From Candidatus Hydrothermus pacificus (GTDB lineage: Bacteria > Hydrothermota > Hydrothermia > Hydrothermales > Hydrothermaceae), in assembly GCA_002011615.1 (NCBI GenBank), contig MTOH01000013.1, forward strand, positions 18,772-82,771: 64,000 nucleotides of DNA. The letters run 5' to 3'. The position numbers and the translations under genes were made by a program. Under the pieces are notes generated by a model that ran no database searches, was not told the origin of the DNA, and was given only the letters and a program-made list of their open reading frames with translations. Positions 1 to 64,000 of the stretch are shown in pieces. Every line of letters starts with the position of its first letter. Positions within the stretch are counted from its first letter, which is position 1.

Positions 1-1338
1 GCTATTTCAATGATATTCAGATATATGATTGATTATTTTAAGGGTATATTTTTAGGTTTTTATCCTCTTAATGCTACAGGTTATAATTATATAGAACATG
101 GATTTTCTCCTTTACCACCTTTGTTTTTTATATTTGTGCTTATAGGTGCCTGGAGAATATTTAATAATAAAAAAGAGGACAGAACAATTTATTTGTTCTC
201 AACAACTTTATTTGTTTTAACATTGTTTGTATCTTCTGTTACAATCTATCAAGGAGTTCATTTATTAAGACACACAGCATGGTTGCTTCCTTTTTTTATT
301 GTAATAGGAGTTGAAGGATTGCTTTATATAGGAAGTAAATTAAATCTTTTGAAAATCCTTATCCCCTTCTACATTCTGATGTTTATGGGAAGTTCCATAG
401 ACTTTTTGATTTACGTTTCTATTTCTTCAGTGTATAATACCTTACCTCATTACCATGCTGCCAGATGGATAGATGAAAATTTAGAAGAACCAAATTTAAT
501 GGGTATTGTAAATTCAAGGGTGGATTATTTTGTAAGAAACAGAGCAAAATTTTATAACATCACCCCCGGGGATAACTGGAGAATGACTAAATATTGCAGG
601 GATATATATAATCTGGCTGCACCCTTTGAACTCTTCAATTATGAACTTAAAGAAGAAGAAGAATGGTTTTTAATATGGACAAAGGATGATGAGACAACTG
701 TTAATTTCGAATATTTTGTTTCTCTTGCAGGAGATACACTCTATAAAAAATACTATCTTTTCAACAATTATTTTAAAATAGCAAAGTTAAAAAAAGGACC
801 TTTTTTAAATGCAAAGAAAATTCATCTTTCTTATGAATACGATGTCCTTGACGAGTTTAATCCAGGAGACCCCATTTCAGAAAAAGAACACAAATATGAT
901 TACCTTTTAACTCTTCCGTATGCAAAGGTAAAATTTTATCCTGTTATGGGAAAGATAATTGACCCTAAAACAGGTGAGAAAGATTATATAATAGAAGGAG
1001 CAACTTTTGCTCAATACGAGAAGTTCAATTTATATCTTGAGGATTTGCCTCAGGATACCCTCTTCTTAATTGGTAGATTTGCATCTGAAATTAATTGTGC
1101 TATAGGTGGATATTTGAAAGCATATGTTTTCCCTGTAAAGATGCCATCCCAGAAATTTAATATATTTGTAAATGGTGAGAAAATAGACTCTGTAAAGCTG
1201 TCAGATTTAAAAAATTTCAGTGAATATGCCTTCTTTATACCTAAGATTTTTTTAAAAAAGGGAGAGAATACAATAGAAATTGAAGGTCCTCACATATCCT
1301 GCAGATGGTTTATTATTCGTTTTATTTCCCGTGAATAA
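1..1338 (+). CDS. Membrane glycosyltransferase-like protein, 5' partial
   Basis: The frame is open to the left edge of the window, so the listed ATG at 10 is probably internal and the true start lies upstream. The visible part has about four hydrophobic segments in its first 140 residues, including a TIYQGVHLLRHTAWLLPFF stretch typical of the distal membrane helices of GT39/PMT-like polyprenol-dependent glycosyltransferases. A soluble, probably extracytoplasmic, region of about 300 residues follows and ends in a beta-rich segment (GENTIEIEGPHISCRW). The 3' end overlaps the convergent pilin gene by 17 bases. The family call is inferred from the membrane pattern and the similar split gene at 45-46.6 kb; the catalytic N-terminus is not in the window. 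Confidence 0.5.
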   Translation, partial: AISMIFRYMIDYFKGIFLGFYPLNATGYNYIEHGFSPLPPLFFIFVLIGAWRIFNNKKEDRTIYLFSTTLFVLTLFVSSVTIYQGVHLLRHTAWLLPFFIVIGVEGLLYIGSKLNLLKILIPFYILMFMGSSIDFLIYVSISSVYNTLPHYHAARWIDENLEEPNLMGIVNSRVDYFVRNRAKFYNITPGDNWRMTKYCRDIYNLAAPFELFNYELKEEEEWFLIWTKDDETTVNFEYFVSLAGDTLYKKYYLFNNYFKIAKLKKGPFLNAKKIHLSYEYDVLDEFNPGDPISEKEHKYDYLLTLPYAKVKFYPVMGKIIDPKTGEKDYIIEGATFAQYEKFNLYLEDLPQDTLFLIGRFASEINCAIGGYLKAYVFPVKMPSQKFNIFVNGEKIDSVKLSDLKNFSEYAFFIPKIFLKKGENTIEIEGPHISCRWFIIRFISRE

Positions 1339-1846
1339 GGGTATCAGCTATGATATTTCTTGTACCCATTCCATAAATAACAAATCCCATTGCAGCAGAA
1401 CCATTTACTCCTGTCTCTTTTACAAAAACGCATCCAGCTAAATTTGAATTCCATGAAGGTCTGGAACTTGTGCTGGAGAATGAAAAGTTTGGTGGACGAA
1501 TGGGATTCCTGAAATTATTTGGAAGGAGACATGGAGAAGATGGAACGGTTCCCGGGTCTATGCCTGCTATTGATTTTGTATAATCTCCTGTTGAAATGGT
1601 TCCGTAGTTTAAAGATTGCCTGACCTGGTTTACAGTTATGTCCAATCGAGAAGGATAATAGCCTTCCGTAAGTGTTGAAAAACTTTCCAGCGTGACCTGG
1701 ACAATATGCATATTCCCTTTCACAGAAGCATCTTTTGCCCTTGATACCATGGAAATAAAATTGGGTATAGATATAACTGCAAGAATACCTATTATCACTA
1801 TTACAATGAGGAGCTCAACCAGTGTAAACCCATACTTTCTATTCAT
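1322..1846 (-). CDS. Type IV pilin-like protein, second paralogue
   Basis: A prepilin with a short basic leader (MNRKYG) cleaved before FTLVELLIVIVIIGILA. The +5 Glu and the hydrophobic assembly helix are present, followed by a soluble domain of about 130 residues. The ORF track starts five codons earlier, but the ATG at 1846 has a GAAAGGGGGG-type ribosome site at the right distance and gives a normal leader. It shares the block IPNFISMVSRAKDASVK and the following NMH..QVTLE.FSTL.EGYYP with the pilin at 4169-4705, so the two are diverged copies. The start overlaps the end of the TPR gene by 8 bases, suggesting translational coupling. It could be a minor pilin or an alternative major subunit. 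Confidence 0.88.
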   Translation of the reverse strand: MNRKYGFTLVELLIVIVIIGILAVISIPNFISMVSRAKDASVKGNMHIVQVTLESFSTLTEGYYPSRLDITVNQVRQSLNYGTISTGDYTKSIAGIDPGTVPSSPCLLPNNFRNPIRPPNFSFSSTSSRPSWNSNLAGCVFVKETGVNGSAAMGFVIYGMGTRNIIADTLIHGK

Positions 1847-2501
1847 AAACCCCCCTTTCAATTTTTTCTTTTATCTTTTTTATATAATTTTTTGCAATTT
1901 CTTTTTCAAATTTATTTTTACTTGTTTTATAAAGATTTTTCCACATTCTCAAACTCAATTGCAGGTTACCAACCTTTTTATAAAAGACAAAGGCAGCCCA
2001 TCTTTTTGTCATATCCGGTGCCCCTTTTTTTAAAGAAGCGAGCCAGAAAAATTTACCTGCTTTTATGTGTTTCCTGAATACTGTATAATTTAAAAAACCA
2101 TACCAGAATAAATATTCCCATTTCTCAGGATTGTTGACTATCCCTTTCCATATAAGTTTTTCTGCCTCTTTATATTTTTTTACATGATAGGCAAGGGATA
2201 TAGAGCCAAATGTATAAGCGTGAAGAAAATGAGGGTCTATATCAACTATAGTATTTAGAAGCAAGTCCATATTTTTAAATTCCTGTTTTTTTTGTAAATG
2301 ACCTCCATATATTTGAATGAATTGAAGCCACAATGCATCTGCAATAAGTTCTTCATTGCCTGAAGATAAGAGTTTTAGTACATCTGGTTTTGTATGATAA
2401 TATAAGTGTCCAGATTCTTTTTTTTCAAAAATAAGGCTCAGTCTGTGAGAAAGTATAATAACTATTATTAACATCGTCATAATGGATAAAAATCTTTTCA
2501 T
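1839..2501 (-). CDS. TPR-like protein of the pilin locus
   Basis: A 220-residue protein with an N-terminal membrane anchor or signal (MKRFLSIMTMLIIVIILS) and then helical repeats resembling tetratricopeptides. Aromatic/Ala repeat positions such as LHAYTFGSISLAYHVKKYKEAEKL and WEYLFWYGFLNYTVF are visible. It starts with a 4-base ATGA overlap with the ABC permease gene and runs into the second pilin gene, so all are one unit. By context it may be an accessory factor for pilus assembly; Myxococcus has pilG-pilH-pilI next to pilA with an ABC transporter, and this could be an analogous set. That is a context inference, not a homology assignment. It ends in TAG. Confidence 0.65.
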   Translation of the reverse strand: MKRFLSIMTMLIIVIILSHRLSLIFEKKESGHLYYHTKPDVLKLLSSGNEELIADALWLQFIQIYGGHLQKKQEFKNMDLLLNTIVDIDPHFLHAYTFGSISLAYHVKKYKEAEKLIWKGIVNNPEKWEYLFWYGFLNYTVFRKHIKAGKFFWLASLKKGAPDMTKRWAAFVFYKKVGNLQLSLRMWKNLYKTSKNKFEKEIAKNYIKKIKEKIERGVYE

Positions 2502-3262
2502 CTAAATTCTCTTTTTTCAAGGATTATATGGGATAGATAAAGCAGTATGAGCGTATATATTATCCCATAACATATAGAAAACAGAAAATAATCTGAGGAA
2601 AGGGGTTTATTATACATTATGTTTGTTTTTATATTGAAATATTCTAAGTTTGGCAATATTAAATATAGCCCTGATAAAAAGTATTTAAAAAAAGCTATAC
2701 TGGTTTTTTCAGCCAGGATTTTAAGGACATGAAGAGAGTGGCCTGAAAGGTATAGTCCAATAGTTAGAAATGCTGAGAGAAAGTAGTTGGAAAATGATGA
2801 GAATAAAATCATTATTGAGATTAGAATCATAATTTCGAAAAAGAATGGAATGAATGAAATAAATAGTTCAAACGCAAATTTCCCGATAATAAAGAAAAGT
2901 ATGATTTGATGAACCAGAAAAAGCATTATAACATTTATGATTACTATGAGCAAAAAAGCTATAAATTTGCCTCCTGCTATTTCCCATCCCTTTGTTGGGG
3001 CTGTTTTTAAAATATATATTGTTCTTTTTTCAAATTCCTGATAGAAGGTGACAGAGCCTATGACCACGATGAATAAAACATTAACAATAGGAATTATTGA
3101 TATACCAAAGTCTTTCAATATTTTCTCTTCCTCACCTGCAGAAATAGGGAAAAGAATTAAGCTTGATAATATTATAAAAATTGATATTACCACAAGGATT
3201 AAAAAGGCTTTTTGCCTTAAAATTTCCTTAAATGTCGTTTCAAATATTGATAGAAGTTTCAT
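2498..3262 (-). CDS. ABC-2 type transporter permease (PilI-like by context)
   Basis: A 254-residue integral membrane protein with about six hydrophobic helices (for example FLILVVISIFIILSSLILF and IIPIVNVLFIVVIGSVTFYQ) and a FEKRTIYILKTAPTKGWEIAGGKF cytoplasmic loop typical of ABC-2 permeases that pair with NatA/CcmA-type ATPases. The gene overlaps the end of the ATPase gene by 23 bases and the start of the TPR gene by 4 bases. Lying between two pilin genes, the pair resembles the PilH/PilI ABC transporter of the Myxococcus pil cluster. The substrate is unknown. Confidence 0.8.
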   Translation of the reverse strand: MKLLSIFETTFKEILRQKAFLILVVISIFIILSSLILFPISAGEEEKILKDFGISIIPIVNVLFIVVIGSVTFYQEFEKRTIYILKTAPTKGWEIAGGKFIAFLLIVIINVIMLFLVHQIILFFIIGKFAFELFISFIPFFFEIMILISIMILFSSFSNYFLSAFLTIGLYLSGHSLHVLKILAEKTSIAFFKYFLSGLYLILPNLEYFNIKTNIMYNKPLSSDYFLFSICYGIIYTLILLYLSHIILEKREFR

Positions 3263-4112
3263 CTTTTATAAGTTTATAGAAAACATCTTCCAGTTTGGGA
3301 GATTCTAATGTAATTCTAATAATTTTACCTTTCCATTTTGTAAAAATTTCTTCTATACAATTATTTAATTCATTCTGATTTACATCAAGTTCTTTTACAC
3401 CTTCTTTGTATTCAAATAAAATTCTTGCCCTTTTACTCTCTAATGGTATAATTTCGTCCATACCTCCTCTGGCTATTATTTTGCCTTTATTAATTATCAC
3501 AACACTGTCACATATTTCTTCTGCATCAGAAAGAATGTGTGAGGAAAAAAGGATTGTTTTTCCTTCTTTTTTTTCTTCCTTTAATATCTCTTTTATCTCT
3601 TTTCTGCTGACCGGGTCAAGACCGGATAGAGGCTCATCAAGAATGAGTATACCAGGGTTATTTATGAACACACTTGCCATTCCTATCTTCTGTTTCTGAC
3701 CCCGTGAGAGTGTTTTTATGGGTTTTCCTGTTATGTCTTTTATGTTAAACCTTTCACAAATTTCTTCAATTAGTCTGTTTTCATTTTTATTTTTTTTACC
3801 GTAAATTCTTAAAATAAATCTTAAATATTCTTTTCCGGTAAGATACTCGTAAAAATAAGGTAGTTCAGGCAAAAACCCAATTTTTTCTCTGGCATTCTTT
3901 ATGTCCATGCCTTTTTCAAAATAAACCCTGCCTCTGGTAGGCTTTAAAAGTCCTGTGCATATTTTGAATGTTGTAGTCTTACCCGCTCCATTTGGGCCTA
4001 TAAGACCAAGAATTTCTCCCCTTTTTACTTCAAAAGAGATGCCTTTTAAAATTTCTATTTTTTTACCCCAGAAATTTTTAAAATGTTTGTATAAGTTTTC
4101 TATATAAATCAT
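3240..4112 (-). CDS. ABC transporter ATP-binding protein (PilH-like by context)
   Basis: A 290-residue ABC ATPase. Walker A (GPNGAGKT) lies near residue 39, the signature is LSRGQKQ, Walker B is [13 protein letters not shown] and the switch is SSHIL. The C-terminal extension of about 70 residues ends in LEDVFYKLI, as in NatA/YhaQ-type exporter ATPases. It should energise the permease encoded just downstream. A strong hairpin terminator lies only about 10 bases before its start codon and there is no clear Shine-Dalgarno site, so it probably depends on readthrough from the pilin promoter and is made at a much lower level than pilin. Confidence 0.9.
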
Positions 4113-4118
4113 TCTATA

Positions 4119-4150
4119 AAGAAAGGGGGGGCATGCGCCCCCCCTTTTTA
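4119..4150 (-). terminator. Intrinsic terminator after the major pilin gene
   Basis: A nearly perfect hairpin with seven G pairing with seven C plus flanking A-T pairs (AAAGGGGGGGC / GCGCCCCCCCTTT) around a four-base loop. On the minus strand it is followed by TTTCTTTATAG. It lies 18 bases after the pilin stop and just ahead of the ABC ATPase start, so it probably acts as an attenuator between pilin and transporter genes. Confidence 0.85.
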
Positions 4151-4168
4151 TTCTTTGAAACTTTATTC

Positions 4169-4705
4169 TTACTGTCCAGGAATTAAACTGTCAGGGATTA
4201 ATGATTTTGAGCCATCTCCAAAGATTATGTAACTGGTAGCAATGACACCTGTTGTCCCTACTGCGACATAGAATGTGCATCCTGCATTGGTATCGTTATG
4301 CGGAGGTTTAGCACTTGTGGTTGAAAAGGCATTATTTACTGCTTTTACAGGGTTTCTGAAATTACCCGGAAGCAGATAGTTTCCTGTAGGAGCTGTTCCT
4401 GCACTAGCTCCTGCTACTGATTTTGTGTAATCTCCTGTGTTTATTGTTGGAAATCCAATAGCAGACCTTACACTATTAACTGTTACCCCAAGATCGGCTG
4501 GGTAATAACCTTCTGCAAGGGTGGAAAAGTTTTCAAGAGTTACCTGCATGGTATGCATGTTGGATTTTACTGATGCGTCCTTTGCCCTTGACACCATTGA
4601 GATGAAGTTAGGTATTGCTATTGCTGCAAGAATACCTATGATTACGACCACTATAAGGAGTTCAATCAGTGTGAACCCCTTTTTGTTTTTATTCTTTCGT
4701 CTCAT
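4169..4705 (-). CDS. pilA: Type IV major pilin
   Basis: A prepilin with a basic leader (MRRKNKNKKG) before FTLIELLIVVVIIGILAAIAIPNF; the +5 Glu is present. About 178 residues, with a soluble domain rich in Gly, Ala, Thr and Ser, and Cys in LLPGNF...AGCTFYV. The track starts three codons upstream at a GTG, but AGGAGG lies 8 bases before the ATG at 4705, which fixes the start there. It is followed by a strong terminator, as expected for an abundant subunit. The motor genes (pilB, pilB, pilT) are on the other strand from 6.2 kb. The closest relative in the window is the pilin at 1322-1846. Confidence 0.93.
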   Translation of the reverse strand: MRRKNKNKKGFTLIELLIVVVIIGILAAIAIPNFISMVSRAKDASVKSNMHTMQVTLENFSTLAEGYYPADLGVTVNSVRSAIGFPTINTGDYTKSVAGASAGTAPTGNYLLPGNFRNPVKAVNNAFSTTSAKPPHNDTNAGCTFYVAVGTTGVIATSYIIFGDGSKSLIPDSLIPGQ

Positions 4706-4800
4706 AACTCTCACCTCCTTTTAAAGTTTCTACTTTTTTACATGAAATTTTTATGCCAAAACCCAAGTTCTTTATTTTCAATAAAATTTTAAGGATTTTT

Positions 4801-4834
4801 ATTGCAAAATTGCAAATCCCAATTGCAAAATTGA
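4801..4834. repeat. Short direct repeat ATTGCAAAATTG
   Basis: The 12-mer ATTGCAAAATTG occurs twice, at 4801-4812 and about 4822-4833, separated by CAAATCCCA. Each copy is partly palindromic (CAATTG / CAAAATTG). It lies in the 185-base gap between the divergent pilA and pdxJ genes and could be an operator or simple low-complexity sequence. Confidence 0.5.
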
Positions 4835-4854
4835 GAATAAAAAATTTATAATAA

Positions 4855-4906
4855 TATTAACTATAAACCATAAACTATTAACTATAGACCATGAACCATA
4901 AACCAG
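4855..4906 (+). repeat. AACTATAAACCATAAAC-type degenerate tandem repeat
   Basis: Degenerate tandem copies of a unit like AACTATAAACCATAAAC (TTAACTATAAACCATAAACT, ATTAACTATAGACCATGAACC, ATAAACC). The ATG used for pdxJ lies inside the repeat, in CCATGAACC, so the repeat supplies both the upstream region and the first codons of the gene. Confidence 0.6.
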
Positions 4907-5619
4907 TTAAATTAAGTGTTAATGTTGACCATGTTGCTACATTGAGAGAGGCAAGAAAGGAAAAATTTCCTGACCCTTCTGTATGCGCTATAATTGCTGA
5001 ACATTTTGGTGCCTGCGGTATTACATGTCACCTGAGACTGGATAGAAGACATATAAAAGAAAGAGATATATTGAAATTAAAAAGGATTGTAAAGGGAGAG
5101 TTGAACATAGAGATGTGCTCTGCAAAACAGATGATTGATTTTGCTTTAAAAGTAAAACCTCACTGGGTAACCCTTGTCCCTGAGAGAGAGGGAGAAGTGA
5201 CCACCGAAGGTGGGCTTGATGTTATAAAGAATTTTACCAGGATAAAAAATGCTGTTAAAAAGTTGAAAACCCGAAAAATTAAGGTGAGCATTTTTGTTGA
5301 ACCCAATCTGAAACAACTTGAACAATGTTTTAAAACAGGTTGCGACGCAGTGGAATTGAATACTAATTCCTATGCAATATCAAAAGGTAAAAAAAAGCAA
5401 CGAGAACTTTTAAGGCTTAAAAAATCAGCGAGGTTCGCAAAAGAGAGGGGGCTGATTGTAAGAGCAGGTCATGCATTGAACAGGCAAAATCTCCATGGAA
5501 TACTTGAAATAGGAGAAATAGAAGAAGTTTCCATAGGTTTTGCTCTTATTGCCGATGCACTTGTTTTTGGATTCCAGAAAGCGGTTCAGGAATACATAAG
5601 GATTCTTGAAAGAAGGTGA
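4891..5619 (+). CDS. pdxJ: Pyridoxine 5'-phosphate synthase
   Basis: PdxJ condenses 1-deoxyxylulose 5-phosphate with 3-amino-2-oxopropyl phosphate in the DXP-dependent vitamin B6 pathway. The 242-residue length is normal. Conserved blocks are LSVNVDHVATLREARK at the N-terminus, CHLRLDRRHI, NIEMC, VTLVPEREGEVTTEGGLD and VRAGHALN near residue 193. The start codon has no ribosome site and sits in a low-complexity repeat; no other in-frame ATG precedes the conserved LSVNVDHV. The lipoprotein gene overlaps its stop by 4 bases. Confidence 0.95.
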   Translation: MNHKPVKLSVNVDHVATLREARKEKFPDPSVCAIIAEHFGACGITCHLRLDRRHIKERDILKLKRIVKGELNIEMCSAKQMIDFALKVKPHWVTLVPEREGEVTTEGGLDVIKNFTRIKNAVKKLKTRKIKVSIFVEPNLKQLEQCFKTGCDAVELNTNSYAISKGKKKQRELLRLKKSARFAKERGLIVRAGHALNRQNLHGILEIGEIEEVSIGFALIADALVFGFQKAVQEYIRILERR

Positions 5620-6167
5620 AATACTTATTATTATGTATACTGACTTCATCGATTTCCTGTGCTCGAGTTTATACAAAGGCAAAAAGCGTAGATTTTAACA
5701 ATTTTAAGCAAAAGCTGAATTCTGTTTATTCGGATAAAAACATTAGTTTTCTTAGTATAGAAGGTGATTTTGAATCATATGGTAAGACCTATATGAAAGG
5801 CTTTTTTAAGGCATATTTAAAAAATGATAGCTTTAAAATTAAGATTATATCTCCTCCTTTTTCTATTAGAGAGATAAAAAATATTTATTTTAAAGAGATT
5901 TTAAAATCTTATTTTAATCCAGGTAACTTTTTAAAAAATATGGATATAATTGGTATAGAGGAGAATGAAAATTTTTTTATTCTGAGATTAAAAAATGCAG
6001 AGATATTTTTTGAAAAAGGAAGTTTAAGGATCTTAAAAATTTATTTAGAGGACGGCTCTATAAAATTTGCGAACTTTCACAATGGTTTGCCTCTACTTGT
6101 AAAGATAAATACGCTTGATGAAAAAATAGAACTAAAAATCAATCAAATGAACCTGTATTATGAATAG
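5616..6167 (+). CDS. Putative lipoprotein of unknown function
   Basis: Starts at a GTG overlapping the pdxJ stop (GTGA), so it is translationally coupled. The N-terminus MKYLLLCILTSSISC is a lipoprotein signal with Cys at residue 15. The remaining 168 residues are rich in beta strand and charge (FLSIEGDFESYGKTYMKGFFKAYL), a pattern seen in outer-membrane lipoprotein carriers of the LolB/LolA fold. I cannot place it in a named family. It ends about 45 bases before the pilB start, ahead of the pilB promoter. Confidence 0.7.
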   Translation: MKYLLLCILTSSISCARVYTKAKSVDFNNFKQKLNSVYSDKNISFLSIEGDFESYGKTYMKGFFKAYLKNDSFKIKIISPPFSIREIKNIYFKEILKSYFNPGNFLKNMDIIGIEENENFFILRLKNAEIFFEKGSLRILKIYLEDGSIKFANFHNGLPLLVKINTLDEKIELKINQMNLYYE

Positions 6168-6175
6168 CCTGTTAA

Positions 6176-6204
6176 TTGACAATTTTTTAAAAATACTTTA
6201 TTAT
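6176..6204 (+). promoter_or_regulatory. Promoter of the pilB-pilB-pilT operon, predicted leaderless
   Basis: TTGACA at 6176-6181, a 17-base spacer and TATTAT at 6199-6204. Only 7 bases separate the -10 box from the ATG at 6212, so transcription should begin at or next to the start codon. There is no Shine-Dalgarno sequence. Confidence 0.75.
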
Positions 6205-6211
6205 TAAAAAT

Positions 6212-8029
6212 ATGAAAAAAATTAAAAGACTTGGTGAAATGCTTATTGAAGAGGGAGTATTAAAGGAAGAGGACTTAGAAAGGGCTCTTGAATACCAGAA
6301 GGAGAATGGTAAAAGACTTGGTTCAGCCCTTTTAGACCTGGGACTTGTAACTGAAAAAGACATACTTAAAGTTCTTTCTAAACAGTTTAATGTTCCTGTT
6401 GCCACTAAAAAACAACTTGATAATATACCTGAGGATGTTGTAAAACTTGTCCCTCCTGATGTTGCCGGTAGATATGAAGTTGTTCCTGTTGCCAGAAAAG
6501 GTGGGAGTTTGATTCTTGGTATGGTTAATCCCCTTGACCAGTTTGCAATAGATGATGTTAAGTTCATTACAGGACTTGAAGTTATTCCTGTGGTGAGCCT
6601 TGAAGAGAACATAAAAGATGCCCTTAAAAAATACTATAATATTGAAGACATGATGGATACTATTGCCAGAATTGATAAGCATGCAAATATTGAAGTGATG
6701 GGTAAAGGAGGCATTGCTTCAGCTTCTGAAACTTCTCTTGGTGTTGCAGGAACAGAGGAAGATGAAGTTATAAAGGCTCTGATTGAGGGGCAGGATATAG
6801 GTGTTGAAGGTGTCCCCCAGGTTGAAGAAGAAGAAATAAGTGATATAATGGCAGAGGTTGAGAGCGGTCCTATTGTGAAGCTTGTGAATACAGTGATCTC
6901 TGATGCTGTTAGAAGAGGAGCTTCTGATATTCATATAGAACCCTATGAGAGAGATGTTAGAGTCAGATACAGGATAGATGGGATACTGCATGAAATTTTC
7001 AAGAGGCCAAAGAAGTTTGCTGCCCCTATGGTGGCTCGAGTTAAAATTATGGCTAAAATGAAACTGGAGGAGAAAAGAAAGCCTCAAGATGGTAGAATAC
7101 GAGTGAGAATGGGAAATAAAATGATTGACCTGAGAATTGCAACAGTTCCAACTGTGTTTGGAGAGAAAGTTGCAATAAGGGTTCTGGACAGAAGTCAGAT
7201 TCCTTTAAAGCTTGAACTACTCGGCTTTGAACCTGAATCCCTTCAGGTCTTTAAAAAGGCAATAAAGAATCCCAATGGGATAGTGCTTGTGACAGGTCCT
7301 ACAGGTTGTGGAAAAACCACCACCCTGTATGCTGCTCTTACAGAGTTGAATTCTATTGAAGTGAATATATCAACCGTTGAAGACCCTGTTGAATTTACGC
7401 TTATGGGGGTTAATCAGGTTCAGGTAAAAGAGGAAGTAGGGATGACTTTTGCTTCAGGATTAAAAGCTTTCCTCAGGCAGGACCCTGATATAATAATGGT
7501 CGGAGAAATAAGAGATATAGAGACTGCAGAAATTGCAATAAGAGCTTCTTTGACAGGTCATCTCGTTTTATCCACAGTTCATACAAATACTGCCTCTGCA
7601 ACTGTTACCAGGCTAATCAATATGGATATAGAACCTTTCCTGATTGCATCAACATTACTTGTTGTAAGTTCTCAAAGGCTTGTTAGAAAGCTGTGTGACC
7701 ACTGTAAGACGCCTTATACTCCTGAAAAATCAATACTGTATGATTTAAGTCCTGAACCTGAGGAGGTATTTAAGGGAACTACGTTTTATAAGGGAGCAGG
7801 CTGTAAAAAATGTCACGGGACAGGTTACAAAGGAAGAGCAGGGCTTTTTGAGGTTTTGTCTATTACGAAAAGGATGAGAGAATTGATACTTGAAAAAGCT
7901 CCCACCCATGTTATTGAAAAGGCGGCTATTGAAGAAGGTATGATTACCCTTCGAGAGGCAGGTATAAGGAAAATAAAGGAAGGGATTACAACCCCTGAAG
8001 AAATTATAAAAGAAACGAGGATGGAATAA
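6212..8029 (+). CDS. pilB: Type IV pilus extension ATPase PilB/GspE, copy 1
   Basis: A hexameric secretion ATPase powering pilin polymerisation at the inner membrane. The N-terminal MshEN/GspE-N domain carries two copies of the RLGxxL...G...L..AL..Q motif, at about residues 6-29 (RLGEMLIEEGVLKEEDL) and 35-58, which in MshE binds c-di-GMP. The catalytic part has RGASDIHIEP near 235, Walker A GPTGCGKTTT near 362, Walker B DIIMVGEIRD and the tetracysteine zinc site CDHC...CKKC. An acidic linker of about 60 residues separates the N-domain from the motor. Length (605) is normal. A second, distinct copy follows after one base. Confidence 0.93.
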   Translation: MKKIKRLGEMLIEEGVLKEEDLERALEYQKENGKRLGSALLDLGLVTEKDILKVLSKQFNVPVATKKQLDNIPEDVVKLVPPDVAGRYEVVPVARKGGSLILGMVNPLDQFAIDDVKFITGLEVIPVVSLEENIKDALKKYYNIEDMMDTIARIDKHANIEVMGKGGIASASETSLGVAGTEEDEVIKALIEGQDIGVEGVPQVEEEEISDIMAEVESGPIVKLVNTVISDAVRRGASDIHIEPYERDVRVRYRIDGILHEIFKRPKKFAAPMVARVKIMAKMKLEEKRKPQDGRIRVRMGNKMIDLRIATVPTVFGEKVAIRVLDRSQIPLKLELLGFEPESLQVFKKAIKNPNGIVLVTGPTGCGKTTTLYAALTELNSIEVNISTVEDPVEFTLMGVNQVQVKEEVGMTFASGLKAFLRQDPDIIMVGEIRDIETAEIAIRASLTGHLVLSTVHTNTASATVTRLINMDIEPFLIASTLLVVSSQRLVRKLCDHCKTPYTPEKSILYDLSPEPEEVFKGTTFYKGAGCKKCHGTGYKGRAGLFEVLSITKRMRELILEKAPTHVIEKAAIEEGMITLREAGIRKIKEGITTPEEIIKETRME

Positions 8030-8030
8030 A

Positions 8031-9755
8031 ATGGCTTTCAGAATAGGTGAAATGCTTGTTAAAGAGGGACTTATTACTAAGGAAGACCTGGAAAAGGCTT
8101 TAGAAGAACAGAAGGGCACAGGTAAAAAGCTTGGTTCAACCCTGGTTGAAATGGGATTAATTGATGAAAAGACTCTTGTTAAATTTTTATCAAAACAGTT
8201 AGGAGTTCCACCTGTTGACATTTCTACTTTAAAAACAATTCCGGATGATGTTTTATCACTTATTCCTGCCGAGACCGCCTATAGATATCAGATTTTACCC
8301 CTTGGCAGGAAGGGTAACACTCTGTTTATTGCAATGGTTGACCCCACAAATGTTATTGCGATAGATGAAATAAAATTTTTAACAGGTCTGGAAGTTGCTT
8401 CTGCAGTTGCCCTTGAATCCGCTCTTAATGAAGCTCTTAAAAAGTTTTACCCGGAAATGGAAACTATTATTACTTCAACAAAAAGAGAAGAGGAGGATGA
8501 AAGTGAAATAGAGACAGTTATAGAGGATTTTGAATTTATGGATACAGAGATTGAAGAGGAAAAGCCTGAGGACCTCAAAAGACTTGGAGAGGATACCACT
8601 GTTACAAAGCTGGTCAACCATATAATATTTCAGGCAGTTAGTCTTGGTGCTTCAGATATTCATATAGAACCCTATGAAAGGACATTGAGAGTTAGATACA
8701 GGATAGACGGAGTCCTGAGAGAGGTTATGACCCCGCCCTATTATATGAAGGCAGGTGTTGTCTCAAGAGTTAAATTGCTTTCAGAGATGGATATAGCCGA
8801 GAGAAGAAAACCCCAGGATGGTAGAATTAATATGAAAGTGGATAATAAAGTGATAGATTTTAGAGTTTCAGTTATCCCAACCGTTTATGGAGAGAAGGTT
8901 GTTATGAGGATTCTTGATAAATCCGGTCTCCAGCTTGACCTTACAAAACTCGGTTTTGAGACAGATGACCTTGAAAGATTTGAAAAGGCAATAAGGTCGC
9001 CTTATGGCATTATACTTGTTACAGGACCCACAGGTAGTGGAAAAACAACCACTCTTTACTCTGCACTCTCTACAATAAATACGCCTGATAAACAGATAAT
9101 AACTGTTGAAGACCCTGTGGAGTATAACATAGAGGGAATTAATCAGGTTCAGGTGAATAGAGAGGTGGGTCTTGACTTTGCAGAGGCATTGAGAGCTTTT
9201 TTAAGGCAATCTCCTGATGTAATACTTGTTGGAGAAATAAGGGATAATGAAACCGCTGAAATAGCTATAAGAGCAGCACTTACAGGACATCTGGTTTTTT
9301 CAACAATTCATACAAATGATGCACCCACAACCATAGATAGACTTATAGATTTAGGGATAAAACCCTATCTGATTGCATCCGCAGTGATATTGATACAGGC
9401 TCAGAGACTTGTTAGAAAGATATGCAAGAATTGTATTGAGGAAATAGAATATGATGAGAAGATAATAAGGGAACTGAGCATAGAAGATGAAATTCTTAAA
9501 GATATGAAGTTCTTTAAAGGCAGGGGGTGTGAGGTATGTGGTAGAACAGGATATAAAGGCAGGATAGCTATATTTGAAATAATGCCTATAACTCCGAAAT
9601 TGCGAGAGCTTATTTTGAATGAAGCTTCTTCTGATGAGATAAGAGAGGCTGCAAGGGAAGAAGGGATGCGCACTCTAAGAGAGGATGGTATACTTAAAAT
9701 TAAGAAGGGTATTACAACGGCTGAGGAAGTTTTAAGGATAACAACAGAGTTTTAA
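8031..9755 (+). CDS. Type IV pilus extension ATPase PilB/GspE, copy 2
   Basis: A 574-residue paralogue of the upstream PilB with the same domain order. Two MshEN motifs lie at about residues 4-27 (RIGEMLVKEGLITKEDLEK) and 33-56 (KLGSTLVEMGLIDEKTL). SLGASDIHIEP, Walker A GPTGSGKTTT, Walker B VILVGEIRDNE and the zinc site CKNC...CEVCGRTG follow. The start lies one base after the first copy's stop, with GGATGG upstream inside the previous gene. The copies have diverged well beyond a recent duplication, so they may serve two pilus or secretion machines, or form a mixed motor. Confidence 0.92.
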   Translation: MAFRIGEMLVKEGLITKEDLEKALEEQKGTGKKLGSTLVEMGLIDEKTLVKFLSKQLGVPPVDISTLKTIPDDVLSLIPAETAYRYQILPLGRKGNTLFIAMVDPTNVIAIDEIKFLTGLEVASAVALESALNEALKKFYPEMETIITSTKREEEDESEIETVIEDFEFMDTEIEEEKPEDLKRLGEDTTVTKLVNHIIFQAVSLGASDIHIEPYERTLRVRYRIDGVLREVMTPPYYMKAGVVSRVKLLSEMDIAERRKPQDGRINMKVDNKVIDFRVSVIPTVYGEKVVMRILDKSGLQLDLTKLGFETDDLERFEKAIRSPYGIILVTGPTGSGKTTTLYSALSTINTPDKQIITVEDPVEYNIEGINQVQVNREVGLDFAEALRAFLRQSPDVILVGEIRDNETAEIAIRAALTGHLVFSTIHTNDAPTTIDRLIDLGIKPYLIASAVILIQAQRLVRKICKNCIEEIEYDEKIIRELSIEDEILKDMKFFKGRGCEVCGRTGYKGRIAIFEIMPITPKLRELILNEASSDEIREAAREEGMRTLREDGILKIKKGITTAEEVLRITTEF

Positions 9756-9777
9756 AAAATTTTATAGGAGGTGTAAA

Positions 9778-10854
9778 ATGCCTGTAACAATGAAGCAACT
9801 TTTAGAGGAGATGGTGCACAGGGGAGCAACAGACCTGCATATCTCAGCAGGTGCACCTCCCCTTTTCAGAATAGATGGAATTCTTGTTCCTTCAAATTAT
9901 GATATTTTGACAAAAGAAGAGGCACAGCAACTTGTATATTCTGTTATGACAGAAGAACAGAAGAAAAAACTTGAGGAAGAATGGGAGGTTGATTTTTCTT
10001 TCGGTATCACAGGACTTTCAAGATTCAGGGCAAATTCCTACAGACAGAGAGGTTCTGTCTCAATTGCTATAAGAACAATACCTTATAAGATAAGAAGTTT
10101 TGCGGAACTCGGTTTACCTCCTGTAGTTGAGGAACTGGCAACAAGGCATAAAGGACTTATTCTCGTTACAGGTCCTACAGGTCATGGAAAATCCACAACT
10201 CTTGCATCTATTATTGAAAAGATAAACAATGAAAGAAGATGTCATATTCTTACAATAGAGGACCCTATTGAATATCTTTTTGGAAACAAAAAAGCATACA
10301 TAACACAGAGACAGGTGGAATCCGATACAAAGACTTTTGGAAGAGCTTTGAAATATGCTCTCAGACAGGACCCGGATGTTGTGATGGTAGGTGAGATGAG
10401 AGACCTTGAGACAATATCTGCAGCACTTACTATTTCCGAAACAGGACACCTTACCCTTGCAACTCTTCATACCAACTCAGCAGTGGAATCCATAAACAGA
10501 ATAATAGATGTTTTTCCTCCTCACCAGCAACAGCAGGTTAGAACTCAGCTTGCTTTTGTTTTACTTGGAGTTGTTACTCAGTCACTTTTACCCAGAGTAG
10601 GTGGTGGAAGAGTTCTTGCATGTGAAGTCCTTGTTGCAACTCCTGCAGTCCGTGCAATGATAAGGGATAACAAAGCTCACCAGATTTATTCATTAATGCA
10701 GGCGGGGCAGAAATACGGTATGCAGACCATGAATCAATCTCTATATAAGCTTTACATGCAGAGGAGAATAACTCTGGAGACAGCTCTTTCTTTTTCAAGG
10801 GACCCCGAGGAACTGGAAAGAATGATAAGAGAAAAATCAACAGTTGTTAAATAG
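9778..10854 (+). CDS. pilT: Type IV pilus retraction ATPase PilT
   Basis: A 358-residue PilT that depolymerises pili during retraction. RGATDLHISAGAPPLFRIDG is at the N-terminus, AIRTIP near residue 97, Walker A GPTGHGKSTT near 132, the Asp box LTIEDPIE, Walker B DVVMVGEMRDLET and the His box GHLTLATLHT. The C-terminus has the usual helical QRRITLETALSFSRDPEEL. A perfect AGGAGG ribosome site precedes the start. It ends in TAG. The downstream cyclase-like gene begins 8 bases later. Confidence 0.95.
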   Translation: MPVTMKQLLEEMVHRGATDLHISAGAPPLFRIDGILVPSNYDILTKEEAQQLVYSVMTEEQKKKLEEEWEVDFSFGITGLSRFRANSYRQRGSVSIAIRTIPYKIRSFAELGLPPVVEELATRHKGLILVTGPTGHGKSTTLASIIEKINNERRCHILTIEDPIEYLFGNKKAYITQRQVESDTKTFGRALKYALRQDPDVVMVGEMRDLETISAALTISETGHLTLATLHTNSAVESINRIIDVFPPHQQQQVRTQLAFVLLGVVTQSLLPRVGGGRVLACEVLVATPAVRAMIRDNKAHQIYSLMQAGQKYGMQTMNQSLYKLYMQRRITLETALSFSRDPEELERMIREKSTVVK

Positions 10855-10862
10855 AATATAGT

Positions 10863-13107
10863 TTGATAACATCACATTTAGAGAAATTAGTTCTTTCACT
10901 GAGTTCAAAGGTTGAAAATGTCTCAAATCAATGGAGCGAGGAAGAAATACAGATACTTAAAAAATTTTTCTTGGAAAAATATAAGGAGAAAGCAGAGTTT
11001 CTTTTTGAAAACAGTAAGCCGAGAATTTTTGTTATTGAAAATGATAGAGATTTTAAAACTCTGAGAGAGGCGCTCGAACATTTTCTTAATAATGCCGAAA
11101 GCATATCTGAAAGGGAAAGATTTATCTATCTTTTATTTGTCTCTAAATTGAGATTTATTAAATTCAAGGAAGAAATTCCAGAAGAATATATAGAGGATAT
11201 TTTAAACCTGTTCAACGATAATATTCTTAAAAAGATTTCCCATTCTATTTTAAAGATGAAACACTATATTGGCAGGAAGGAAAGTGTGACTGAGAATCTG
11301 ATAGAAAAGCTGGACAGAAAATATCAAAATCTCTTAAAGATATTCCATACCTTCTATGTGGATGTCAACTTTAGTAATCTTTGCACCCTTGAAAAAGAGT
11401 ATCTTAATAGATATTTAAGGGGTTTTACAATTCCTGATAAATACCAGGATAAATTTAAAAAGGAATGGGAAAGAGCGAATAAAACATGGAAGGAAGATGA
11501 AGCTTATTTAAAAAATCTGGAGTTACAGGAGAAAAAGCTTCTAGACGATTTAAAAGAGAGTGCAAATATAGAAATTGGTGATTTCAGCAAAGAACTGCGA
11601 AATTTACTATTAAAAGATAAATTTAACCTTTTACTTCCCTATATAAAAGAAAAGACTGCGAAGTGGTTGAGGTCATTTGGTATAATTCTGAGAGATTATG
11701 AATCTCTACAGAAAGTTAAAAAAGATTATGAAGATAGATTGAAGAGAAATATTTTTAAAGATAAATTCAGCCCTCTTTTGCCCACCCCTGATGTTTTGAT
11801 TAAAGAATGGGAGGAAGCGAAACCCCTGCTTTTAAAGAGAGATGCAAAGACTACAAAAGCCCTGGAACAGATATTTTTTGAGTACTATATGCAGAAGAAA
11901 AAAGAAGGAGCGGATTTTGTTTTTCTTGAAAATTTTGTGAAAAAAGGCTTTTTATCTGCTCAACTTGATGTTGATACTTTTGAAAAAGAACTGTCCTATT
12001 TTATGGATGAGGTATTCATACCCCATGTGACAGGTTCCTATCTGATTAACCAGGTTTATATAATACCTGATGAGATGGATGAAGGTAAAGAAAAGGATTT
12101 ATCTTACTGGATAACCTTTAAAAAGTTACCAAAGGGAGAGTACTATATAGCAGGTGATATGGAAAATTTAAGAGTTGAATTCCCTTTAAAGATTGATAAA
12201 GCAGATTTCCCTGTCAGGTTTAAAGAGGTAGTTTGTGTCCTGGTTTATGATATAAGAGGTTCAACTTTTATGTCATTAAGACTGAAAGACCCTGTGAAAG
12301 AACTGTCAATAAAAAACCAGTTCAGCAAGGAAATCTTGCAGGTGATTAAAAAATATGGTGGGTTTCCACTAAAAGATTTAGGCGATGGAGGAGTTGTTCT
12401 TTTTGCCGGAAACTCAAAAGAAATCTTTGAGGAGATTTTTGAGGAGGCTTTTCTACCAAAAGGCAGGAGTTTAAGGATTCCCAAGCTTTTTGAAAAAGAG
12501 GTAAAGGTTCTGCCCTCTGAGGATACCGCAACTCGCGCAATACTCTGTGCAAGAGATATGTACAGGAAATCTTTTGACTTTATAAGAGATAAATACTCAA
12601 AATACAGGGATTGGTTTCCTGATGTTGTGGAAAATTATCCTCCCCTTAAAGCTCTTTTTCGCCTTGGTATAGGAATTGCCGGAGGAAAACCGGGTAAGCA
12701 TATCCATATAGATTACAACAGCTTTGGAGATATAGATGCATCAGGTTCTATAATAAATGTGGCGAATTTGCTTGCTCAGGGCAAAAATCCCATCACTTCT
12801 CTGATTTATGTTGATTCTACTACATTTTTCTCTTTTCTTATGAATTCTTCAGAGTGGGATATTGAATGTGAAGAAGAGAGTATATTTGATAGAGTCAGGT
12901 TTTATCTCAATAATTTTGATGATTTCTGGGTTTACGATTTTCCTTTAAGAGAAATAAAGGTAAAAATAAGAGGGACTGATTTGCTTGACCAGCCAGAGAA
13001 AGAAAAAGGACTTTTATTACAGGTCCCTGATGAGCTGGAGATTGGAGATGATGATGAGTTTATTGTTAAAAATCATCCTGTGAAACTTGTTTATGAGGTG
13101 GAGCCTT

Positions 13108-13124
<17 letters not shown>
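10863..13124 (+). CDS. Large protein with a class III nucleotidyl cyclase-like domain
   Basis: A 753-residue soluble protein. Residues 1-430 are helical and charged and match nothing I know. Residues about 455-650 resemble a class III adenylate/guanylate cyclase: VYDIRGSTFMSLRL supplies the first metal Asp, LGDGGVVLFAG the second Asp, and SFGDIDASGSIINVANLL resembles the Asn-containing helix. The usual NxxAR Arg is not seen (NVANLL), so activity is uncertain. The start is TTG with no clear ribosome site. The end overlaps the GGDEF gene by 17 bases, in the pilus-motor operon, which suggests a role in controlling pili or surface sensing. Confidence 0.72.
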
Positions 13125-16597
<3,473 letters not shown>

Positions 16598-16598
16598 G

Positions 16599-16940
16599 CT
16601 ATCTCAAACTTTTTATTTCAGGGAACCACCTTGAGTCTTTACATTTGAGCCATTTTAAAGATATACCGAATTCTCTTGATATCTTCTGCAAAACCTTTTC
16701 AGGAACTTTCTCTCCAGATTTTTCATATTTTTTATACTTTTTTAAAGGAATTTTAAGTTTTTTTGCCATCTCTTCTTCATTTAATCCGAGCATGCATCTT
16801 AAAACCCATAGTCTCAAGTTTGTATTTTCCTTTTCCTCAATCACAAGGTTTTTGAAATAGACCTCAGGAGTGTGTATATTTTCAATAAACTTTCTCAGAT
16901 ATTCCATTGTCAAAAGCCTGTAAGTAACCTTATCTTTCAT
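16599..16940 (-). CDS. XRE-type helix-turn-helix protein
   Basis: A 113-residue protein whose second half is an XRE-like HTH: RCMLGLNEEEMAKKLKIPLKKYKKYEKSGEKVPEKVLQKISREFGIS. The first 55 residues are charged and helical. It overlaps the upstream nucleotidyltransferase gene by 11 bases. Nucleotidyltransferase plus small DNA-binding protein is a common toxin-antitoxin-like layout, but which member is toxic cannot be told from sequence. Confidence 0.75.
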   Translation of the reverse strand: MKDKVTYRLLTMEYLRKFIENIHTPEVYFKNLVIEEKENTNLRLWVLRCMLGLNEEEMAKKLKIPLKKYKKYEKSGEKVPEKVLQKISREFGISLKWLKCKDSRWFPEIKSLR

Positions 16941-17415
16941 CGTGAAGTCTTTTAAGTTTTTCTATATCATCCAGATCTCTTAATCTACCTGCTTTCTTTT
17001 TCATTTTTAACAAATCTTCCAGCGAAACCACTTTAATTTCTATATTTCTGAATCTCACCCTTTTTTTCTTTATCTTTCTATATTCATATTCTAAAAGAAC
17101 ATCAACAGAAATAAAAGGATTATAGGGATGAATGAAGGTGAAAGTTTTTGCTCCTTTTTCTTTAATCCATATCTCTCTTTTTTCCTTATCTGCAAGATTT
17201 TCAGGGTTTTCCGGAACTCTTGGTTTAAATTTGAGTTTTTCCATTAATTTAATAAATTTTTTCACATTCTGTATAGAAAGGTCAATCACTAAATCCAAGT
17301 CTTTTGTTAACCTTTCATATCCGTAGATTACCACAGCGACACCTCCTGCAACTGCATATCTTATGTTCTCTTTTGAAAGTTCTCTCAGCACATCTATTAT
17401 TCCGGGCTTTTTCAT
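16930..17415 (-). CDS. Minimal nucleotidyltransferase, AbiEii/DUF6036-like
   Basis: 161 residues with the polymerase-beta-like nucleotidyltransferase signature AVAGGVAVVIYG (about 22-33) followed by TKDLDLVIDL, supplying the G-G and D-x-D positions, and a later acidic strand FISVDVLLEYE. The tail VVSLEDLLKMKKKAGRLRDLDDIEKL is the helical segment usual in this family. It is first of a two-gene unit with the HTH protein. A member of the same fold occurs at 48403-48876. Confidence 0.75.
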   Translation of the reverse strand: MKKPGIIDVLRELSKENIRYAVAGGVAVVIYGYERLTKDLDLVIDLSIQNVKKFIKLMEKLKFKPRVPENPENLADKEKREIWIKEKGAKTFTFIHPYNPFISVDVLLEYEYRKIKKKRVRFRNIEIKVVSLEDLLKMKKKAGRLRDLDDIEKLKRLHDER

Positions 17416-17491
17416 ATTTTTATTTTAAAGCAAAAAAATCTCTTTCTTTAATTAACTTCACTTAAAATAAAGTCTTTCTGCTATATAAATT

Positions 17492-19888
17492 TCAATCTAT
17501 CTCAAAATCCAGAATTCCATTCCTCTCAAAAACTTTTATCCTGCCACCTTCTTTGATTTTACCCTCTATAATCATCTTTGCTATTTCATTTTCCACATAT
17601 CTTGCAATAACTCTTCTTAAAGGTCTTGCACCAAAGGAGGGGTCAAAGCCCCGCTGGGCAAGGAATTTCTTTGAGGATTCATCAAGTTCGATTGATATCC
17701 CTTTTTCCTGTAAGGATTCTTTTAAAGGTTCTATTGACAGGTCAACAATTTTGAGAATTTCTTTTTCTGTAAGGGGATTGAATATAACTATTTCATCAAT
17801 TCTATTCAGAAACTCGGGCCTGAAATATCCTCTTAGTTCCCGCATCGCAGTTAAATATCTTTCTTCATAAGACTTTGAATTGTCTAAGAGTTTATCTCCT
17901 GCTATATTTGAAGTCATTATTATAACTGTATTTCTGAAATCTACAATATGCCCCTGAGAATCAGTGAGTCTTCCCGCATCAAAAACCTGGAGAAGTATGT
18001 TAAAAACATCAGGGTGTGCCTTTTCTATTTCATCAAATAGTATTACCTGATAGGGTCTTCTCCTTACAGCCTCTGTTAATTGACCTCCTTTTTCATACCC
18101 TATGTACCCGGGAGGAGCACCTATAAGCCTTGAAACAGAGTGTTTTTCCATATATTCTGACATATCAATTCTTATAAGGGCATTCTCATCGTTAAATAGA
18201 AACCTTGCAAGCTGTCTTGTAAGATGGGTTTTACCCACTCCTGTAGGACCCAGGAATAAAAACACTCCTATGGGTCTATCTTTTCCTGATATTCCTGCTC
18301 TGTTTCTCCTTATTGCATCGGATAAGACTTCAATAGCCCTGTCCTGACCTATAACTCTTTTTTTGAGTTCCTCTTCCATCCTCAGCAGTTTTTGCACCTC
18401 CTCTTCAAGCAGATTATGGGCAGGTATTCCTGTCTGTTTTGAAACTATATAAGCAATATCATTTTCATCAACAACATCATCAACTCTTGTTTTGTTTTCC
18501 CATTCTTTTTTCTTCTCCTCAAATATTTTTTTGTAGTGGTCGAGTTTTTCCTTGATCTCTTTTGCCCTTTTATCATCACCATATTTAACCGCGATTTCAC
18601 CTTCCTCTTCCAGTTTCTCAATTTCCTCTTTTAGAGATTTTAAATCCTGTGGCATCTCAGAGACCCTCATTTTTGTATAACTGCATGCCTCATCAAGAAG
18701 GTCTATTGCCTTATCAGGGAGTTTTCTACCTGTGAGATACCTGTGAGAAAGTTTTGCAGATGCTATAAGAGCTTTATCAGTTATCCTGACTTTATGAAAA
18801 CTCTCATACCTTTGTTTGAGCCCTTTGAGGATTTCTATTGTTTCATCAACAGTAGGTTCTCTAACATAGACAGGCTGAAACCTTCTTTCAAGAGCGCCAT
18901 CCTTTTCTATATGTTCCCTGTATTCATCGAGTGTAGTTGCACCTATTACTCTTATTTCTCCAGATGCAAGAGAAGGTTTCAGCAGGTTTGCCGCATCCAT
19001 CGCACCTTCAGCAGCACCTGCACCCACGAGCGTATGAATTTCATCAATGAATAAAATTATTTCATCTTTTCTTTTCTTAACCTCTTCAATAACAGCCTTT
19101 AATCTATCCTCAAATTCTCCTCTGAATTTACTTCCTGCAAGAAGTGAGCCCATATCAAGCCCTAAAATTCTTTTATCTTTTAAAGGGTCAGGAACATCTT
19201 CAGCCACTATTTTTTGAGCTATTCCATAAACGATTGCTGTTTTCCCGACTCCTGGTTCTCCTATTAAAACAGGATTATTCTTTGTTTTTCTCAAAAGCAC
19301 CTGCATTACCCGTGTTATTTCTTCTCCTCTTCCTATAACAGGGTCAAGTTTTCCATCTTTTGCAAGTTTTGTAATATCAGTGGTATATCTTTCAAGTGCT
19401 TTATACTTTGTTTCAGCTGAAGGGTCGGTTACCCTCTGTGTTCCCCTTATCTCATAAAGTGCCTTATAAATCTTTTCTTTATCAATACCAAAATCTTTAA
19501 AGATTCTTCCTGTTTCACCATCCCCGATTTCCTGCATTGCAAGCAGGAAATGCTCCTGAGCTATGTAATCATCGTTCAGTCTTTTTGCTTCATCATCTGC
19601 AATCTCAAAAACTCTTTGAAGTCTCGGGGTTATGTAAATCTGGAGTGGAGCAGAGGAGTAAGTTTCAACAGAGGGCGTTCTTTTTAAAGCCCTTAAGAGC
19701 CTTTCCTTTAAAGTATAGGCAGGTATGTTTAATTTTTTAAAAATTTCAGAAACAACTCCTTCTTCCTGCTCAAGTAAGGTGTAAAAAAGGTGCTCTACAT
19801 CGAGTTGCTGGTGTTTTAATTTTCCCAGTAAATCCTGTGCTTTTGCAATCGCCTCTTTTGCTCCATCAGTAAACCTGTCAATTCTCAT
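17492..19888 (-). CDS. Clp/Hsp100 AAA+ ATPase, ClpC-like architecture
   Basis: 798 residues: a double Clp-N domain (1-145), D1 with GEPGVGKT at 210-217 and Walker [10 protein letters not shown], a short middle domain (about 410-480, [19 protein letters not shown]), and D2 with GPTGVGKT and [14 protein letters not shown]. Length and short middle domain resemble ClpC rather than the roughly 860-residue ClpB. However the D2 stretch [20 protein letters not shown] lacks the VGF/IGF-type tripeptide loop used to dock ClpP, so it may work as a disaggregase or partner-independent unfoldase. TGAGGTGAT precedes the start and a strong vegetative promoter lies upstream. Confidence 0.9.
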
Positions 19889-19916
19889 TTTATCACCTCA
19901 TCTTAAATTTTGCTAA

Positions 19917-19945
19917 AAAATACAGGGAAAACAAGGATTTGTCAA
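19917..19945 (-). promoter_or_regulatory. Promoter of the Clp ATPase gene
   Basis: On the minus strand TTGACA (19945-19940), a 17-base spacer and TATTTT (19922-19917), about 29 bases before the ATG. No CIRCE-type inverted repeat is visible, so heat control by HrcA is not indicated. Confidence 0.7.
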
Positions 19946-20047
19946 GGGGACTTGAGAAGAAGCTTAAAATACATACATAACAGGTATAAATGAATCTATA
20001 TTTTATCCCGTGTCACAATCTTTATACTGTATTAAAATTTTTTTAAT

Positions 20048-20077
20048 TTGCAAAAATATCTGTTAAAAAGTTAAAAT
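20048..20077 (+). promoter_or_regulatory. Possible promoter of the interrupted secreted-protein gene
   Basis: TTGCAA at 20048-20053, an 18-base spacer and TAAAAT at 20072-20077, followed by a good AGGAGGTG ribosome site. The match is moderate. Confidence 0.4.
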
Positions 20078-20106
20078 AAAAACTAAAAATATACAGGAGG
20101 TGTGAA

Positions 20107-21378
20107 ATGGTGGTAATTGATATTCTTGTTATGTTTCCTATAATAATTTCCCCTTCCCCTGAGTCTAATCCAAAAATTCAAAAAAGAAATAGTGGTTATA
20201 TGATTGTCTATGAGATGGAAGATAATAAAGTTTACGGTGCCGATTTGACCTAGGATGGGGCATTGATGGATACCTTTAAAATAGCAGAACCTTTGTGGGA
20301 TGGTTGCCTGGAAAAGCCGGATATTGCCAGAATCGTAAATGATACCTTTTTTGTTGTGTATCAATATACTCCTCATATAAACTCTTCGGACACGGTTTAC
20401 TATTCGGTTCTTGGTAGAAATATCTTTTATCAGGACTCAGTATTTATGGGTCCAGAAATAATTCTCTATCAGGGAATTAATAACTACTATTCTACTCATG
20501 GGTACAAGAATCCCTTTATTGCAGGAGGAGATTCCTCCTACCTTTTACTTGTCCGGGATTTTACGATAAATCCTGCATTTGTTCAGAGCATATATTCCTT
20601 TCTTAATAAGACTGGTAGTATAGTATATGAGTACAGTGCCAATCCAGGAACAGGATTATATTCCCTGGATTTCGAATCATTTTTTTATATAGTGGACCAT
20701 CTTGAGCCAGGATGGGGTGGTGATACAATGTATCTTTTTAAATTTGATGAGTCGGGTAATCTTGTAGAAAAAAGTTCTTTTTATGACCTGGTTACTACAG
20801 AGTTTTTCCCTCAGATTCAGGAAGAAAATAATTATATTGCTGTTGCCTTTCCTTATAATTCTCTTCTGATTCATTTCTTTCATACAGTTGATACTTTTAT
20901 CACCACTTTTAATACCTATTCACCTTCAGATGTTATCTTTAAACTCCTTTCAACCCCTTATTATTTTTATCTTTTTGTGGTAAATAATGACACTTTGAAG
21001 GGACAGAGATTTTTCTTCAACGGAACGCCCAAAGATACATCCTTTATCACGATTTATATCGAAGATTCTCCTTTTAACAACCTTGATGGGATATGGGATG
21101 GAACGAGGTTTTTTCTGATTTATGAAAAAAATAATGATATTTACGGTTTATTTGTTGATACAACCATGTCTGTGAAGGTGGATGAAAAATATGTAAAGAA
21201 GCAAGAAAATATAAGGCTTAGTTCTCTGATTTTGAGAAATTTAAAATTTTTTAACAACAAGGTATTTTCACTTTACACCATTACCGGTAACAGGATAGAT
21301 AGTAATTTACCGCCATCTGGAATTTATTTGATGAGAGACAGGAAAGGGAGGAAAACAAAGGTTCTTATCTTTCGATAA
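20107..21378 (+). pseudogene. Secreted protein with C-terminal sorting domain, interrupted by in-frame TAG
   Basis: The track lists only 20263-21378, but an ATG at 20107 directly after AGGAGGTGTGAA opens the same frame and runs 48 codons to a TAG at 20251-20253; the frame then continues 374 codons. Text on either side of the stop joins into one family pattern: YMIVYEMEDNKVYGADLT, stop, DGALMDTFKIAE, like the VVWEDNR.IYGARVD.DG..LD repeats of secreted proteins. The C-terminus (FSLYTITGNRIDSNLPPSGIYL) resembles a FlgD/type IX-type sorting domain. So this is one gene with a single nonsense codon: a pseudogene, a phase-like allele or a base-call error. Confidence 0.75.
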
Positions 21379-21430
21379 TTTTTGAAAGAAATTTTTTCTA
21401 TCCTTTATAATATAAGTATAATATAAGATC

Positions 21431-21736
21431 ATGAAAAAGTCAGAGGTAATAAAATATTTGAGAAATGTAAGAGAAATTTTGAAAAAGGCAGGCACAAAAG
21501 ATGGATATTATGTGAATTTAAAACATGTAAGAGAAGCATTTGGTACGCTTTATCTTGGTATTTTAAAGGCGATTGATGAAGTGCTATTAAGATCAGGCAT
21601 AGAAGAAGAGGACATTCCTCAGAATGTGAAGGGGTACAGGAAATATATACTGAAATACAGAGGTAGATACTCCAGGGTAATAGATTTTTTTAATGACCTT
21701 CATAAGGTCTTTCTCAAAAGATTTCTGGCGACGTAG
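21431..21736 (+). CDS. Small helical protein, DUF5618-like
   Basis: 101 residues, mostly helix. KYLRNVREILKKAGTKDGYYVNLKHVREAFGTLYLGILKAIDEVL resembles DUF5618, a small domain with HEPN-like helices found in bacteria and archaea; function unknown. Two TATAAT hexamers lie just upstream, the second only 8 bases before the ATG, and there is no ribosome site, so the mRNA may be nearly leaderless. The stop codon TAG is the first TAG of the following tRNA gene, so CDS and tRNA overlap by 10 bases. Confidence 0.6.
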   Translation: MKKSEVIKYLRNVREILKKAGTKDGYYVNLKHVREAFGTLYLGILKAIDEVLLRSGIEEEDIPQNVKGYRKYILKYRGRYSRVIDFFNDLHKVFLKRFLAT

Positions 21737-21798
21737 CTCAGGGGTAGAGCAGGGGTTTCATAAGCCCTGTGTCGGCGGTTCAAACCCGCCCGTCGCCA
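21727..21798 (+). tRNA. tRNA with CAT anticodon (Met, or Ile2)
   Basis: A full cloverleaf by eye: acceptor GGCGACG/CGTCGCC with discriminator A, D-arm GCTC/GAGC, anticodon loop TTCATAA on a stem with G-U pairs at both ends, variable GTGTC, T-arm GGCGG-TTCAAAC-CCGCC. No CCA is encoded. The fully paired acceptor (G1-C72) argues against initiator tRNA. Elongator Met is most likely; lysidine-modified Ile (CAT) cannot be excluded. Confidence 0.92.
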
Positions 21799-21923
21799 TT
21801 TCATTCCAGTTCATCGTCTTGTTTATGTATTTGCATTATCAGTTTATTTAAAAATGGGAGCTGAATAAAAAAGATTTGTTTTTACTTTCCACTTCTAACC
21901 TGCAACTTGTCAGCTCTTATTTT

Positions 21924-22211
21924 TTAAGAGTCAACTTTTGTCCTTTCTATCCTCATTGTCACTGTATTTATTCTGTCAGGACATACAACAACTTTTATAT
22001 TTTCTTCCTTTTCCCATGGAAAACTTCCTCCGCACTGAAATGTGCAGAGATAGGGGAATATATTGTGAAGGAAGAAAGGACAGAGGTCTATTCCTCGGGC
22101 AGTTTTTTCACTGCTGAAAATCGTGAGGTCAATTTCTTCACCCTTTTTATGTCCTGCTGAACATTCACCTTTAACATCAATTATTTCACCGGTTAACCTG
22201 TATTCATCCAT
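21924..22211 (-). CDS. TIGR04076 family protein
   Basis: A 95-residue protein with the family pattern: VKGECSAGHKKGEEIDL, GIDLCPFFLHNIFPYL and CGGSFPWEKEENIKVVVCPDRINTVTMRIER. Conserved cysteines (CSAGH, LCPF, FQCGG, VVCPD) suggest metal or cofactor binding, but the function of the family is not known to me. AAAGGAGG precedes the ATG. Confidence 0.8.
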   Translation of the reverse strand: MDEYRLTGEIIDVKGECSAGHKKGEEIDLTIFSSEKTARGIDLCPFFLHNIFPYLCTFQCGGSFPWEKEENIKVVVCPDRINTVTMRIERTKVDS

Positions 22212-22267
22212 TTTTGACCTCCTTTTGAAAGATTATAATTTTAATCTGTATACTTTATTGTTTAAAA

Positions 22268-23074
22268 ATGAGAAGAAATTTATGGGTTATATTTTTTTGG
22301 GTTTCCTGTTTAAGAGGCGATTTCCAGTTTGCTATTTTTGGAGATAATCAGGGAATTTCTCCTTTTTTAAAAGAAATTATAAAAGAGGTAAATGTTTTAA
22401 AACCTGATTTTATTATCTGTGCAGGGGATATGATCCCTGGATATTTTAAAGACACTGTGGAGATAAAAGATGCATGGGAAGATTTTAAAAAGGAAATAGA
22501 GAACTTAAATATATCCTTTTATCCTGTTCCAGGCAACAGAGATATATGGGATAAAAATTCAAGAGATATGTATATCAAAGAGTGGAGGAGAACATATTAT
22601 TCTTTTAAATACAGAAATTCATTTTTTATAATCCTTGATACAGAGGGAAAGGGGAAAGAAGAAAACAGCATGAAAGGAAAGCAGTTTGAATGGTTAAAAA
22701 AAGAACTTGAAAAAAATAAATCTATTAAGCACAAATTTATTTTTCTACACAGACCTCTGTGGCTTTATAAAAACTCAAACTGGTTTAGAGAAATACATCC
22801 TCTCTTGTTAAAATACAATGTTGAAGCGGTTTTTGCAGGACATGTGCACATTTACTGTTTCAATGAAATTGATGGAATAAAATACATAATAACAGGTGGA
22901 GCTGGAAAACATTTAAGCCTTGAAGAAGAAAAAGGTGGATTCAATCATTATTTACTTGTAAAGGTAAAAGAAGATTCCATTAATATAATGGTTATAAAAC
23001 CCGGTGGTATCTTTCCTGAGAATGTGATGACGTTTGAGAAAATAGAGGAAGATATAAAAAAAGTTTTAAGATGA
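22268..23074 (+). CDS. Calcineurin-like metallophosphoesterase, exported
   Basis: 268 residues with an N-terminal signal or anchor (MRRNLWVIFFWVSCLRG) and metallophosphoesterase metal-binding blocks in order: FAIFGDNQG, ICAGDMIPG, PVPGNRD, FLHRPLW and FAGHVH. The GGAG and C-terminal strand are normal for the short family. The substrate is unknown. The start lies 56 bases from the divergent TIGR04076 gene. No ribosome site is visible. Confidence 0.88.
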   Translation: MRRNLWVIFFWVSCLRGDFQFAIFGDNQGISPFLKEIIKEVNVLKPDFIICAGDMIPGYFKDTVEIKDAWEDFKKEIENLNISFYPVPGNRDIWDKNSRDMYIKEWRRTYYSFKYRNSFFIILDTEGKGKEENSMKGKQFEWLKKELEKNKSIKHKFIFLHRPLWLYKNSNWFREIHPLLLKYNVEAVFAGHVHIYCFNEIDGIKYIITGGAGKHLSLEEEKGGFNHYLLVKVKEDSINIMVIKPGGIFPENVMTFEKIEEDIKKVLR

Positions 23075-23128
23075 TTGAACTTTTGCCTTACTTGCAGTAT
23101 AATGTAATACTTAAATAAGGAGGTAAAA

Positions 23129-23377
23129 ATGTCAATAACAAAGATTACCCAAAAGGGTCAGATTACTTTACCAAAGGATGTAAGGAATAAACTCCACATT
23201 TTACCGGGAGATTATTTGATCATAAAGGTTGAGAAAGACAAAATAATTTTGAAGCCGAGAGGTGACATTAAAAAACTGAGAGGAACGGTAAAGGTAAAGT
23301 CAAGGCAGAACTTTAAAAAGCTTGTTCAGAAGGCAAATTATCAAAGAGCAAAGGATGTAGATGGGGAAAAAGGATGA
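23129..23377 (+). CDS. AbrB/MazE-family antitoxin
   Basis: 82 residues with the swapped-hairpin AbrB fold: SITKITQKGQITLPKDVRNKLHILPGDYLIIKVEKDKIILKPR. The basic C-terminal tail probably binds and inhibits the toxin encoded next. AAGGAGG precedes the start. The stop overlaps the toxin start by 4 bases. Typical autoregulated type II toxin-antitoxin arrangement. Confidence 0.88.
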   Translation: MSITKITQKGQITLPKDVRNKLHILPGDYLIIKVEKDKIILKPRGDIKKLRGTVKVKSRQNFKKLVQKANYQRAKDVDGEKG

Positions 23378-23772
23378 AAATAATTGATTCAAATATAATT
23401 TTGAGATTTCTTACAAATGATGTACCTGAAAAAGCAGAAAAATGTGAAAAATTGCTGGAAAGAGTCGAAAGAGATGAAGAGACTGTATATCTTCCCTTAC
23501 TTGTTATTACAGAAATAGTGTATGTTCTTGAAAAAATATATAAAGAACCAAAATGGAAGATATATTCACTTTTAGAACCCATTTTAAGATTAAGAAAAGT
23601 TTATGTGGAACAAAAAAGAATTGTTTTAAAAGCACTTGAACTCTATGCAGAAAAGAATATAGATTTCACCGATGCATGGATTTCTGTCAGGGCAAAAGCT
23701 AAAAATTATCCGATTTACTCCTATGACCGAGATTTTGATAAGATAAAAAAAGTTAAAAGAATAGAACCTTAA
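23374..23772 (+). CDS. PIN-domain ribonuclease toxin (VapC-like)
   Basis: 132 residues with the PIN acidic residues: Asp in KIIDSNIILRFL (residue 5), Glu in VITEIVYVL, Asp in NIDFTDAWI and Asp in YSYDRDFDKI. This family usually cleaves tRNA or rRNA when freed from its antitoxin. Coupled to the AbrB-type antitoxin by ATGA overlap. Confidence 0.9.
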   Translation: MKIIDSNIILRFLTNDVPEKAEKCEKLLERVERDEETVYLPLLVITEIVYVLEKIYKEPKWKIYSLLEPILRLRKVYVEQKRIVLKALELYAEKNIDFTDAWISVRAKAKNYPIYSYDRDFDKIKKVKRIEP

Positions 23773-23775
23773 AAG

Positions 23776-24597
23776 GTGAAGAGGCTTTTTTTGAGGTATA
23801 TTTACCACAGCTCATTTATAATAGAAGACGATGAATACTTTTTGCTCTTTGATTATCCTTCATTAAAAATTCTAAAAAAAAGAAAAGAATTTAAAAATGC
23901 TCCTGATGAAATTGATATTTTAAAACTTTCAAAGCATAAAAAAATGTTTGTTTTCATTTCTCATTTCCATATTGACCATTTCAATCCAGAAGTTTTTGAA
24001 TGGAGAAAGAAGGCAGATGTCAGGTATATAATTTCTCATGATGTTTTTGAAAAAAGAAAAAAATTTTTAAATTTCAGTGAAAATCTTTATATTCTTTCAG
24101 CAAAAGATTTTAATTATATTTATTCAAAGCTAAAAGACTTGGAGTATAAAGCTCCGGATTTCGATGTTAAAGTAGAATTTAAAGATTTGTTCGTAACTGC
24201 CTTGCTCTCAACGGATTTTGGCTGTTCTTTTTATGTAAACTTTAAAGGTATAAAAATATTTTTTCCGGGTGATTTTGCTTTATGGAGGTTTAAAAAATTA
24301 GGAGAATTTCATGAAGGAATAGGAGAAATTTTTTATGAAACAAAAGGAATTTTAAAAAGTAATGGAGTGGACATTCTTTTTTCGGTTTTACCTTCAAGTG
24401 AAGAAGAATTAAAAGAAACAGGCTGGGCAGGGGCTGATGAACTTCTGGGAAATTTAAAACCTTTACTTTTTATTCCTGTTCATCTAAGGGGAAATTATGA
24501 AATGATAGAAAAATTTGAGAAACAGAATGCATCAGGGTCGCAGATTTTCAAATATAGAGGCATTTTTGAAGCACAGGAGTTCAGGTATTCTCCTTGA
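23776..24597 (+). CDS. MBL-fold metallo-hydrolase
   Basis: 273 residues with the metallo-beta-lactamase motif FISHFHIDHFNPEVF (HxHxDH), a later FFPGDFAL supplying an Asp ligand, and FIPVHLRGNYEM supplying the last His. Resembles UlaG/RNase Z-like hydrolases of unknown substrate. GTG start 3 bases after the toxin gene; no strong ribosome site. Confidence 0.75.
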   Translation: MKRLFLRYIYHSSFIIEDDEYFLLFDYPSLKILKKRKEFKNAPDEIDILKLSKHKKMFVFISHFHIDHFNPEVFEWRKKADVRYIISHDVFEKRKKFLNFSENLYILSAKDFNYIYSKLKDLEYKAPDFDVKVEFKDLFVTALLSTDFGCSFYVNFKGIKIFFPGDFALWRFKKLGEFHEGIGEIFYETKGILKSNGVDILFSVLPSSEEELKETGWAGADELLGNLKPLLFIPVHLRGNYEMIEKFEKQNASGSQIFKYRGIFEAQEFRYSP

Positions 24598-24633
24598 TTT
24601 TTATACTTTATATGTTTTGTATGATAATATGTT

Positions 24634-26016
24634 TCAGAAAGCGATAAGTCTTATGCTTTTTAGTTTTTTTCCCACTCGTGCCTTTATTAAATATATTCCT
24701 TTTTGAAAATCACTTTTGTGTATTTCTATTTTGTAAATACCATGGTCTTTAAATCCGCAGGAAACTTTTCTTATAATTGAACCATCTGCTTTATATACAT
24801 TTATTCCTATATATGAAGGTTTTTGAATCTCAAAAATAATTTTTATTATGCTATGTGTTTTAAAGATTTTGATTTTATTTTCTTTTAGAAAAGTAGTGTC
24901 AGGTGCATCAAAATTTTCATCTTCTTCGCCAAGATGTGTATAATTCATTTTTGCAGCGAATACATCGTATGTTCCTCCATTGTAGCTTGGGTCATATCCG
25001 CCGACAATTGGAAAATCAGATGAATATGTATATCCGGATATAAATACATTTCCTGAATTGTCAGAGGAAATACCATAACCCTGTTCTTCACTGCTTCCAC
25101 CGAGATATGTAGATGCGAGAAGATTATTTAAATCTGGATTAAATTTGGCAACAAATACGTCATATGTTCCTCCATTATAATCGGTGTCATATCCGCCAAC
25201 AATTGGGAAATTAGATAAGCTTGTATATCCAAGTAAGAGAATATTGCCAGAGTTATCAAATGCAGAAGAATAACCGACACGTTCCTCAGCACTTCCGCCC
25301 AGGTATGTTGATGCCAGTAGCTGGTCTAAATCAGGGTCTATTATTAATGTGTATTTTTTTTGATATTTACCGATTTTATAAATTATCTCGCTACCTTTTT
25401 GTATAAAAGAAACTTCTATTTCATCTGCTCCTTGATATGCTTTTAAATTCACAATTTCAAAGGAGACTATCCCTTCCTTTTTAATTTTAATGAAGTTTCT
25501 TTTAACATCCACCTCTGCACATTCTATTTCGAATCTTATTTTTTCAGGTTCAGCATAAGGTTTTATTATCCATTGAAATTCTATTTTTCCATTTTTCAAT
25601 CCTGTAAAAATCAGGTCAATTCCATGATAAATTTCTTTAAAAAGAACTTTTGAATAAGAAGGCACATCCCTTTTCCATTTTGAAGAATTGTTTCCTTTGA
25701 AATAATTAAATCTTGCTTCATTCTGGTCAATTCCTCTAATTTTAAGATGCGGATTTGTATTTTTAAATTGAATAGCAATTCCATTCACTGTCACTCTATT
25801 TTTAAAAATAAACACATTTCCCGGAAAAGTTGAGAAAAGAATTTCTTTTGAAAATTGTCCTTTATTTTGTATAAATTGAATATCAGTTTTCTGTAAGAGT
25901 GTTTGTGCAGAGGGAATGTCCATAAATTTTTTAATTCTGGTATCTTTGGAGTATACCTGTACTATATTCAAAAAACATAAAGACAGTATATGAGTTATAA
26001 GTTTTAAGTTGTCCAT
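24634..26016 (-). CDS. Secreted SBBP-repeat protein with C-terminal sorting domain
   Basis: 460 residues. An N-terminal signal is followed by a DUF7948-like region (TDIQFIQNKGQFSKEILFST ... YHGIDLIFTG) to about 220, then two SBBP beta-propeller-type repeats of about 63 residues (LLASTYLGGSAEERVGYSS at about 234 and LLASTYLGGSSEEQGYGIS at about 299, each ending in NGGTYDVF.AK), and a C-terminal FlgD-like sorting domain (INVYKADGSIIRK ... KGIYLIKARV). SBBP proteins normally have many repeats; two is few, so internal loss is possible. Probably a cell-surface or secreted protein. Confidence 0.85.
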   Translation of the reverse strand: MDNLKLITHILSLCFLNIVQVYSKDTRIKKFMDIPSAQTLLQKTDIQFIQNKGQFSKEILFSTFPGNVFIFKNRVTVNGIAIQFKNTNPHLKIRGIDQNEARFNYFKGNNSSKWKRDVPSYSKVLFKEIYHGIDLIFTGLKNGKIEFQWIIKPYAEPEKIRFEIECAEVDVKRNFIKIKKEGIVSFEIVNLKAYQGADEIEVSFIQKGSEIIYKIGKYQKKYTLIIDPDLDQLLASTYLGGSAEERVGYSSAFDNSGNILLLGYTSLSNFPIVGGYDTDYNGGTYDVFVAKFNPDLNNLLASTYLGGSSEEQGYGISSDNSGNVFISGYTYSSDFPIVGGYDPSYNGGTYDVFAAKMNYTHLGEEDENFDAPDTTFLKENKIKIFKTHSIIKIIFEIQKPSYIGINVYKADGSIIRKVSCGFKDHGIYKIEIHKSDFQKGIYLIKARVGKKLKSIRLIAF

Positions 26017-26123
26017 ACTTGTCCCTCACACAGGTTTTAAGGGGGTTGAATCCAATTTTAATCATAGTTATAGATTGATTTTTGAATATATTTAAATTAT
26101 TTAAAATTATTGTTTTTATGGGT

Positions 26124-27962
26124 TTATTCTCCTGAGCTTTGTTTGATTATCTCATCAATCTCATCACTATCAAGAATTTCCTTTTCCAATAATTTTTCAA
26201 CAATTTTCTCAAGAATTTCTCTTTTTTCTTTTACAATCTCTTCAGCGGTGTCCTCTGCATTCTCAACTATGTTTTTTATTTCCTGGTCTATGAGCTCCGC
26301 TGTTTTCTCACTGTAATACCTCTTCATTCCGAGTTCTCTTCCGAGAAATATCTCTTCTTCAACTTTTCCGAAAGTTACAGCACCAACTTTTTCGCTCATC
26401 CCCCATTCGCAAACCATCTTTCTCGCAATTTCTGTTGCTCTCTCAAGGTCTGACGCTGCACCTGTTGTTTCTGTGTTCAGAGCAATTTTCTCAGCAGCCC
26501 TTCCTCCAAGTAAAACCGACAATTGACTTTCAAGATACTCCTTTGAATATATGTGCCTGTCATCCTCTGGAAGTTGCTGGGTTACACCGAGAGCCCTTCC
26601 CCTCGGTATTATGGTAACTTTATGAATGGGGTCTGCATTCGGGACAAATTTTGAAACGAGTGCATGTCCTGCTTCGTGATATGCAATTAATTTTTTCTCT
26701 TCAGAAGAGAGGGCAAGACTTTTTCTTGCAAGTCCCATTAAGATTTTATCCTTTGCCTCTTCAAAATCTTCCATTTCAACCAGATTTTTGCCTTTTCTTG
26801 CTGCAAGGAGTGCTGCTTCATTCACCATGTTGGCGAGGTCAGCACCTGCAAATCCAGGAGTTCCTCTTGCAAGTTTTTTTAAGTCAATATTTTCTGCAAG
26901 AGGTATTTTTCTCGTATGTATCCTTAAAATGTCCTCTCTTCCTCTGACATCGGGTCTGTCAATTACTATCTGTCTGTCAAACCTTCCTGGTCTTAAAAGG
27001 GCAGGGTCTAAAATATCGGGTCTGTTGGTTGCTGCCATTATTATTACACCATCTTTTGTATCAAAACCATCCATTTCAACAAGCAATTGATTCAGTGTCT
27101 GTTCTCTTTCATCGTGTCCTCCACCAAGTCCTGCACCTCTCAGCCTTCCAACAGCGTCTATCTCATCAATAAATACTATTGCGGGAGCCATTTTCTTTGC
27201 CTGGTCGAATAAATCCCTCACCCTTGCAGCACCAACACCTACAAAGAGTTCCACAAAATCAGAGCCCGAAATCGAGAGAAATGGAACTTTTGCTTCTCCT
27301 GCAACTGCTTTTGCTAAAAGAGTTTTACCTGTTCCAGGAGGACCTAAAAGTAAAACCCCTTTTGGTATTCTTGCTCCGAGCCTTTGAAATTTCTGGGGAC
27401 TCTTAAGAAATTCTATGACTTCTTTTAGTTCTTCCTTTGCTTCATCACAACCTGCAACATCGTCAAAAGTAACTTTTGGTTTATCTTCTGTAAGTATCTT
27501 TGCCTTTACTTTTCCAAAAGAAAAAGCTTTTGAGCTTCCTCCCTGAATCTGTCTGAAAAAGAGAAACCAGAAAACTATAAATATTAAAAACCAGGGAGCA
27601 TATCCTACAAGGATTTCCCAGAAAGGATTTTTAACCTTTGTATGAACCTCAATTCCCTTTGATGTCAACAAGTCAAGCAAATCAGGTTTGGGGAGAGGTA
27701 GTGGTAATTTGAATTTATTAAAATTTTTTTCCTTTATAGATAAAGGTGTTTTAAAACTCCCTGTGATTTCCTTTTCAGTAATAACAACTTCTTTAATGTT
27801 ACCCTTATCCACCTGTTCAAGGAATTTTGAATAGGATACCTCTGCTACGGGTGTTCTCTTCTCACTGAAATAGGCTATCAAAAGAGCAAAGGAAAGGAAA
27901 ATTAAAATCCAGAATACAAGTCCTTTTAAATAATTTGGTGTTCCTTTCTTTTTCTCATCCAT
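26124..27962 (-). CDS. ftsH: ATP-dependent zinc metalloprotease FtsH
   Basis: 612 residues anchored in the inner membrane by two helices ([15 protein letters not shown] and [13 protein letters not shown]), with a periplasmic loop between. AAA module: Walker A GPPGTGKT at 207-214, Walker [12 protein letters not shown], second region of homology [20 protein letters not shown]. Zinc site HEAGH near 430. It degrades membrane and unstable regulatory proteins. Last of a long unit; starts 8 bases inside hpt. Confidence 0.97.
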
Positions 27963-28485
27963 TTTTCTCCTCCATATCTATTATTCTAATATCTTTAAGA
28001 TAACGGAATTTTTCATTAAAGTCAAGTCCATAACCTACTAAAAAAAAGTCTGGAACTTTAAATCCAACATAATGGAGCGGGACTTTAACCTTCCTTCTAT
28101 CAAACTTATCAAGAAAAACACATATTCTGCAGGACAAAGGCTTCTGTCTTTTCAGTTGCGTATATATTTTTTTAAGAGTATATCCTGTATCAACAATGTC
28201 TTCTATTATTAGGACATGTCTCTGCTTCAGAGGTGTTTTGCTTTTCATAATCCATCTTACCTTCCCACGAGATACAGTTCTTGAACCATAACTTGCAACC
28301 CTTATGAAATCAATCTCATGGGGAAAATTCAGGTTTCTTATAAGGTCTGATAAAAACATAAACCCGCCTTTTAAAATACCTATTAAAAGGGGATTTTTAT
28401 CCTTATAATCTTTTTTTATTTCTTCTGCAAGTTCTTTTACTCTATTTTTTATTTCCTTCTCTTTTATAAGAATCTTAAGCTTCAT
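27955..28485 (-). CDS. hpt: Hypoxanthine phosphoribosyltransferase
   Basis: 176 residues with the PRPP-binding loop [14 protein letters not shown] near residue 94 and [18 protein letters not shown] and [12 protein letters not shown] as in bacterial Hpt. It salvages hypoxanthine and guanine to nucleotides. tilS-hpt-ftsH is an order conserved in many bacteria. Overlaps tilS by 11 bases. Confidence 0.95.
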
Positions 28486-29746
28486 CTTTAACTTCTATAA
28501 TTTTATCATAATTTTCTAATTTTTTCAAATCATCAGAAAAAATATCAGGCCAGACCCACAAAACCCTTTTGTCCTGCGCAATTAGAGGGATATATTTCCT
28601 TAAAAATCTCGGCATTCTGATTTCGTTAAATACTTTCTTCATTTTTTTCTTCTTTCTACTTAATAATATGTAATCCCCTTCTTCCCTTGTTCTTAAAAAA
28701 CCTTTTATTGGTTTATTAACTTTTATTTTAATGTCAAAGGGCTCCCATTTGAAAACACCTTTTTTAATTTTAATTTTCTTCTTAAATTCAATATCCTTAA
28801 AAATACTCATGTATCCCGTAGAAACTTCAAAAAGTGTGTCTCTTGATAAATGGGTTCTCCCTTTACCTTTTACATATATTTTTTTAATTTCTTCTTTCTG
28901 GTAAAAACTGAGAGGTTTATCCCCTTTAATTTTTTGAAATAGAAATGTTATAAGCTCTTTTAATTCGTAGTCAGAAATTTCTGCAGGCTTTTTAAGAACA
29001 AAGAAAAATTTGCCTTTCATAAATAGATTTTCCTTATATATTTTCTCAATATGATTTTGTATAAAAATTCTTTCCTCAAAAAAGGAAATATATGTCTTTA
29101 AAAATCCTTTCTCCCATTCAGGGAAAACCTCGCAAAAATGAGGTATTATTTTATGTCTTATATAGTTTCGCGTGATTTTTAAATCAAAGTTTGTAATATC
29201 AATCCTGTACTTTACATTTAAATTTCTCAGAAATTCTATGTTTTCCTTCTTTGTCATTAACACGAGGGGTCTTATATAGAAATTTTCAGAAGGCATTATA
29301 CCTATCACCTTTTCCCCGAAGCCACCTCTTGATACTCTGAAGAGCAGTGTCTCCATAATATCATTTAGGGTGTGTCCTGTTGCAACCCTGTCAAACTTGT
29401 ACTTCTTCACATATTTCTCAAAGATTTTTCTCCTTTTTTCTCTTGCTTCTTCCTCAATGCTTTTATTCTTTGATATTTTGATTTTCTCAAAATGCAATGG
29501 TATATTAAGTTCTTTACAGAGATTTTTTATAAACCTCTTCTCTTCCTGAATATTTTCTCTTACTCCATGGTCAATATATATAGCGTGAATTTTCAATTTT
29601 TTTTCTTTTTCTATAGCTTTAAGATTTAAAAGACAGGAAGTTGAGTCAGGACCACCTGAAAGGGCAACCAGAATTTTATCATTTTCCCTGATAATACCAA
29701 ACCTTTCTATTGCAAGCAGAAATTTTTCATGGGGCAATATTTTCAT
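28475..29746 (-). CDS. tilS: tRNA(Ile)-lysidine synthase
   Basis: 423 residues. PP-loop ALSGGPDSTS near residue 29 and VATGHTLNDIMETLLFR, then a substrate-binding middle and a C-terminal TilS domain (KRVLWVWPDIFSDDL). It converts C34 of tRNA-Ile(CAT) to lysidine, a CAT-anticodon tRNA such as the one at 21.7 kb. Its ATG overlaps the purA stop. Confidence 0.93.
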   Translation of the reverse strand: MKILPHEKFLLAIERFGIIRENDKILVALSGGPDSTSCLLNLKAIEKEKKLKIHAIYIDHGVRENIQEEKRFIKNLCKELNIPLHFEKIKISKNKSIEEEAREKRRKIFEKYVKKYKFDRVATGHTLNDIMETLLFRVSRGGFGEKVIGIMPSENFYIRPLVLMTKKENIEFLRNLNVKYRIDITNFDLKITRNYIRHKIIPHFCEVFPEWEKGFLKTYISFFEERIFIQNHIEKIYKENLFMKGKFFFVLKKPAEISDYELKELITFLFQKIKGDKPLSFYQKEEIKKIYVKGKGRTHLSRDTLFEVSTGYMSIFKDIEFKKKIKIKKGVFKWEPFDIKIKVNKPIKGFLRTREEGDYILLSRKKKKMKKVFNEIRMPRFLRKYIPLIAQDKRVLWVWPDIFSDDLKKLENYDKIIEVKDEA

Positions 29747-31008
29747 TTAAAAAGAATTTGAGATTTTTCTTTACCTATGGATATTATCTTGACCGGTGTA
29801 TTAAGATACTCTTCCACAAATTTTATAATTTTCTTTAAATTTTCAGGCAAATCATCAAAACTTTTATAATCCTTTTTTATTTCAAAACCGTCAAAAGTTT
29901 CATAAACAGGTTTTGCATTAAACCAATCTGATATGCTGATGGGGAGGGCTTCTGTCTTTTTACCATTAATCTCATAAGCGGTGCAGATTTTTATTTTCTT
30001 AATGTCTGATAGAACGTCTATTTTTGTTATTGCTATTTCTGTTACACCATTTATCATGCATGAGTATTTTGATGCAACCAGGTCCAGCCATCCACATCTT
30101 CTGGGTCTTCTGGTTGTTGCCCCATATTCTTCCCCTTTTTTCCTTAAAGCTTCGCCGAATTCATCCCTGCATTCTGTAGGAAAAGGGCCTTTACCAACTC
30201 TTGTCGCATAGGCTTTTAACACGCCTATTATTCTGTTTATTTTATAAGGAGGAATTCCAAGAAGCGAAGATGCTCCACCCGAAGTCGTATGAGAAGATGT
30301 TACATAGGGGTATGTTCCGAGAGCAATGTCGAGTAATGCTCCCTGTGCTCCCTCTATCAAAATATTTTTACCATTTTTATCACTTTTATTTATAAATTCC
30401 ACAGTATCAATTACCCGGTCCTCTATAAATTCAAAATGTTTTTTTAGTTTTTCAAGAATACTTTTTTTATCAGGAGGCGGTTGACCGTATCTGCCACCGA
30501 GTAATATTGAATTCCATTCCCATGATATGTTAAATCGTTCATTTAAATCTCTATCATTTTTGAAATCACATATTCTCAAAGCTGTCCTTGCAGTAAAATC
30601 GGAGTATGCTGGACCTATACCTCTTTTTGTTGTTCCTAAAAGACCTCTCTTTTCCTCTTCAAGCTCATCAATGAATTTGTGATAGGGCAGAACAAGAGGA
30701 CATCTGCCATCTATATATAGCCTTTCTTTTATGTTAATTCCTCCTTTCTCTATATCGTTTATCTCTTTTATTAGAAGTTCCATATCTATAAGTTCGTAGG
30801 GACCCATAATACCTGTTTTATTGGGGTGGACAAGCCCAGAAGGAACCTGATGAAATACCACTTTTTTATCCTTTATATAAACTGTATGTCCTGCGTTTGA
30901 ACCACCCTGAAATCTTGCAACGATGTCAAATTCATCAGAAAGAACACTTATTATTTTGCCCTTTCCTTCATCACCCCATCCAAGACCTATAACAGCGAAA
31001 AAAGGCAT
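29743..31008 (-). CDS. purA: Adenylosuccinate synthetase
   Basis: 421 residues. GLGWGDEGKGKI at the N-terminus is the GTP loop (the family usually has QWGDEGKGK), with GSNAGHTVY, GTTKRGIGPAY, EGAQGALLDI and TTRRPRRCGWLDL all intact. First committed step from IMP to AMP. It starts 9 bases after the epimerase stop in what looks like one transcription unit, so purine and propionate genes appear co-transcribed. Confidence 0.96.
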   Translation of the reverse strand: MPFFAVIGLGWGDEGKGKIISVLSDEFDIVARFQGGSNAGHTVYIKDKKVVFHQVPSGLVHPNKTGIMGPYELIDMELLIKEINDIEKGGINIKERLYIDGRCPLVLPYHKFIDELEEEKRGLLGTTKRGIGPAYSDFTARTALRICDFKNDRDLNERFNISWEWNSILLGGRYGQPPPDKKSILEKLKKHFEFIEDRVIDTVEFINKSDKNGKNILIEGAQGALLDIALGTYPYVTSSHTTSGGASSLLGIPPYKINRIIGVLKAYATRVGKGPFPTECRDEFGEALRKKGEEYGATTRRPRRCGWLDLVASKYSCMINGVTEIAITKIDVLSDIKKIKICTAYEINGKKTEALPISISDWFNAKPVYETFDGFEIKKDYKSFDDLPENLKKIIKFVEEYLNTPVKIISIGKEKSQILFK

Positions 31009-31017
31009 AGCGGTTAA

Positions 31018-31428
31018 TTATAAATTTTTATCTTCGATGAATTCAAGCAAAGCCCTTGAAAAATCTCTTATAAAGTAGAAGTTAATTTTTCTTCCCTTTC
31101 TTGTTTCCTTAGATTTTTCATATAGGAGATTTATTCCCTTATTTGAAGACTCTTTGAGAAAATTATCAATATCTTTTATTTTAAATCCAATATGATGTAT
31201 GCCTCCACCTTTCTGAACAAACATATAAATGGGTGAGTCTTCTGATAGTGGTTCCAGTAGCTCTATTTTGACATTTCCCAGATTGCATACTGATATCTTT
31301 ACCTTTTCAGCTTCCACAACCTCTTCCCCGGAAAATTCAAGTCCTATTTTTTTAAAAAATTCTTTTGCAGATTTAATTGATTTCACCGCAATCCCTATAT
31401 GTTCAATCCCTTCTATCATACTCACCAT
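31018..31428 (-). CDS. mce: Methylmalonyl-CoA epimerase
   Basis: 136 residues of the vicinal-oxygen-chelate fold: IEGIEHIGIAVKSIKSAKEFF, VKIELLEPLSEDSPIYMFV, GGGIHHIGFKIKDI and a final ALLEFIE. Metal ligands His (EHIGIAV), Glu, His (HHIGF) and Glu are visible. It interconverts R- and S-methylmalonyl-CoA. The start region overlaps the mutase stop by 26 bases; ATG, GTG and a second ATG three codons in are all possible. Confidence 0.93.
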   Translation of the reverse strand: MVSMIEGIEHIGIAVKSIKSAKEFFKKIGLEFSGEEVVEAEKVKISVCNLGNVKIELLEPLSEDSPIYMFVQKGGGIHHIGFKIKDIDNFLKESSNKGINLLYEKSKETRKGRKINFYFIRDFSRALLEFIEDKNL

Positions 31429-32956
31429 AAACCTCCTTTAATGAATTGCAAATTTCACCGAGCGTAAGATTATTTTTAACTGCAGACTTAATATAGGGCA
31501 TGAGATTCTCATCTTTTTCAGCTTTTTCTTTTAAAATGCCCATCCATTTTAAAACTGTGCTTCTATCCCTTTTCTTTCTAAAATCCCTTAAAAACCTTGC
31601 TCTTTCCTCAAATATTTTTTCTGAAATTTTTATTTCAGGAGAGGGTATTTTTACATCTTCATCTTTGAAGATGTTAACTCCGACGACATGCTCTTTGTTT
31701 TTTTCTACATCCTTCTGATATTTGTAAGCACTCTCTTCAATTAATTTTTTCATATAACCATTTTCAACACATTTTAAAGCTCCGCCTCTTTCTTCTATAT
31801 CTTTGAGTATCTCTGTTATTTCCTCCTCTTTGTCTCTGGTGAGTTTTTCCAATAAATAAGAACCTCCAAGCGGGTCTGCGTATTCAGACACTTTACTCTC
31901 ATAGGCTATTATCTGTTGTGTCCTTAATGCAATTTTAACCGCTTCTTTTGAAGGAAGTCCTATTGCTTCGTCAAAAGAATTTGTATGAAGACTTTGTGTT
32001 CCTCCAAATATTGCGGCAAGCGCCTGGAGAGCCACCCTGATTATATTATTATGAGGTTCCTGATAGGTGAGAGTGGAGCCGCAGGTCTGGGTGTGAAATC
32101 TCATTTTCATTGCTTTCTCACTTTCTGCTCCAAATCTTTCTTTCATTATTCTTGACCACACTTTTCTCGCTGCTCTGAATTTTGCGACCTCCTCAAAAAA
32201 ATTATTGTGCACACCAAAAAAAAATGAAATTCTTTCACCTATCCTGTTTATATCAAGACCCCTTGATAAAGCATTTTCTATGTATTCAATCGCATTCGCA
32301 AAAGTGAATGCAATCTCCTGTCCTGCGGTGGCTCCTTTTTCTCTTATATGATACCCTGAGATTGATACAAAATACCATTTCGGGATATATCTGGTGCAGT
32401 ATTCCCATATATCAATGGCGAGTTTTACTGATTCTCTTGGTGGATAAATATAGTTTCCCCTTGCGAGAAACTCTTTTAAAAGGTCGTTTTGAACGGTTCC
32501 TCTTAACTCATTTTCTTTCACTCCCTGCTTTTCAGCAGTTATTATATACATTGCAAGAATGATATTGGCTGTTGCATTTATTGTCATTGAGGTTGAAACC
32601 TGTTTAAGGGGGATTTCTTTAAATATTTCTTCCATGTCATAAATAGTGCTTACAGTTACACCTACTTTTCCTACTTCCCCTTTTGCCATAGGAGCATCAG
32701 AGTCTATCCCCAGCTGAGTTGGAAGGTCAAAGGCAACTGAAAGCCCTGTTTGTCCTTTAGCAAGTAGATATTTAAACCTTTCATTTGTTTCTTTTGCGGT
32801 GCCATATCCAGCATACTGTCTCATTGTCCAGAGCTTGCCTTTATACATTGTCCTGTGAATTCCCCTTGTAAATGGAAATTTACCTGGATCAGATATATCC
32901 TTTTCGTAGTTAAGACCTTTTATATCTTCGGGTGTGAAAAAATATTTTTCATCCAT
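31403..32956 (-). CDS. Methylmalonyl-CoA mutase, large catalytic subunit without B12 domain
   Basis: 517 residues covering the TIM-barrel substrate domain: GTAKETNERFKYLLAKGQTGLSVAFDLPTQLG, STSMTINATA, FVSISGYHIREKGATAGQEIAF and THTQTCGSTLTYQEP-type core (HTQTCGSTLT). The C-terminal cobalamin-binding domain (DxHxxG) is absent, as in two-subunit archaeal-type mutases, so a separate B12 subunit must be encoded elsewhere. It interconverts methylmalonyl-CoA and succinyl-CoA. Starts 8 bases inside the biotinyl-carrier gene. Confidence 0.95.
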   Translation of the reverse strand: MDEKYFFTPEDIKGLNYEKDISDPGKFPFTRGIHRTMYKGKLWTMRQYAGYGTAKETNERFKYLLAKGQTGLSVAFDLPTQLGIDSDAPMAKGEVGKVGVTVSTIYDMEEIFKEIPLKQVSTSMTINATANIILAMYIITAEKQGVKENELRGTVQNDLLKEFLARGNYIYPPRESVKLAIDIWEYCTRYIPKWYFVSISGYHIREKGATAGQEIAFTFANAIEYIENALSRGLDINRIGERISFFFGVHNNFFEEVAKFRAARKVWSRIMKERFGAESEKAMKMRFHTQTCGSTLTYQEPHNNIIRVALQALAAIFGGTQSLHTNSFDEAIGLPSKEAVKIALRTQQIIAYESKVSEYADPLGGSYLLEKLTRDKEEEITEILKDIEERGGALKCVENGYMKKLIEESAYKYQKDVEKNKEHVVGVNIFKDEDVKIPSPEIKISEKIFEERARFLRDFRKKRDRSTVLKWMGILKEKAEKDENLMPYIKSAVKNNLTLGEICNSLKEVYGEYDRRD

Positions 32957-33437
32957 TTTTAACTTTTATAAGTTTATCTCCTTTTTTAACCGAAGAACCT
33001 TTTTCTACAAATATTACTTCAATTTCTCCGTTTGTCGGTGAAGAAATTTCTATCTGCATTTTCATTGATTCCATTGCTAAGAGAGGCGTTCCCTTTTTTA
33101 CTCTCTCACCCTTTTTGCCTTTGATTTCCGTTATTATTCCGGGCATCGGAGCATAGATAATATTTCCTTCTTCATCTTCTCTCTTTTCTCTCTTTTTACC
33201 TGTTTCAACTTCATATTCATTTCCGTCCATTAAAATTGTGTATCTGTCCTTTCCTGCTCTGAATATAGAAAATTCAACTCCTTCGCCATTTATTATTGCG
33301 AACATCCTGCCATCAATTTCTTTATTTATAATTTCTACTTCAAATTCCTTATTCCTGTAAATTATTCTTTTTTTATTCCCTTTGTCTTCTATCTCAAATT
33401 CAAACTCTTTGTTGTTTACAAAAACGTGTTTTTTCAA
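32949..33437 (-). CDS. Biotinyl carrier protein of acyl-CoA carboxylase
   Basis: 162 residues. The C-terminal biotinyl domain has APMPGIITEIKGKKGERVKKGTPLL followed by AMESMKMQIEI, whose Lys is the biotin site. The N-terminal 85 residues are beta-rich and probably hold the carrier to the carboxylase. Overlaps biotin carboxylase by 4 bases. Confidence 0.93.
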   Translation of the reverse strand: MKKHVFVNNKEFEFEIEDKGNKKRIIYRNKEFEVEIINKEIDGRMFAIINGEGVEFSIFRAGKDRYTILMDGNEYEVETGKKREKREDEEGNIIYAPMPGIITEIKGKKGERVKKGTPLLAMESMKMQIEISSPTNGEIEVIFVEKGSSVKKGDKLIKVKNG

Positions 33438-34918
33438 GACAGGTTTCTCAGTCTATTTATAATTTTCCACATATTATAATCAGTTTTATTTCTTTTTATT
33501 TCCTGAAAAGGCATTTCCTCCATAAGTACGGATAAAATAGCTGCTTTCAGGTAGTCTTTTTCCTTTCCTTTTTCCTCATCAAATTTGAATTCTTTTAAAA
33601 AACCTGTGTTGTAATTCCCTTTCTTAAAATCTTTATTCTGCATTATTTTAATTAAAAATGGAACAACCGTCTGGATACCCATTACATTGTATTCCCTCAA
33701 TGCGCATATCATTCTCTCAATGGCATGTTCTCTTTTCTCAGCCCATACAATTAATTTTGATATCAGGGGGTCATAATATACAGGAATTTTCCAGCCCTCG
33801 TATATTCCTGAGTCTATTCTTATGCCGGGTCCTGAGGGTTCTGATAGAAATTCTATTTTGCCTGGTGAGGGTGCAAAGTTATTGAAAGGGTCTTCAGCAT
33901 AAATTCTTGATTCAATTGCATGTCCTCTAAGATTAATTTCTTCACTCTTCCATGGGATTTTCCCACCATCTGCTATTATAATCTGTGCTCTAACAAGGTC
34001 TTTACCTGTAACGAATTCTGTTACGGGGTGCTCAACCTGTAACCTTGCGTTTATCTCAAGAAAATAAAAATTTTTATTCTCATCAACCAGAAATTCGATT
34101 GTGCCTGCATTATAATATCCTATACTTTTTGCTATTTCTATAGCAGATTCAGTCATTCTTTTTCTTAAGTTCTTATCCATGAAAGGAGAAGGGGATTCTT
34201 CAATTATTTTTTGATGCCTTCTCTGGATGGAACATTCCCTTTCAAAGAGGTGAATATAGTTGCTTTTCTTATCTCCGAGTATCTGAACCTCAATATGCCT
34301 GGGTCCGGGTAAATATTTTTCCACATATAATGTTGCATCACCAAAGGCTTCCTTTGCTTCCTTGCTCGCCAGTTCAAAGGCACTTTTAAGCTCTTTTTTA
34401 CTTTTTACTATTCGCATACCCTTTCCACCGCCACCAAGTGCAGCTTTTATAAGAACAGGAAAACCAATTTCTTTTACCAGCTTTTCAAATTCTTCGTATT
34501 TTTTTGTTCCAGAAAGACTTCCCGGAATAACAGGCACACCACATTTTCTGGCAATTTTCCTTGCATATATTTTATCACCACTTTTTTCAAGAGCATCTGA
34601 AGAAGGTCCTATAAATATTATTCCTTTTTTCTCACATTCCTCTGCAAATTTAGAGTTTTCAGCGAGGAATCCATATCCCGGATGGATTGCATCTACATTT
34701 GACTTCTGTGCTATTTCTATAATTCTTTCAATATTGAGATAGCTCTCGGAAGGTTTTGCCCCACCTAAGTAGTATGCTTCGTCTGTCTTCCTCACATGAA
34801 GGGATTCTCTGTCAGCTTCAGAGAAAACCGAAACTGTTCTTATGCCCATCTCTTTTAGAGTTCTTGCTATTCTTATGGCAATCTCTCCTCTGTTTGCAAT
34901 TAAAACCTTCTTAATCAT
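33434..34918 (-). CDS. Biotin carboxylase subunit of acyl-CoA (propionyl-CoA) carboxylase
   Basis: 494 residues, ATP-grasp fold: [39 protein letters not shown], the glycine loop [12 protein letters not shown] near residue 165, [25 protein letters not shown] and [14 protein letters not shown]. It carboxylates biotin on the adjacent carrier. With mutase and epimerase alongside, propionyl-CoA is the most likely acceptor, but acetyl-CoA use cannot be excluded. Confidence 0.95.
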
Positions 34919-36465
34919 AGAGGTATATTCCCATGTTTTTTGGGAGGGAGTTTCGCACTCTTGTTTTCAAGCATTTTCAGAGAATTAATTATCTTTTTCC
35001 TTGTTTCTCTTGGTTCTATAACATCATCAATGTATCCATGAGATGCAGCCACATAAGGATTTGCGAATTTTTCCCTGTATTCCTTTAATAGTTTTTGTCG
35101 CAGTTTCTCAGGATCATCGCTGTTTTCTATCTCTTTCCTGAAATTTATGTTAACCGCTCCTTCTGGTCCCATAACAGCGATTTCAGCAGTTGGCCATGCG
35201 AAGTTTATATCTCCTCTTATCTGCTTTGAGGACATAACACAGTAAGCACCTCCGTAGGACTTTCTTGTGATAACCGTTATTCTGGGAACTGTAGCTTCTG
35301 AAAATGCATATAAAAGTTTTGCACCATTTTTAATTATTCCTCTGTGTTCCTGTTCCACCCCGGGTAGAAATCCAGGAACATCTTCAAGGATTATCAGGGG
35401 GATGTTAAAGGCATCACAGAATCTTATAAATCTTGCTCCTTTGATTGAAGCGTCTATATCGAGAGCTCCGGCAAGAACCATCGGTTGCTGGGCAACTATG
35501 CCGATAACCCTTCCAGCCATTCTTGCAAATCCGACTATTATATTCTGAGCAAATTCTTCATGAACTTCTAAAAATGTTCCTTTATCTGTTATACTCTCAA
35601 TAACATTTTTCATATCATAGGGAATATTGGGGTCATCAGGAATAATACCATCCAATTCCTCACATATTCTGTCTTCAGGGTCGTCATTTTCCATGTAAGG
35701 AGGGTCTTCCAGATTATTTAAGGGTAAATATTCAAACAGGTCTTTTATCTTTTCAATACATTCCCGGTCATCTTTTGCAGTGAAATGGGCAATTCCTGAT
35801 TTTTCTGCGTGAACCTTTGCTCCTCCCAGTTCTTCAAAACTCACCACCTCGCCGGTTACTGCTTTTACAACTTCAGGTCCTGTTATAAACATGTAACTTG
35901 TCTTTTCAACCATAAATATAAAATCAGTAAGAGCAGGGGAATAAACCGCTCCTCCTGCACAGGGACCCATTATAGCTGAAATTTGAGGTATAACCCCTGA
36001 TGCCATAACATTTCTCCAGAATATTTCAGCATATCCTGCAAGCGATACAACACCTTCCTGTATCCTTGCTCCTCCTGAATCATTGAGCCCTATTACAGGA
36101 ACACCGTTTTGCATTGCGAGGTCAAGTATTTTACATATTTTTTCAGCATAGGCATAAGAAAGACTCCCTCCAAAAACCGTAAAATCCTGAGAAAAAACCA
36201 GAACCGGTCTCCCCTTTATCTTGCCGAATCCCGTTATAACACCATCCCCGAGAATTTTTTTCTTTTCCATTCCAAAATCATAGCATTTGTGGGTTACAAA
36301 TCTATCAAATTCATCAAAACTTCCAGGGTCCAGCAAAAGTTCAATTCTTTCTCTTGCTGTTAATTTACCTTTTTTGTGCTGTTTCTCAACTTTTTCTTTA
36401 CCTCCACCTTCTTTTGCCTTTTCTCTCAGTTTATTTAATTCTTCAATTTTTTCTTTTGTACTCAT
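34915..36465 (-). CDS. Carboxyltransferase subunit of propionyl-CoA carboxylase type
   Basis: Crotonase-fold carboxyltransferase of about 516 residues: [70 protein letters not shown] and a C-terminal [25 protein letters not shown]. The track start at 36531 is 22 codons upstream; ATG 36465 (MSTKEKIEE) follows AAAGAGGTT and fits the family. First gene of the nine-gene minus-strand unit. Confidence 0.94.
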
Positions 36466-36490
36466 ACTTTTAACCTCTTTTTGGTTAAAA

Positions 36491-36520
36491 ATTATAAGGT
36501 ATTGGAAAACTCTTTGACAA
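36491..36520 (-). promoter_or_regulatory. Promoter of the carboxylase-mutase-purA-ftsH unit
   Basis: On the minus strand TTGTCA (36520-36515), an 18-base spacer and TATAAT (36496-36491), about 25 bases before the start at 36465. Its -35 box almost coincides with that of the divergent Lrp-like gene. Confidence 0.7.
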
Positions 36521-36543
36521 AAAAATACCAAATTTCTTATAAT
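36514..36543 (+). promoter_or_regulatory. Promoter of the Lrp/AsnC-domain gene
   Basis: TTGACA at 36514-36519, an 18-base spacer and TATAAT at 36538-36543. Shares five bases of -35 sequence with the divergent minus-strand promoter. Confidence 0.75.
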
Positions 36544-36580
36544 CTATTATTCTCATATTATTAAAAGGAGGAAATGAGAG

Positions 36581-36838
36581 ATGAACAAATACACAGCTTT
36601 TGTGCTTATCAAAGTAAAAGTGGGTAAACTACCTGAGGTGGTAAAAGAGCTTCTTACTATAGAAGAAATCAAGGAGCTTTATATGGTAACAGGTCCTTTT
36701 GACCTCCTCGCAATTCTGGAAGCGGACAAGTATGATGAGCTGGGAGAGGTAATTGTTGATAAGATTCATAACATTAAGGAACTTGATGATACCCAGACCC
36801 TGATGTCCTTCAAAACATATAGATATTTCTTAGGATAA
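36581..36838 (+). CDS. Stand-alone Lrp/AsnC ligand-binding (RAM) domain protein
   Basis: 85 residues matching only the C-terminal ligand-binding half of Lrp/AsnC regulators: YTAFVLIKVKVGKLPEVVKELL, ELYMVTGPFDLLAILEAD and DTQTLMSFKTYRYF. No DNA-binding domain, so it is a SraA-like small sensor that may oligomerise with a full-length regulator or an enzyme. AAAAGGAGGAAATG precedes the start. Confidence 0.88.
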   Translation: MNKYTAFVLIKVKVGKLPEVVKELLTIEEIKELYMVTGPFDLLAILEADKYDELGEVIVDKIHNIKELDDTQTLMSFKTYRYFLG

Positions 36839-36874
36839 TTTAGTTTATATTAACTAAAAAATTTAAGTTTTTAC

Positions 36875-36908
36875 TTGACATTTTTATTAAAAAGGTTTAT
36901 GATATAAT
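36875..36908 (+). promoter_or_regulatory. Promoter of the substrate-binding/ATPase cassette, near-leaderless
   Basis: TTGACA at 36875-36880, 17 bases, TATGAT at 36898-36903, with an overlapping TATAAT at 36903-36908. The ATG at 36914 is only 5 to 10 bases further on and has no ribosome site. Confidence 0.65.
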
Positions 36909-36913
36909 AACTT

Positions 36914-37771
36914 ATGAGAAGAATATTATTGCTTTTTATATTATCGATATCTATTATAAAAGGGGATATTTTGATAATAATGAATAATAAAGATAGTTAT
37001 TCCAGTGTAATAAAGAAATTCTCTTCTCTGTTTAAAGATGAAAAGATGGTAATTGCTCCTGTAAACAAGTTTCAACAGATTGGTTTAAACCCCAGAATAG
37101 TATTTTGCTTTGAACAGGATGCAATAGGCAAGTTTCCTGATAATTTCTCAAATATCCCGGTAGTTTTATTTTATATAAAGGACCCGCTTATGGATTTGGG
37201 GTTGAACATGACAGGAATCTTATATGTTCCACCTCCTTCAGTTTTTTTCTCTATGATGAACTCAAGTGGTTTAAGTGGTAAAAAGGTTGTTACTATTATT
37301 CCAGAGGGTGGCACCAGCACTTCTTATATAGAAAATGCCATAAGAGTGTCAAAAAACTTCAATATTGATTTAGAAATTATAGAAGTTAAAGCAGGCGATA
37401 TATTTAAAGTTTCAGAAGATATAAAGAAAGGGGAACTGATATGGATTTTCCCGAATAAAATAACCTTAAATCCGGGTTTTTTAAGATACATTATCAGGTT
37501 TTCTCTTAATGAAAAAAAACCCCTCATAGGCTATTCACGTTCAATGGTGGAACAGGGTTTTATTCTCGCAGTTGAGGTAGATGAAAATGCTTATAAGGAC
37601 AAAATGGACAAATTCTTGAAGAGCATACAGGGAGGTAGAAACCCTCTTACCATCCCTTTGCAATATCCCGATGATTTCAATTATTATTATAATTCTAAAG
37701 TTGCCAGGTTGTTAAACTTTGAAGTAGATTTTTCAAGGTTTTATAAAGAAGTTGAATATATTACAAAATGA
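36914..37771 (+). CDS. ABC substrate-binding-like periplasmic protein (PF04392-like)
   Basis: 285 residues with a signal peptide (MRRILLLFILSISIIKG). It has the two-lobed pattern of ABC_sub_bind proteins: a first lobe with PRIVFCFEQDAIGKFPDNFSNIPVVLFYIKDP, then GLSGKKVVTIIPEGGTSTSYIENAIRVSKNFNIDLEIIEV, and KKPLIGYSRSMVEQGFILAVEVD. No ABC transporter genes adjoin it; two kinase-like ATPase genes follow with 4-base overlaps. So it looks like a sensor input rather than a transporter component (inference). Confidence 0.65.
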   Translation: MRRILLLFILSISIIKGDILIIMNNKDSYSSVIKKFSSLFKDEKMVIAPVNKFQQIGLNPRIVFCFEQDAIGKFPDNFSNIPVVLFYIKDPLMDLGLNMTGILYVPPPSVFFSMMNSSGLSGKKVVTIIPEGGTSTSYIENAIRVSKNFNIDLEIIEVKAGDIFKVSEDIKKGELIWIFPNKITLNPGFLRYIIRFSLNEKKPLIGYSRSMVEQGFILAVEVDENAYKDKMDKFLKSIQGGRNPLTIPLQYPDDFNYYYNSKVARLLNFEVDFSRFYKEVEYITK

Positions 37772-39897
37772 AAGGACTGACTGAGTTTGGTAAAGAGCTT
37801 CTGGATAATCTGTTTTGTGATTTAAAATGTGCCCTTTATTACAGACACTTTAAAGACAAATATTTTATGCTGGGTTCCACCTCACCTGAATTTCCTCCTT
37901 TTGTAATGAACTCTAACTGGCAGGGATATACACCGGTCAATATAGACAATAACTTTGTATTGTTGTTTGCACAGGGGGTGACGCTTTCTGATGATATAAA
38001 TAAGAGAATTCAATTTGCTCGAAAATGCGTAGAAAATCATCTCTACCGGTACTATCTTAAAAAACTTGGAGACAAACTGCCTGAAATAGAAATACCCTAT
38101 GTCTCCTTCAGCAGTCTTGGTAGTGTTTTAAAAAACTTTTTACCGGATTCAAATATATTTTTATGGCTTAGAAAAAAGTTTTCAAATTTTTATAAGATAA
38201 TCTATTCTTATCCACAGATGGAACAGAAATATGTCGCTTTTTCAGAAACTCTTTCTACTGGTATAGTGCGTGCAAACACTGTGTTGAGCTACGAGTTGAT
38301 AGATTTCTTAGAAAATAATAATGTTAATTATTTAAAAATTATAACTGTTTCTGATAATCTTTTTTTATGGGGTTTTTATGATTTTCCACCAATAGAAGAA
38401 GACATAGATAAACTTGTTGAAAGATTTTACCCTGATAATTTTTTATTTCTGGACTCTTTTGAAATATTTATGAAAGAAATCTTTTTTAAAAAATATGACA
38501 GTTTCCGTAATTTTGCAAAGGACCTGCAGCGAATTTTCTCAGACATAGAAGGTGGGTTTCCCGTTTACTTTAAAGTATCCACTGATTTCCTGAAAGATGA
38601 ATTTTATCTTGATGAAAAGGGTGTTTTTCTTGTAAAAGCAAAAAATATAGAGAACTTAAATCATCTGGAAGATGTCCACGGAAAAATATCTTATTATTTG
38701 CCTTTTAAAAACGCTCCCCAACATTTAATATCCATAATTAATTCTAAATTAAAGGAGATATTAATGACCATATTTCATGAAAACTGTGAAAAACAGGTAA
38801 AGTTCCTTTTTGATTTTGTAAAAAATAGTAAATTTGATAAAATAGAGATTGATAGTTTTCTGAGAAAAATGGACGAGTTTGCAACCCTACCTGAACTTAA
38901 AACATCTATTGAAAATTTGATGGATGTCCTAAATAGATCAGTTTACTTAAAAAAAGAATACGAAGAAAAATTAAGAAACTATTCAAAATTATTCGGGGTT
39001 CAGGAGTCTGTGTGGGAAATACTTTTAAGAGAAACTGAGTTATCCCGCACTCTAATTCTTCTTTTTAAATTTATTAAAGAAGCTTATGAGGATGTTTCTG
39101 AAATTGTCTGGTTTAAAAGAGAGCAGGGTGTTATAAAAGATTTTGTTTCAAGCACCCGCTTCATACGCGAACAGGAGTTTATAAAAGCCATTGAAGATGA
39201 AAGTATTCCTTTAAGATGGAGAAGCTACTTTGTTATAAAAGACCGTTTCATTTATGAGTCAGATGAATATACTTTATGTTTTCTCTTTGAACAGGAGGTG
39301 GATTCAAACGAATACACAGGTATGGTAAAAGCCTTTAATTTGTTTTTATACTTTCTGGTCAATTTCAAAAAATATCACACCCAATTACAAAAAATTAGAG
39401 ATTTTCAAAAGGATTTTCCTGTAAAAATAAGGGTTATGAAGAATATGTTTTCTTTGCCTGAGAAGTCTGAATATGTTCTTTTCTGTGAGAAAAACAATCT
39501 GGAGTTAAATGGGATTATCAGGAAGGTTCTGGACGAACATAGTGTATCCATAAAGAAAAAAGATATACGGATAGAATTTCTAAAAGAGGATAAAATATTT
39601 GTTAGAGGATATGAACCCCTTTTAAATTATGCTTTCTTAAATCTGATGAAGGAATTAATAGATTACAACAGGATAAAAGGAAGGATAAACATAGCCATAG
39701 ATAAAAGAAAAGGACAGATATATATAGAGGATACAGGTATAGGACTTTCAAAAACCCAGATTGATATGCTCAAATGTAAAGATAAGGACAAAAATACTAC
39801 TTTCTCTCTCATAGGAGAAATATTTAGAGTCCATAACTTTGAATTGAGTATTAATGTGGAAAAGGGTATAGGTAATAAAATAAGGATATCTGTATGA
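37768..39897 (+). CDS. Large cytosolic protein with degenerate histidine-kinase-type ATPase domain
   Basis: 709 residues with no membrane helix. Residues 1-580 are unrecognised (aromatic, charged, mixed alpha/beta, possibly GAF-like parts). Residues about 600-709 look like a HATPase_c domain: NYAFLNLMKELIDYNR in place of the N-box, IYIEDTGIGLSKTQIDML as G1, and [13 protein letters not shown] at the end. The G2 lid (GxGxGL) is missing, so ATP binding may be weak. No H-box. Coupled by ATGA overlaps to both neighbours. Confidence 0.6.
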   Translation: MKGLTEFGKELLDNLFCDLKCALYYRHFKDKYFMLGSTSPEFPPFVMNSNWQGYTPVNIDNNFVLLFAQGVTLSDDINKRIQFARKCVENHLYRYYLKKLGDKLPEIEIPYVSFSSLGSVLKNFLPDSNIFLWLRKKFSNFYKIIYSYPQMEQKYVAFSETLSTGIVRANTVLSYELIDFLENNNVNYLKIITVSDNLFLWGFYDFPPIEEDIDKLVERFYPDNFLFLDSFEIFMKEIFFKKYDSFRNFAKDLQRIFSDIEGGFPVYFKVSTDFLKDEFYLDEKGVFLVKAKNIENLNHLEDVHGKISYYLPFKNAPQHLISIINSKLKEILMTIFHENCEKQVKFLFDFVKNSKFDKIEIDSFLRKMDEFATLPELKTSIENLMDVLNRSVYLKKEYEEKLRNYSKLFGVQESVWEILLRETELSRTLILLFKFIKEAYEDVSEIVWFKREQGVIKDFVSSTRFIREQEFIKAIEDESIPLRWRSYFVIKDRFIYESDEYTLCFLFEQEVDSNEYTGMVKAFNLFLYFLVNFKKYHTQLQKIRDFQKDFPVKIRVMKNMFSLPEKSEYVLFCEKNNLELNGIIRKVLDEHSVSIKKKDIRIEFLKEDKIFVRGYEPLLNYAFLNLMKELIDYNRIKGRINIAIDKRKGQIYIEDTGIGLSKTQIDMLKCKDKDKNTTFSLIGEIFRVHNFELSINVEKGIGNKIRISV

Positions 39898-40574
39898 AGT
39901 TTTTTCGAAAACTGGAAAACAACCTCAATGTAGAAAACAAAAAAACATTAGATTCAATCTATTTTATTGAGCCTCTTTTAAAGATTTTAAAAAGGATATA
40001 TCTGCTTGATCCAGAAAATAGAGAAAAAAAATTAAAATTACTTTTGAGGAAAATGGAGATACTAACCGACATTTTAAATGGTAAGGTGGTTACAGATTTT
40101 AAAGAAATAGAACCCAGATTTTTTATTGAAAATATTATATCCGAGATAGAGAACCTTGAGGATACGGGTTCAATAGATTTTGAGATTAGTTTTGACGAAA
40201 ATTTTAACTTTATTTCAGACCCTGAAATTCTTAAATTCATATTTACTGAGGTAATTAAAAATTCAATATGGGCATGTAAAAATCAGGGCAAAATAGGAAT
40301 TGCGTTTAAAAGAGACGATTATAACATTTATATAGAGATAAGTGATTCAGGAATAGGAGTGGAAAAACATGTGAAAAATAAAATTTTTCTTCCCTTTACC
40401 CAGTATAGTGAAAGATTTAACAGAGGTTTTGGACTTGGCCTATCAATGGTTAAGGGTTTATCAAAATTTATAGCAGCAAAGATTGAAGTTGAGAGTTACC
40501 CGGGAGAGGGCTCAATTTTTAGGCTTATTCTTCCAAGAGATTTAAAGATTAAAACAAGAGAGCCCGAATTATAG
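39894..40574 (+). CDS. Histidine-kinase-like ATPase protein lacking an obvious H-box
   Basis: 226 residues. The C-terminal HATPase_c domain is complete: N-box [15 protein letters not shown]1 [12 protein letters not shown]-box [12 protein letters not shown]2 [12 protein letters not shown] and [11 protein letters not shown]. The N-terminal helices, where a DHp domain would be ([31 protein letters not shown]), contain no His, so there is no canonical phospho-acceptor. It may form a heterodimer with the upstream protein. The 3' end overlaps convergent uvrB by 6 bases. Confidence 0.75.
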
Positions 40575-42638
40575 AAACTTTTTTCTGGTTGCCTTAAGTC
40601 TTCTTATAAAGCTTTTCCCTTTTCTCTTTTTACCTTTTTTAAATTGCTCCACCTCTTTTTTTATGGAAATCCAGAAATCCCTGTATTTTGCAGCTCTTTC
40701 AAACTCATATATTTCTGCAGATTCTTTCATTCTCTTTTCAAGGTAGTAAATCAGTTCAATCTTTGTAATTTTTCTCTGCATGTCTTTTATTTCCTGCTCT
40801 ATATCTTCAAATTGTTCTTTTTCAGATATTTTCTCATCTGCAACAGAGGTTGTTCTCAAAATTTGTTCCTTTGATTTTACTATTGTTTTTGGCGTTATTT
40901 TGTGTTTCTTGTTATACTCTTTTTGAAGTTTTCTCCTTCTTTCGGTTTCTCCTATGGCTTTCTTTATTGCATCGGTAAGATTGTCTGCATAAAGCACCAC
41001 CTGCCCACATGCATTTCTTGCTGCTCTTCCTGCGGTCTGTATTAATGCTGTTTCTGACCTTAAAAAGCCTGTTTTATCTGCATCCATTATTGCAACAAGT
41101 GAAACTTCTGGCAGGTCAAGCCCCTCTCTTAAAAGGTTAACACCCACAAGAACATCAAATTCTCCAAGTCTTAATTTTCTCAATATTTCCACTCTTAATA
41201 ACGGTTCAACTTCTGAATGAAGATATTCTACCCTGAAGCCTGTTATTTTCAAATATTCGGCAAGGTCCTCTGCCGTTCTTTTAGTTAAAGTCGTCACAAG
41301 AACCCTCTCTTGCTTTTCCACTCTTTTTTTGATCTCTTCCATCAAATCATCCACCTGATTTTCTGTGGGTTTAACTATAATTTCAGGGTCAACAAGTCCT
41401 GTGGGTCTTATAATCTGTTCTACTATTCTTCCCCCGCTTTTTTCTATCTCAAAAGCAGAAGGGGTTGCTGACATGAATATACACTGGTCTATTAAAGATT
41501 CAGTTTCTTCATACTTCAATGGTCTATTATCAAGAGCCGAAGGTAATCTGAACCCGTATTCAACAAGCGTTTCTTTCCTCTTTCTATCACCCCTGTACAT
41601 TGCTTTAAGCTGTGGAACAGTAACATGGGATTCATCTATTACAAGCAGGAATTCATCAGGAAAGTAATCTATCAGACAGCAGGGCCTTTCACCTGGTTTT
41701 CTCCCATCTAAATGCCTTGAATAATTTTCTATTCCCGGACAATAGCCAATTTCTCTGAGCATCTCAAGGTCAAATCTTGTTCTTGTTAAAAGTCTCTGTG
41801 CTTCTAAATATTTTCCCTGTTTTTCCAGTTGTGGAATCCATTCTTCAAGTTCCTGTTCAATTGACTTTACTGCTTCTTCAAGCCTGGGTTTTGTTGTCAC
41901 ATAGTGGGTCGCAGGATGAATTGCAACCTTTTTCTTTCTCTCTATTAAATTACCCGTCAATCTATCCACCTTTGCTATTTTTTCAATGGTGTCCCCATAA
42001 AACTGGATTTTAAGGACATAGTCTTCATAGGCAGGAACAATCTCTATAACTTCTCCACCCCTTATCCTGAAATTTCCTCTGTCAAGTTCAAAATCATTTC
42101 TCGTATATGCCAGATCAACAAGTCTCTCTATTATTGCCTCTCTTTCTATAACATCCCCCTCTCTTAAAATTAGATATAATTTCTTAACCTCTTCAACATT
42201 TCCAAGCCCATATATACATGAAACAGAAGCAACCACTATAACATCGTCTCTTTCAAGTAAAGAGGATGTTGTTCTTAACCTGAGTCTTTCTATGTCATCG
42301 TTTATTGATGCATCTTTTTCTATATAAGTGTCAGTTTCAGGAACATATGCTTCTGGTTGATAATAGTCATAATAACTTATAAAATATTCAACCGCGTTTT
42401 CAGAAAAAAGTTGTTTTAGTTCCCCATAAAGCTGGGCAGCAAGGGTTTTGTTGTGGGAAATTATTAAAGTGGGCTTTTTAATTTCTTTAATAACATTTGC
42501 AATGGTAAAAGTTTTTCCACTTCCCGTAACTCCTAAAAGAGTTTGAAATTTTAAGTCCTCTTTAATCCCCTCTACAAGCTCTTTTATTGCTTTTGGCTGG
42601 TCTCCTTTTGGTTTTAAATCAGTTTTTAATTTAAACAT
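40569..42638 (-). CDS. uvrB: UvrABC excinuclease subunit B
   Basis: 689 residues: [16 protein letters not shown] (Walker A), the beta-hairpin region [35 protein letters not shown], helicase motifs ([39 protein letters not shown]) and a C-terminal UVR motif ([15 protein letters not shown]). Damage verification and loading of UvrC in nucleotide excision repair. The length is normal. Confidence 0.97.
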
Positions 42639-42690
42639 AACTATATACGTTTGAATTTCCTTTAGTATTTTTATTATAATAGTTTTTCAT

Positions 42691-43146
42691 ATGAAAAGAG
42701 AATTCAGAGCCTCAAGAGGATTTTTTTCTTACATATTTTTGTTATCTTTTTTTATGATTATTGTTTTCCTTTTTATTTTTTATCTTACCAGTAAAAATAA
42801 AGAAATCCTTATAACACTTGCGGTTGTTGCAGTAGTTGAAATTTTTATATTTTACATATTAAAATCAATGAAATACCTGATTGATTCAAGACATTTTACA
42901 GTAAAAATGGCATTTTTCTCATTTAATTTTGACCTTAAAAAACTGGAAAAAATATACTTTATGAGAACCTTTAAGCCGATGAGACCCCTTGGGACCTTCA
43001 GAATAAGTTTAAAATTTTACACCGATATAAAAAATGTGGTATTTCTTCAATTTAAAAAATTTATGCTCACAATCTCTCCTGAAAATCCTGAAAAATTAAT
43101 TGAGGCAATTAAAACATACCTGCCTCATATAGAAGTTGTGGAATAG
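42691..43146 (+). CDS. Small membrane protein with PH-like domain
   Basis: 151 residues: two hydrophobic helices (about 12-33 and 40-58) then a beta-rich cytosolic part (YLIDSRHFTVKMAFFSFNFDLKKLEKIYFMRTF ... FRISLKFYTDIKNVVFLQFKKFMLTISPENPEKLIEAI) resembling bacterial PH domains. The ending SPENPEKLIEAI is typical of this fold. Function unknown. TATAAT lies 10 bases before the ATG. Confidence 0.6.
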   Translation: MKREFRASRGFFSYIFLLSFFMIIVFLFIFYLTSKNKEILITLAVVAVVEIFIFYILKSMKYLIDSRHFTVKMAFFSFNFDLKKLEKIYFMRTFKPMRPLGTFRISLKFYTDIKNVVFLQFKKFMLTISPENPEKLIEAIKTYLPHIEVVE

Positions 43147-43277
43147 AAATGAATATTTAAGAAGGTCACGGAAGCACCCATAAAGAACACCTTTTAAGAG
43201 AGTTTAAATTGATGATTGATTTTTTGAAAAGAAGAGTGTAATTTTCAAAAAAATAGAAGTCATTGGTGTAAAATCAG

Positions 43278-43775
43278 TTAAAGGTTAAATATAACAAAAA
43301 AACGAACTGGAGATTTAAAAAGATTAAATTTAAGATTCTTAATGTAGGATTTTGTGTTTATCTCATTATCCCTTTCCAGTATTCCATAATTACCTGAAAT
43401 TATATCGGATTCAATTGAGATTTTCAATTTTAAAATTTTAAAGTCAAAGTCCCATAACAATCCACTGCCTATGAGAAAATCAAATGTATATTTGTATGTA
43501 TGTCCATAATCTGATTTCACAGTGGTGTACTGGAAAGAAGGTTTTGAGAGTATGTAAAATCTTTTAAAAATGTATCTTAAAGGAGTTCCCATGGAAATAG
43601 AAAACTGGTAAGATTCAAATTTATTATCTTCTAAGTCCAGCTTTGTTGAAAAAGAGAGTTCCCCACCATAACATAGATTGTTTTTTTGGAAATTTATGCT
43701 CACACTGTATGGTATTAAATAAGGGTTAATGCCTATCCATAACGAAAGGGTGAAAATGAAATTTATAAGAATCAT
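43278..43775 (-). CDS. Putative outer-membrane beta-barrel protein B
   Basis: 165 residues with an N-terminal signal (MILINFIFTLSLWIG), then alternating aromatic/polar strands typical of small beta-barrels (LCYGGELSFSTKL, YQFSISMGTPLRYIF, YKYTFDFLIGSGLLWDF) and a terminal FFVIFNL ending in a hydrophobic strand. Overlaps the upstream barrel gene by 4 bases. No family recognised. Confidence 0.55.
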   Translation of the reverse strand: MILINFIFTLSLWIGINPYLIPYSVSINFQKNNLCYGGELSFSTKLDLEDNKFESYQFSISMGTPLRYIFKRFYILSKPSFQYTTVKSDYGHTYKYTFDFLIGSGLLWDFDFKILKLKISIESDIISGNYGILERDNEINTKSYIKNLKFNLFKSPVRFFVIFNL

Positions 43776-44371
43776 CTTATTTCTAAAAGGATTGAAGTAG
43801 ATAAATATCCTTTCCCGAGCTCGCTTTTTATTCCTATCTTTTCATCTTTTGAATCCTCAATTTCACCCGAAGAGTAATAATATTTATATTCTGATTGAAA
43901 ATAATGCACTGTAAACAGGGGAGTGGTTAATCTTAATTTAAACTGAAGATTTTTTATTTTGAAAGGGAATTCAATCCCTATCATAAAATTGCTAAAAACC
44001 CGATGCTCATAAAACTTATATTTGCTATAACTTTTGTTTTTTAAACTGTCCTCCCTTATTTGCCGTGTATATTTCTTTCTGAATTCATAAAGAGGGTTTA
44101 AAAGTAACAATAAGTTATACTTATAATTTTTAAATTTCAACCCTTTTTTAAATCCTGTATTTATTCCGAGAGAAAAACTATAATATACTCTTTTTTCCTC
44201 TATTTTTTCTGTTAAAATACCTTCTACCTCTTCTTCCCATAAGTCCATTGTTCCTTTAACTCCGTATATAAAAGAGCCTTTTTCAAATTCAACAAAGTAA
44301 TAAGAGGGTAAAATTTTGTATTCACTGAATTCAAATCCCACATAAAAAGAAAACAGGATTATGAAAATCAT
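43772..44371 (-). CDS. Putative outer-membrane beta-barrel protein A
   Basis: 199 residues with a short signal and amphipathic strands (VYYSFSLGINTGFKKG, KYNLLLLLNPLYEF, RVFSNFMIGIEFPFKI, FKLRLTTPLFTVHYF), ending STSILLEIR. With gene B it makes a two-gene unit. A TATAAT box lies 6 bases before the ATG, with TTGAAA 18 bases further upstream, so the mRNA should be leaderless. No family recognised. Confidence 0.55.
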   Translation of the reverse strand: MIFIILFSFYVGFEFSEYKILPSYYFVEFEKGSFIYGVKGTMDLWEEEVEGILTEKIEEKRVYYSFSLGINTGFKKGLKFKNYKYNLLLLLNPLYEFRKKYTRQIREDSLKNKSYSKYKFYEHRVFSNFMIGIEFPFKIKNLQFKLRLTTPLFTVHYFQSEYKYYYSSGEIEDSKDEKIGIKSELGKGYLSTSILLEIR

Positions 44372-44377
44372 ATAAAA

Positions 44378-44407
44378 ATTATAATGAAGTCAAAATTGCT
44401 TTTTCAA
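44378..44407 (-). promoter_or_regulatory. Leaderless-type promoter of the barrel-protein pair
   Basis: Minus strand: TTGAAA (44407-44402), an 18-base spacer, TATAAT (44383-44378), then 6 bases to the ATG. Confidence 0.6.
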
Positions 44408-44428
44408 ATAAAAATATAAGATAAAAAT

Positions 44429-44459
44429 AAAAAAGGGGAGGGCACAAAAGCCCCCCCTA
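44429..44459 (-). terminator. Intrinsic terminator of the peroxiredoxin gene
   Basis: On the minus strand GGGGGGGC, loop TTTTGT, GCCCTCCCC, then TTTTTTATTTTT. An 8-bp stem with one G-U pair, about 45 bases past the stop. Confidence 0.8.
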
Positions 44460-44502
44460 AAATCTTTTCTTGCCTGTCTTGACTTACTATTACTTACAAA
44501 TC

Positions 44503-45090
44503 TTAAAATCTCCCTATATCATCAGGTAGATTGACCTTTAAAGTTTCTTCCCCTTCTTTCCATCCAGCGGGTATTATTTCAAATCCTTCTGGTTTCGGTT
44601 GGTTTTTGTAAAGGTATTTCAGAGCCAATAATGCGTTGTATATGTGATTTACATCCTTTCCGAGTCTATCATTGAATACAGAAATATATTCAACAACTCC
44701 ATCAGGATTTATAATCACTGTTCCCCTTTTTGTGAGTCCTGTTTCCTCATTCAAAAATCCGTATTTTATTGATATCTCCCTTTTTATATCCTCAATAAGG
44801 GGATACTTCACCTTTTTTGCCCTTGGCGATGTTTCAACCCATACCTTGTGGGAGAATACTGAGTCAACACTTATGGCAAGAATTTCTGCACCTTCTTTTT
44901 TGAACTTATCATGATAATGGGCAAAGGCTTCAAGGTCTGTTGCACATACAAAGGTGAAATCAGCAGGATGAAATGTGAGGATTACCCATTTCCCTTTATA
45001 ATCCGATAGTTTTACACTCTTTATCTTTTTTTCATCAGGAAAATACGCCCTTGCCTCAAATTCAGGTGCGGGTTTCCCTATTTCTAACAT
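44503..45090 (-). CDS. Peroxiredoxin, AhpC/Prx type with a single cysteine
   Basis: 195 residues: FHPADFTFVCATDLEAF with peroxidatic Cys49, then HKVWVETSP and RGTVIINPDGVVEY. The C-terminal site that holds the resolving Cys in typical AhpC (EVCPANW-like) reads EIIPAGWKEGEE, and no other Cys occurs in the protein, so it must work as a 1-Cys enzyme regenerated by an external thiol. GGGAGG precedes the start. A strong promoter and a Fur/PerR-like box lie upstream. Confidence 0.93.
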   Translation of the reverse strand: MLEIGKPAPEFEARAYFPDEKKIKSVKLSDYKGKWVILTFHPADFTFVCATDLEAFAHYHDKFKKEGAEILAISVDSVFSHKVWVETSPRAKKVKYPLIEDIKREISIKYGFLNEETGLTKRGTVIINPDGVVEYISVFNDRLGKDVNHIYNALLALKYLYKNQPKPEGFEIIPAGWKEGEETLKVNLPDDIGRF

Positions 45091-45109
45091 TTTACACCTC
45101 CCTGTTTAA

Positions 45110-45122
45110 AATAATTATTATC
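45110..45122. promoter_or_regulatory. Fur/PerR-like operator
   Basis: ATAAT-T-ATTAT, a perfect 5-1-5 palindrome extended to ATAATTATTATC, close to the Fur-family 7-1-7 consensus (PerR: TTATAATnATTATAA). It lies between the -10 box and the ribosome site of a peroxiredoxin, a common PerR target. A second inverted repeat, ATCTAAAA/TTTTAGAT, follows at 45119-45138. Confidence 0.5.
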
Positions 45123-45144
45123 TAAAAACTATTTTAGATTATAT

Positions 45145-45173
45145 ATAATACGGGGATTTTATCATTTTGTCAA
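45145..45173 (-). promoter_or_regulatory. Promoter of the peroxiredoxin gene
   Basis: Minus strand: TTGACA (45173-45168), a 17-base spacer and TATTAT (45150-45145). Confidence 0.75.
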
Positions 45174-45178
45174 GAGGT

Positions 45179-46612
45179 CTATTTTCCCTTATAAATTATA
45201 CCGTCTTCTGTTTCGGAAATTTTTTTGAGGTTCAATATTTTTAATATTTCTTTTAAAGAATAAAGATAAGATTTTCCTGGATATTTTTTGATATAAACTA
45301 TAAGAATTTCTCTTTTGTCACACATTTTTTTAAATTCTTCAAGAGAATTTTTAAAATACTTGGAGGGTAACAATTTTAGGGGTTTCTGGGTAAAATAATA
45401 AACTGCCTCAGGATAGTTGGAGTAGAGTAATCCTTTTATATCTTTACTCTTTACATATTCACAGATTTTCAGATAAGCACTCTCATTTGAATAGGAAAAT
45501 CTGTGACCTTCTCTTGCAATACGGGGCAGTTCTTTTATATCCTTTATAAAGGACATAAATGTTATAAAAAGTATAAATCCGTAATAGAAAATTTTAATCC
45601 TGCGTAATTCATAAAATATAAATATTGAAAGGGTGATAAAAAGAGGGAATAAAAATCTCGAACTCATTGAAATTCCCGGATCAAAAAAGAGCATGGCAAT
45701 AGAAAGGAAAACCAGATAACTTATAGAACTAATTAAGATTATCTTTGATAAGTTTTCTCTTTTAATAAAAAATAAAATTAAGGAACTTAAAAAGATTACG
45801 GATGTTAAAATTTTCCTTATTTTTGAGGATAAAACATCGGTGAAGAAAAGAAGGGAAATATTTTCAGGAAAATCCCGGAGTTTATTTAAAAAACCTGGAA
45901 TATAAGAAAATTTCCTGTCAGCAATCCCCCATTTTGCAAAATGAGTATAAATTAGAAATAATGTTATGGGAAAAAGTGATAGAAAAAGATAGTAAAAGGC
46001 AAATTTTTTGTTCTTAAAAAAGAGAAGAATAAATGTTGCAAATATAAATGCAATTCCTATAAATCTTGTGAGGGTTAAAAGCATTGAAAATGGAATAAGT
46101 GCACCCTTGAAAATTTCTTTTCCATTCAGATATTCATGTAAGAGAAATATGTTAATAAGTAAAAGGAAAACAAACAGGGTTTCACTTCATGCAAAGGTAT
46201 ATATTTCTATTATGGGATAAGAGAATAAAAAGAAAAGACCGGTCAATAAAGAGATTTTAAAATCCCGTGTTAATTGAAGCATTATAAAAAAGGAGAAGGC
46301 AGTGAGCAACCCAAAAAGAAGCATGTTGAGAAGAATTGGTGATGTAAAAGGTGGAATTTTAAGAAAGATAAATAAAGAAATCGCGACAGGGTAAAAAGGA
46401 GGCCAGTGGGTCATGGGCATACTCTCTTCTTCAATATTCCAGTAAGTCAGGGGATTTCTAAATCCTTTAAATTCAGCCAGGTATTTTGCAGCACCCACAT
46501 ATTGAGTGGAATCAGGAGTTACATTTATCCCTCTTTCAAAACAAAGTAAAAAGATAAGAAAGTTTCCTGCAATGAATAAAGAGAAAAAAGTCAAAAAGGT
46601 TTTTTTGTTCAT
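45179..46612 (-). pseudogene. Membrane glycosyltransferase-like (GT39/PMT type), interrupted by in-frame TGA
   Basis: The track gives two ORFs (46187-46612 and 45179-46084), but they are in one frame, separated only by a TGA at 46189-46187 and 34 sense codons. The joined protein would be about 477 residues with many helices. The first part has PDSTQYVGAAKYL, the Asp-containing first loop of GT39-like enzymes, and MTHWPPFYPV. Across the stop the text reads IIEIYTFA, stop, SETLFVFLLL; relatives usually have Trp before SE, and TGG to TGA is one transition. It is either a broken gene or a base-call error. The minus start lies about 70 bases from the divergent barrel gene. Confidence 0.75.
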
Positions 46613-46640
46613 AAATGTTAATAAATTATAATGTAAAATA

Positions 46641-46670
46641 TTGACTTTTATCCAAAAAATTTGTTATTCT
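46641..46670 (+). promoter_or_regulatory. Promoter of the outer-membrane protein gene
   Basis: TTGACT at 46641-46646, an 18-base spacer and TATTCT at 46665-46670, 12 bases before the GTG start. Confidence 0.55.
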
Positions 46671-46682
46671 TAATTTCTTAAA

Positions 46683-47657
46683 GTGAAAATATTATACCTT
46701 TTATTTCTTTATATGAGTTCTGAGATTAATTTTACCCCTTATATTTATTTAAGCAAAAATTTTAAAACACCTGCTCTTTATTCTTCTTTAAATACAGAGT
46801 ATACATTTTCAAAAAAGTTTTTTTATCTTGAAGCGGATTTACTTTTGATAAATTATTCAATAAAAGATGCAAAGTATTATAGGGATATTTATTTCCCTGA
46901 AAATATTTCCTGGTTTTCCTCAAAATACAATTTAAATACTGAAAATGACAGATACATTTTTCTTATGCCAGAGGAAGTTTACTTTGATTTAAATTACTCC
47001 TTTATAACTTTCCGTGCAGGAAGATTCCTTCTGCCCTGGCAGTTAAACTATTTCTTTTCTCATCTTAACTTCTGGACATATCTTGACAGGTTCTCCCCTT
47101 TTCTTTCGGAATTTAACGGTATTGACGGTGCGGGCATTATTTTTCAAAGAGAATTTTCAAAAGCAGAGGTTTACTGGCTACCTTTAAAAAATGATACATT
47201 GAGATGGGGGACAAGGATTAAGACAACTTTTAAAAACATTGACTTTTTATTTTTATTTAAAAATAAAAATCAGGGTGGGGGAGTTTCCTTTAATTTATTT
47301 GAAGGGGTTTTAAGGCTTGAAGTTCTTTTAAAGCAAAATAAATTTAAATGGGGATTTTCCTATGACAGATTTTTCCCGAAAAATTTTTATGTTCTTTTTG
47401 AATTCTCAAAGGATTATGAGTTTCAGGGAATTGAGGATGATGTTTTTTCTTTTAAAATTGATAAAAGCATAGATTTCTGGACATTTTCCATTGCAGGATT
47501 TTATTTTTCTGAAAATAAACTTTACGGAATTTTAAATGAAACTCTTTATGATATGACAGATGATATAAATTTAAAAGCAGGATTTTTTTATGACTATTAT
47601 GAAAGCTCAGGGATATGGGATTTAATTTCTTATTTTTCCTTTATCTTTAATTTTTAA
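46683..47657 (+). CDS. Putative outer-membrane beta-barrel protein of the LolA-like/ABC locus
   Basis: 324 residues with a signal peptide and dense alternating aromatic strands (YFLEADLLLINY, ISWFSSKYNL, FITFRAGRFLLPWQLNYFF, KAEVYWLPL, FIFNF at the C-terminus). AGRFLLPWQ..YF is reminiscent of the DUF1302-like barrel proteins that often sit with LolA-like and MmpL/ABC genes. GTG start. The next gene is the LolA-like protein, 26 bases on. Confidence 0.6.
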   Translation: MKILYLLFLYMSSEINFTPYIYLSKNFKTPALYSSLNTEYTFSKKFFYLEADLLLINYSIKDAKYYRDIYFPENISWFSSKYNLNTENDRYIFLMPEEVYFDLNYSFITFRAGRFLLPWQLNYFFSHLNFWTYLDRFSPFLSEFNGIDGAGIIFQREFSKAEVYWLPLKNDTLRWGTRIKTTFKNIDFLFLFKNKNQGGGVSFNLFEGVLRLEVLLKQNKFKWGFSYDRFFPKNFYVLFEFSKDYEFQGIEDDVFSFKIDKSIDFWTFSIAGFYFSENKLYGILNETLYDMTDDINLKAGFFYDYYESSGIWDLISYFSFIFNF

Positions 47658-47683
47658 AAAGATTTACCTTATAATTAAAAGTT

Positions 47684-48400
47684 ATGAATGTTTTTCTTGT
47701 AATTCTGATTTCCTTTTCAGCAGAAAAGATTATAAAAAATGTTGAAGACCTTTTAAGGGGAAATACTTCTCAGGGCACATATACCATGATTCTTGAAAGA
47801 CCCGATTTTAAAAGGGAAGTCAGATTTAAATTCTGGGATAAGAGAAAGGGAGATAAATCACTCATATTTGTTCTCTATCCAAAAAAAGACAGGGGAGTTA
47901 GTTATTTAAAGATAAAAAACAGTTTGTGGATGTATATCCCGAAAGTCAAAAAGACAATAAAAATACCCCCTTCAATGATGCTCAACTCATGGATGGGTTC
48001 GGATTTCACAAATGATGATATAACAAGGGAAAGTTCAATTTCAGAGGATTATAATGCGAAAATTCTTGAGCAGAAAAAGGATACGGTGATTCTGGAATTG
48101 AAACCGAAACAGGATAGGGCAGTGGTATGGGATAAAATTGTATTCAGGGTTTTGCTTCCAAATATGCCTCTGAGTGCGGTTTATTATAATGAGAAAAATG
48201 AGCCTGTAAGAAAGGTGGTTTTTTCAGAAGTTAAAAAATTCGGGGAAAGGAAGTTGCCCTCAAAGATGTCCGCAATACCTTTAAAAAAAGAGGGGCATAA
48301 AACAATTTTAATCCTGGAGGATGTAAAATTTGATATTCCTTTATCCGATAAAATATTTACCATTGAAAATCTTGAAAGTCTTGTGAAAAAGATAAGATAA
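47684..48400 (+). CDS. Outer-membrane lipoprotein-sorting protein, LolA-like
   Basis: 238 residues with a signal (MNVFLVILISFSAEK) and the PF17131-type pattern: RGNTSQGTYTMILERPDFKREVRFKFWDK, LIFVLYPKKDRGVSYLKIKNSLWMYIPKVKKTIKIPPSMMLNSWMGSDFTNDD. A periplasmic carrier that probably works with the ABC permeases encoded 0.8 kb downstream, although an antisense two-gene module intervenes. TATAAT lies 8 bases before the ATG. Confidence 0.88.
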   Translation: MNVFLVILISFSAEKIIKNVEDLLRGNTSQGTYTMILERPDFKREVRFKFWDKRKGDKSLIFVLYPKKDRGVSYLKIKNSLWMYIPKVKKTIKIPPSMMLNSWMGSDFTNDDITRESSISEDYNAKILEQKKDTVILELKPKQDRAVVWDKIVFRVLLPNMPLSAVYYNEKNEPVRKVVFSEVKKFGERKLPSKMSAIPLKKEGHKTILILEDVKFDIPLSDKIFTIENLESLVKKIR

Positions 48401-48402
48401 CA

Positions 48403-48876
48403 TTATTTTGGTTTCTTTTTCAATTTTTTAAGCCAGTAGACATCGGCTTTATCTCTTTCCCTGAAGGAATTTATTTTTGTTTCGATCAGTTTATCGAGGG
48501 ATAAAACAGGGATTTTAATCCCTTGAATTCCCTTTATAACAGCGTCATCTATTGCGATTTTATAATCTATCTGCCATAATTTCGCAATAAGGTCAATTTC
48601 TGCCTCACCGACAATTTTTATGACCCGGTACTTTTTTAAATCGTCATTATGTAAATCTTTCACATCAGGATTAATTTTTTTAAGGGCTCTTTTTATCTTT
48701 TTTATATTTTCCTCTGAGGGGTCAACGATAAAATCATAATCATTTGTGAACCTTTGCTGACCTGATATTTTTTCTATTCCATGCAATTTACACGCATAGG
48801 CACCACAAACTATATATTCAACTCTGTTCTCATTAAATTTTTTGCAGATTTCAAGAAATTTTTTATCAACTTGCAC
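48403..48876 (-). CDS. Nucleotidyltransferase-fold protein, AbiEii/DUF6036-like
   Basis: 157 residues. The fold signature is present: YIVCGAYACKLHG, then RFTNDYDFIVD (D-x-D), and IVGEAEIDLIAKLW with a third acidic residue. It ends VLSLDKLIETKINSFRERDKADVYWLKK, the family tail. The G-G motif is reduced to CGAYA. Second gene of a minus-strand pair set between LolA-like and permease genes. Confidence 0.75.
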   Translation of the reverse strand: MQVDKKFLEICKKFNENRVEYIVCGAYACKLHGIEKISGQQRFTNDYDFIVDPSEENIKKIKRALKKINPDVKDLHNDDLKKYRVIKIVGEAEIDLIAKLWQIDYKIAIDDAVIKGIQGIKIPVLSLDKLIETKINSFRERDKADVYWLKKLKKKPK

Positions 48877-49117
48877 TTTTTACCTTTTTATCCCATATTT
48901 CCAATACTTTTCTGAACTCGTATTCCCATTTTTCTTCGAGTGTTTTGAATTTATAGATACCTTTTGGGTATATTTTTACTCTCAACCTTATATTTTCGAA
49001 CCTGTTGATTTCATGAACATCTTTCCCCTCTTCTAAATATTTTTTTAATTCCCATTCATTCTGTTCTTTTAGTGTTTTAAACTTATAAATGCAAGGCTTA
49101 ACCTTCTTGTATTTCAT
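48866..49117 (-). CDS. Small protein with internal duplication, partner of the nucleotidyltransferase
   Basis: The track begins at 49153, but ATG 49117 (MKYKKVKPC) lies 6 bases after a TATAAT, so the preferred product is 83 residues. The same motif occurs twice: YKFKTLKEQNEWELKKYLEE and YKFKTLEEKWEYEFRKVLE, separated by about 20 residues. It overlaps the nucleotidyltransferase gene by 11 bases. By position it would be the antitoxin or partner of that enzyme; no family recognised. Confidence 0.6.
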   Translation of the reverse strand: MKYKKVKPCIYKFKTLKEQNEWELKKYLEEGKDVHEINRFENIRLRVKIYPKGIYKFKTLEEKWEYEFRKVLEIWDKKVKSAS

Positions 49118-49123
49118 TCTATA

Positions 49124-49183
49124 ATTATAAATTAAAAACATGGATGAATACAATTGTTAATGTCGCCTTCAAGCCATTATAAT
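49124..49183. promoter_or_regulatory. Divergent leaderless-type promoters
   Basis: Plus strand: TTGTTA (49154-49159), 18 bases, TATAAT (49178-49183), then 7 bases to ATG 49191. Minus strand: TTGTAT (49153-49148), 18 bases, TATAAT (49129-49124), then 6 bases to ATG 49117. The two -35 boxes abut. Confidence 0.6.
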
Positions 49184-49190
49184 AAAACTT

Positions 49191-50405
49191 ATGAAACTTC
49201 TTTTTTCCCTTGCCTTCAGAAATCTTTTAAAACACAGAGCGAGGTTTATTTTCACACTTATTGCAGTTTCCTTATGTGGTATGTTTTTCTTTACGAATTT
49301 AACAATAATAGAAGGTTCCCATTATACAATGCTTGAAGATGGGCTAAAAAGTTTCGGGAAGGGAGTTATAAATATTTATCATAAAGATTACAAAGAAAAT
49401 CCGGGTATAAGAAATACAATTACTCTTGATAAGGAGAAAATAGAAGAACTCCGAAAGATAAAAAGGGTTAAGAGAATTATTTTAAAACTGGCAACCGCAG
49501 GGCTTGTCTCAAAGGATGAGAATACGCTCGGAGTTGGCATAGAGGGGGTAAATGTGCCTGAAATTTTAAAAATGGGAAGGATTAAAATTATAGAAGGTAA
49601 TTATCCCTTTAAAGACAGTTTTTCAATCCTCATAGGCAAAAAACTTTCAGAACTTATGGGTGTTAAAACACATGATACGGTTTTAATTTTAACTCAGGAT
49701 TATTACGGTTCTCTGTCAGTTGATTTCTTTAAGGTTGGGGGAGTATTTGTATCCTCCTCTCCACAACTTGAGAAATTTACCCTGATAATGGATTTGAAGA
49801 GTTTGCAGAATTTTATTCTTGCCCATGATATGATGAGTGAGATAGGAATTTTTACAGAGGAACTTTATGCAGGTGAGGATTTGATAAAAGATATAAAGGC
49901 AATTTTCAATGATGCTCAGGTTCTTTCCTGGAAAGAGGATATGCCGGATTTAAAACAACTTCTTGAACTTGATTCAGGGGGTGCATGGGTTGTAATCTAC
50001 ATGCTCGGTTTTCTGGTTATCCTTATAATTTTCACGACCATATTTATGAATGCAACAGAAAGAACAAGGGAATACGGAGTTATGATGTCCATAGGTGCAA
50101 AATCCTTTCATATAAGAGTTATTGTAATCCTTGAAGGAATAATAATAGGGATTCTCGGGGGAATTATCGGTGTTATTCTGGGTTTTGCGCTTTCGTTTCC
50201 CTTTTACCTGAAACCACTTATATTTAAAACAGAAATGTATGCAGAATTTATTGGTTATTCAGAGTTCAGAATAATGTCGAGGATTTTGTTTTCCCACTTT
50301 GTTTATACCTTTCTTGCTCTCTCAATCTTTTCCCTTATAGCATCCTTTTTCCCTGCAAGGAGAATATCCAGGTTAAAACCTGCTGAGGCATTGAGACATG
50401 TTTAA
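49191..50405 (+). CDS. FtsX/MacB-type ABC permease 1
   Basis: 404 residues: one N-terminal helix (LAFRNLLKHRARFIFTLIAV), a periplasmic domain of about 220 residues, then three helices, with the FtsX block TRTREYGVMMSIGAKSFH and a C-terminal PARRISRLKPAEALRHV. Together with permease 2 and the ATPase it should form a LolCDE/MacB-like complex moving lipoproteins or other envelope cargo, fitting the LolA-like protein upstream. Overlaps permease 2 by 8 bases. Confidence 0.9.
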   Translation: MKLLFSLAFRNLLKHRARFIFTLIAVSLCGMFFFTNLTIIEGSHYTMLEDGLKSFGKGVINIYHKDYKENPGIRNTITLDKEKIEELRKIKRVKRIILKLATAGLVSKDENTLGVGIEGVNVPEILKMGRIKIIEGNYPFKDSFSILIGKKLSELMGVKTHDTVLILTQDYYGSLSVDFFKVGGVFVSSSPQLEKFTLIMDLKSLQNFILAHDMMSEIGIFTEELYAGEDLIKDIKAIFNDAQVLSWKEDMPDLKQLLELDSGGAWVVIYMLGFLVILIIFTTIFMNATERTREYGVMMSIGAKSFHIRVIVILEGIIIGILGGIIGVILGFALSFPFYLKPLIFKTEMYAEFIGYSEFRIMSRILFSHFVYTFLALSIFSLIASFFPARRISRLKPAEALRHV

Positions 50406-51594
50406 ACTGGCTATAAGAAATATTTTAAGGAACAAAAGGAGAAATATTATATCCTTCCTTTTAATTCTTTTCGGGTTTTCCTTCGTATTTTTATACTATG
50501 CTTTTTTTCTGGGTTATATGGAACAGTTTGTAAAGAATATAGTTCTTAACTTTATGGCTGATATAAGGGCTCAAAAGGAGGGATATATTGAATTAAGACC
50601 CTATAAAAATCTCATGGAAAAGGATTTTGACAGAGAACTTTCTGAAATTAAAAGTATTTATTTTTCAAAGAGATTGCTTTTATACGGAATGGTCTCAACC
50701 GCAGAGAACTGGAGAAACTGTTTAATAATAGGAATGGAGCCAAAAAGAGAAAAATATATCTCAAACTGGTTTAAAGGGGTTTATAAGGGAGAGTATTTAA
50801 ACGGGGAAGGAGATTATGTTTTGATTGATAAGGAGACCGCTGAGAAATTAAATCTTGATATAGGTTCAAGGGTTGTTCTTATGCTTCAGGATAAGGATAA
50901 CAACATAGAATCAAAAAATTTTTATGTAAAGGGAATTTTAAACATAGCGGGTTTTAAAAACTTTGTTATGCTGGATATAAAAAAACTTCAGGAGATAACG
51001 AGACTCGAAAATAGATTTACTTCCTATTTTATAAATACAAAGGATAAGAAAATGATGAATGAAATTAAAAATGAACTTTTAAAAATTTTTGATAAAAATT
51101 TCTCTGTTAAAACATGGGAGGAAAGGATGCCCTATATTAAGAGTATGTATAAACTTACAAGAATTGTTGCAATATTTTATCTGGGATTTATATTTTTAAC
51201 AGCAGCAATAGGAATTTTAAACATCGTTTATATGAATGTTTCTGAGAGGAAAAGAGAGATAGGAATCATGAGAGCAATAGGAATGAAGGGGAAGGATATT
51301 CTGAATTTGATATTGCTTGAAATCTTTATTCTTGTTACAATCTCAATAATAGGTGGAGTTATTTTCAGTTTAATAGTTTATCATTTGTGGCAGGTTTACG
51401 GACTTGATTTATCTGCATTTGCAAAGGGTATGGAATTTATAGGGCTTGAAACAAAGGTCTATCCTTCAATGGATATTTACGGGATAATAAGTAGTTTGCT
51501 TATGGCTTACTTTTTCGGGGTTTTATCGGGTTTATATCCTGCCTTTAAGGCAGGGAAAGTGAAACCTGTTGAGGCATTAAGGGAGATAAGATGA
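50398..51594 (+). CDS. FtsX/MacB-type ABC permease 2
   Basis: 398 residues with the same architecture: LAIRNILRNKRRNIISFLLILF, periplasmic domain, then YMNVSERKREIGIMRAIGMKGKDIL and GLYPAFKAGKVKPVEALREI. A paralogue of permease 1, so the complex is probably a heterodimer. Overlaps the ATPase gene by 4 bases. Confidence 0.92.
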   Translation: MFKLAIRNILRNKRRNIISFLLILFGFSFVFLYYAFFLGYMEQFVKNIVLNFMADIRAQKEGYIELRPYKNLMEKDFDRELSEIKSIYFSKRLLLYGMVSTAENWRNCLIIGMEPKREKYISNWFKGVYKGEYLNGEGDYVLIDKETAEKLNLDIGSRVVLMLQDKDNNIESKNFYVKGILNIAGFKNFVMLDIKKLQEITRLENRFTSYFINTKDKKMMNEIKNELLKIFDKNFSVKTWEERMPYIKSMYKLTRIVAIFYLGFIFLTAAIGILNIVYMNVSERKREIGIMRAIGMKGKDILNLILLEIFILVTISIIGGVIFSLIVYHLWQVYGLDLSAFAKGMEFIGLETKVYPSMDIYGIISSLLMAYFFGVLSGLYPAFKAGKVKPVEALREIR

Positions 51595-52277
51595 AATTTT
51601 TAGAGATTATAAATCTTCATAAAGTGTATAAGGATAAAAAAACAGAGGTCCATGCATTAAGGGGTGTAAGCCTTGAAATTGAAAAGGGAGAATTTGTTTG
51701 TATAGAAGGTCCTTCAGGCTCTGGAAAGACAACCCTTTTAAACCTCATAGGCGGGCTTGATTTGCCAACACAGGGTAAGGTTTTGATAGAAGGTGAAAAC
51801 ATATACGAGTGGAAAGAGTCGCAACTCGCAGAATTCAGACTCAAAAACATAGGTTTTATATTTCAGACTTACAACTTAATTGAAGTCTTAACAGCCCTTG
51901 AAAATGTTGAATTTCCACTTTTGCTCTTAAGAGTTCTGAAAAAGGAAAGAAGGGAAAGGGCAGAGGAATTTTTAAAGATGGTGGGACTTGCTGATATGAT
52001 GCACAGAAGACCCGCAGAACTCTCGGGTGGACAGCAACAGAGGGTTGCAATAGCAAGGGCACTGGTAACAGAGCCAAAACTGGTTCTTGCTGATGAACCC
52101 ACTGCAAATCTTGATTCAAAAACAGGGATGAAGATAATGGATATAATGAGGGATATGAGTGAAAAGTTAAAAGTTACATTCATTTTCTCCTCCCATGACC
52201 CCAGAGTTATAAAATCTGCAAAGAGAGTGGTTGAATTACGAGATGGGGTGATTGAAAAAGAAAATGATGAAAAGTAA
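51591..52277 (+). CDS. ABC ATPase of LolD/MacB type
   Basis: 228 residues: EGPSGSGKTTLLNLIGGLD (Walker A), IFQTYNLIEVLTALENVEFP, signature LSGGQQQRVAIARALV, Walker B LVLADEPTANLDSKTG and FSSHDPRVIKSA. These are features of the LolD/MacB/FtsE class, driving the two FtsX-type permeases encoded upstream. Confidence 0.95.
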   Translation: MKFLEIINLHKVYKDKKTEVHALRGVSLEIEKGEFVCIEGPSGSGKTTLLNLIGGLDLPTQGKVLIEGENIYEWKESQLAEFRLKNIGFIFQTYNLIEVLTALENVEFPLLLLRVLKKERRERAEEFLKMVGLADMMHRRPAELSGGQQQRVAIARALVTEPKLVLADEPTANLDSKTGMKIMDIMRDMSEKLKVTFIFSSHDPRVIKSAKRVVELRDGVIEKENDEK

Positions 52278-52432
52278 AAAGTTAAAAGATTTTTATTTCT
52301 CCTCCAGACGCAATAAACGCAAAAAATAGATGAAACAGAGTAGCTTAAAAAAGGTAAAATATTTATTAGAACTTTTAAAACAACTGTGGTTTGGTAATTT
52401 AAGATTTTTTGCTTTAAAATATTTTTTGCTAA

Positions 52433-53227
52433 ATGAAAAGGAAATTTTCTCAGATATTTCTTGTAAAGCATAAGATTGCTGAAAATATTGTAAATTCAAT
52501 GAATCTTAAAAAGGGAGAATGGGTAATTGAGATAGGACCGGGAAGAGGATTCCTGACAAAAGAATTGCTTTCCAGGAAGGTTAAGGTTCTGGCAATAGAA
52601 ATTGATAGAAAACTGTATCAATATCTCAAGGAGAATGTAATAGACCTTGACTTTTTTCTTGAACAGGCTGATGTCCTGAAAGTGAATTTCAGGGAGCTGT
52701 TTAAGAACTATAACATAGAAAATGTAAAACTTGTTTCAAATCTTCCTTATCATATTACAACTCCTTTTATTGAAAAAATCATAGAAGAAAAAGATTTATT
52801 CAAAGAAGTATATCTCACCCTTCAAAAAGAAGTTGTTGATAGAATTACTGCGAAGCCGGGAAATAAAACATATGGTTCGTTAACTATTTTTGTGAATTAT
52901 TTCATGGATGTTGAAGTTCTTTTTCCTATTCCGAGATTTTTTTTCAGACCTGTTCCAGGAGTGAGTTCGGTTTTTATAAGATTGAAACCAAAAGCAGAAC
53001 CACCTTTTGAATTAAAAGATGAAAATCTATTCTTTGAAATTACGAGAAAAACATTTTCAAAGAGAAGAAAACAGCTTAGAAATGTTTTAAAGGAATTTAT
53101 TGATAAAAAAGGACTTACAGAACTTGAAGAGTTTTATCCTCTTGACCAGAGAGGTGAAAATTTATCTGCAAAAGATTTTTCTTTTATAAGCAACTTTATT
53201 TACAGGAAAAGAAATGAAAAAAGATGA
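52433..53227 (+). CDS. rsmA: 16S rRNA (A1518/A1519) dimethyltransferase
   Basis: 264 residues: KFSQIFLVKHKIAENIVNSM, SAM motif VIEIGPGRGFLTKELL, VLAIEID, and catalytic SNLPYHITTPFIEKI. Late 16S maturation enzyme (KsgA). The C-terminal helical domain has FSKRRKQLRNVL. No ribosome site. Overlaps the trmI-like gene by 14 bases. Confidence 0.95.
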   Translation: MKRKFSQIFLVKHKIAENIVNSMNLKKGEWVIEIGPGRGFLTKELLSRKVKVLAIEIDRKLYQYLKENVIDLDFFLEQADVLKVNFRELFKNYNIENVKLVSNLPYHITTPFIEKIIEEKDLFKEVYLTLQKEVVDRITAKPGNKTYGSLTIFVNYFMDVEVLFPIPRFFFRPVPGVSSVFIRLKPKAEPPFELKDENLFFEITRKTFSKRRKQLRNVLKEFIDKKGLTELEEFYPLDQRGENLSAKDFSFISNFIYRKRNEKR

Positions 53228-53966
53228 GATTATACTTTTATACTGTGATGAAAAAGCAAATTATCTTGTAAGTTATGAAAAAAACAAAGAAATTCATACT
53301 CACAAAGGGAAAATAGTTTTACCTGCTAAATTATCTTACGGAGATGTGGTTTATTCCAGCAAAAATTTGCCCTTTTATGTTCTTTACCCTGATACTGCAT
53401 ATCTTTCAATTAAGGTCAGGAGAAAAACAACCATTGTTTATCCAAAGGATGCAGGTTTTATATTACTCAATTTAGGGGTAAAATCTGGTGACAGCGTTTT
53501 AGAGGTGGGAACAGGTTCTGGAGCTCTTACGATAATTCTTTCTAATGCAGTGGGTAAAGATGGAAGAGTCTATTCTTTTGAGAGAAGAAAAAATTTTCTT
53601 GAAAATGCTAAAAAGAATTTTGAAAACTTTTCAAAGTTTAAGAATGTTTCATTCTACAATATGGATTTAGAGAAGAATATACCTGATATAGAGGTTGATT
53701 CTGCGTTCATAGATGTTCCTGAACCATGGAAGTTGATATCAAATGTGAAAGAGGTTTTAAAGCCAGGTCGTATTCTCGGAAGTTTATCCCCCCATGTTGA
53801 ACAGATAAAAAAAACAAAGGATAAAATGATAGAGGTGGGTTTTGTAAGAATAAGAGTTTATGAGATAATTTTGAGAGAAATTCTTGTGAGAGGGGAAGGA
53901 ACGAGACCAAAGGAATATCATATAACTCATACCGGGTATCTTATTTTTGGCAATAAGACCAGATAA
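53214..53966 (+). CDS. trmI: tRNA (adenine-58-N1) methyltransferase TrmI-like
   Basis: 250 residues: an N-terminal beta domain (KGKIVLPAKLSYGDVVYS), RRKTTIVYPKDAGFILLNLGVKSGDSVLEVGTGSGALT with the SAM motif, VYSFERRKNFLENAKKN, DSAFIDVPEPW and PKEYHITHTGYLIF at the C-terminus, all typical of TrmI. Methylates A58 in the T-loop, important for heat stability of tRNA in thermophiles. Two RNA methylases are thus co-transcribed. Confidence 0.9.
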   Translation: MKKDEIILLYCDEKANYLVSYEKNKEIHTHKGKIVLPAKLSYGDVVYSSKNLPFYVLYPDTAYLSIKVRRKTTIVYPKDAGFILLNLGVKSGDSVLEVGTGSGALTIILSNAVGKDGRVYSFERRKNFLENAKKNFENFSKFKNVSFYNMDLEKNIPDIEVDSAFIDVPEPWKLISNVKEVLKPGRILGSLSPHVEQIKKTKDKMIEVGFVRIRVYEIILREILVRGEGTRPKEYHITHTGYLIFGNKTR

Positions 53967-54011
53967 TAATTTAGATTAAATATAACCTTATAATTTCTAA
54001 ATAATCTCAAA

Positions 54012-54068
54012 GCTTTAATCTCCACTCCCTTGATGGGGGGAGGATAAAGGGGAGAGTGTGGTGTTATC
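54012..54068. repeat. Intergenic G/C-rich partial palindrome of a common repeat type
   Basis: CTCCACTCCCTTGATGGGGGGAGGATAAAGGGGAGAGTG: arms CTCC/CCC and GGGGAG/GGAGAGTG can pair around TTGATG and AGGATAAA. It stands out from the AT-rich surroundings in a 181-base gap. The CTCCCTTGA..GGGGGAGG.TAAAGG pattern resembles short repeats scattered in many environmental genomes. Confidence 0.5.
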
Positions 54069-54147
54069 CTCTATTAATCTGACATTTATTTTTTGTAATT
54101 GTTCAATTTTTGATCCATAAGATGAAACTTTTTGCCTGAAGCCAGAG

Positions 54148-55035
54148 TTATCTTAAAAAGAAAAATATCTTTCTCTTTCTAATAAGATTTTTTATTTTAT
54201 TTTTATTTTCAATAAATTTCTCATATCCTCTTTGTAAGAATTTATCAATTTCATGGAAATCTGCCCATGATATATCTTTTATGTCATGTTCTATCACAAT
54301 ATCTGCGTATTTTATTTCCTCATTCTCATTTTTGTTTTTCATGATATGACTTATTCTTATAGTAAATTCGTATCCACCTTTTAGATTTTCCTTTTTATCA
54401 AGTTCACGGTCAAGAGCAGATGCAATTATAACTTTTGGATTAAAAAGTTCTTTCATAAAAATAACAGGGATATTTGAGAATGCTCCTCCATCAACATATA
54501 TTTTTCCATTTTTCCTCAAAGGTGGAAGATAACCAGGAATTGCGGATGTTGATATAATCGCATCTACCAATGCCCCTTTGTTAAAATAAACATATTTCCC
54601 TTCTGTTAATTCCAGCGCACTTACATAAACAGGTATTTTTAACTCCTCAAAACTTTTAATGTCTAAAAACTTTTCAAGACTTTCCTTTAATTCTTCAAGG
54701 GGAAGAATCCCGTCATTTAAAAAAGCTTTTGCAAGGATTATCTTTTCCTTCACTGCATCCTGAAATTTCTTAAAAATGTTTTTTTCTTCGTTTGAAAATA
54801 CATCAAAACCCAGCTTTTTAAAGAGCCCTTCCTCTTTTGCCTGAACAACTTTGTCATATACATATTCCCATGATAACTTTGTTGCATAAAGAATGGATAT
54901 TATCCCACCCATACTTGCCCCACCTATTACATCAATTCTAATTTTTTCCTGTTCAAATCCTTTTAATATTCCTATATGAACAAGCCCTCTTGCTGCACCA
55001 CCAGAAAGAACAAGCCCTAAGAATTTTCTTTTCAT
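54148..55035 (-). CDS. Patatin-like phospholipase, RssA/YchK type
   Basis: 295 residues: LVLSGGAARGLVHIGIL (oxyanion loop), GGASMGGII (nucleophile Ser in GxSxG) and VDGGAF (catalytic Asp), the Ser-Asp dyad of patatins. A cytosolic lipid hydrolase; substrate unknown. It ends in a basic tail (KNKIKNLIRKRKIFF). Confidence 0.92.
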   Translation of the reverse strand: MKRKFLGLVLSGGAARGLVHIGILKGFEQEKIRIDVIGGASMGGIISILYATKLSWEYVYDKVVQAKEEGLFKKLGFDVFSNEEKNIFKKFQDAVKEKIILAKAFLNDGILPLEELKESLEKFLDIKSFEELKIPVYVSALELTEGKYVYFNKGALVDAIISTSAIPGYLPPLRKNGKIYVDGGAFSNIPVIFMKELFNPKVIIASALDRELDKKENLKGGYEFTIRISHIMKNKNENEEIKYADIVIEHDIKDISWADFHEIDKFLQRGYEKFIENKNKIKNLIRKRKIFFFLR

Positions 55036-55267
55036 AAAGAGTTAATTATAAAGATTTATATAAGTGAAATTAAAATAAATAATTTGGAACTATTCAAAAA
55101 TTAGTTGACATGAAATTATTGTAAGAGGGAATTGTATGAATGTTTTTAAAATGTGTAAATAAGACTTTATTGGATTTGAAAGGCAGAGCATTTATGCTTT
55201 TGATAATTTATTTACTGTGCCTGTCCTGAATATGTTAATATATATTAATAAGGATACTTTTTGAAAG

Positions 55268-55831
55268 TTATTGTGGAATAAAGAATCTGAAAACTCCTGC
55301 GCCCATCAGAACCCACAGAATTTCAAGAGGCAGTCTTCCAAGTAGAAGGGATATTAAGAAATCTCTGTTCCTTACCCCTATTATACCTGCAAAATAGCAT
55401 AAAAGGTCCTTTGGGATTCCCGGTAAAGGCAGTATAAATAAAAACACAAACCATAATATACTTTTTTCAGCAATTTTTTCTCTATATTTATCAAATTTTT
55501 TAATTTTTTCGATCTCAAAAATTCTTTTTTCGCCAAGTTTTCCCAGAAAAAATCCCGTGAACGAACCCAGAAAATTGCCCACTATTGCCATAAAACTTCC
55601 CCAGTAAATTCCGTATAAAAATCCCATTAAAAAGGGAAAAACCTGACCCGGGATAGGAGCAGCAATTACCTGAAATGAATGAAGTAAAACGAGTATCAAA
55701 GGAGCAAAAATACCTGTTTTTGAAACTATTTCAAGAATATGAGACTTGTTGTAGGGATAGAGCAGGTATCCTATGTAAATTAAAAATCCGATAAAAACAA
55801 AAACAAAAATAGCGGTTAAAACTTTTCTCAA
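55268..55831 (-). CDS. VTT/DedA-type membrane protein (TVP38/TMEM64 family)
   Basis: 187 residues with about five hydrophobic segments and the VTT-domain core VIAAPIPGQVFPFLMGFLYGIYWGSFMAIVGNFLGSFTGFFLGK followed by LFILPLPGIPKDLLCYFAGI. Relatives are thought to move or flip lipids. TTG start, 9 bases after a TATAAT. A 232-base gap to the patatin gene contains no visible gene. Confidence 0.85.
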   Translation of the reverse strand: MRKVLTAIFVFVFIGFLIYIGYLLYPYNKSHILEIVSKTGIFAPLILVLLHSFQVIAAPIPGQVFPFLMGFLYGIYWGSFMAIVGNFLGSFTGFFLGKLGEKRIFEIEKIKKFDKYREKIAEKSILWFVFLFILPLPGIPKDLLCYFAGIIGVRNRDFLISLLLGRLPLEILWVLMGAGVFRFFIPQ

Positions 55832-56003
55832 AGTGTATTTATTATAATGTTATACGGAAATGATACTGAATAAGGAGTGAGTAATATTTTATATAATTAA
55901 TCTGATAGATGTATTTTATAACTTATGCTGATATTTTTTTATTCTATCTTCTTTTGCCTTTTTCTTGATTTAGAGAATTTTTTTACTTTATATTAATTTC
56001 TTC

Positions 56004-57155
56004 ATGATAGAAATAAGAGAAGTTCAGGATAAAAATGATTTAAAAAAATTTATAGAAATGCCCTATAAAATTTATAAAAAATATAACTTTGTTCCTCTTT
56101 TAAAAGTAATGGAAATGGATAGTTTAAATCCTGACGGGAAAAACCCTGTTTTTAAAAAAATGGACTTTTCCTATTTTATTGCATATAAAAATGGAGAACC
56201 TGTTGGTAGAATAACTACCTATACCGCGACACACCCTGTTGTGGGAATTGATTTGAGTAAAACAGGTTTTTTTGGGTATTTTGATTGTATAAATGACTTT
56301 GATGTGGCACAAAAACTTCTTGAAAAAGCTGAGGAGTTTTTAAAAAGGAGAGGTAGAAAAGAGATTGTAGGTCCCGCAAGTTTTGCCTACGATGGGTTAT
56401 GGGGTATTCAGATTGATGGGTTTGACAGAATGCAGATGATAATGATTCCTTTTCATCCTCCCTATTACAAGGACCTGATTAAAAGATGTGGATTTAGAAA
56501 AAAAATAGATTTTTTTGCATGGCATTTTGATTTAGAAAATGCACCACTGGAAAGAATCAATAAGGCCAAAAAAATAGAAAAAATAATAAATTCAAAGGGT
56601 AAACTTTTGATAAGACCTGCTAATATGAGGAATTTGCAAGAAGAAATGGATATAGTAAAAAGGATATACAATAAAGCGTGGGAGGATAACTGGGGAACTG
56701 TTCTGCTTGATGATGATGATATTGAGCATATTAAGAATGAATTAAAACCTGTTTTAATCCCGGATGCAATTCAGATTGCGGAGTTTAATGATGAACCTGT
56801 TGGAATTGCTGTTGGAATCCCGAATATTTTTGAGGCAATAAGGGATATGAATGGAAAGTTGAACCCATTGAATATAATAAGACTGCTTTACAGACTCGGT
56901 AAAATACCTTTTCCAACATTGCCGCGGCTTAAGACAGGGAGACTTTTGATTCTCGGGGTCCTTGAGAAATACAGGGAAGGGGTGGGTGTTATACTTGCCA
57001 CAAGAGTTATAGAGGTGGGTAGAAAACTGGGGTATAAGCAGGCAGAAGGCTCTTTAACCCTTGAAAATAATTATGCAATAAACAATTTAATTAAAAGGCT
57101 TGGTGGTAATCCTTACAAAAGATTCAGGGTCTACTCCAAAGAACTCAGGCGATAA
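56004..57155 (+). CDS. GNAT-like acetyltransferase family protein
   Basis: 383 residues that look like two GNAT-type halves: IAYKNGEPVGRITTYTA and FGYFDCINDFDVAQKLLEKAEEFLKRRGRKEIVGPASF in the first, and IAEFNDEPVGIAVGIP ... LLILGVLEKYREGVGVILATRVIEVGRKLGYKQAEGSLTLENNYAINNLIKRLGG in the second. The protein recurs in many bacteria without a known substrate. Overlaps the convergent SDR gene by 25 bases. Confidence 0.75.
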   Translation: MIEIREVQDKNDLKKFIEMPYKIYKKYNFVPLLKVMEMDSLNPDGKNPVFKKMDFSYFIAYKNGEPVGRITTYTATHPVVGIDLSKTGFFGYFDCINDFDVAQKLLEKAEEFLKRRGRKEIVGPASFAYDGLWGIQIDGFDRMQMIMIPFHPPYYKDLIKRCGFRKKIDFFAWHFDLENAPLERINKAKKIEKIINSKGKLLIRPANMRNLQEEMDIVKRIYNKAWEDNWGTVLLDDDDIEHIKNELKPVLIPDAIQIAEFNDEPVGIAVGIPNIFEAIRDMNGKLNPLNIIRLLYRLGKIPFPTLPRLKTGRLLILGVLEKYREGVGVILATRVIEVGRKLGYKQAEGSLTLENNYAINNLIKRLGGNPYKRFRVYSKELRR

Positions 57156-58357
57156 TCAAGCAGGTCTTTTATTATGTCCTTTAAATCGTGTTTAACTTTA
57201 AACCCCATATTTTTTATTCTGGTATTATCACACAAAAGTACAGGAATGTCGGTTGGTCTGAATTTTTCATGGGCAAACTTGATTTTTATATTTTTTTGGT
57301 GAGTTTTAACAATTATTTTTTCATCTTCTATACCAAAATTTATTTCTTCATCTAATATTAGTTTATCAATCTTAAAGGCTTTAAATTTAAAATCCCCAAT
57401 TTCGATCTCCTCTGGCTCAAGAGGTTTTTCAACTTTTTTCTCAGGGTATTTTTCACTCTGGATTTCAAGAGTTTCAAAACCTGCACATTCTAATGAAAGA
57501 AGAATAAAAGACAGCACAGAATTAGTCTTCCCTGAACCAATGTTATAAATGTTTCCCTCTTTACCTTTTTCAGCAATTAACAGGTATCCTTTTATAATAT
57601 CCTTCACATGAGACCAGTCTCTCATTGCAATAATATTACCCACTTTTACTTCATCTGTAATACCTTTTTTGATGTCTACTATCTGTTCTATAATATCGGT
57701 ACTTACGAATCCTTTGCCCCTTCCCGGACCTTCATGGTTAAAAGCTCTTGAAACAATCCCTTTTATTTCTGAAAATGTTGAATATTGCCTTGTTAAAAAA
57801 TCACCATAAATCTTTGTAAGTGCATAAGGAGATAAAGGCCTTAGAGGATTGTCTTCATTTACAGGGAGTTCTGGTATTTTAAGGGGAGAGGGAGTTACCT
57901 TACCGTATTTATTTTTTAAGTTTTGATATTGTTTTTGTGAAAAGATAACTGTTCCGTATTCATCAGAAGAGCCTGCGAAGATAAAGGTGCATGGTATTGA
58001 GTGTTGCTTTAACCCATCGAGTAGGTTTAATGTCCCGATGCAATTCACTTCAAGAAAACCATAGGGGTCTTCAAAGGATTTTCTAACAGATGATTTTGCG
58101 GCAAGATGAAATATGAAATCAGGTTTTATTTGCCTGAACGTTCTGAAAACAAAGTCCTTTTCTGTCAGATTACCTTCAAAAATCTTTATGTTTTTAAATA
58201 TATGTTTTAAAGGGTGTCTTTTTACCTCGCCTGGCAGGTCAATCCCGTAAACTTCTGAACCCAGATTTAACAGTTTTTCCGCAAGATATGGGGCAACGAA
58301 TCCTTTTATACCTGTTATAAGGACTTTTTTATTATTCCATATATTATTCAACTGCAT
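57131..58357 (-). CDS. Extended SDR, GDP-mannose dehydratase/RMD-like
   Basis: 408 residues: NAD(P)-binding KVLITGIKGFVAPYLAEKLL, FHLAAKSSVR, AGSSDEYGTV, catalytic YALTKIYGD, SRAFNHEGPGRGKGFVSTD and a C-terminal FRPTDIPVLLCDNTRIKNMGF. It acts on nucleotide sugars, closest by motif to GDP-6-deoxymannose reductase or GDP-mannose 4,6-dehydratase. An extra block of about 60 residues (GDFKFKAFKIDKLILDEEINFG) sits before FRPTDIP and makes it longer than the usual 310-350. Confidence 0.85.
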   Translation of the reverse strand: MQLNNIWNNKKVLITGIKGFVAPYLAEKLLNLGSEVYGIDLPGEVKRHPLKHIFKNIKIFEGNLTEKDFVFRTFRQIKPDFIFHLAAKSSVRKSFEDPYGFLEVNCIGTLNLLDGLKQHSIPCTFIFAGSSDEYGTVIFSQKQYQNLKNKYGKVTPSPLKIPELPVNEDNPLRPLSPYALTKIYGDFLTRQYSTFSEIKGIVSRAFNHEGPGRGKGFVSTDIIEQIVDIKKGITDEVKVGNIIAMRDWSHVKDIIKGYLLIAEKGKEGNIYNIGSGKTNSVLSFILLSLECAGFETLEIQSEKYPEKKVEKPLEPEEIEIGDFKFKAFKIDKLILDEEINFGIEDEKIIVKTHQKNIKIKFAHEKFRPTDIPVLLCDNTRIKNMGFKVKHDLKDIIKDLLDYRLSSLE

Positions 58358-59519
58358 CTATGTCAGTGAGTTTTTTACCCACTATAAGTGTATGAATTTC
58401 ATAGGTTCCCTCATAAGTGTGCACACTTTCAAGATTTGCAGAGTGCCTCATTGACTGGTATTCGGTTGTTATGCCATAGGCTCCGAGTATCTCCCTTGCT
58501 GTTCTTGCAATTTCAAGAGCCACTCTCGTATTATTTCTTTTAACAAGAGAAACATGATAGTGTTTTGATTTCCCTTTTTCTTTAAGTCTTCCTAAATGCA
58601 GGCATAAAAGTTCTGCTTTAATAATATCTTCAAACATATCAACAAGTTTTTTCTGGGTTAGCTGGAATGAGGCAATCGGTTTTTTAAACTGGATTCTCTC
58701 TTTTGAGTGATTTAGAGCTTCTTCAAAGCAGGCCCATGCAGAACCCACACAGCCCCATGTGATTCCATATCTTGCTTCATTTAAAGGCATCAAACAACTT
58801 TTAAAACCCACTGTATCAGGTAATCTATATGAATCATCAATTTCTACATCCTCCATAATTAACTCAGATGTATCAGATGCTCTCATTGATATTTTTGTCT
58901 TTATTTCATTTGATGAGAATCCTTTAATTCCTTTTTCAAGAATAAAACCGTGAAAGTTTTTTTCTTCGTCCTTTGCCCATACTATAGCAATATCGGCAAG
59001 TGAGCCATTTGTTATCCACATCTTTGTCCCATTTAATATCCATTTGCTCCCTTTTTTAATTGCTTTTGTTTCCATTGAAAATGGGTCGCTTCCAGCATTT
59101 GGCTCTGTAAGTCCATAACAGCCTATGAGTTTGCCCTTTACCATTTCAGGTAAATATTTGTTTTTTTGTTCCTCTGAACCAAAGGTATATATTGAGTACA
59201 TTGCCAGAGAGTTATGAACAGAGCAAAAACTTCTTATTCCGGAGTCTCCATATTCAAGTTCTTCCATTATCAGTCCGTAAGACACAGGTCCGAGCCCCAG
59301 GCCACCGTATTTTTCAGGTAATGTTATTCCAAACAGTCCGAGTTTGGCCATCTCGGGTATAAGATGTTTTGGAAATTCCCCTTTAAGCCACCATTCTCCT
59401 ATATAGGGTAATATTTTATCCTTTACAAATTCCCTGACCGTATTTCTCAACATTTTCTCTTCCTGGGTGTAATAATCTTCAATCCCATAAAAATTTCTCA
59501 ATTCATGAATTTCTGCCAT
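58344..59519 (-). CDS. Acyl-CoA dehydrogenase, glutaryl-CoA dehydrogenase-like
   Basis: About 391 residues: LGLFGITLPEKYGGLGLGPVSYGLIMEELEYGDSGIRS, GCYGLTEPNAGSDP, WITNGSLADIAIVWA, FQLTQKKLVDM, and the C-terminal MRHSANLESVHTYEGTYEIH with the catalytic Glu in YEGT. That ending is typical of glutaryl-CoA dehydrogenase, but the substrate is not certain. The track start at 59543 is 8 codons upstream; AAAGGAGG precedes ATG 59519. It lies in the ribosomal transcription unit. Confidence 0.9.
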   Translation of the reverse strand: MAEIHELRNFYGIEDYYTQEEKMLRNTVREFVKDKILPYIGEWWLKGEFPKHLIPEMAKLGLFGITLPEKYGGLGLGPVSYGLIMEELEYGDSGIRSFCSVHNSLAMYSIYTFGSEEQKNKYLPEMVKGKLIGCYGLTEPNAGSDPFSMETKAIKKGSKWILNGTKMWITNGSLADIAIVWAKDEEKNFHGFILEKGIKGFSSNEIKTKISMRASDTSELIMEDVEIDDSYRLPDTVGFKSCLMPLNEARYGITWGCVGSAWACFEEALNHSKERIQFKKPIASFQLTQKKLVDMFEDIIKAELLCLHLGRLKEKGKSKHYHVSLVKRNNTRVALEIARTAREILGAYGITTEYQSMRHSANLESVHTYEGTYEIHTLIVGKKLTDIDAVE

Positions 59520-59529
59520 TTTGCCTCCT

Positions 59530-60552
59530 TTACACAAAAGCAAATTTAGGCAAACTTAAAACAATGAGTGATAAATTTACCCTCCTTTTAATTGCATCTT
59601 CCAGTTCAAGAATCTGATAAAACCTTTTTTCTATTTCTTGCCTGCTCAATTTATCCTTATATCTTGCATAGAAAGGTAGCATTTCCTGAAATACTATACC
59701 CTCCTGTACACCTGATTTTATATACAGAAGGTCTTTAAGCATAAACTGTATTATGCCACACATAAGCACCAGCTGGTCCCTTGTTATTTCGCCTCTCAAT
59801 ATATTATAGGGATTCTTCCCTCTAACGAGTATTTGCAGAATCTTTTTCTTTAATTCCTCTATATTCCATGAAATCATAGATTTTGCCTTTCCTATGCTTC
59901 CAGCGGATAAATTATATAAATATTCTATGTTATAACCTTTTGGAAAACTGTATTTTGAGAAATCTTCAAAAGAAAGGGATGAAAAAATCACCTTATGGGT
60001 TCTTGACCTTATTGTAGGCAGGACAAGCTCTGGATGGGATGAGATGAGTATAAAGGTTATGTAGGGTGGTGGTTCTTCAAGAGTTTTTAAGAACGCATTC
60101 TGAGTTTCTCTTCCCATGAGGTCCGCATCAAGAAACAGGTAGAATATTCTGTCTCTTTCATGAGGTGGGTAAATTATTTCCTCTTTCAAATTTCTAATCT
60201 GTTCTATTTTAATACTTGAGTTTCTTGAAAATGATTCCCCTCTTAAATTTTCAGGAGATATACTTCCAGAATTTATTTCTTCAACAATCTTTTTTTCTAT
60301 ATCCGCTGGTAAGACAAGCCTGAATCCCGGAAAATTAAAATGATTCATCCTCAAACAATAGGTGCATTTCTCACAGGGTTTTTCATCGCCTTCACAGAAA
60401 TATATTTTCACAAATTCAAAGGCACAGGTGGCTTTTCCAACACCTTCAGGACCTGCAAATAGTATGGAGGAGGGGAGTGTCTCGGAATTTAAAAGACGTT
60501 TTAAATATTCTTTAACATTTAGATGACCCAGGGTCCTTTTGAATTTTATCAA
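59530..60552 (-). CDS. holB: DNA polymerase III delta' subunit-like (clamp loader)
   Basis: 340 residues: [13 protein letters not shown]-loop [16 protein letters not shown], a zinc-binding cluster [49 protein letters not shown] with Walker B and sensor 1, and [10 protein letters not shown]. These are hallmarks of delta'. It overlaps the rplR stop by 4 bases, an unusual position for holB. Confidence 0.88.
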
Positions 60553-60926
60553 AATTCAAGTCCCCCTTCCCTTGTACCCTCAGCAACAGCTTTTATCCTT
60601 CCATGATATTTATAACCCGCTCTGTCAAAGGTGACTTTTGTAATTCCCAGTTTTTTGGCTCTTTCAGCCAGTAGTTTGCCTACTTCTTTTGCTTTTGAAA
60701 TTTTACCCTTGGAATTCTTTATTTTTTCCTGTATTTCCGGGGAAAGGGTTGATGCACCTGTAAGCACCTTGCAGGAACCTATGGGTGGGTCAATTACAAT
60801 TTGGGCATAAATATGTTTGATAGATTTATAAATACACAGTCTCGGTCTTTCAGGAGAACCCGAAACCTTTTTCCTTACTCTCATATGCCTTCTTTTTCTT
60901 CTTTTTATCTTTTCAGTTCTTTTCAT
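60549..60926 (-). CDS. rplR: 50S ribosomal protein L18
   Basis: 125 residues: [62 protein letters not shown]. Normal length. Last ribosomal gene here; rpsE would normally follow, but the next gene is delta'-like. Confidence 0.97.
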
Positions 60927-60927
60927 A

Positions 60928-61479
60928 TTATGCAGCCCCTTTACCAGCAGCAGCTTTACCAGGCTTTAATTTTATTCTTTCACCTTCATATCTTAGCCCT
61001 TTTCCTTTATAAGAATCAGGCTCTCTCACTCTTCTCAATTCTGCAGCAACCTGTCCAACTTTCTGTTTATCAATACCTTCCACAATTATTTTGTTGTTTC
61101 CTTCCACTTTTATTGTAATACCTTCAGGAGGAGTGTACTCAACAGGATGGGAATAACCTACATTTAAAATTAATTTATTACCCTGCATGCTTGCTTTATA
61201 ACCTGTGCCTTCTACTATTAATGTTTTTTTATAACCCTGAGTTACGCCTATGACCATGTTGTTTATTATTTGTCTTACTGTTCCGTGCAGAGAGCAGAAT
61301 ATTTTTTCGTCATTGGGTCTTTTTATCCATATTTGATTTTCTTTGACTTTAACATCCATCATTGGGTGAAATTCATAATTGAGAGTGCCTTTTGGTCCTT
61401 TAACTGTTACTGTATTTCCTTTTATTTCAACATTCACTCCACCCGGTATAGTGATGGGTTTTTTGCCTACCTTTGACAT
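60928..61479 (-). CDS. rplF: 50S ribosomal protein L6
   Basis: 183 residues: [56 protein letters not shown] and [19 protein letters not shown]-type ending ([17 protein letters not shown]). A short Ala-rich tail follows. One base separates it from rplR; 53 bases separate it from rpsH. Confidence 0.97.
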
Positions 61480-61532
61480 TTTACCTCCCTATGTCTGAGC
61501 TTTTAAGATTTTGACTGTTACCTTGCAAATTG

Positions 61533-61928
61533 TTACCATACATAACATATAACCTCACCACCTGTTTTATTCCTGCGTGCCTCTCTGTCACTCATAAGCC
61601 CCTTAGAAGTTGAAATTATTGCTATACCAAGACCATTCATTACCCATGGGATTTCGTTCTTTGATACATAAACTCTCCTGCCCGGTTTGCTTATTCTTTT
61701 CAGCTCGCTAATTACATTTTTTCCCTCTTGAGAAATTTTAAACTTTATAACAATTTCTTTTTTTGGAATTTCTCCCTCTACGCTGTATTCTGAAATAAAA
61801 CCTTCTTTTTTGAGAATCTGAACCACACCTTCTTTCATCTTGGAGTGAGGTATTCTTACTTCTTTATATTCTGCCATTATTGCATTCTTAATTCTTGCAA
61901 GCATATCAGCAATAGGGTCTGTCATCAT
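61533..61928 (-). CDS. rpsH: 30S ribosomal protein S8
   Basis: 131 residues: MTDPIADMLARIKNAI at the N-terminus, IPHSKMKEGVVQILKKEGFI, SKPGRRVYV and the C-terminal GLGIAIISTSKGLMSDREARRNKTGGEVICYVW. Normal length. Confidence 0.97.
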   Translation of the reverse strand: MMTDPIADMLARIKNAIMAEYKEVRIPHSKMKEGVVQILKKEGFISEYSVEGEIPKKEIVIKFKISQEGKNVISELKRISKPGRRVYVSKNEIPWVMNGLGIAIISTSKGLMSDREARRNKTGGEVICYVW

Positions 61929-61929
61929 T

Positions 61930-62118
61930 TTACCAGCTCGCCTTTTTTACACCGGGGATCTCACCCCTTAAAGCAAGTTCTCTGAAACAAATCCTGCAAA
62001 GTCCAAATTTCCTTAAATATCCTCTTGGTCTCCCGCATCTTTTGCACCTGTTTCTTTTTCTCACCTTAAACTTTGGTTCAACAGTGAAAGCTCTTAGAAA
62101 TTTTGCCTTTCTTGCCAA
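61930..62118 (-). CDS. rpsZ: 30S ribosomal protein S14, zinc-binding type
   Basis: 62 residues with the C+ zinc motif [21 protein letters not shown] and [16 protein letters not shown] at the end. The zinc-dependent short form is normal for Gram-positives, thermophiles and many candidate phyla. Confidence 0.96.
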
Positions 62119-62127
62119 TTTAACCTC

Positions 62128-62673
62128 CTATTTTCTTTTAAAAGGAAAACCAAGTTCTTCAAGGAGCCTTAAAGCTTCGTAATCAGTTTTTGCAGTTGTG
62201 ACAATCGCTATATCCATTCCAAAATGGACCTTTACTTTGTCTATATTCACTTCAGGGAACACCACATGTTCATCTATACCAAAATTGTAATTGCCTCTGC
62301 CATCAAAAGAGTCTCTTGGTAATCCTCTAAAATCTCTTGTTCTGGGGAGAGCAAAGGTTATAGTTTTGTCCAGGAAAGTGTAAGCCCTTTCTCCTCTTAG
62401 TGTTACTTTTACACCTATTGGCATACCTTTTCTCAATTTATAGCCAGCCACATGCTTTCTTGCTCTTCTTATTATAGGCCACTGACCTGTAATATTCGCA
62501 AGTTCCTTCTGAACAAGCTCTATTGATTTGGGGTCCTGAACTGCTTCACCATATCCAACATTCACCACGATTTTTTCAATTTTAGGTACCTCATAGGTGT
62601 TTCTGTATTTAAACTCCTTTTTTAACTTTTTTACAATCTCACTCTTATAATATTCTAAAAGTCTTGTAGCCAT
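62128..62673 (-). CDS. rplE: 50S ribosomal protein L5
   Basis: 181 residues: YEVPKIEKIVVNVGYGEAVQD, ARKHVAGYKLRKGMPIGVKVTLRG, LPRTRDFRGLPRDSFDGRGNYNFGI and VTTAKTDYEALRLLEELGFPFK. Ends in TAG, which shows that TAG is a true stop here. Overlaps rplX by one base. Confidence 0.97.
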   Translation of the reverse strand: MATRLLEYYKSEIVKKLKKEFKYRNTYEVPKIEKIVVNVGYGEAVQDPKSIELVQKELANITGQWPIIRRARKHVAGYKLRKGMPIGVKVTLRGERAYTFLDKTITFALPRTRDFRGLPRDSFDGRGNYNFGIDEHVVFPEVNIDKVKVHFGMDIAIVTTAKTDYEALRLLEELGFPFKRK

Positions 62674-62990
62674 TATGTTTCCACTGATTGATCACATTTT
62701 TTACAGTATCTTATTTTTCTTTCACCTTCTATTCTGAAACCAACTTTTGCCCTCTCTCCACAATTCGGGCATATAATTGCCACATTTGAAATATGTATCG
62801 GTGCTTCCTTATCCACAATTCCTGAGGGTTCCTGCGGACTTCTGAATCTTTCGTGCTTTTTTACAATATTCACCTTTTCAATCAAAACTTTGTTTTCTTC
62901 TGGAAAAACTTTTATTACTTTACCCATTTTCCCTTTTTCATCACCTGAAATAACTATTATCTGATCACCTTTTTTAATTTTTCTTGCCAT
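62673..62990 (-). CDS. rplX: 50S ribosomal protein L24
   Basis: 105 residues: KOW motif KKGDQIIVISGDEKGKMGKVIKV, then GIVDKEAPIHISNVAIICPNCGERAKVGFRIEG ... RYCKKCD. Two CxxC pairs suggest a bound zinc. Normal length. Confidence 0.96.
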   Translation of the reverse strand: MARKIKKGDQIIVISGDEKGKMGKVIKVFPEENKVLIEKVNIVKKHERFRSPQEPSGIVDKEAPIHISNVAIICPNCGERAKVGFRIEGERKIRYCKKCDQSVET

Positions 62991-63358
62991 TATACCACCT
63001 CCGGGGCAAGGGAAACTATTCTCATAAATCTTTTGTCTCTCAGCTCCTTGGCAACAGGTCCGAAGACTCTTGTACCTCTTGGCTCACCTGCAGGACCTAT
63101 TATTACAGCAGCATTATCGTCAAATTTAATACTTGTGCCGTCTTTTCTTCTATATCCTTTTTTTGTTCTTACTATCACTGCTTTAACAATTTCGCCTTTT
63201 TTAATGGATGAGTTTGGCACAGCTTTTTTAACACTTGCAACAACAATATCACCCAGATAACCGTATCTTCTCCTACTACCTCCTGTAACTCTTATTACCA
63301 TTATTTCCTGAGCACCCGTGTTATCAGCCACTTTGAGCCTGGATTGCTGTTGTATCAT
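62990..63358 (-). CDS. rplN: 50S ribosomal protein L14
   Basis: 122 residues: [64 protein letters not shown] and [24 protein letters not shown]. Starts inside rpsQ (ATGA overlap). Confidence 0.98.
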
Positions 63359-63612
63359 GTCTTTTTCGCTTTTTTAACAACTTCCACCACTCTCCATCTC
63401 TTGAGTTTTGACAGGGGTCTTGTTTCCATTATCCTGACCACATCACCTATTTCGCATTCGTTCTTTTCATCATGGGCGTAATATTTTTTACCTATTCTGA
63501 CTTCTTTTTTGTATAAGGGATGCATAAAAATTCTTTGCACCTGCACAATCACGGTTTTTTGCATCCTGTTACTTAAAACAACACCAACCCTTTCCTTTCT
63601 TTTTCCTCTCAT
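63355..63612 (-). CDS. rpsQ: 30S ribosomal protein S17
   Basis: 85 residues: [75 protein letters not shown]. It is the first gene of the operon here; rpmC, normally immediately upstream, is absent. Ends in TGA. A good promoter lies 40-70 bases upstream. Confidence 0.97.
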
Positions 63613-64000
63613 TTCAAAATTCTCAATTTTAATTTAATTGAAGTTTTTTAATTATAAATGTTTTGAAATTTTTAAGTCAAATAAGGTGTGCGATTCCATA
63701 ACATATTGAGCTTAAGTTTATTTAATTTATTGGTCATTTGCATTTCAAATGAGAAATATTATCATTTAATTTGAGAAGTCGGGGAGGGAAATGTTTTCAT
63801 TTTCTTTAAGAAATTTGGCAAATTTAAAAGATGCGAAAATAAGTAAAAATATTGATAGAGTAGATATACAGGCATCAGAAAAACATAACATTTGTTTATT
63901 CAAATTTTTCTTTTATTTCATATTGCAACATTTTAGATTTTAGCCATTAAGAGCATATTTAAAATAAGTTTCATCTAAACAGTTTTAATTGAATTGGATT
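63613..64000. other. Gene-poor 388-base end of the window
   Basis: Apart from the rpsQ promoter this stretch holds no recognised gene. A 50-codon ORF (63791-63943, plus strand) follows GGGGAGGGAA, but its sequence (MFSFSLRNLANLKDAKIS...) matches nothing I know and base composition is like the intergenic DNA around it. Neither rpmC nor rplP is present on the minus strand. Confidence 0.6.
63651..63680 (-). promoter_or_regulatory. Promoter of the rpsQ ribosomal operon
   Basis: Minus strand: TTGACT (63680-63675), an 18-base spacer and TATAAT (63656-63651), 38 bases before the rpsQ ATG. It supports rpsQ as the true first gene. Confidence 0.7.

What the first reader, a model, noticed from the sequence alone, without database searches (positions are those of the whole stretch)
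20107..21378. Single in-frame TAG inside an otherwise intact secreted-protein gene
Seen: a strong AGGAGG site and ATG at 20107 open a frame that meets one TAG at 20251 and then continues 374 codons with a C-terminal sorting domain. The residues around the stop join into the repeat pattern of secreted proteins (KVYGADLT, stop, DGALMD). TAG ends pilT and rplE here, so the code is not reassigned. The options are a recent nonsense mutation, programmed readthrough, an on/off allele in the population, or a sequencing error.
Basis: partly seen in the sequence, partly recalled or inferred. Interest (0 to 1): 0.6.

Follow-up and report, generated by a model that had tools for sequence, protein, structure and literature searches.

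The report
Amber stop inside exported-protein gene
A gene for an exported repeat protein in an uncultured bacterium is cut by one TAG stop codon, and the same genome holds at least six other exported-protein genes cut by TAG in the same CTAGG context, most likely because of a mutation-prone DNA motif rather than a changed genetic code.

Summary
AGGAGGTG and ATG at 20107 open a coding frame that meets TAG at 20251-20253 and then runs 374 sense codons to TAA. Relatives in the phylum align across the stop: 84 of 84 repeat alignments have a sense codon there, at a variable site of the motif D-IYGARVx-x-DG-VLD (Gln commonest). So the true start is upstream and the TAG is a lesion or a recoded codon. 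It is not isolated. A census of about 99.7% of the 2.06 Mb assembly found nine in-frame C|TAG|G codons in seven exported or outer-membrane genes (three in one 3,370-codon gene, one in an MsrAB gene at a conserved Gln) and none among 244 equivalent sites in other genes (p = 2e-4). CTAG is 12-fold depleted genome-wide and almost never ends a gene. RF1 is present, no CTA-anticodon tRNA was found, and TAG ends about 12% of genes. Best reading: recent C-to-T nonsense changes at CCAGG, tolerated only in dispensable exported genes. Base-calling error at a modified CCAGG, and Gln-inserting UAG readthrough, remain open. Reads or peptides would decide.

The parts
20095..20102 (+). Shine-Dalgarno-like AGGAGGTG, 4 nt before the ATG
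   Evidence: read directly
20107..20250 (+). pre-stop part: ATG, hydrophobic N-terminus (MVVIDILVMFPIII...) running directly into the first repeat; 48 codons
   Evidence: homologue L105 shows the same signal-peptide-to-repeat arrangement; coding score +0.11
20249..20254 (.). CCTAGG palindrome holding the stop; CTAG is 12-fold depleted in this genome
20251..20253 (+). in-frame TAG (amber) stop, at a variable position of the repeat motif D-IYGARVx-x-DG-VLD
   Evidence: 84 of 84 aligned repeats have a sense codon
20254..21378 (+). 374 sense codons continuing the frame, then TAA 21376-21378
20263..20268 (+). nearest possible restart codons TTG and ATG after the stop; a product from here would lack the export signal
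   Evidence: read directly
21166..21375 (+). C-terminal sorting-tail-like region (ends SGIYLMRDRKGRKTKVLIFR)
   Evidence: weak match to tails of three own-genome proteins; 69 Por_Secre_tail matches in the genome

Best explanation
The gene encodes an exported repeat protein (signal peptide, degenerate BNR-like blade repeats, C-terminal sorting tail) that carries a young premature amber codon. The codon most likely arose by a C-to-T change in a CCAGG pentamer, a context that has turned Gln codons into TAG repeatedly in this genome. Translation normally stops after 48 residues, so the protein is off in the sequenced majority type; it may be a fixed pseudogene or one allele of a mixed population. 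Shown: intact frame on both sides, sense codons in relatives, the CTAGG context, and restriction of the set to exported genes. Inferred: that the change is a real mutation, that it is recent, that termination is efficient, and that the cause is a mutation-prone (perhaps modified) cytosine.
For: Relatives have sense codons at the site. Nine in-frame C|TAG|G codons against 396 remaining C|CAG|G sites, versus about two TAG at the roughly 7,900 other CAG codons (p about 7e-11; numerator hand-assembled). All nine lie in genes with export signals or outer-membrane barrels: 9/161 against 0/244 in other genes, p = 2e-4, as expected if nonsense survives only in dispensable genes. Nine of 12 internal TAGs are preceded by C but only 1 of about 193 terminal TAGs, so these ambers have escaped the long-term CTAG depletion and should be young. 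The same exported class also decays by frameshift (four tail genes) and by TAA. RF1 present, no suppressor tRNA found. Genes ending in TAG show no extra back-up stops.
Against: No read data, so a real mutation is not proven. No Dcm-like cytosine-C5 methylase (only a 22-bit PF00145 match) and no Vsr were found, so the cause of a CCAGG hotspot is missing. Trp codons in the mirrored context (CC|TGG to CC|TAG) show 0/140 changes in exported genes against 9/161 for Gln (p = 0.004), which plain nonsense does not predict. One gene has three such ambers at three of its four C|CAG|G sites while only 1 of 15 other CCWGG sites changed. Some CTAGG codons in housekeeping genes seem to replace residues that I recall as conserved, which would fit miscalls.
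Confidence: 0.57

Rival explanations
1. Systematic base-calling error: a modified cytosine in CCAGG is miscalled as T in the assembly, so the true gene is intact.
For: CCAGG/CCTGG errors made up about 70% of nanopore consensus errors with default models in Klebsiella (PMC6591954). CTAG sites here are strongly enriched for CTAGG/CCTAG; missense and synonymous CCWGG changes are equally frequent, about 3%; a few CTAGG codons stand where I recall conserved Pro or Gly (PPDK VPPGFTI, LysA RINPG, AAA GEPG, from memory).
Against: Errors would not avoid non-exported genes (0 of 244 C|CAG|G and 0 of 170 CC|TGG changed to TAG, about 7 and 5 expected at 3%). Only one of four frameshifts in tail genes lies at a long homopolymer. 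No Dcm-like methylase found. The sequencing platform is unknown.
Confidence: 0.2
2. UAG in a C-UAG-G context is read through with Gln often enough that exported proteins tolerate it, so the full-length protein is made at some level.
For: Gln sites but not Trp sites carry TAG in exported genes (9/161 against 0/140, p = 0.004). In MsrAB the TAG stands at a Gln kept in all eight two-domain homologues aligned across it. Three ambers in one gene with 1257, 509 and 1585 open codons around them. Eleven of 12 internal TAGs are followed by G, a base reported from classical suppression work to favour amber suppression (own knowledge).
Against: No CTA-anticodon tRNA among 46; both Gln tRNAs have ordinary five-pair anticodon stems; RF1 present; no back-up stop enrichment after terminal TAG; no clear case in 392 kb of two order-mates; the genome also has TAA, TGA and frameshift lesions that readthrough would not rescue. 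The Gln-versus-Trp test was post hoc.
Confidence: 0.15
3. Reinitiation: a shorter protein starts at TTG 20263 or ATG 20266 just after the stop, so the gene is merely mis-started.
For: Start codons lie 4-5 codons after the stop with GGATGGGG just upstream.
Against: The product would lack the export signal and half of the first repeat; homologues include the pre-stop half; the perfect SD is at 20095.
Confidence: 0.04

Closest known systems
Amber hotspots at methylated CC(A/T)GG in E. coli (lacI; own knowledge) with CTAG scarcity attributed to very short patch repair (PMC5337935)
   Same: C-to-T at CCAGG turns a Gln codon into TAG; CTAG is strongly depleted genome-wide
   Different: No Dcm-like methylase and no Vsr found here; the hits stand in an assembly consensus and are confined to exported genes
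Nanopore consensus errors at Dcm motifs (PMC6591954)
   Same: motif CCAGG/CCTGG
   Different: here the stops occur only in exported genes, which errors do not predict
UAG-to-Gln recoded genomes (some phages and ciliates, own knowledge)
   Same: TAG at Gln positions
   Different: RF1 kept, no CTA tRNA, TAG still terminates about 12% of genes
Por_Secre_tail (PF18962) repeat/propeller surface proteins
   Same: signal peptide, blade repeats, C-terminal tail; 69 tail matches in this genome
   Different: this gene's tail is divergent and has no Pfam hit; no orthologue in relatives

Membership tests
Nonsense-interrupted gene (young pseudogene or off-allele) | homologues have a sense codon at the stop and extend upstream of it | tested here: met
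   84 of 84 aligned repeats; distant homologues only, no orthologue found
Nonsense-interrupted gene (young pseudogene or off-allele) | no other lesion in the frame | tested here: met
Nonsense-interrupted gene (young pseudogene or off-allele) | stop present in the DNA of the population | not testable with these tools
   no reads available
Genome-wide UAG reassignment | suppressor tRNA with anticodon CTA | tested here: not met
   46 tRNAs, none; genome 95% complete
Genome-wide UAG reassignment | RF1 lost and TAG absent as terminator | tested here: not met
Pyrrolysine UAG decoding | pylS and tRNA-Pyl | not tested
   pylS was not searched; no CTA tRNA among the covariance-model hits
Programmed readthrough | stop conserved at the same place in orthologues | tested here: inconclusive
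   no orthologues of the target; MsrAB homologues have Gln, not TAG; 392 kb of order-mates show no clear case
Por_Secre_tail / T9SS cargo | PF18962-type C-terminal tail | tested here: inconclusive
   no Pfam hit, weak match to tails of own proteins; an SprA_N match exists in the genome

The most novel reading that the evidence does not exclude
In this lineage UAG in a C-UAG-G context is read as glutamine at useful efficiency without a dedicated suppressor tRNA, and exported proteins have begun to use it: an early, context-limited step of stop-codon capture.
Probability: 0.13. Interest if true: 0.78.

Novelty: new member of a known kind. Interest (0 to 1): 0.42.

Why it matters
A lone in-frame TAG would be ordinary. 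A set of nine, all in CTAGG, all in exported genes, in a genome that otherwise avoids CTAG, is a compact natural test of three things: hotspot mutation with selection against nonsense, modified-base sequencing artefact, or partial stop-codon capture. It also warns that automatic annotation of such assemblies will report exported proteins as truncated or missing.

Tried and rejected
Synteny: in order-mates the gene divergent from clpC is an M1-type peptidase or NAD kinase, so there is no orthologous locus. Orthologues of the target and of the TAG-interrupted M6-like gene: none. AlphaFold2 on the read-through sequence: pLDDT 34, not used. First idea of a TAG-only signal was dropped after finding TAA, TGA and frameshift lesions. 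Suppressor tRNA and four-pair anticodon-stem tRNA-Gln: not found. Back-up stops after terminal TAG: no excess. Many candidate double frames were adjacent genes. Organism name not resolved: the ClpC scan returned only about 55% matches. An earlier count said 9/9 MsrAB orthologues keep Gln; recounted it is eight (the ninth row is the gene itself).

Full report
OBSERVATION. The sequence reads as described. AGGAGGTG (20095-20102) precedes ATG 20107; 48 codons; TAG 20251-20253; 374 sense codons; TAA 21376-21378. Both halves score as coding on the genome's codon model while all other frames are negative. The stop is the centre of CCTAGG (20249-20254); the 64 kb window has three CTAG where about 169 are expected.

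WHAT THE GENE IS. No Pfam family matches and no orthologue was found among 60 relatives. With the tail left out, a search of 147 genomes of the phylum gave 32 weak matches, most of them spanning the stop and all in open frames. Aligning those proteins gave 84 repeat alignments across residue 49. The motif is D-IYGARVx-x-DG-VLD and the stop falls on its variable position: Gln 20, Pro 17, Thr 14, Lys 8, others. These are distant, individually weak matches (E 1e-4 to 1e-2), persuasive by number and by motif. Some relatives, such as L105, run from signal peptide straight into the first repeat as here, so the ATG at 20107 is a credible start. The C-terminus resembles tails of other exported proteins of the genome, which has 69 Por_Secre_tail matches and an SprA_N match. 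It is an exported repeat protein of unknown partner.

NOT A CODE CHANGE. RF1 is present. Of 46 tRNAs none has anticodon CTA. TAG ends 199 of 1597 ORFs of at least 150 aa. Genes ending in TAG have no excess of back-up stops. pylS was not searched.

NOT ALONE. I scanned 2.05 Mb of the 2.06 Mb assembly for stops flanked by coding sequence in one frame and read the candidates by eye. Clear interruptions with TAG in C|TAG|G: C9:39022 (the target); C1:218295 (BNR-type); C2:302195 (BNR-type); C8:23072, 26846 and 28376 (one 3,370-codon lipase-like exported gene); C11:34959 (MsrAB); C13:64710 and C8:34747 (outer-membrane barrels). C4:141051 (membrane protein) is possible. Other contexts: C11:45562 (M6-like), C3:35151 (propeller), C2:315244 (katG). 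TAA: C3:46270 (M16), C2:324171 and 324822 (FG-GAP). TGA: C2:183608 (TPR). Family labels here are by eye from the translations. Four tail genes are frameshifted, only one near a six-base homopolymer. In MsrAB the TAG stands at a Gln present in all eight two-domain homologues aligned across it.

THE CONTEXT. CTAG occurs 109 times against 1356 expected, mostly as CTAGG or CCTAG. In ORFs, C|CAG|G has become C|TAG|G at 8 of 160 sites in genes with a crude export signal, 9 of 161 with C8:34747, and at 0 of 244 in other genes (Fisher p = 2e-4). Missense and synonymous CCWGG changes are about 3% in both classes. Mirrored Trp sites show 0/140 and 0/170. Internal TAGs are preceded by C in 9 of 12 cases, terminal ones in about 1 of 193. 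These tests were designed after seeing the pattern, the export classifier is a hydropathy rule, and the counts are small; they should be read as leads of moderate strength.

INTERPRETATION. Real, young C-to-T changes at CCAGG, removed by selection in needed genes and surviving in dispensable exported ones, explain the motif, the class restriction and the youth. They do not explain the Gln-over-Trp bias or the missing methylase. Miscalling of a modified CCAGG is a documented artefact (PMC6591954) and some housekeeping CTAGG codons look suspicious, but it does not predict restriction to exported genes. Gln readthrough predicts Gln over Trp but lacks a decoder and a shared case in order-mates (392 kb only). 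For the target itself these cannot be separated without reads or peptides.

VERDICT. Observation confirmed; the interpretation list was reasonable; the best ranking is nonsense mutation or off-allele 0.57, artefact 0.20, readthrough 0.15, restart 0.04. Individually ordinary, collectively worth a read-level check.

Noticed in passing
G000 C8:23024-33136 (L290, L291 and neighbours): A 3,370-codon exported lipase-like gene with three in-frame TAGs, all in CTAGG, the first directly after the signal peptide; frame otherwise intact.
   Followed up: partly
L238:14155-15345 (C11:34155-35345): MsrAB fusion gene with an in-frame TAG at a Gln conserved in all eight two-domain homologues aligned.
   Followed up: yes
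G000 whole assembly: CTAG is at 0.08 and GATC at 0.13 of the Markov expectation, with no Vsr found; CTAG is also scarce in order-mate G003 but much less so in G002.
   Followed up: partly
L064:101-171 (C1:271437-271507): tRNA-Ala(CGC)-like gene with an irregular anticodon arm that ARAGORN reads as four-base anticodon cgca.
   Followed up: no
G000 C2:315244, C3:46270, C2:183608: Single in-frame stops in katG (TAG), an M16 peptidase (TAA) and a TPR protein (TGA).
   Followed up: partly
L080:6902-7054 (C5:156902-157054): Orphan sorting-tail fragment with one TAG and no gene in front: a relic of a lost exported gene.
   Followed up: no

What the first reader, a model, noticed from the sequence alone, without database searches (positions are those of the whole stretch)
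45179..46612. In-frame TGA at a probable Trp codon splits a membrane glycosyltransferase
Seen: the two ORFs lie in one frame with a single TGA between them, and the text is continuous (IYTFA, stop, SETLFVFLLL). In GT39-like relatives Trp commonly precedes the SE, so TGG to TGA is the simplest event. TGA ends rpsQ and several other genes in the window, so this is not general recoding. With the TAG case, two envelope/surface genes in one window carry exactly one stop each, which could reflect phase-like inactivation of surface genes.
Basis: partly seen in the sequence, partly recalled or inferred. Interest (0 to 1): 0.6.

Follow-up and report, generated by a model that had tools for sequence, protein, structure and literature searches.

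The report
Glycosyltransferase gene broken by one stop
A membrane sugar-transferase gene in an uncultured WOR-3-type bacterium is interrupted by one ordinary stop codon, most likely a recent loss-of-function mutation in a dispensable gene and not a new decoding trick.

Summary
ORFs 46187-46612 and 45179-46186 (minus strand) share one frame, split only by TGA at 46187-46189. Read through, they make one 477-aa GT-C/PMT-like membrane protein. Homologues across the phylum run uninterrupted through the site. The column holds Leu 27, Trp 9, Ile 3, others 4; Trp is the best guess for the lost residue because the closest local motifs read A-W-SE. TGA is a genuine stop here: it ends 281 of 713 long ORFs, prfB keeps the RF2 TGA frameshift site, no suppressor, Sec or Pyl signal was found, and tRNA-Trp has G24. 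No repeats suggest phase variation. The genome (60% sampled) carries about eight other single-stop interruptions (TAG, TGA and TAA); five of the nine lie in large secreted proteins, and two genes also show frame loss. This is ordinary pseudogenisation of accessory genes. The GT lesion is young, or a consensus error; reads, which I could not see, would decide. Four same-order relatives lack a close homologue. Verdict: an ordinary nonsense pseudogene, possibly a base-call error; low interest.

The parts
46187..46612 (-). N-terminal part of the interrupted GT-C glycosyltransferase gene: 141 codons plus TGA; carries the TPDS motif with invariant Asp34 and the HWPP motif
46187..46189 (-). in-frame TGA stop at the column where homologues have Leu, Trp or another residue
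45179..46186 (-). remainder of the same gene (335 codons plus the natural stop), in the same frame; the listed ORF start at 46084 is mid-protein

Best explanation
A single-base nonsense change (most simply at a Trp codon) in an accessory GT-C membrane glycosyltransferase gene. Translation stops after 141 residues, the rest is not made as a working enzyme, and the gene is a young pseudogene or a null allele present in the sampled population of a WOR-3/Hydrothermota-type bacterium. Shown: one gene split by one stop, TGA used as a stop in this genome, uninterrupted homologues elsewhere, no close homologue in four same-order genomes. Inferred: the ancestral residue, loss of function, and that the base is real in the cells.
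For: Same-frame pieces and homology across the stop. About 55 homologues at E<=1e-40 are uninterrupted; only this gene and one in G022, at another site, hold a stop. TGA ends 281 of 713 long ORFs; prfB has the RF2 autoregulatory TGA frameshift site; no UCA or CUA anticodon among the tRNAs; tRNA-Trp is CCA with G24. About eight other single-stop interruptions, mainly in accessory genes, show that the genome carries pseudogenes, two of them with additional frame loss. Same-order genomes G001-G004 give no match with the protein, and a distant intact paralogue lies on the same contig, so the gene looks dispensable.
Against: The gene has no second lesion, so age and loss of constraint cannot be shown; no reads, no close relative and no expression data were available. 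A base-call error would look the same.
Confidence: 0.75

Rival explanations
1. Consensus or assembly error: the gene is intact in the organism and the TGA is a wrong base in the assembled contig.
For: A single substitution in an otherwise intact 477-codon frame; the record is probably a metagenome assembly (for contig number and completeness; inferred).
Against: Nonsense lesions in the sample fall mostly in accessory genes: of 433 genes shared with G001 only one is clearly interrupted, whereas errors would hit all genes alike (weak test, few events). Frameshift-like breaks are rare (about four genes). Two of the other interrupted genes have second lesions, as real pseudogenes do.
Confidence: 0.18
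2. The TGA is read through at a useful rate by near-cognate tRNA-Trp, giving some full-length enzyme.
For: Trp is the favoured residue at the site and the frame after the stop is fully open.
Against: RF2 autoregulation is intact; no suppressor tRNA and tRNA-Trp has G24, not the Hirsh-type change; the stop is followed by AGT, not the leaky C or CTA context (sequence, general knowledge); other interruptions use TAG and TAA as well, so one tRNA would not explain them.
Confidence: 0.04
3. The two ORFs are a natural split enzyme, or the stop is a switchable (phase-variable) site.
For: Both pieces are open, hydrophobic and in one frame.
Against: No homologue is split or ends here; the first start codon of the second piece is 34 codons in, inside conserved sequence; no repeats or strong inverted arms flank the site.
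Confidence: 0.03

Closest known systems
Nonsense-type bacterial pseudogene
   Same: A single in-frame stop splits a gene whose homologues are uninterrupted, in an accessory gene, with other pseudogenes in the same genome
   Different: No second lesion yet, so it is young or a sequence error; not confirmed by reads
GT-C membrane glycosyltransferases (Pfam PMT PF02366 and PMT_2 PF13231; GT39-like)
   Same: About ten hydrophobic segments, acidic motif in the first loop (TPDS), HWPP, conserved SE; homologues match PMT/PMT_2
   Different: This protein has no Pfam or NCBIfam hit of its own; identity to homologues is 20-26%; it is interrupted
Recoded TGA (Trp in code 4) and selenocysteine TGA
   Same: An open frame across a TGA at a site where Trp is plausible
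   Different: TGA is used widely as a stop, RF2 is present with its autoregulatory site, no UCA tRNA and no tRNA-Sec above cut-off

Membership tests
Nonsense pseudogene | One ancestral frame interrupted by a stop, with uninterrupted homologues | tested here: met
Nonsense pseudogene | The stop is present in the organism's DNA (reads) | not testable with these tools
   no reads held
Nonsense pseudogene | Relaxed selection on the rest of the gene | not testable with these tools
   no relative close enough; nearest homologues share about 25% identity
GT-C / PMT family | Significant match to a PMT profile | tested here: inconclusive
   no match for this protein; one homologue passes the PMT cut-off and three match PMT_2 below cut-off
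GT-C / PMT family | Multi-pass membrane protein with an acidic motif in the first loop | tested here: met
   about ten hydrophobic segments; invariant Asp34 in TPDS
Recoded TGA (Trp) | TGA not used as a stop; tRNA-Trp with UCA anticodon | tested here: not met
   281 of 713 long ORFs end in TGA; RF2 site; only CCA
Selenoprotein | tRNA-Sec gene present | tested here: not met
   no match over the gathering score; the best sub-threshold matches are ordinary tRNA-Ser/Leu and others
Phase-variable gene | Simple repeat, invertible segment or silent cassette at the switching site | tested here: not met
   no such repeats; no second copy of the gene in the genome

The most novel reading that the evidence does not exclude
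This lineage tolerates or uses single in-frame stops in cell-surface and secreted genes (about nine interrupted genes found in 1.25 Mb, five of them large secreted proteins), with low-level readthrough giving rare full-length surface proteins.
Probability: 0.03. Interest if true: 0.6.

Novelty: new member of a known kind. Interest (0 to 1): 0.13.

Why it matters
Alone it matters little: one accessory glycosyltransferase is off, or miscalled, in one genome. It removes a possible recoding signal, and it shows that single-stop breaks in this genome tend to fall in large secreted proteins, which is worth knowing when envelope traits of WOR-3-type bacteria are annotated.

Tried and rejected
Closer homologues: a genome-contig scan with the protein found none, the alignment was too divergent to scan, and viral contigs gave none. 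Structure: the single-sequence AlphaFold model was too poor (mean pLDDT 44), so no fold search was made. A first tblastn survey for stops was swamped by wrong-frame ORFs and was redone with non-overlapping ORFs. Several same-frame junctions proved to be, or are likely to be, normal gene ends (for example the argF / aldehyde dehydrogenase junction at C3:118025, and C1:167269) and were dropped. An amber-suppressor reading was considered because 5 of 9 interruptions are TAG; mutation alone predicts 27-36%, so the excess is not significant (binomial about 0.1 by hand), and no CUA tRNA or PylS over cut-off was found. Literature searches gave nothing on stop codons in this lineage; the WOR-3 isolate paper PMC12285271 concerns a closed genome, not this one.

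Full report
Observation. The sequence is as described. On the minus strand, 46187-46612 encodes 141 aa ending in TGA (46187-46189), and the same frame stays open for another 335 codons to 45179. The next in-frame ATG/GTG/TTG is 34 codons downstream. The read-through product (477 aa) has full-length uninterrupted homologues in other genomes of the class and phylum, with 24-26% identity and E 2e-18 to 5e-14 for the best five.

What it is. The family is a GT-C-type membrane glycosyltransferase. The protein itself has no Pfam or NCBIfam hit, but one homologue passes the PMT cut-off and three match PMT_2 below cut-off. The alignment has an invariant Asp34 in a TPDS motif, a conserved HWPP and a conserved SE just after the site, and there are about ten hydrophobic segments. 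A single-sequence structure model was not usable. The host is a candidate division WOR-3/Hydrothermota-type genome (RplE 83% identical to a WOR-3 genome), 2.06 Mb in 19 contigs, 95% complete, probably a metagenome-assembled genome (inferred).

The lost residue. In 43 homologues with a residue at this column the counts are Leu 27, Trp 9, Ile 3, Phe 2, His 1, Met 1. The local text FA-x-SETLF is closest to FA-W-PEPLF, MA-W-SEPLF, MA-W-SECLF and HV-W-SETLF. Trp is one transition from TGA; Leu (TTA) is one transversion away. Trp is therefore favoured, not proven. No homologue ends here: at E<=1e-40 only this gene and a homologue in G022, at a different site, contain an in-frame stop.

Decoding. TGA ends 281 of 713 long ORFs in the sampled genome and 25 of 69 non-overlapping ORFs in the window, including rpsQ. 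The prfB gene carries the classical RF2 autoregulatory site (AGGGGG TTT CTT TGA C), which works only if RF2 reads TGA as a stop (established knowledge). ARAGORN at the places of the 46 tRNA matches shows no UCA or CUA anticodon. The single tRNA-Trp is CCA with G24. tRNA-Sec and PylS matches stay below cut-off. No curated RNA family reaches its threshold near the gene, and no repeat or strong inverted arms lie at the site.

Is the gene alone? I read 1.25 Mb of the genome in stretches and looked for same-frame ORF pairs with coding signal on both sides of one stop. The BNR and 'surface' labels come from reading the sequences, not from a profile match. Five of the nine are large secreted proteins, while proteins with a similar C-terminal motif make about 8% of coding length by a rough pattern; long genes are easier to detect, so this enrichment is suggestive only. 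The stop types fit random single-base change. Among 433 genes shared with the same-order genome G001 one is clearly interrupted, and about four show frameshift-like breaks. G001 itself also shows some candidate interruptions.

Interpretation. Ordinary nonsense inactivation of an accessory gene explains everything seen. The gene gives no match in the four same-order genomes with the single protein, and a distant intact paralogue lies on the same contig. The lack of a second lesion means that the change is recent (roughly below 1-2% neutral divergence, with an assumed indel rate) or is a consensus error. The fall of lesions mainly on dispensable genes and the low frameshift count favour real mutation, but reads are needed. 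Readthrough, a split enzyme and phase variation have no positive support.

Verdict. Observation confirmed; interpretation partly supported (one-base nonsense yes, phase-like control no); low interest.

Noticed in passing
No Pfam match.
   Followed up: partly
G000 C2:302195 (L059), C1:218295 (L084), C3:35151 (L089), C2:324822 (L060): Four further large secreted repeat proteins, each split by one in-frame stop (TAG, TAG, TAG, TAA); single-stop breaks seem enriched in such proteins.
   Followed up: partly
L059:14644-16737 (G000 C2:314644-316737): A catalase-peroxidase (katG) pseudogene with an in-frame TAG and a lost C-terminal frame.
   Followed up: partly
L090:6270-6272 and L053:3608-3610: Single in-frame stops in an M16 peptidase gene (TAA) and in a cyclase/NB-ARC/TPR gene (TGA).
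   Followed up: partly
L010 (G022:C11:42316-43740): A homologue of the same glycosyltransferase in another family of the class also has one in-frame TGA, at a different, variable site.
   Followed up: partly
L087:11437-11507 (G000:C1:271437-271507): A tRNA for which ARAGORN gives a four-base anticodon (cgca) and no amino acid.
   Followed up: no
L009, after about position 2900: A repeat array (spacers between copies of a GTTTCAATCCCT-like unit read in frame as FQSLIGRLQT) directly follows the glycosyltransferase homologue in G027; it looks like a CRISPR array.
   Followed up: no
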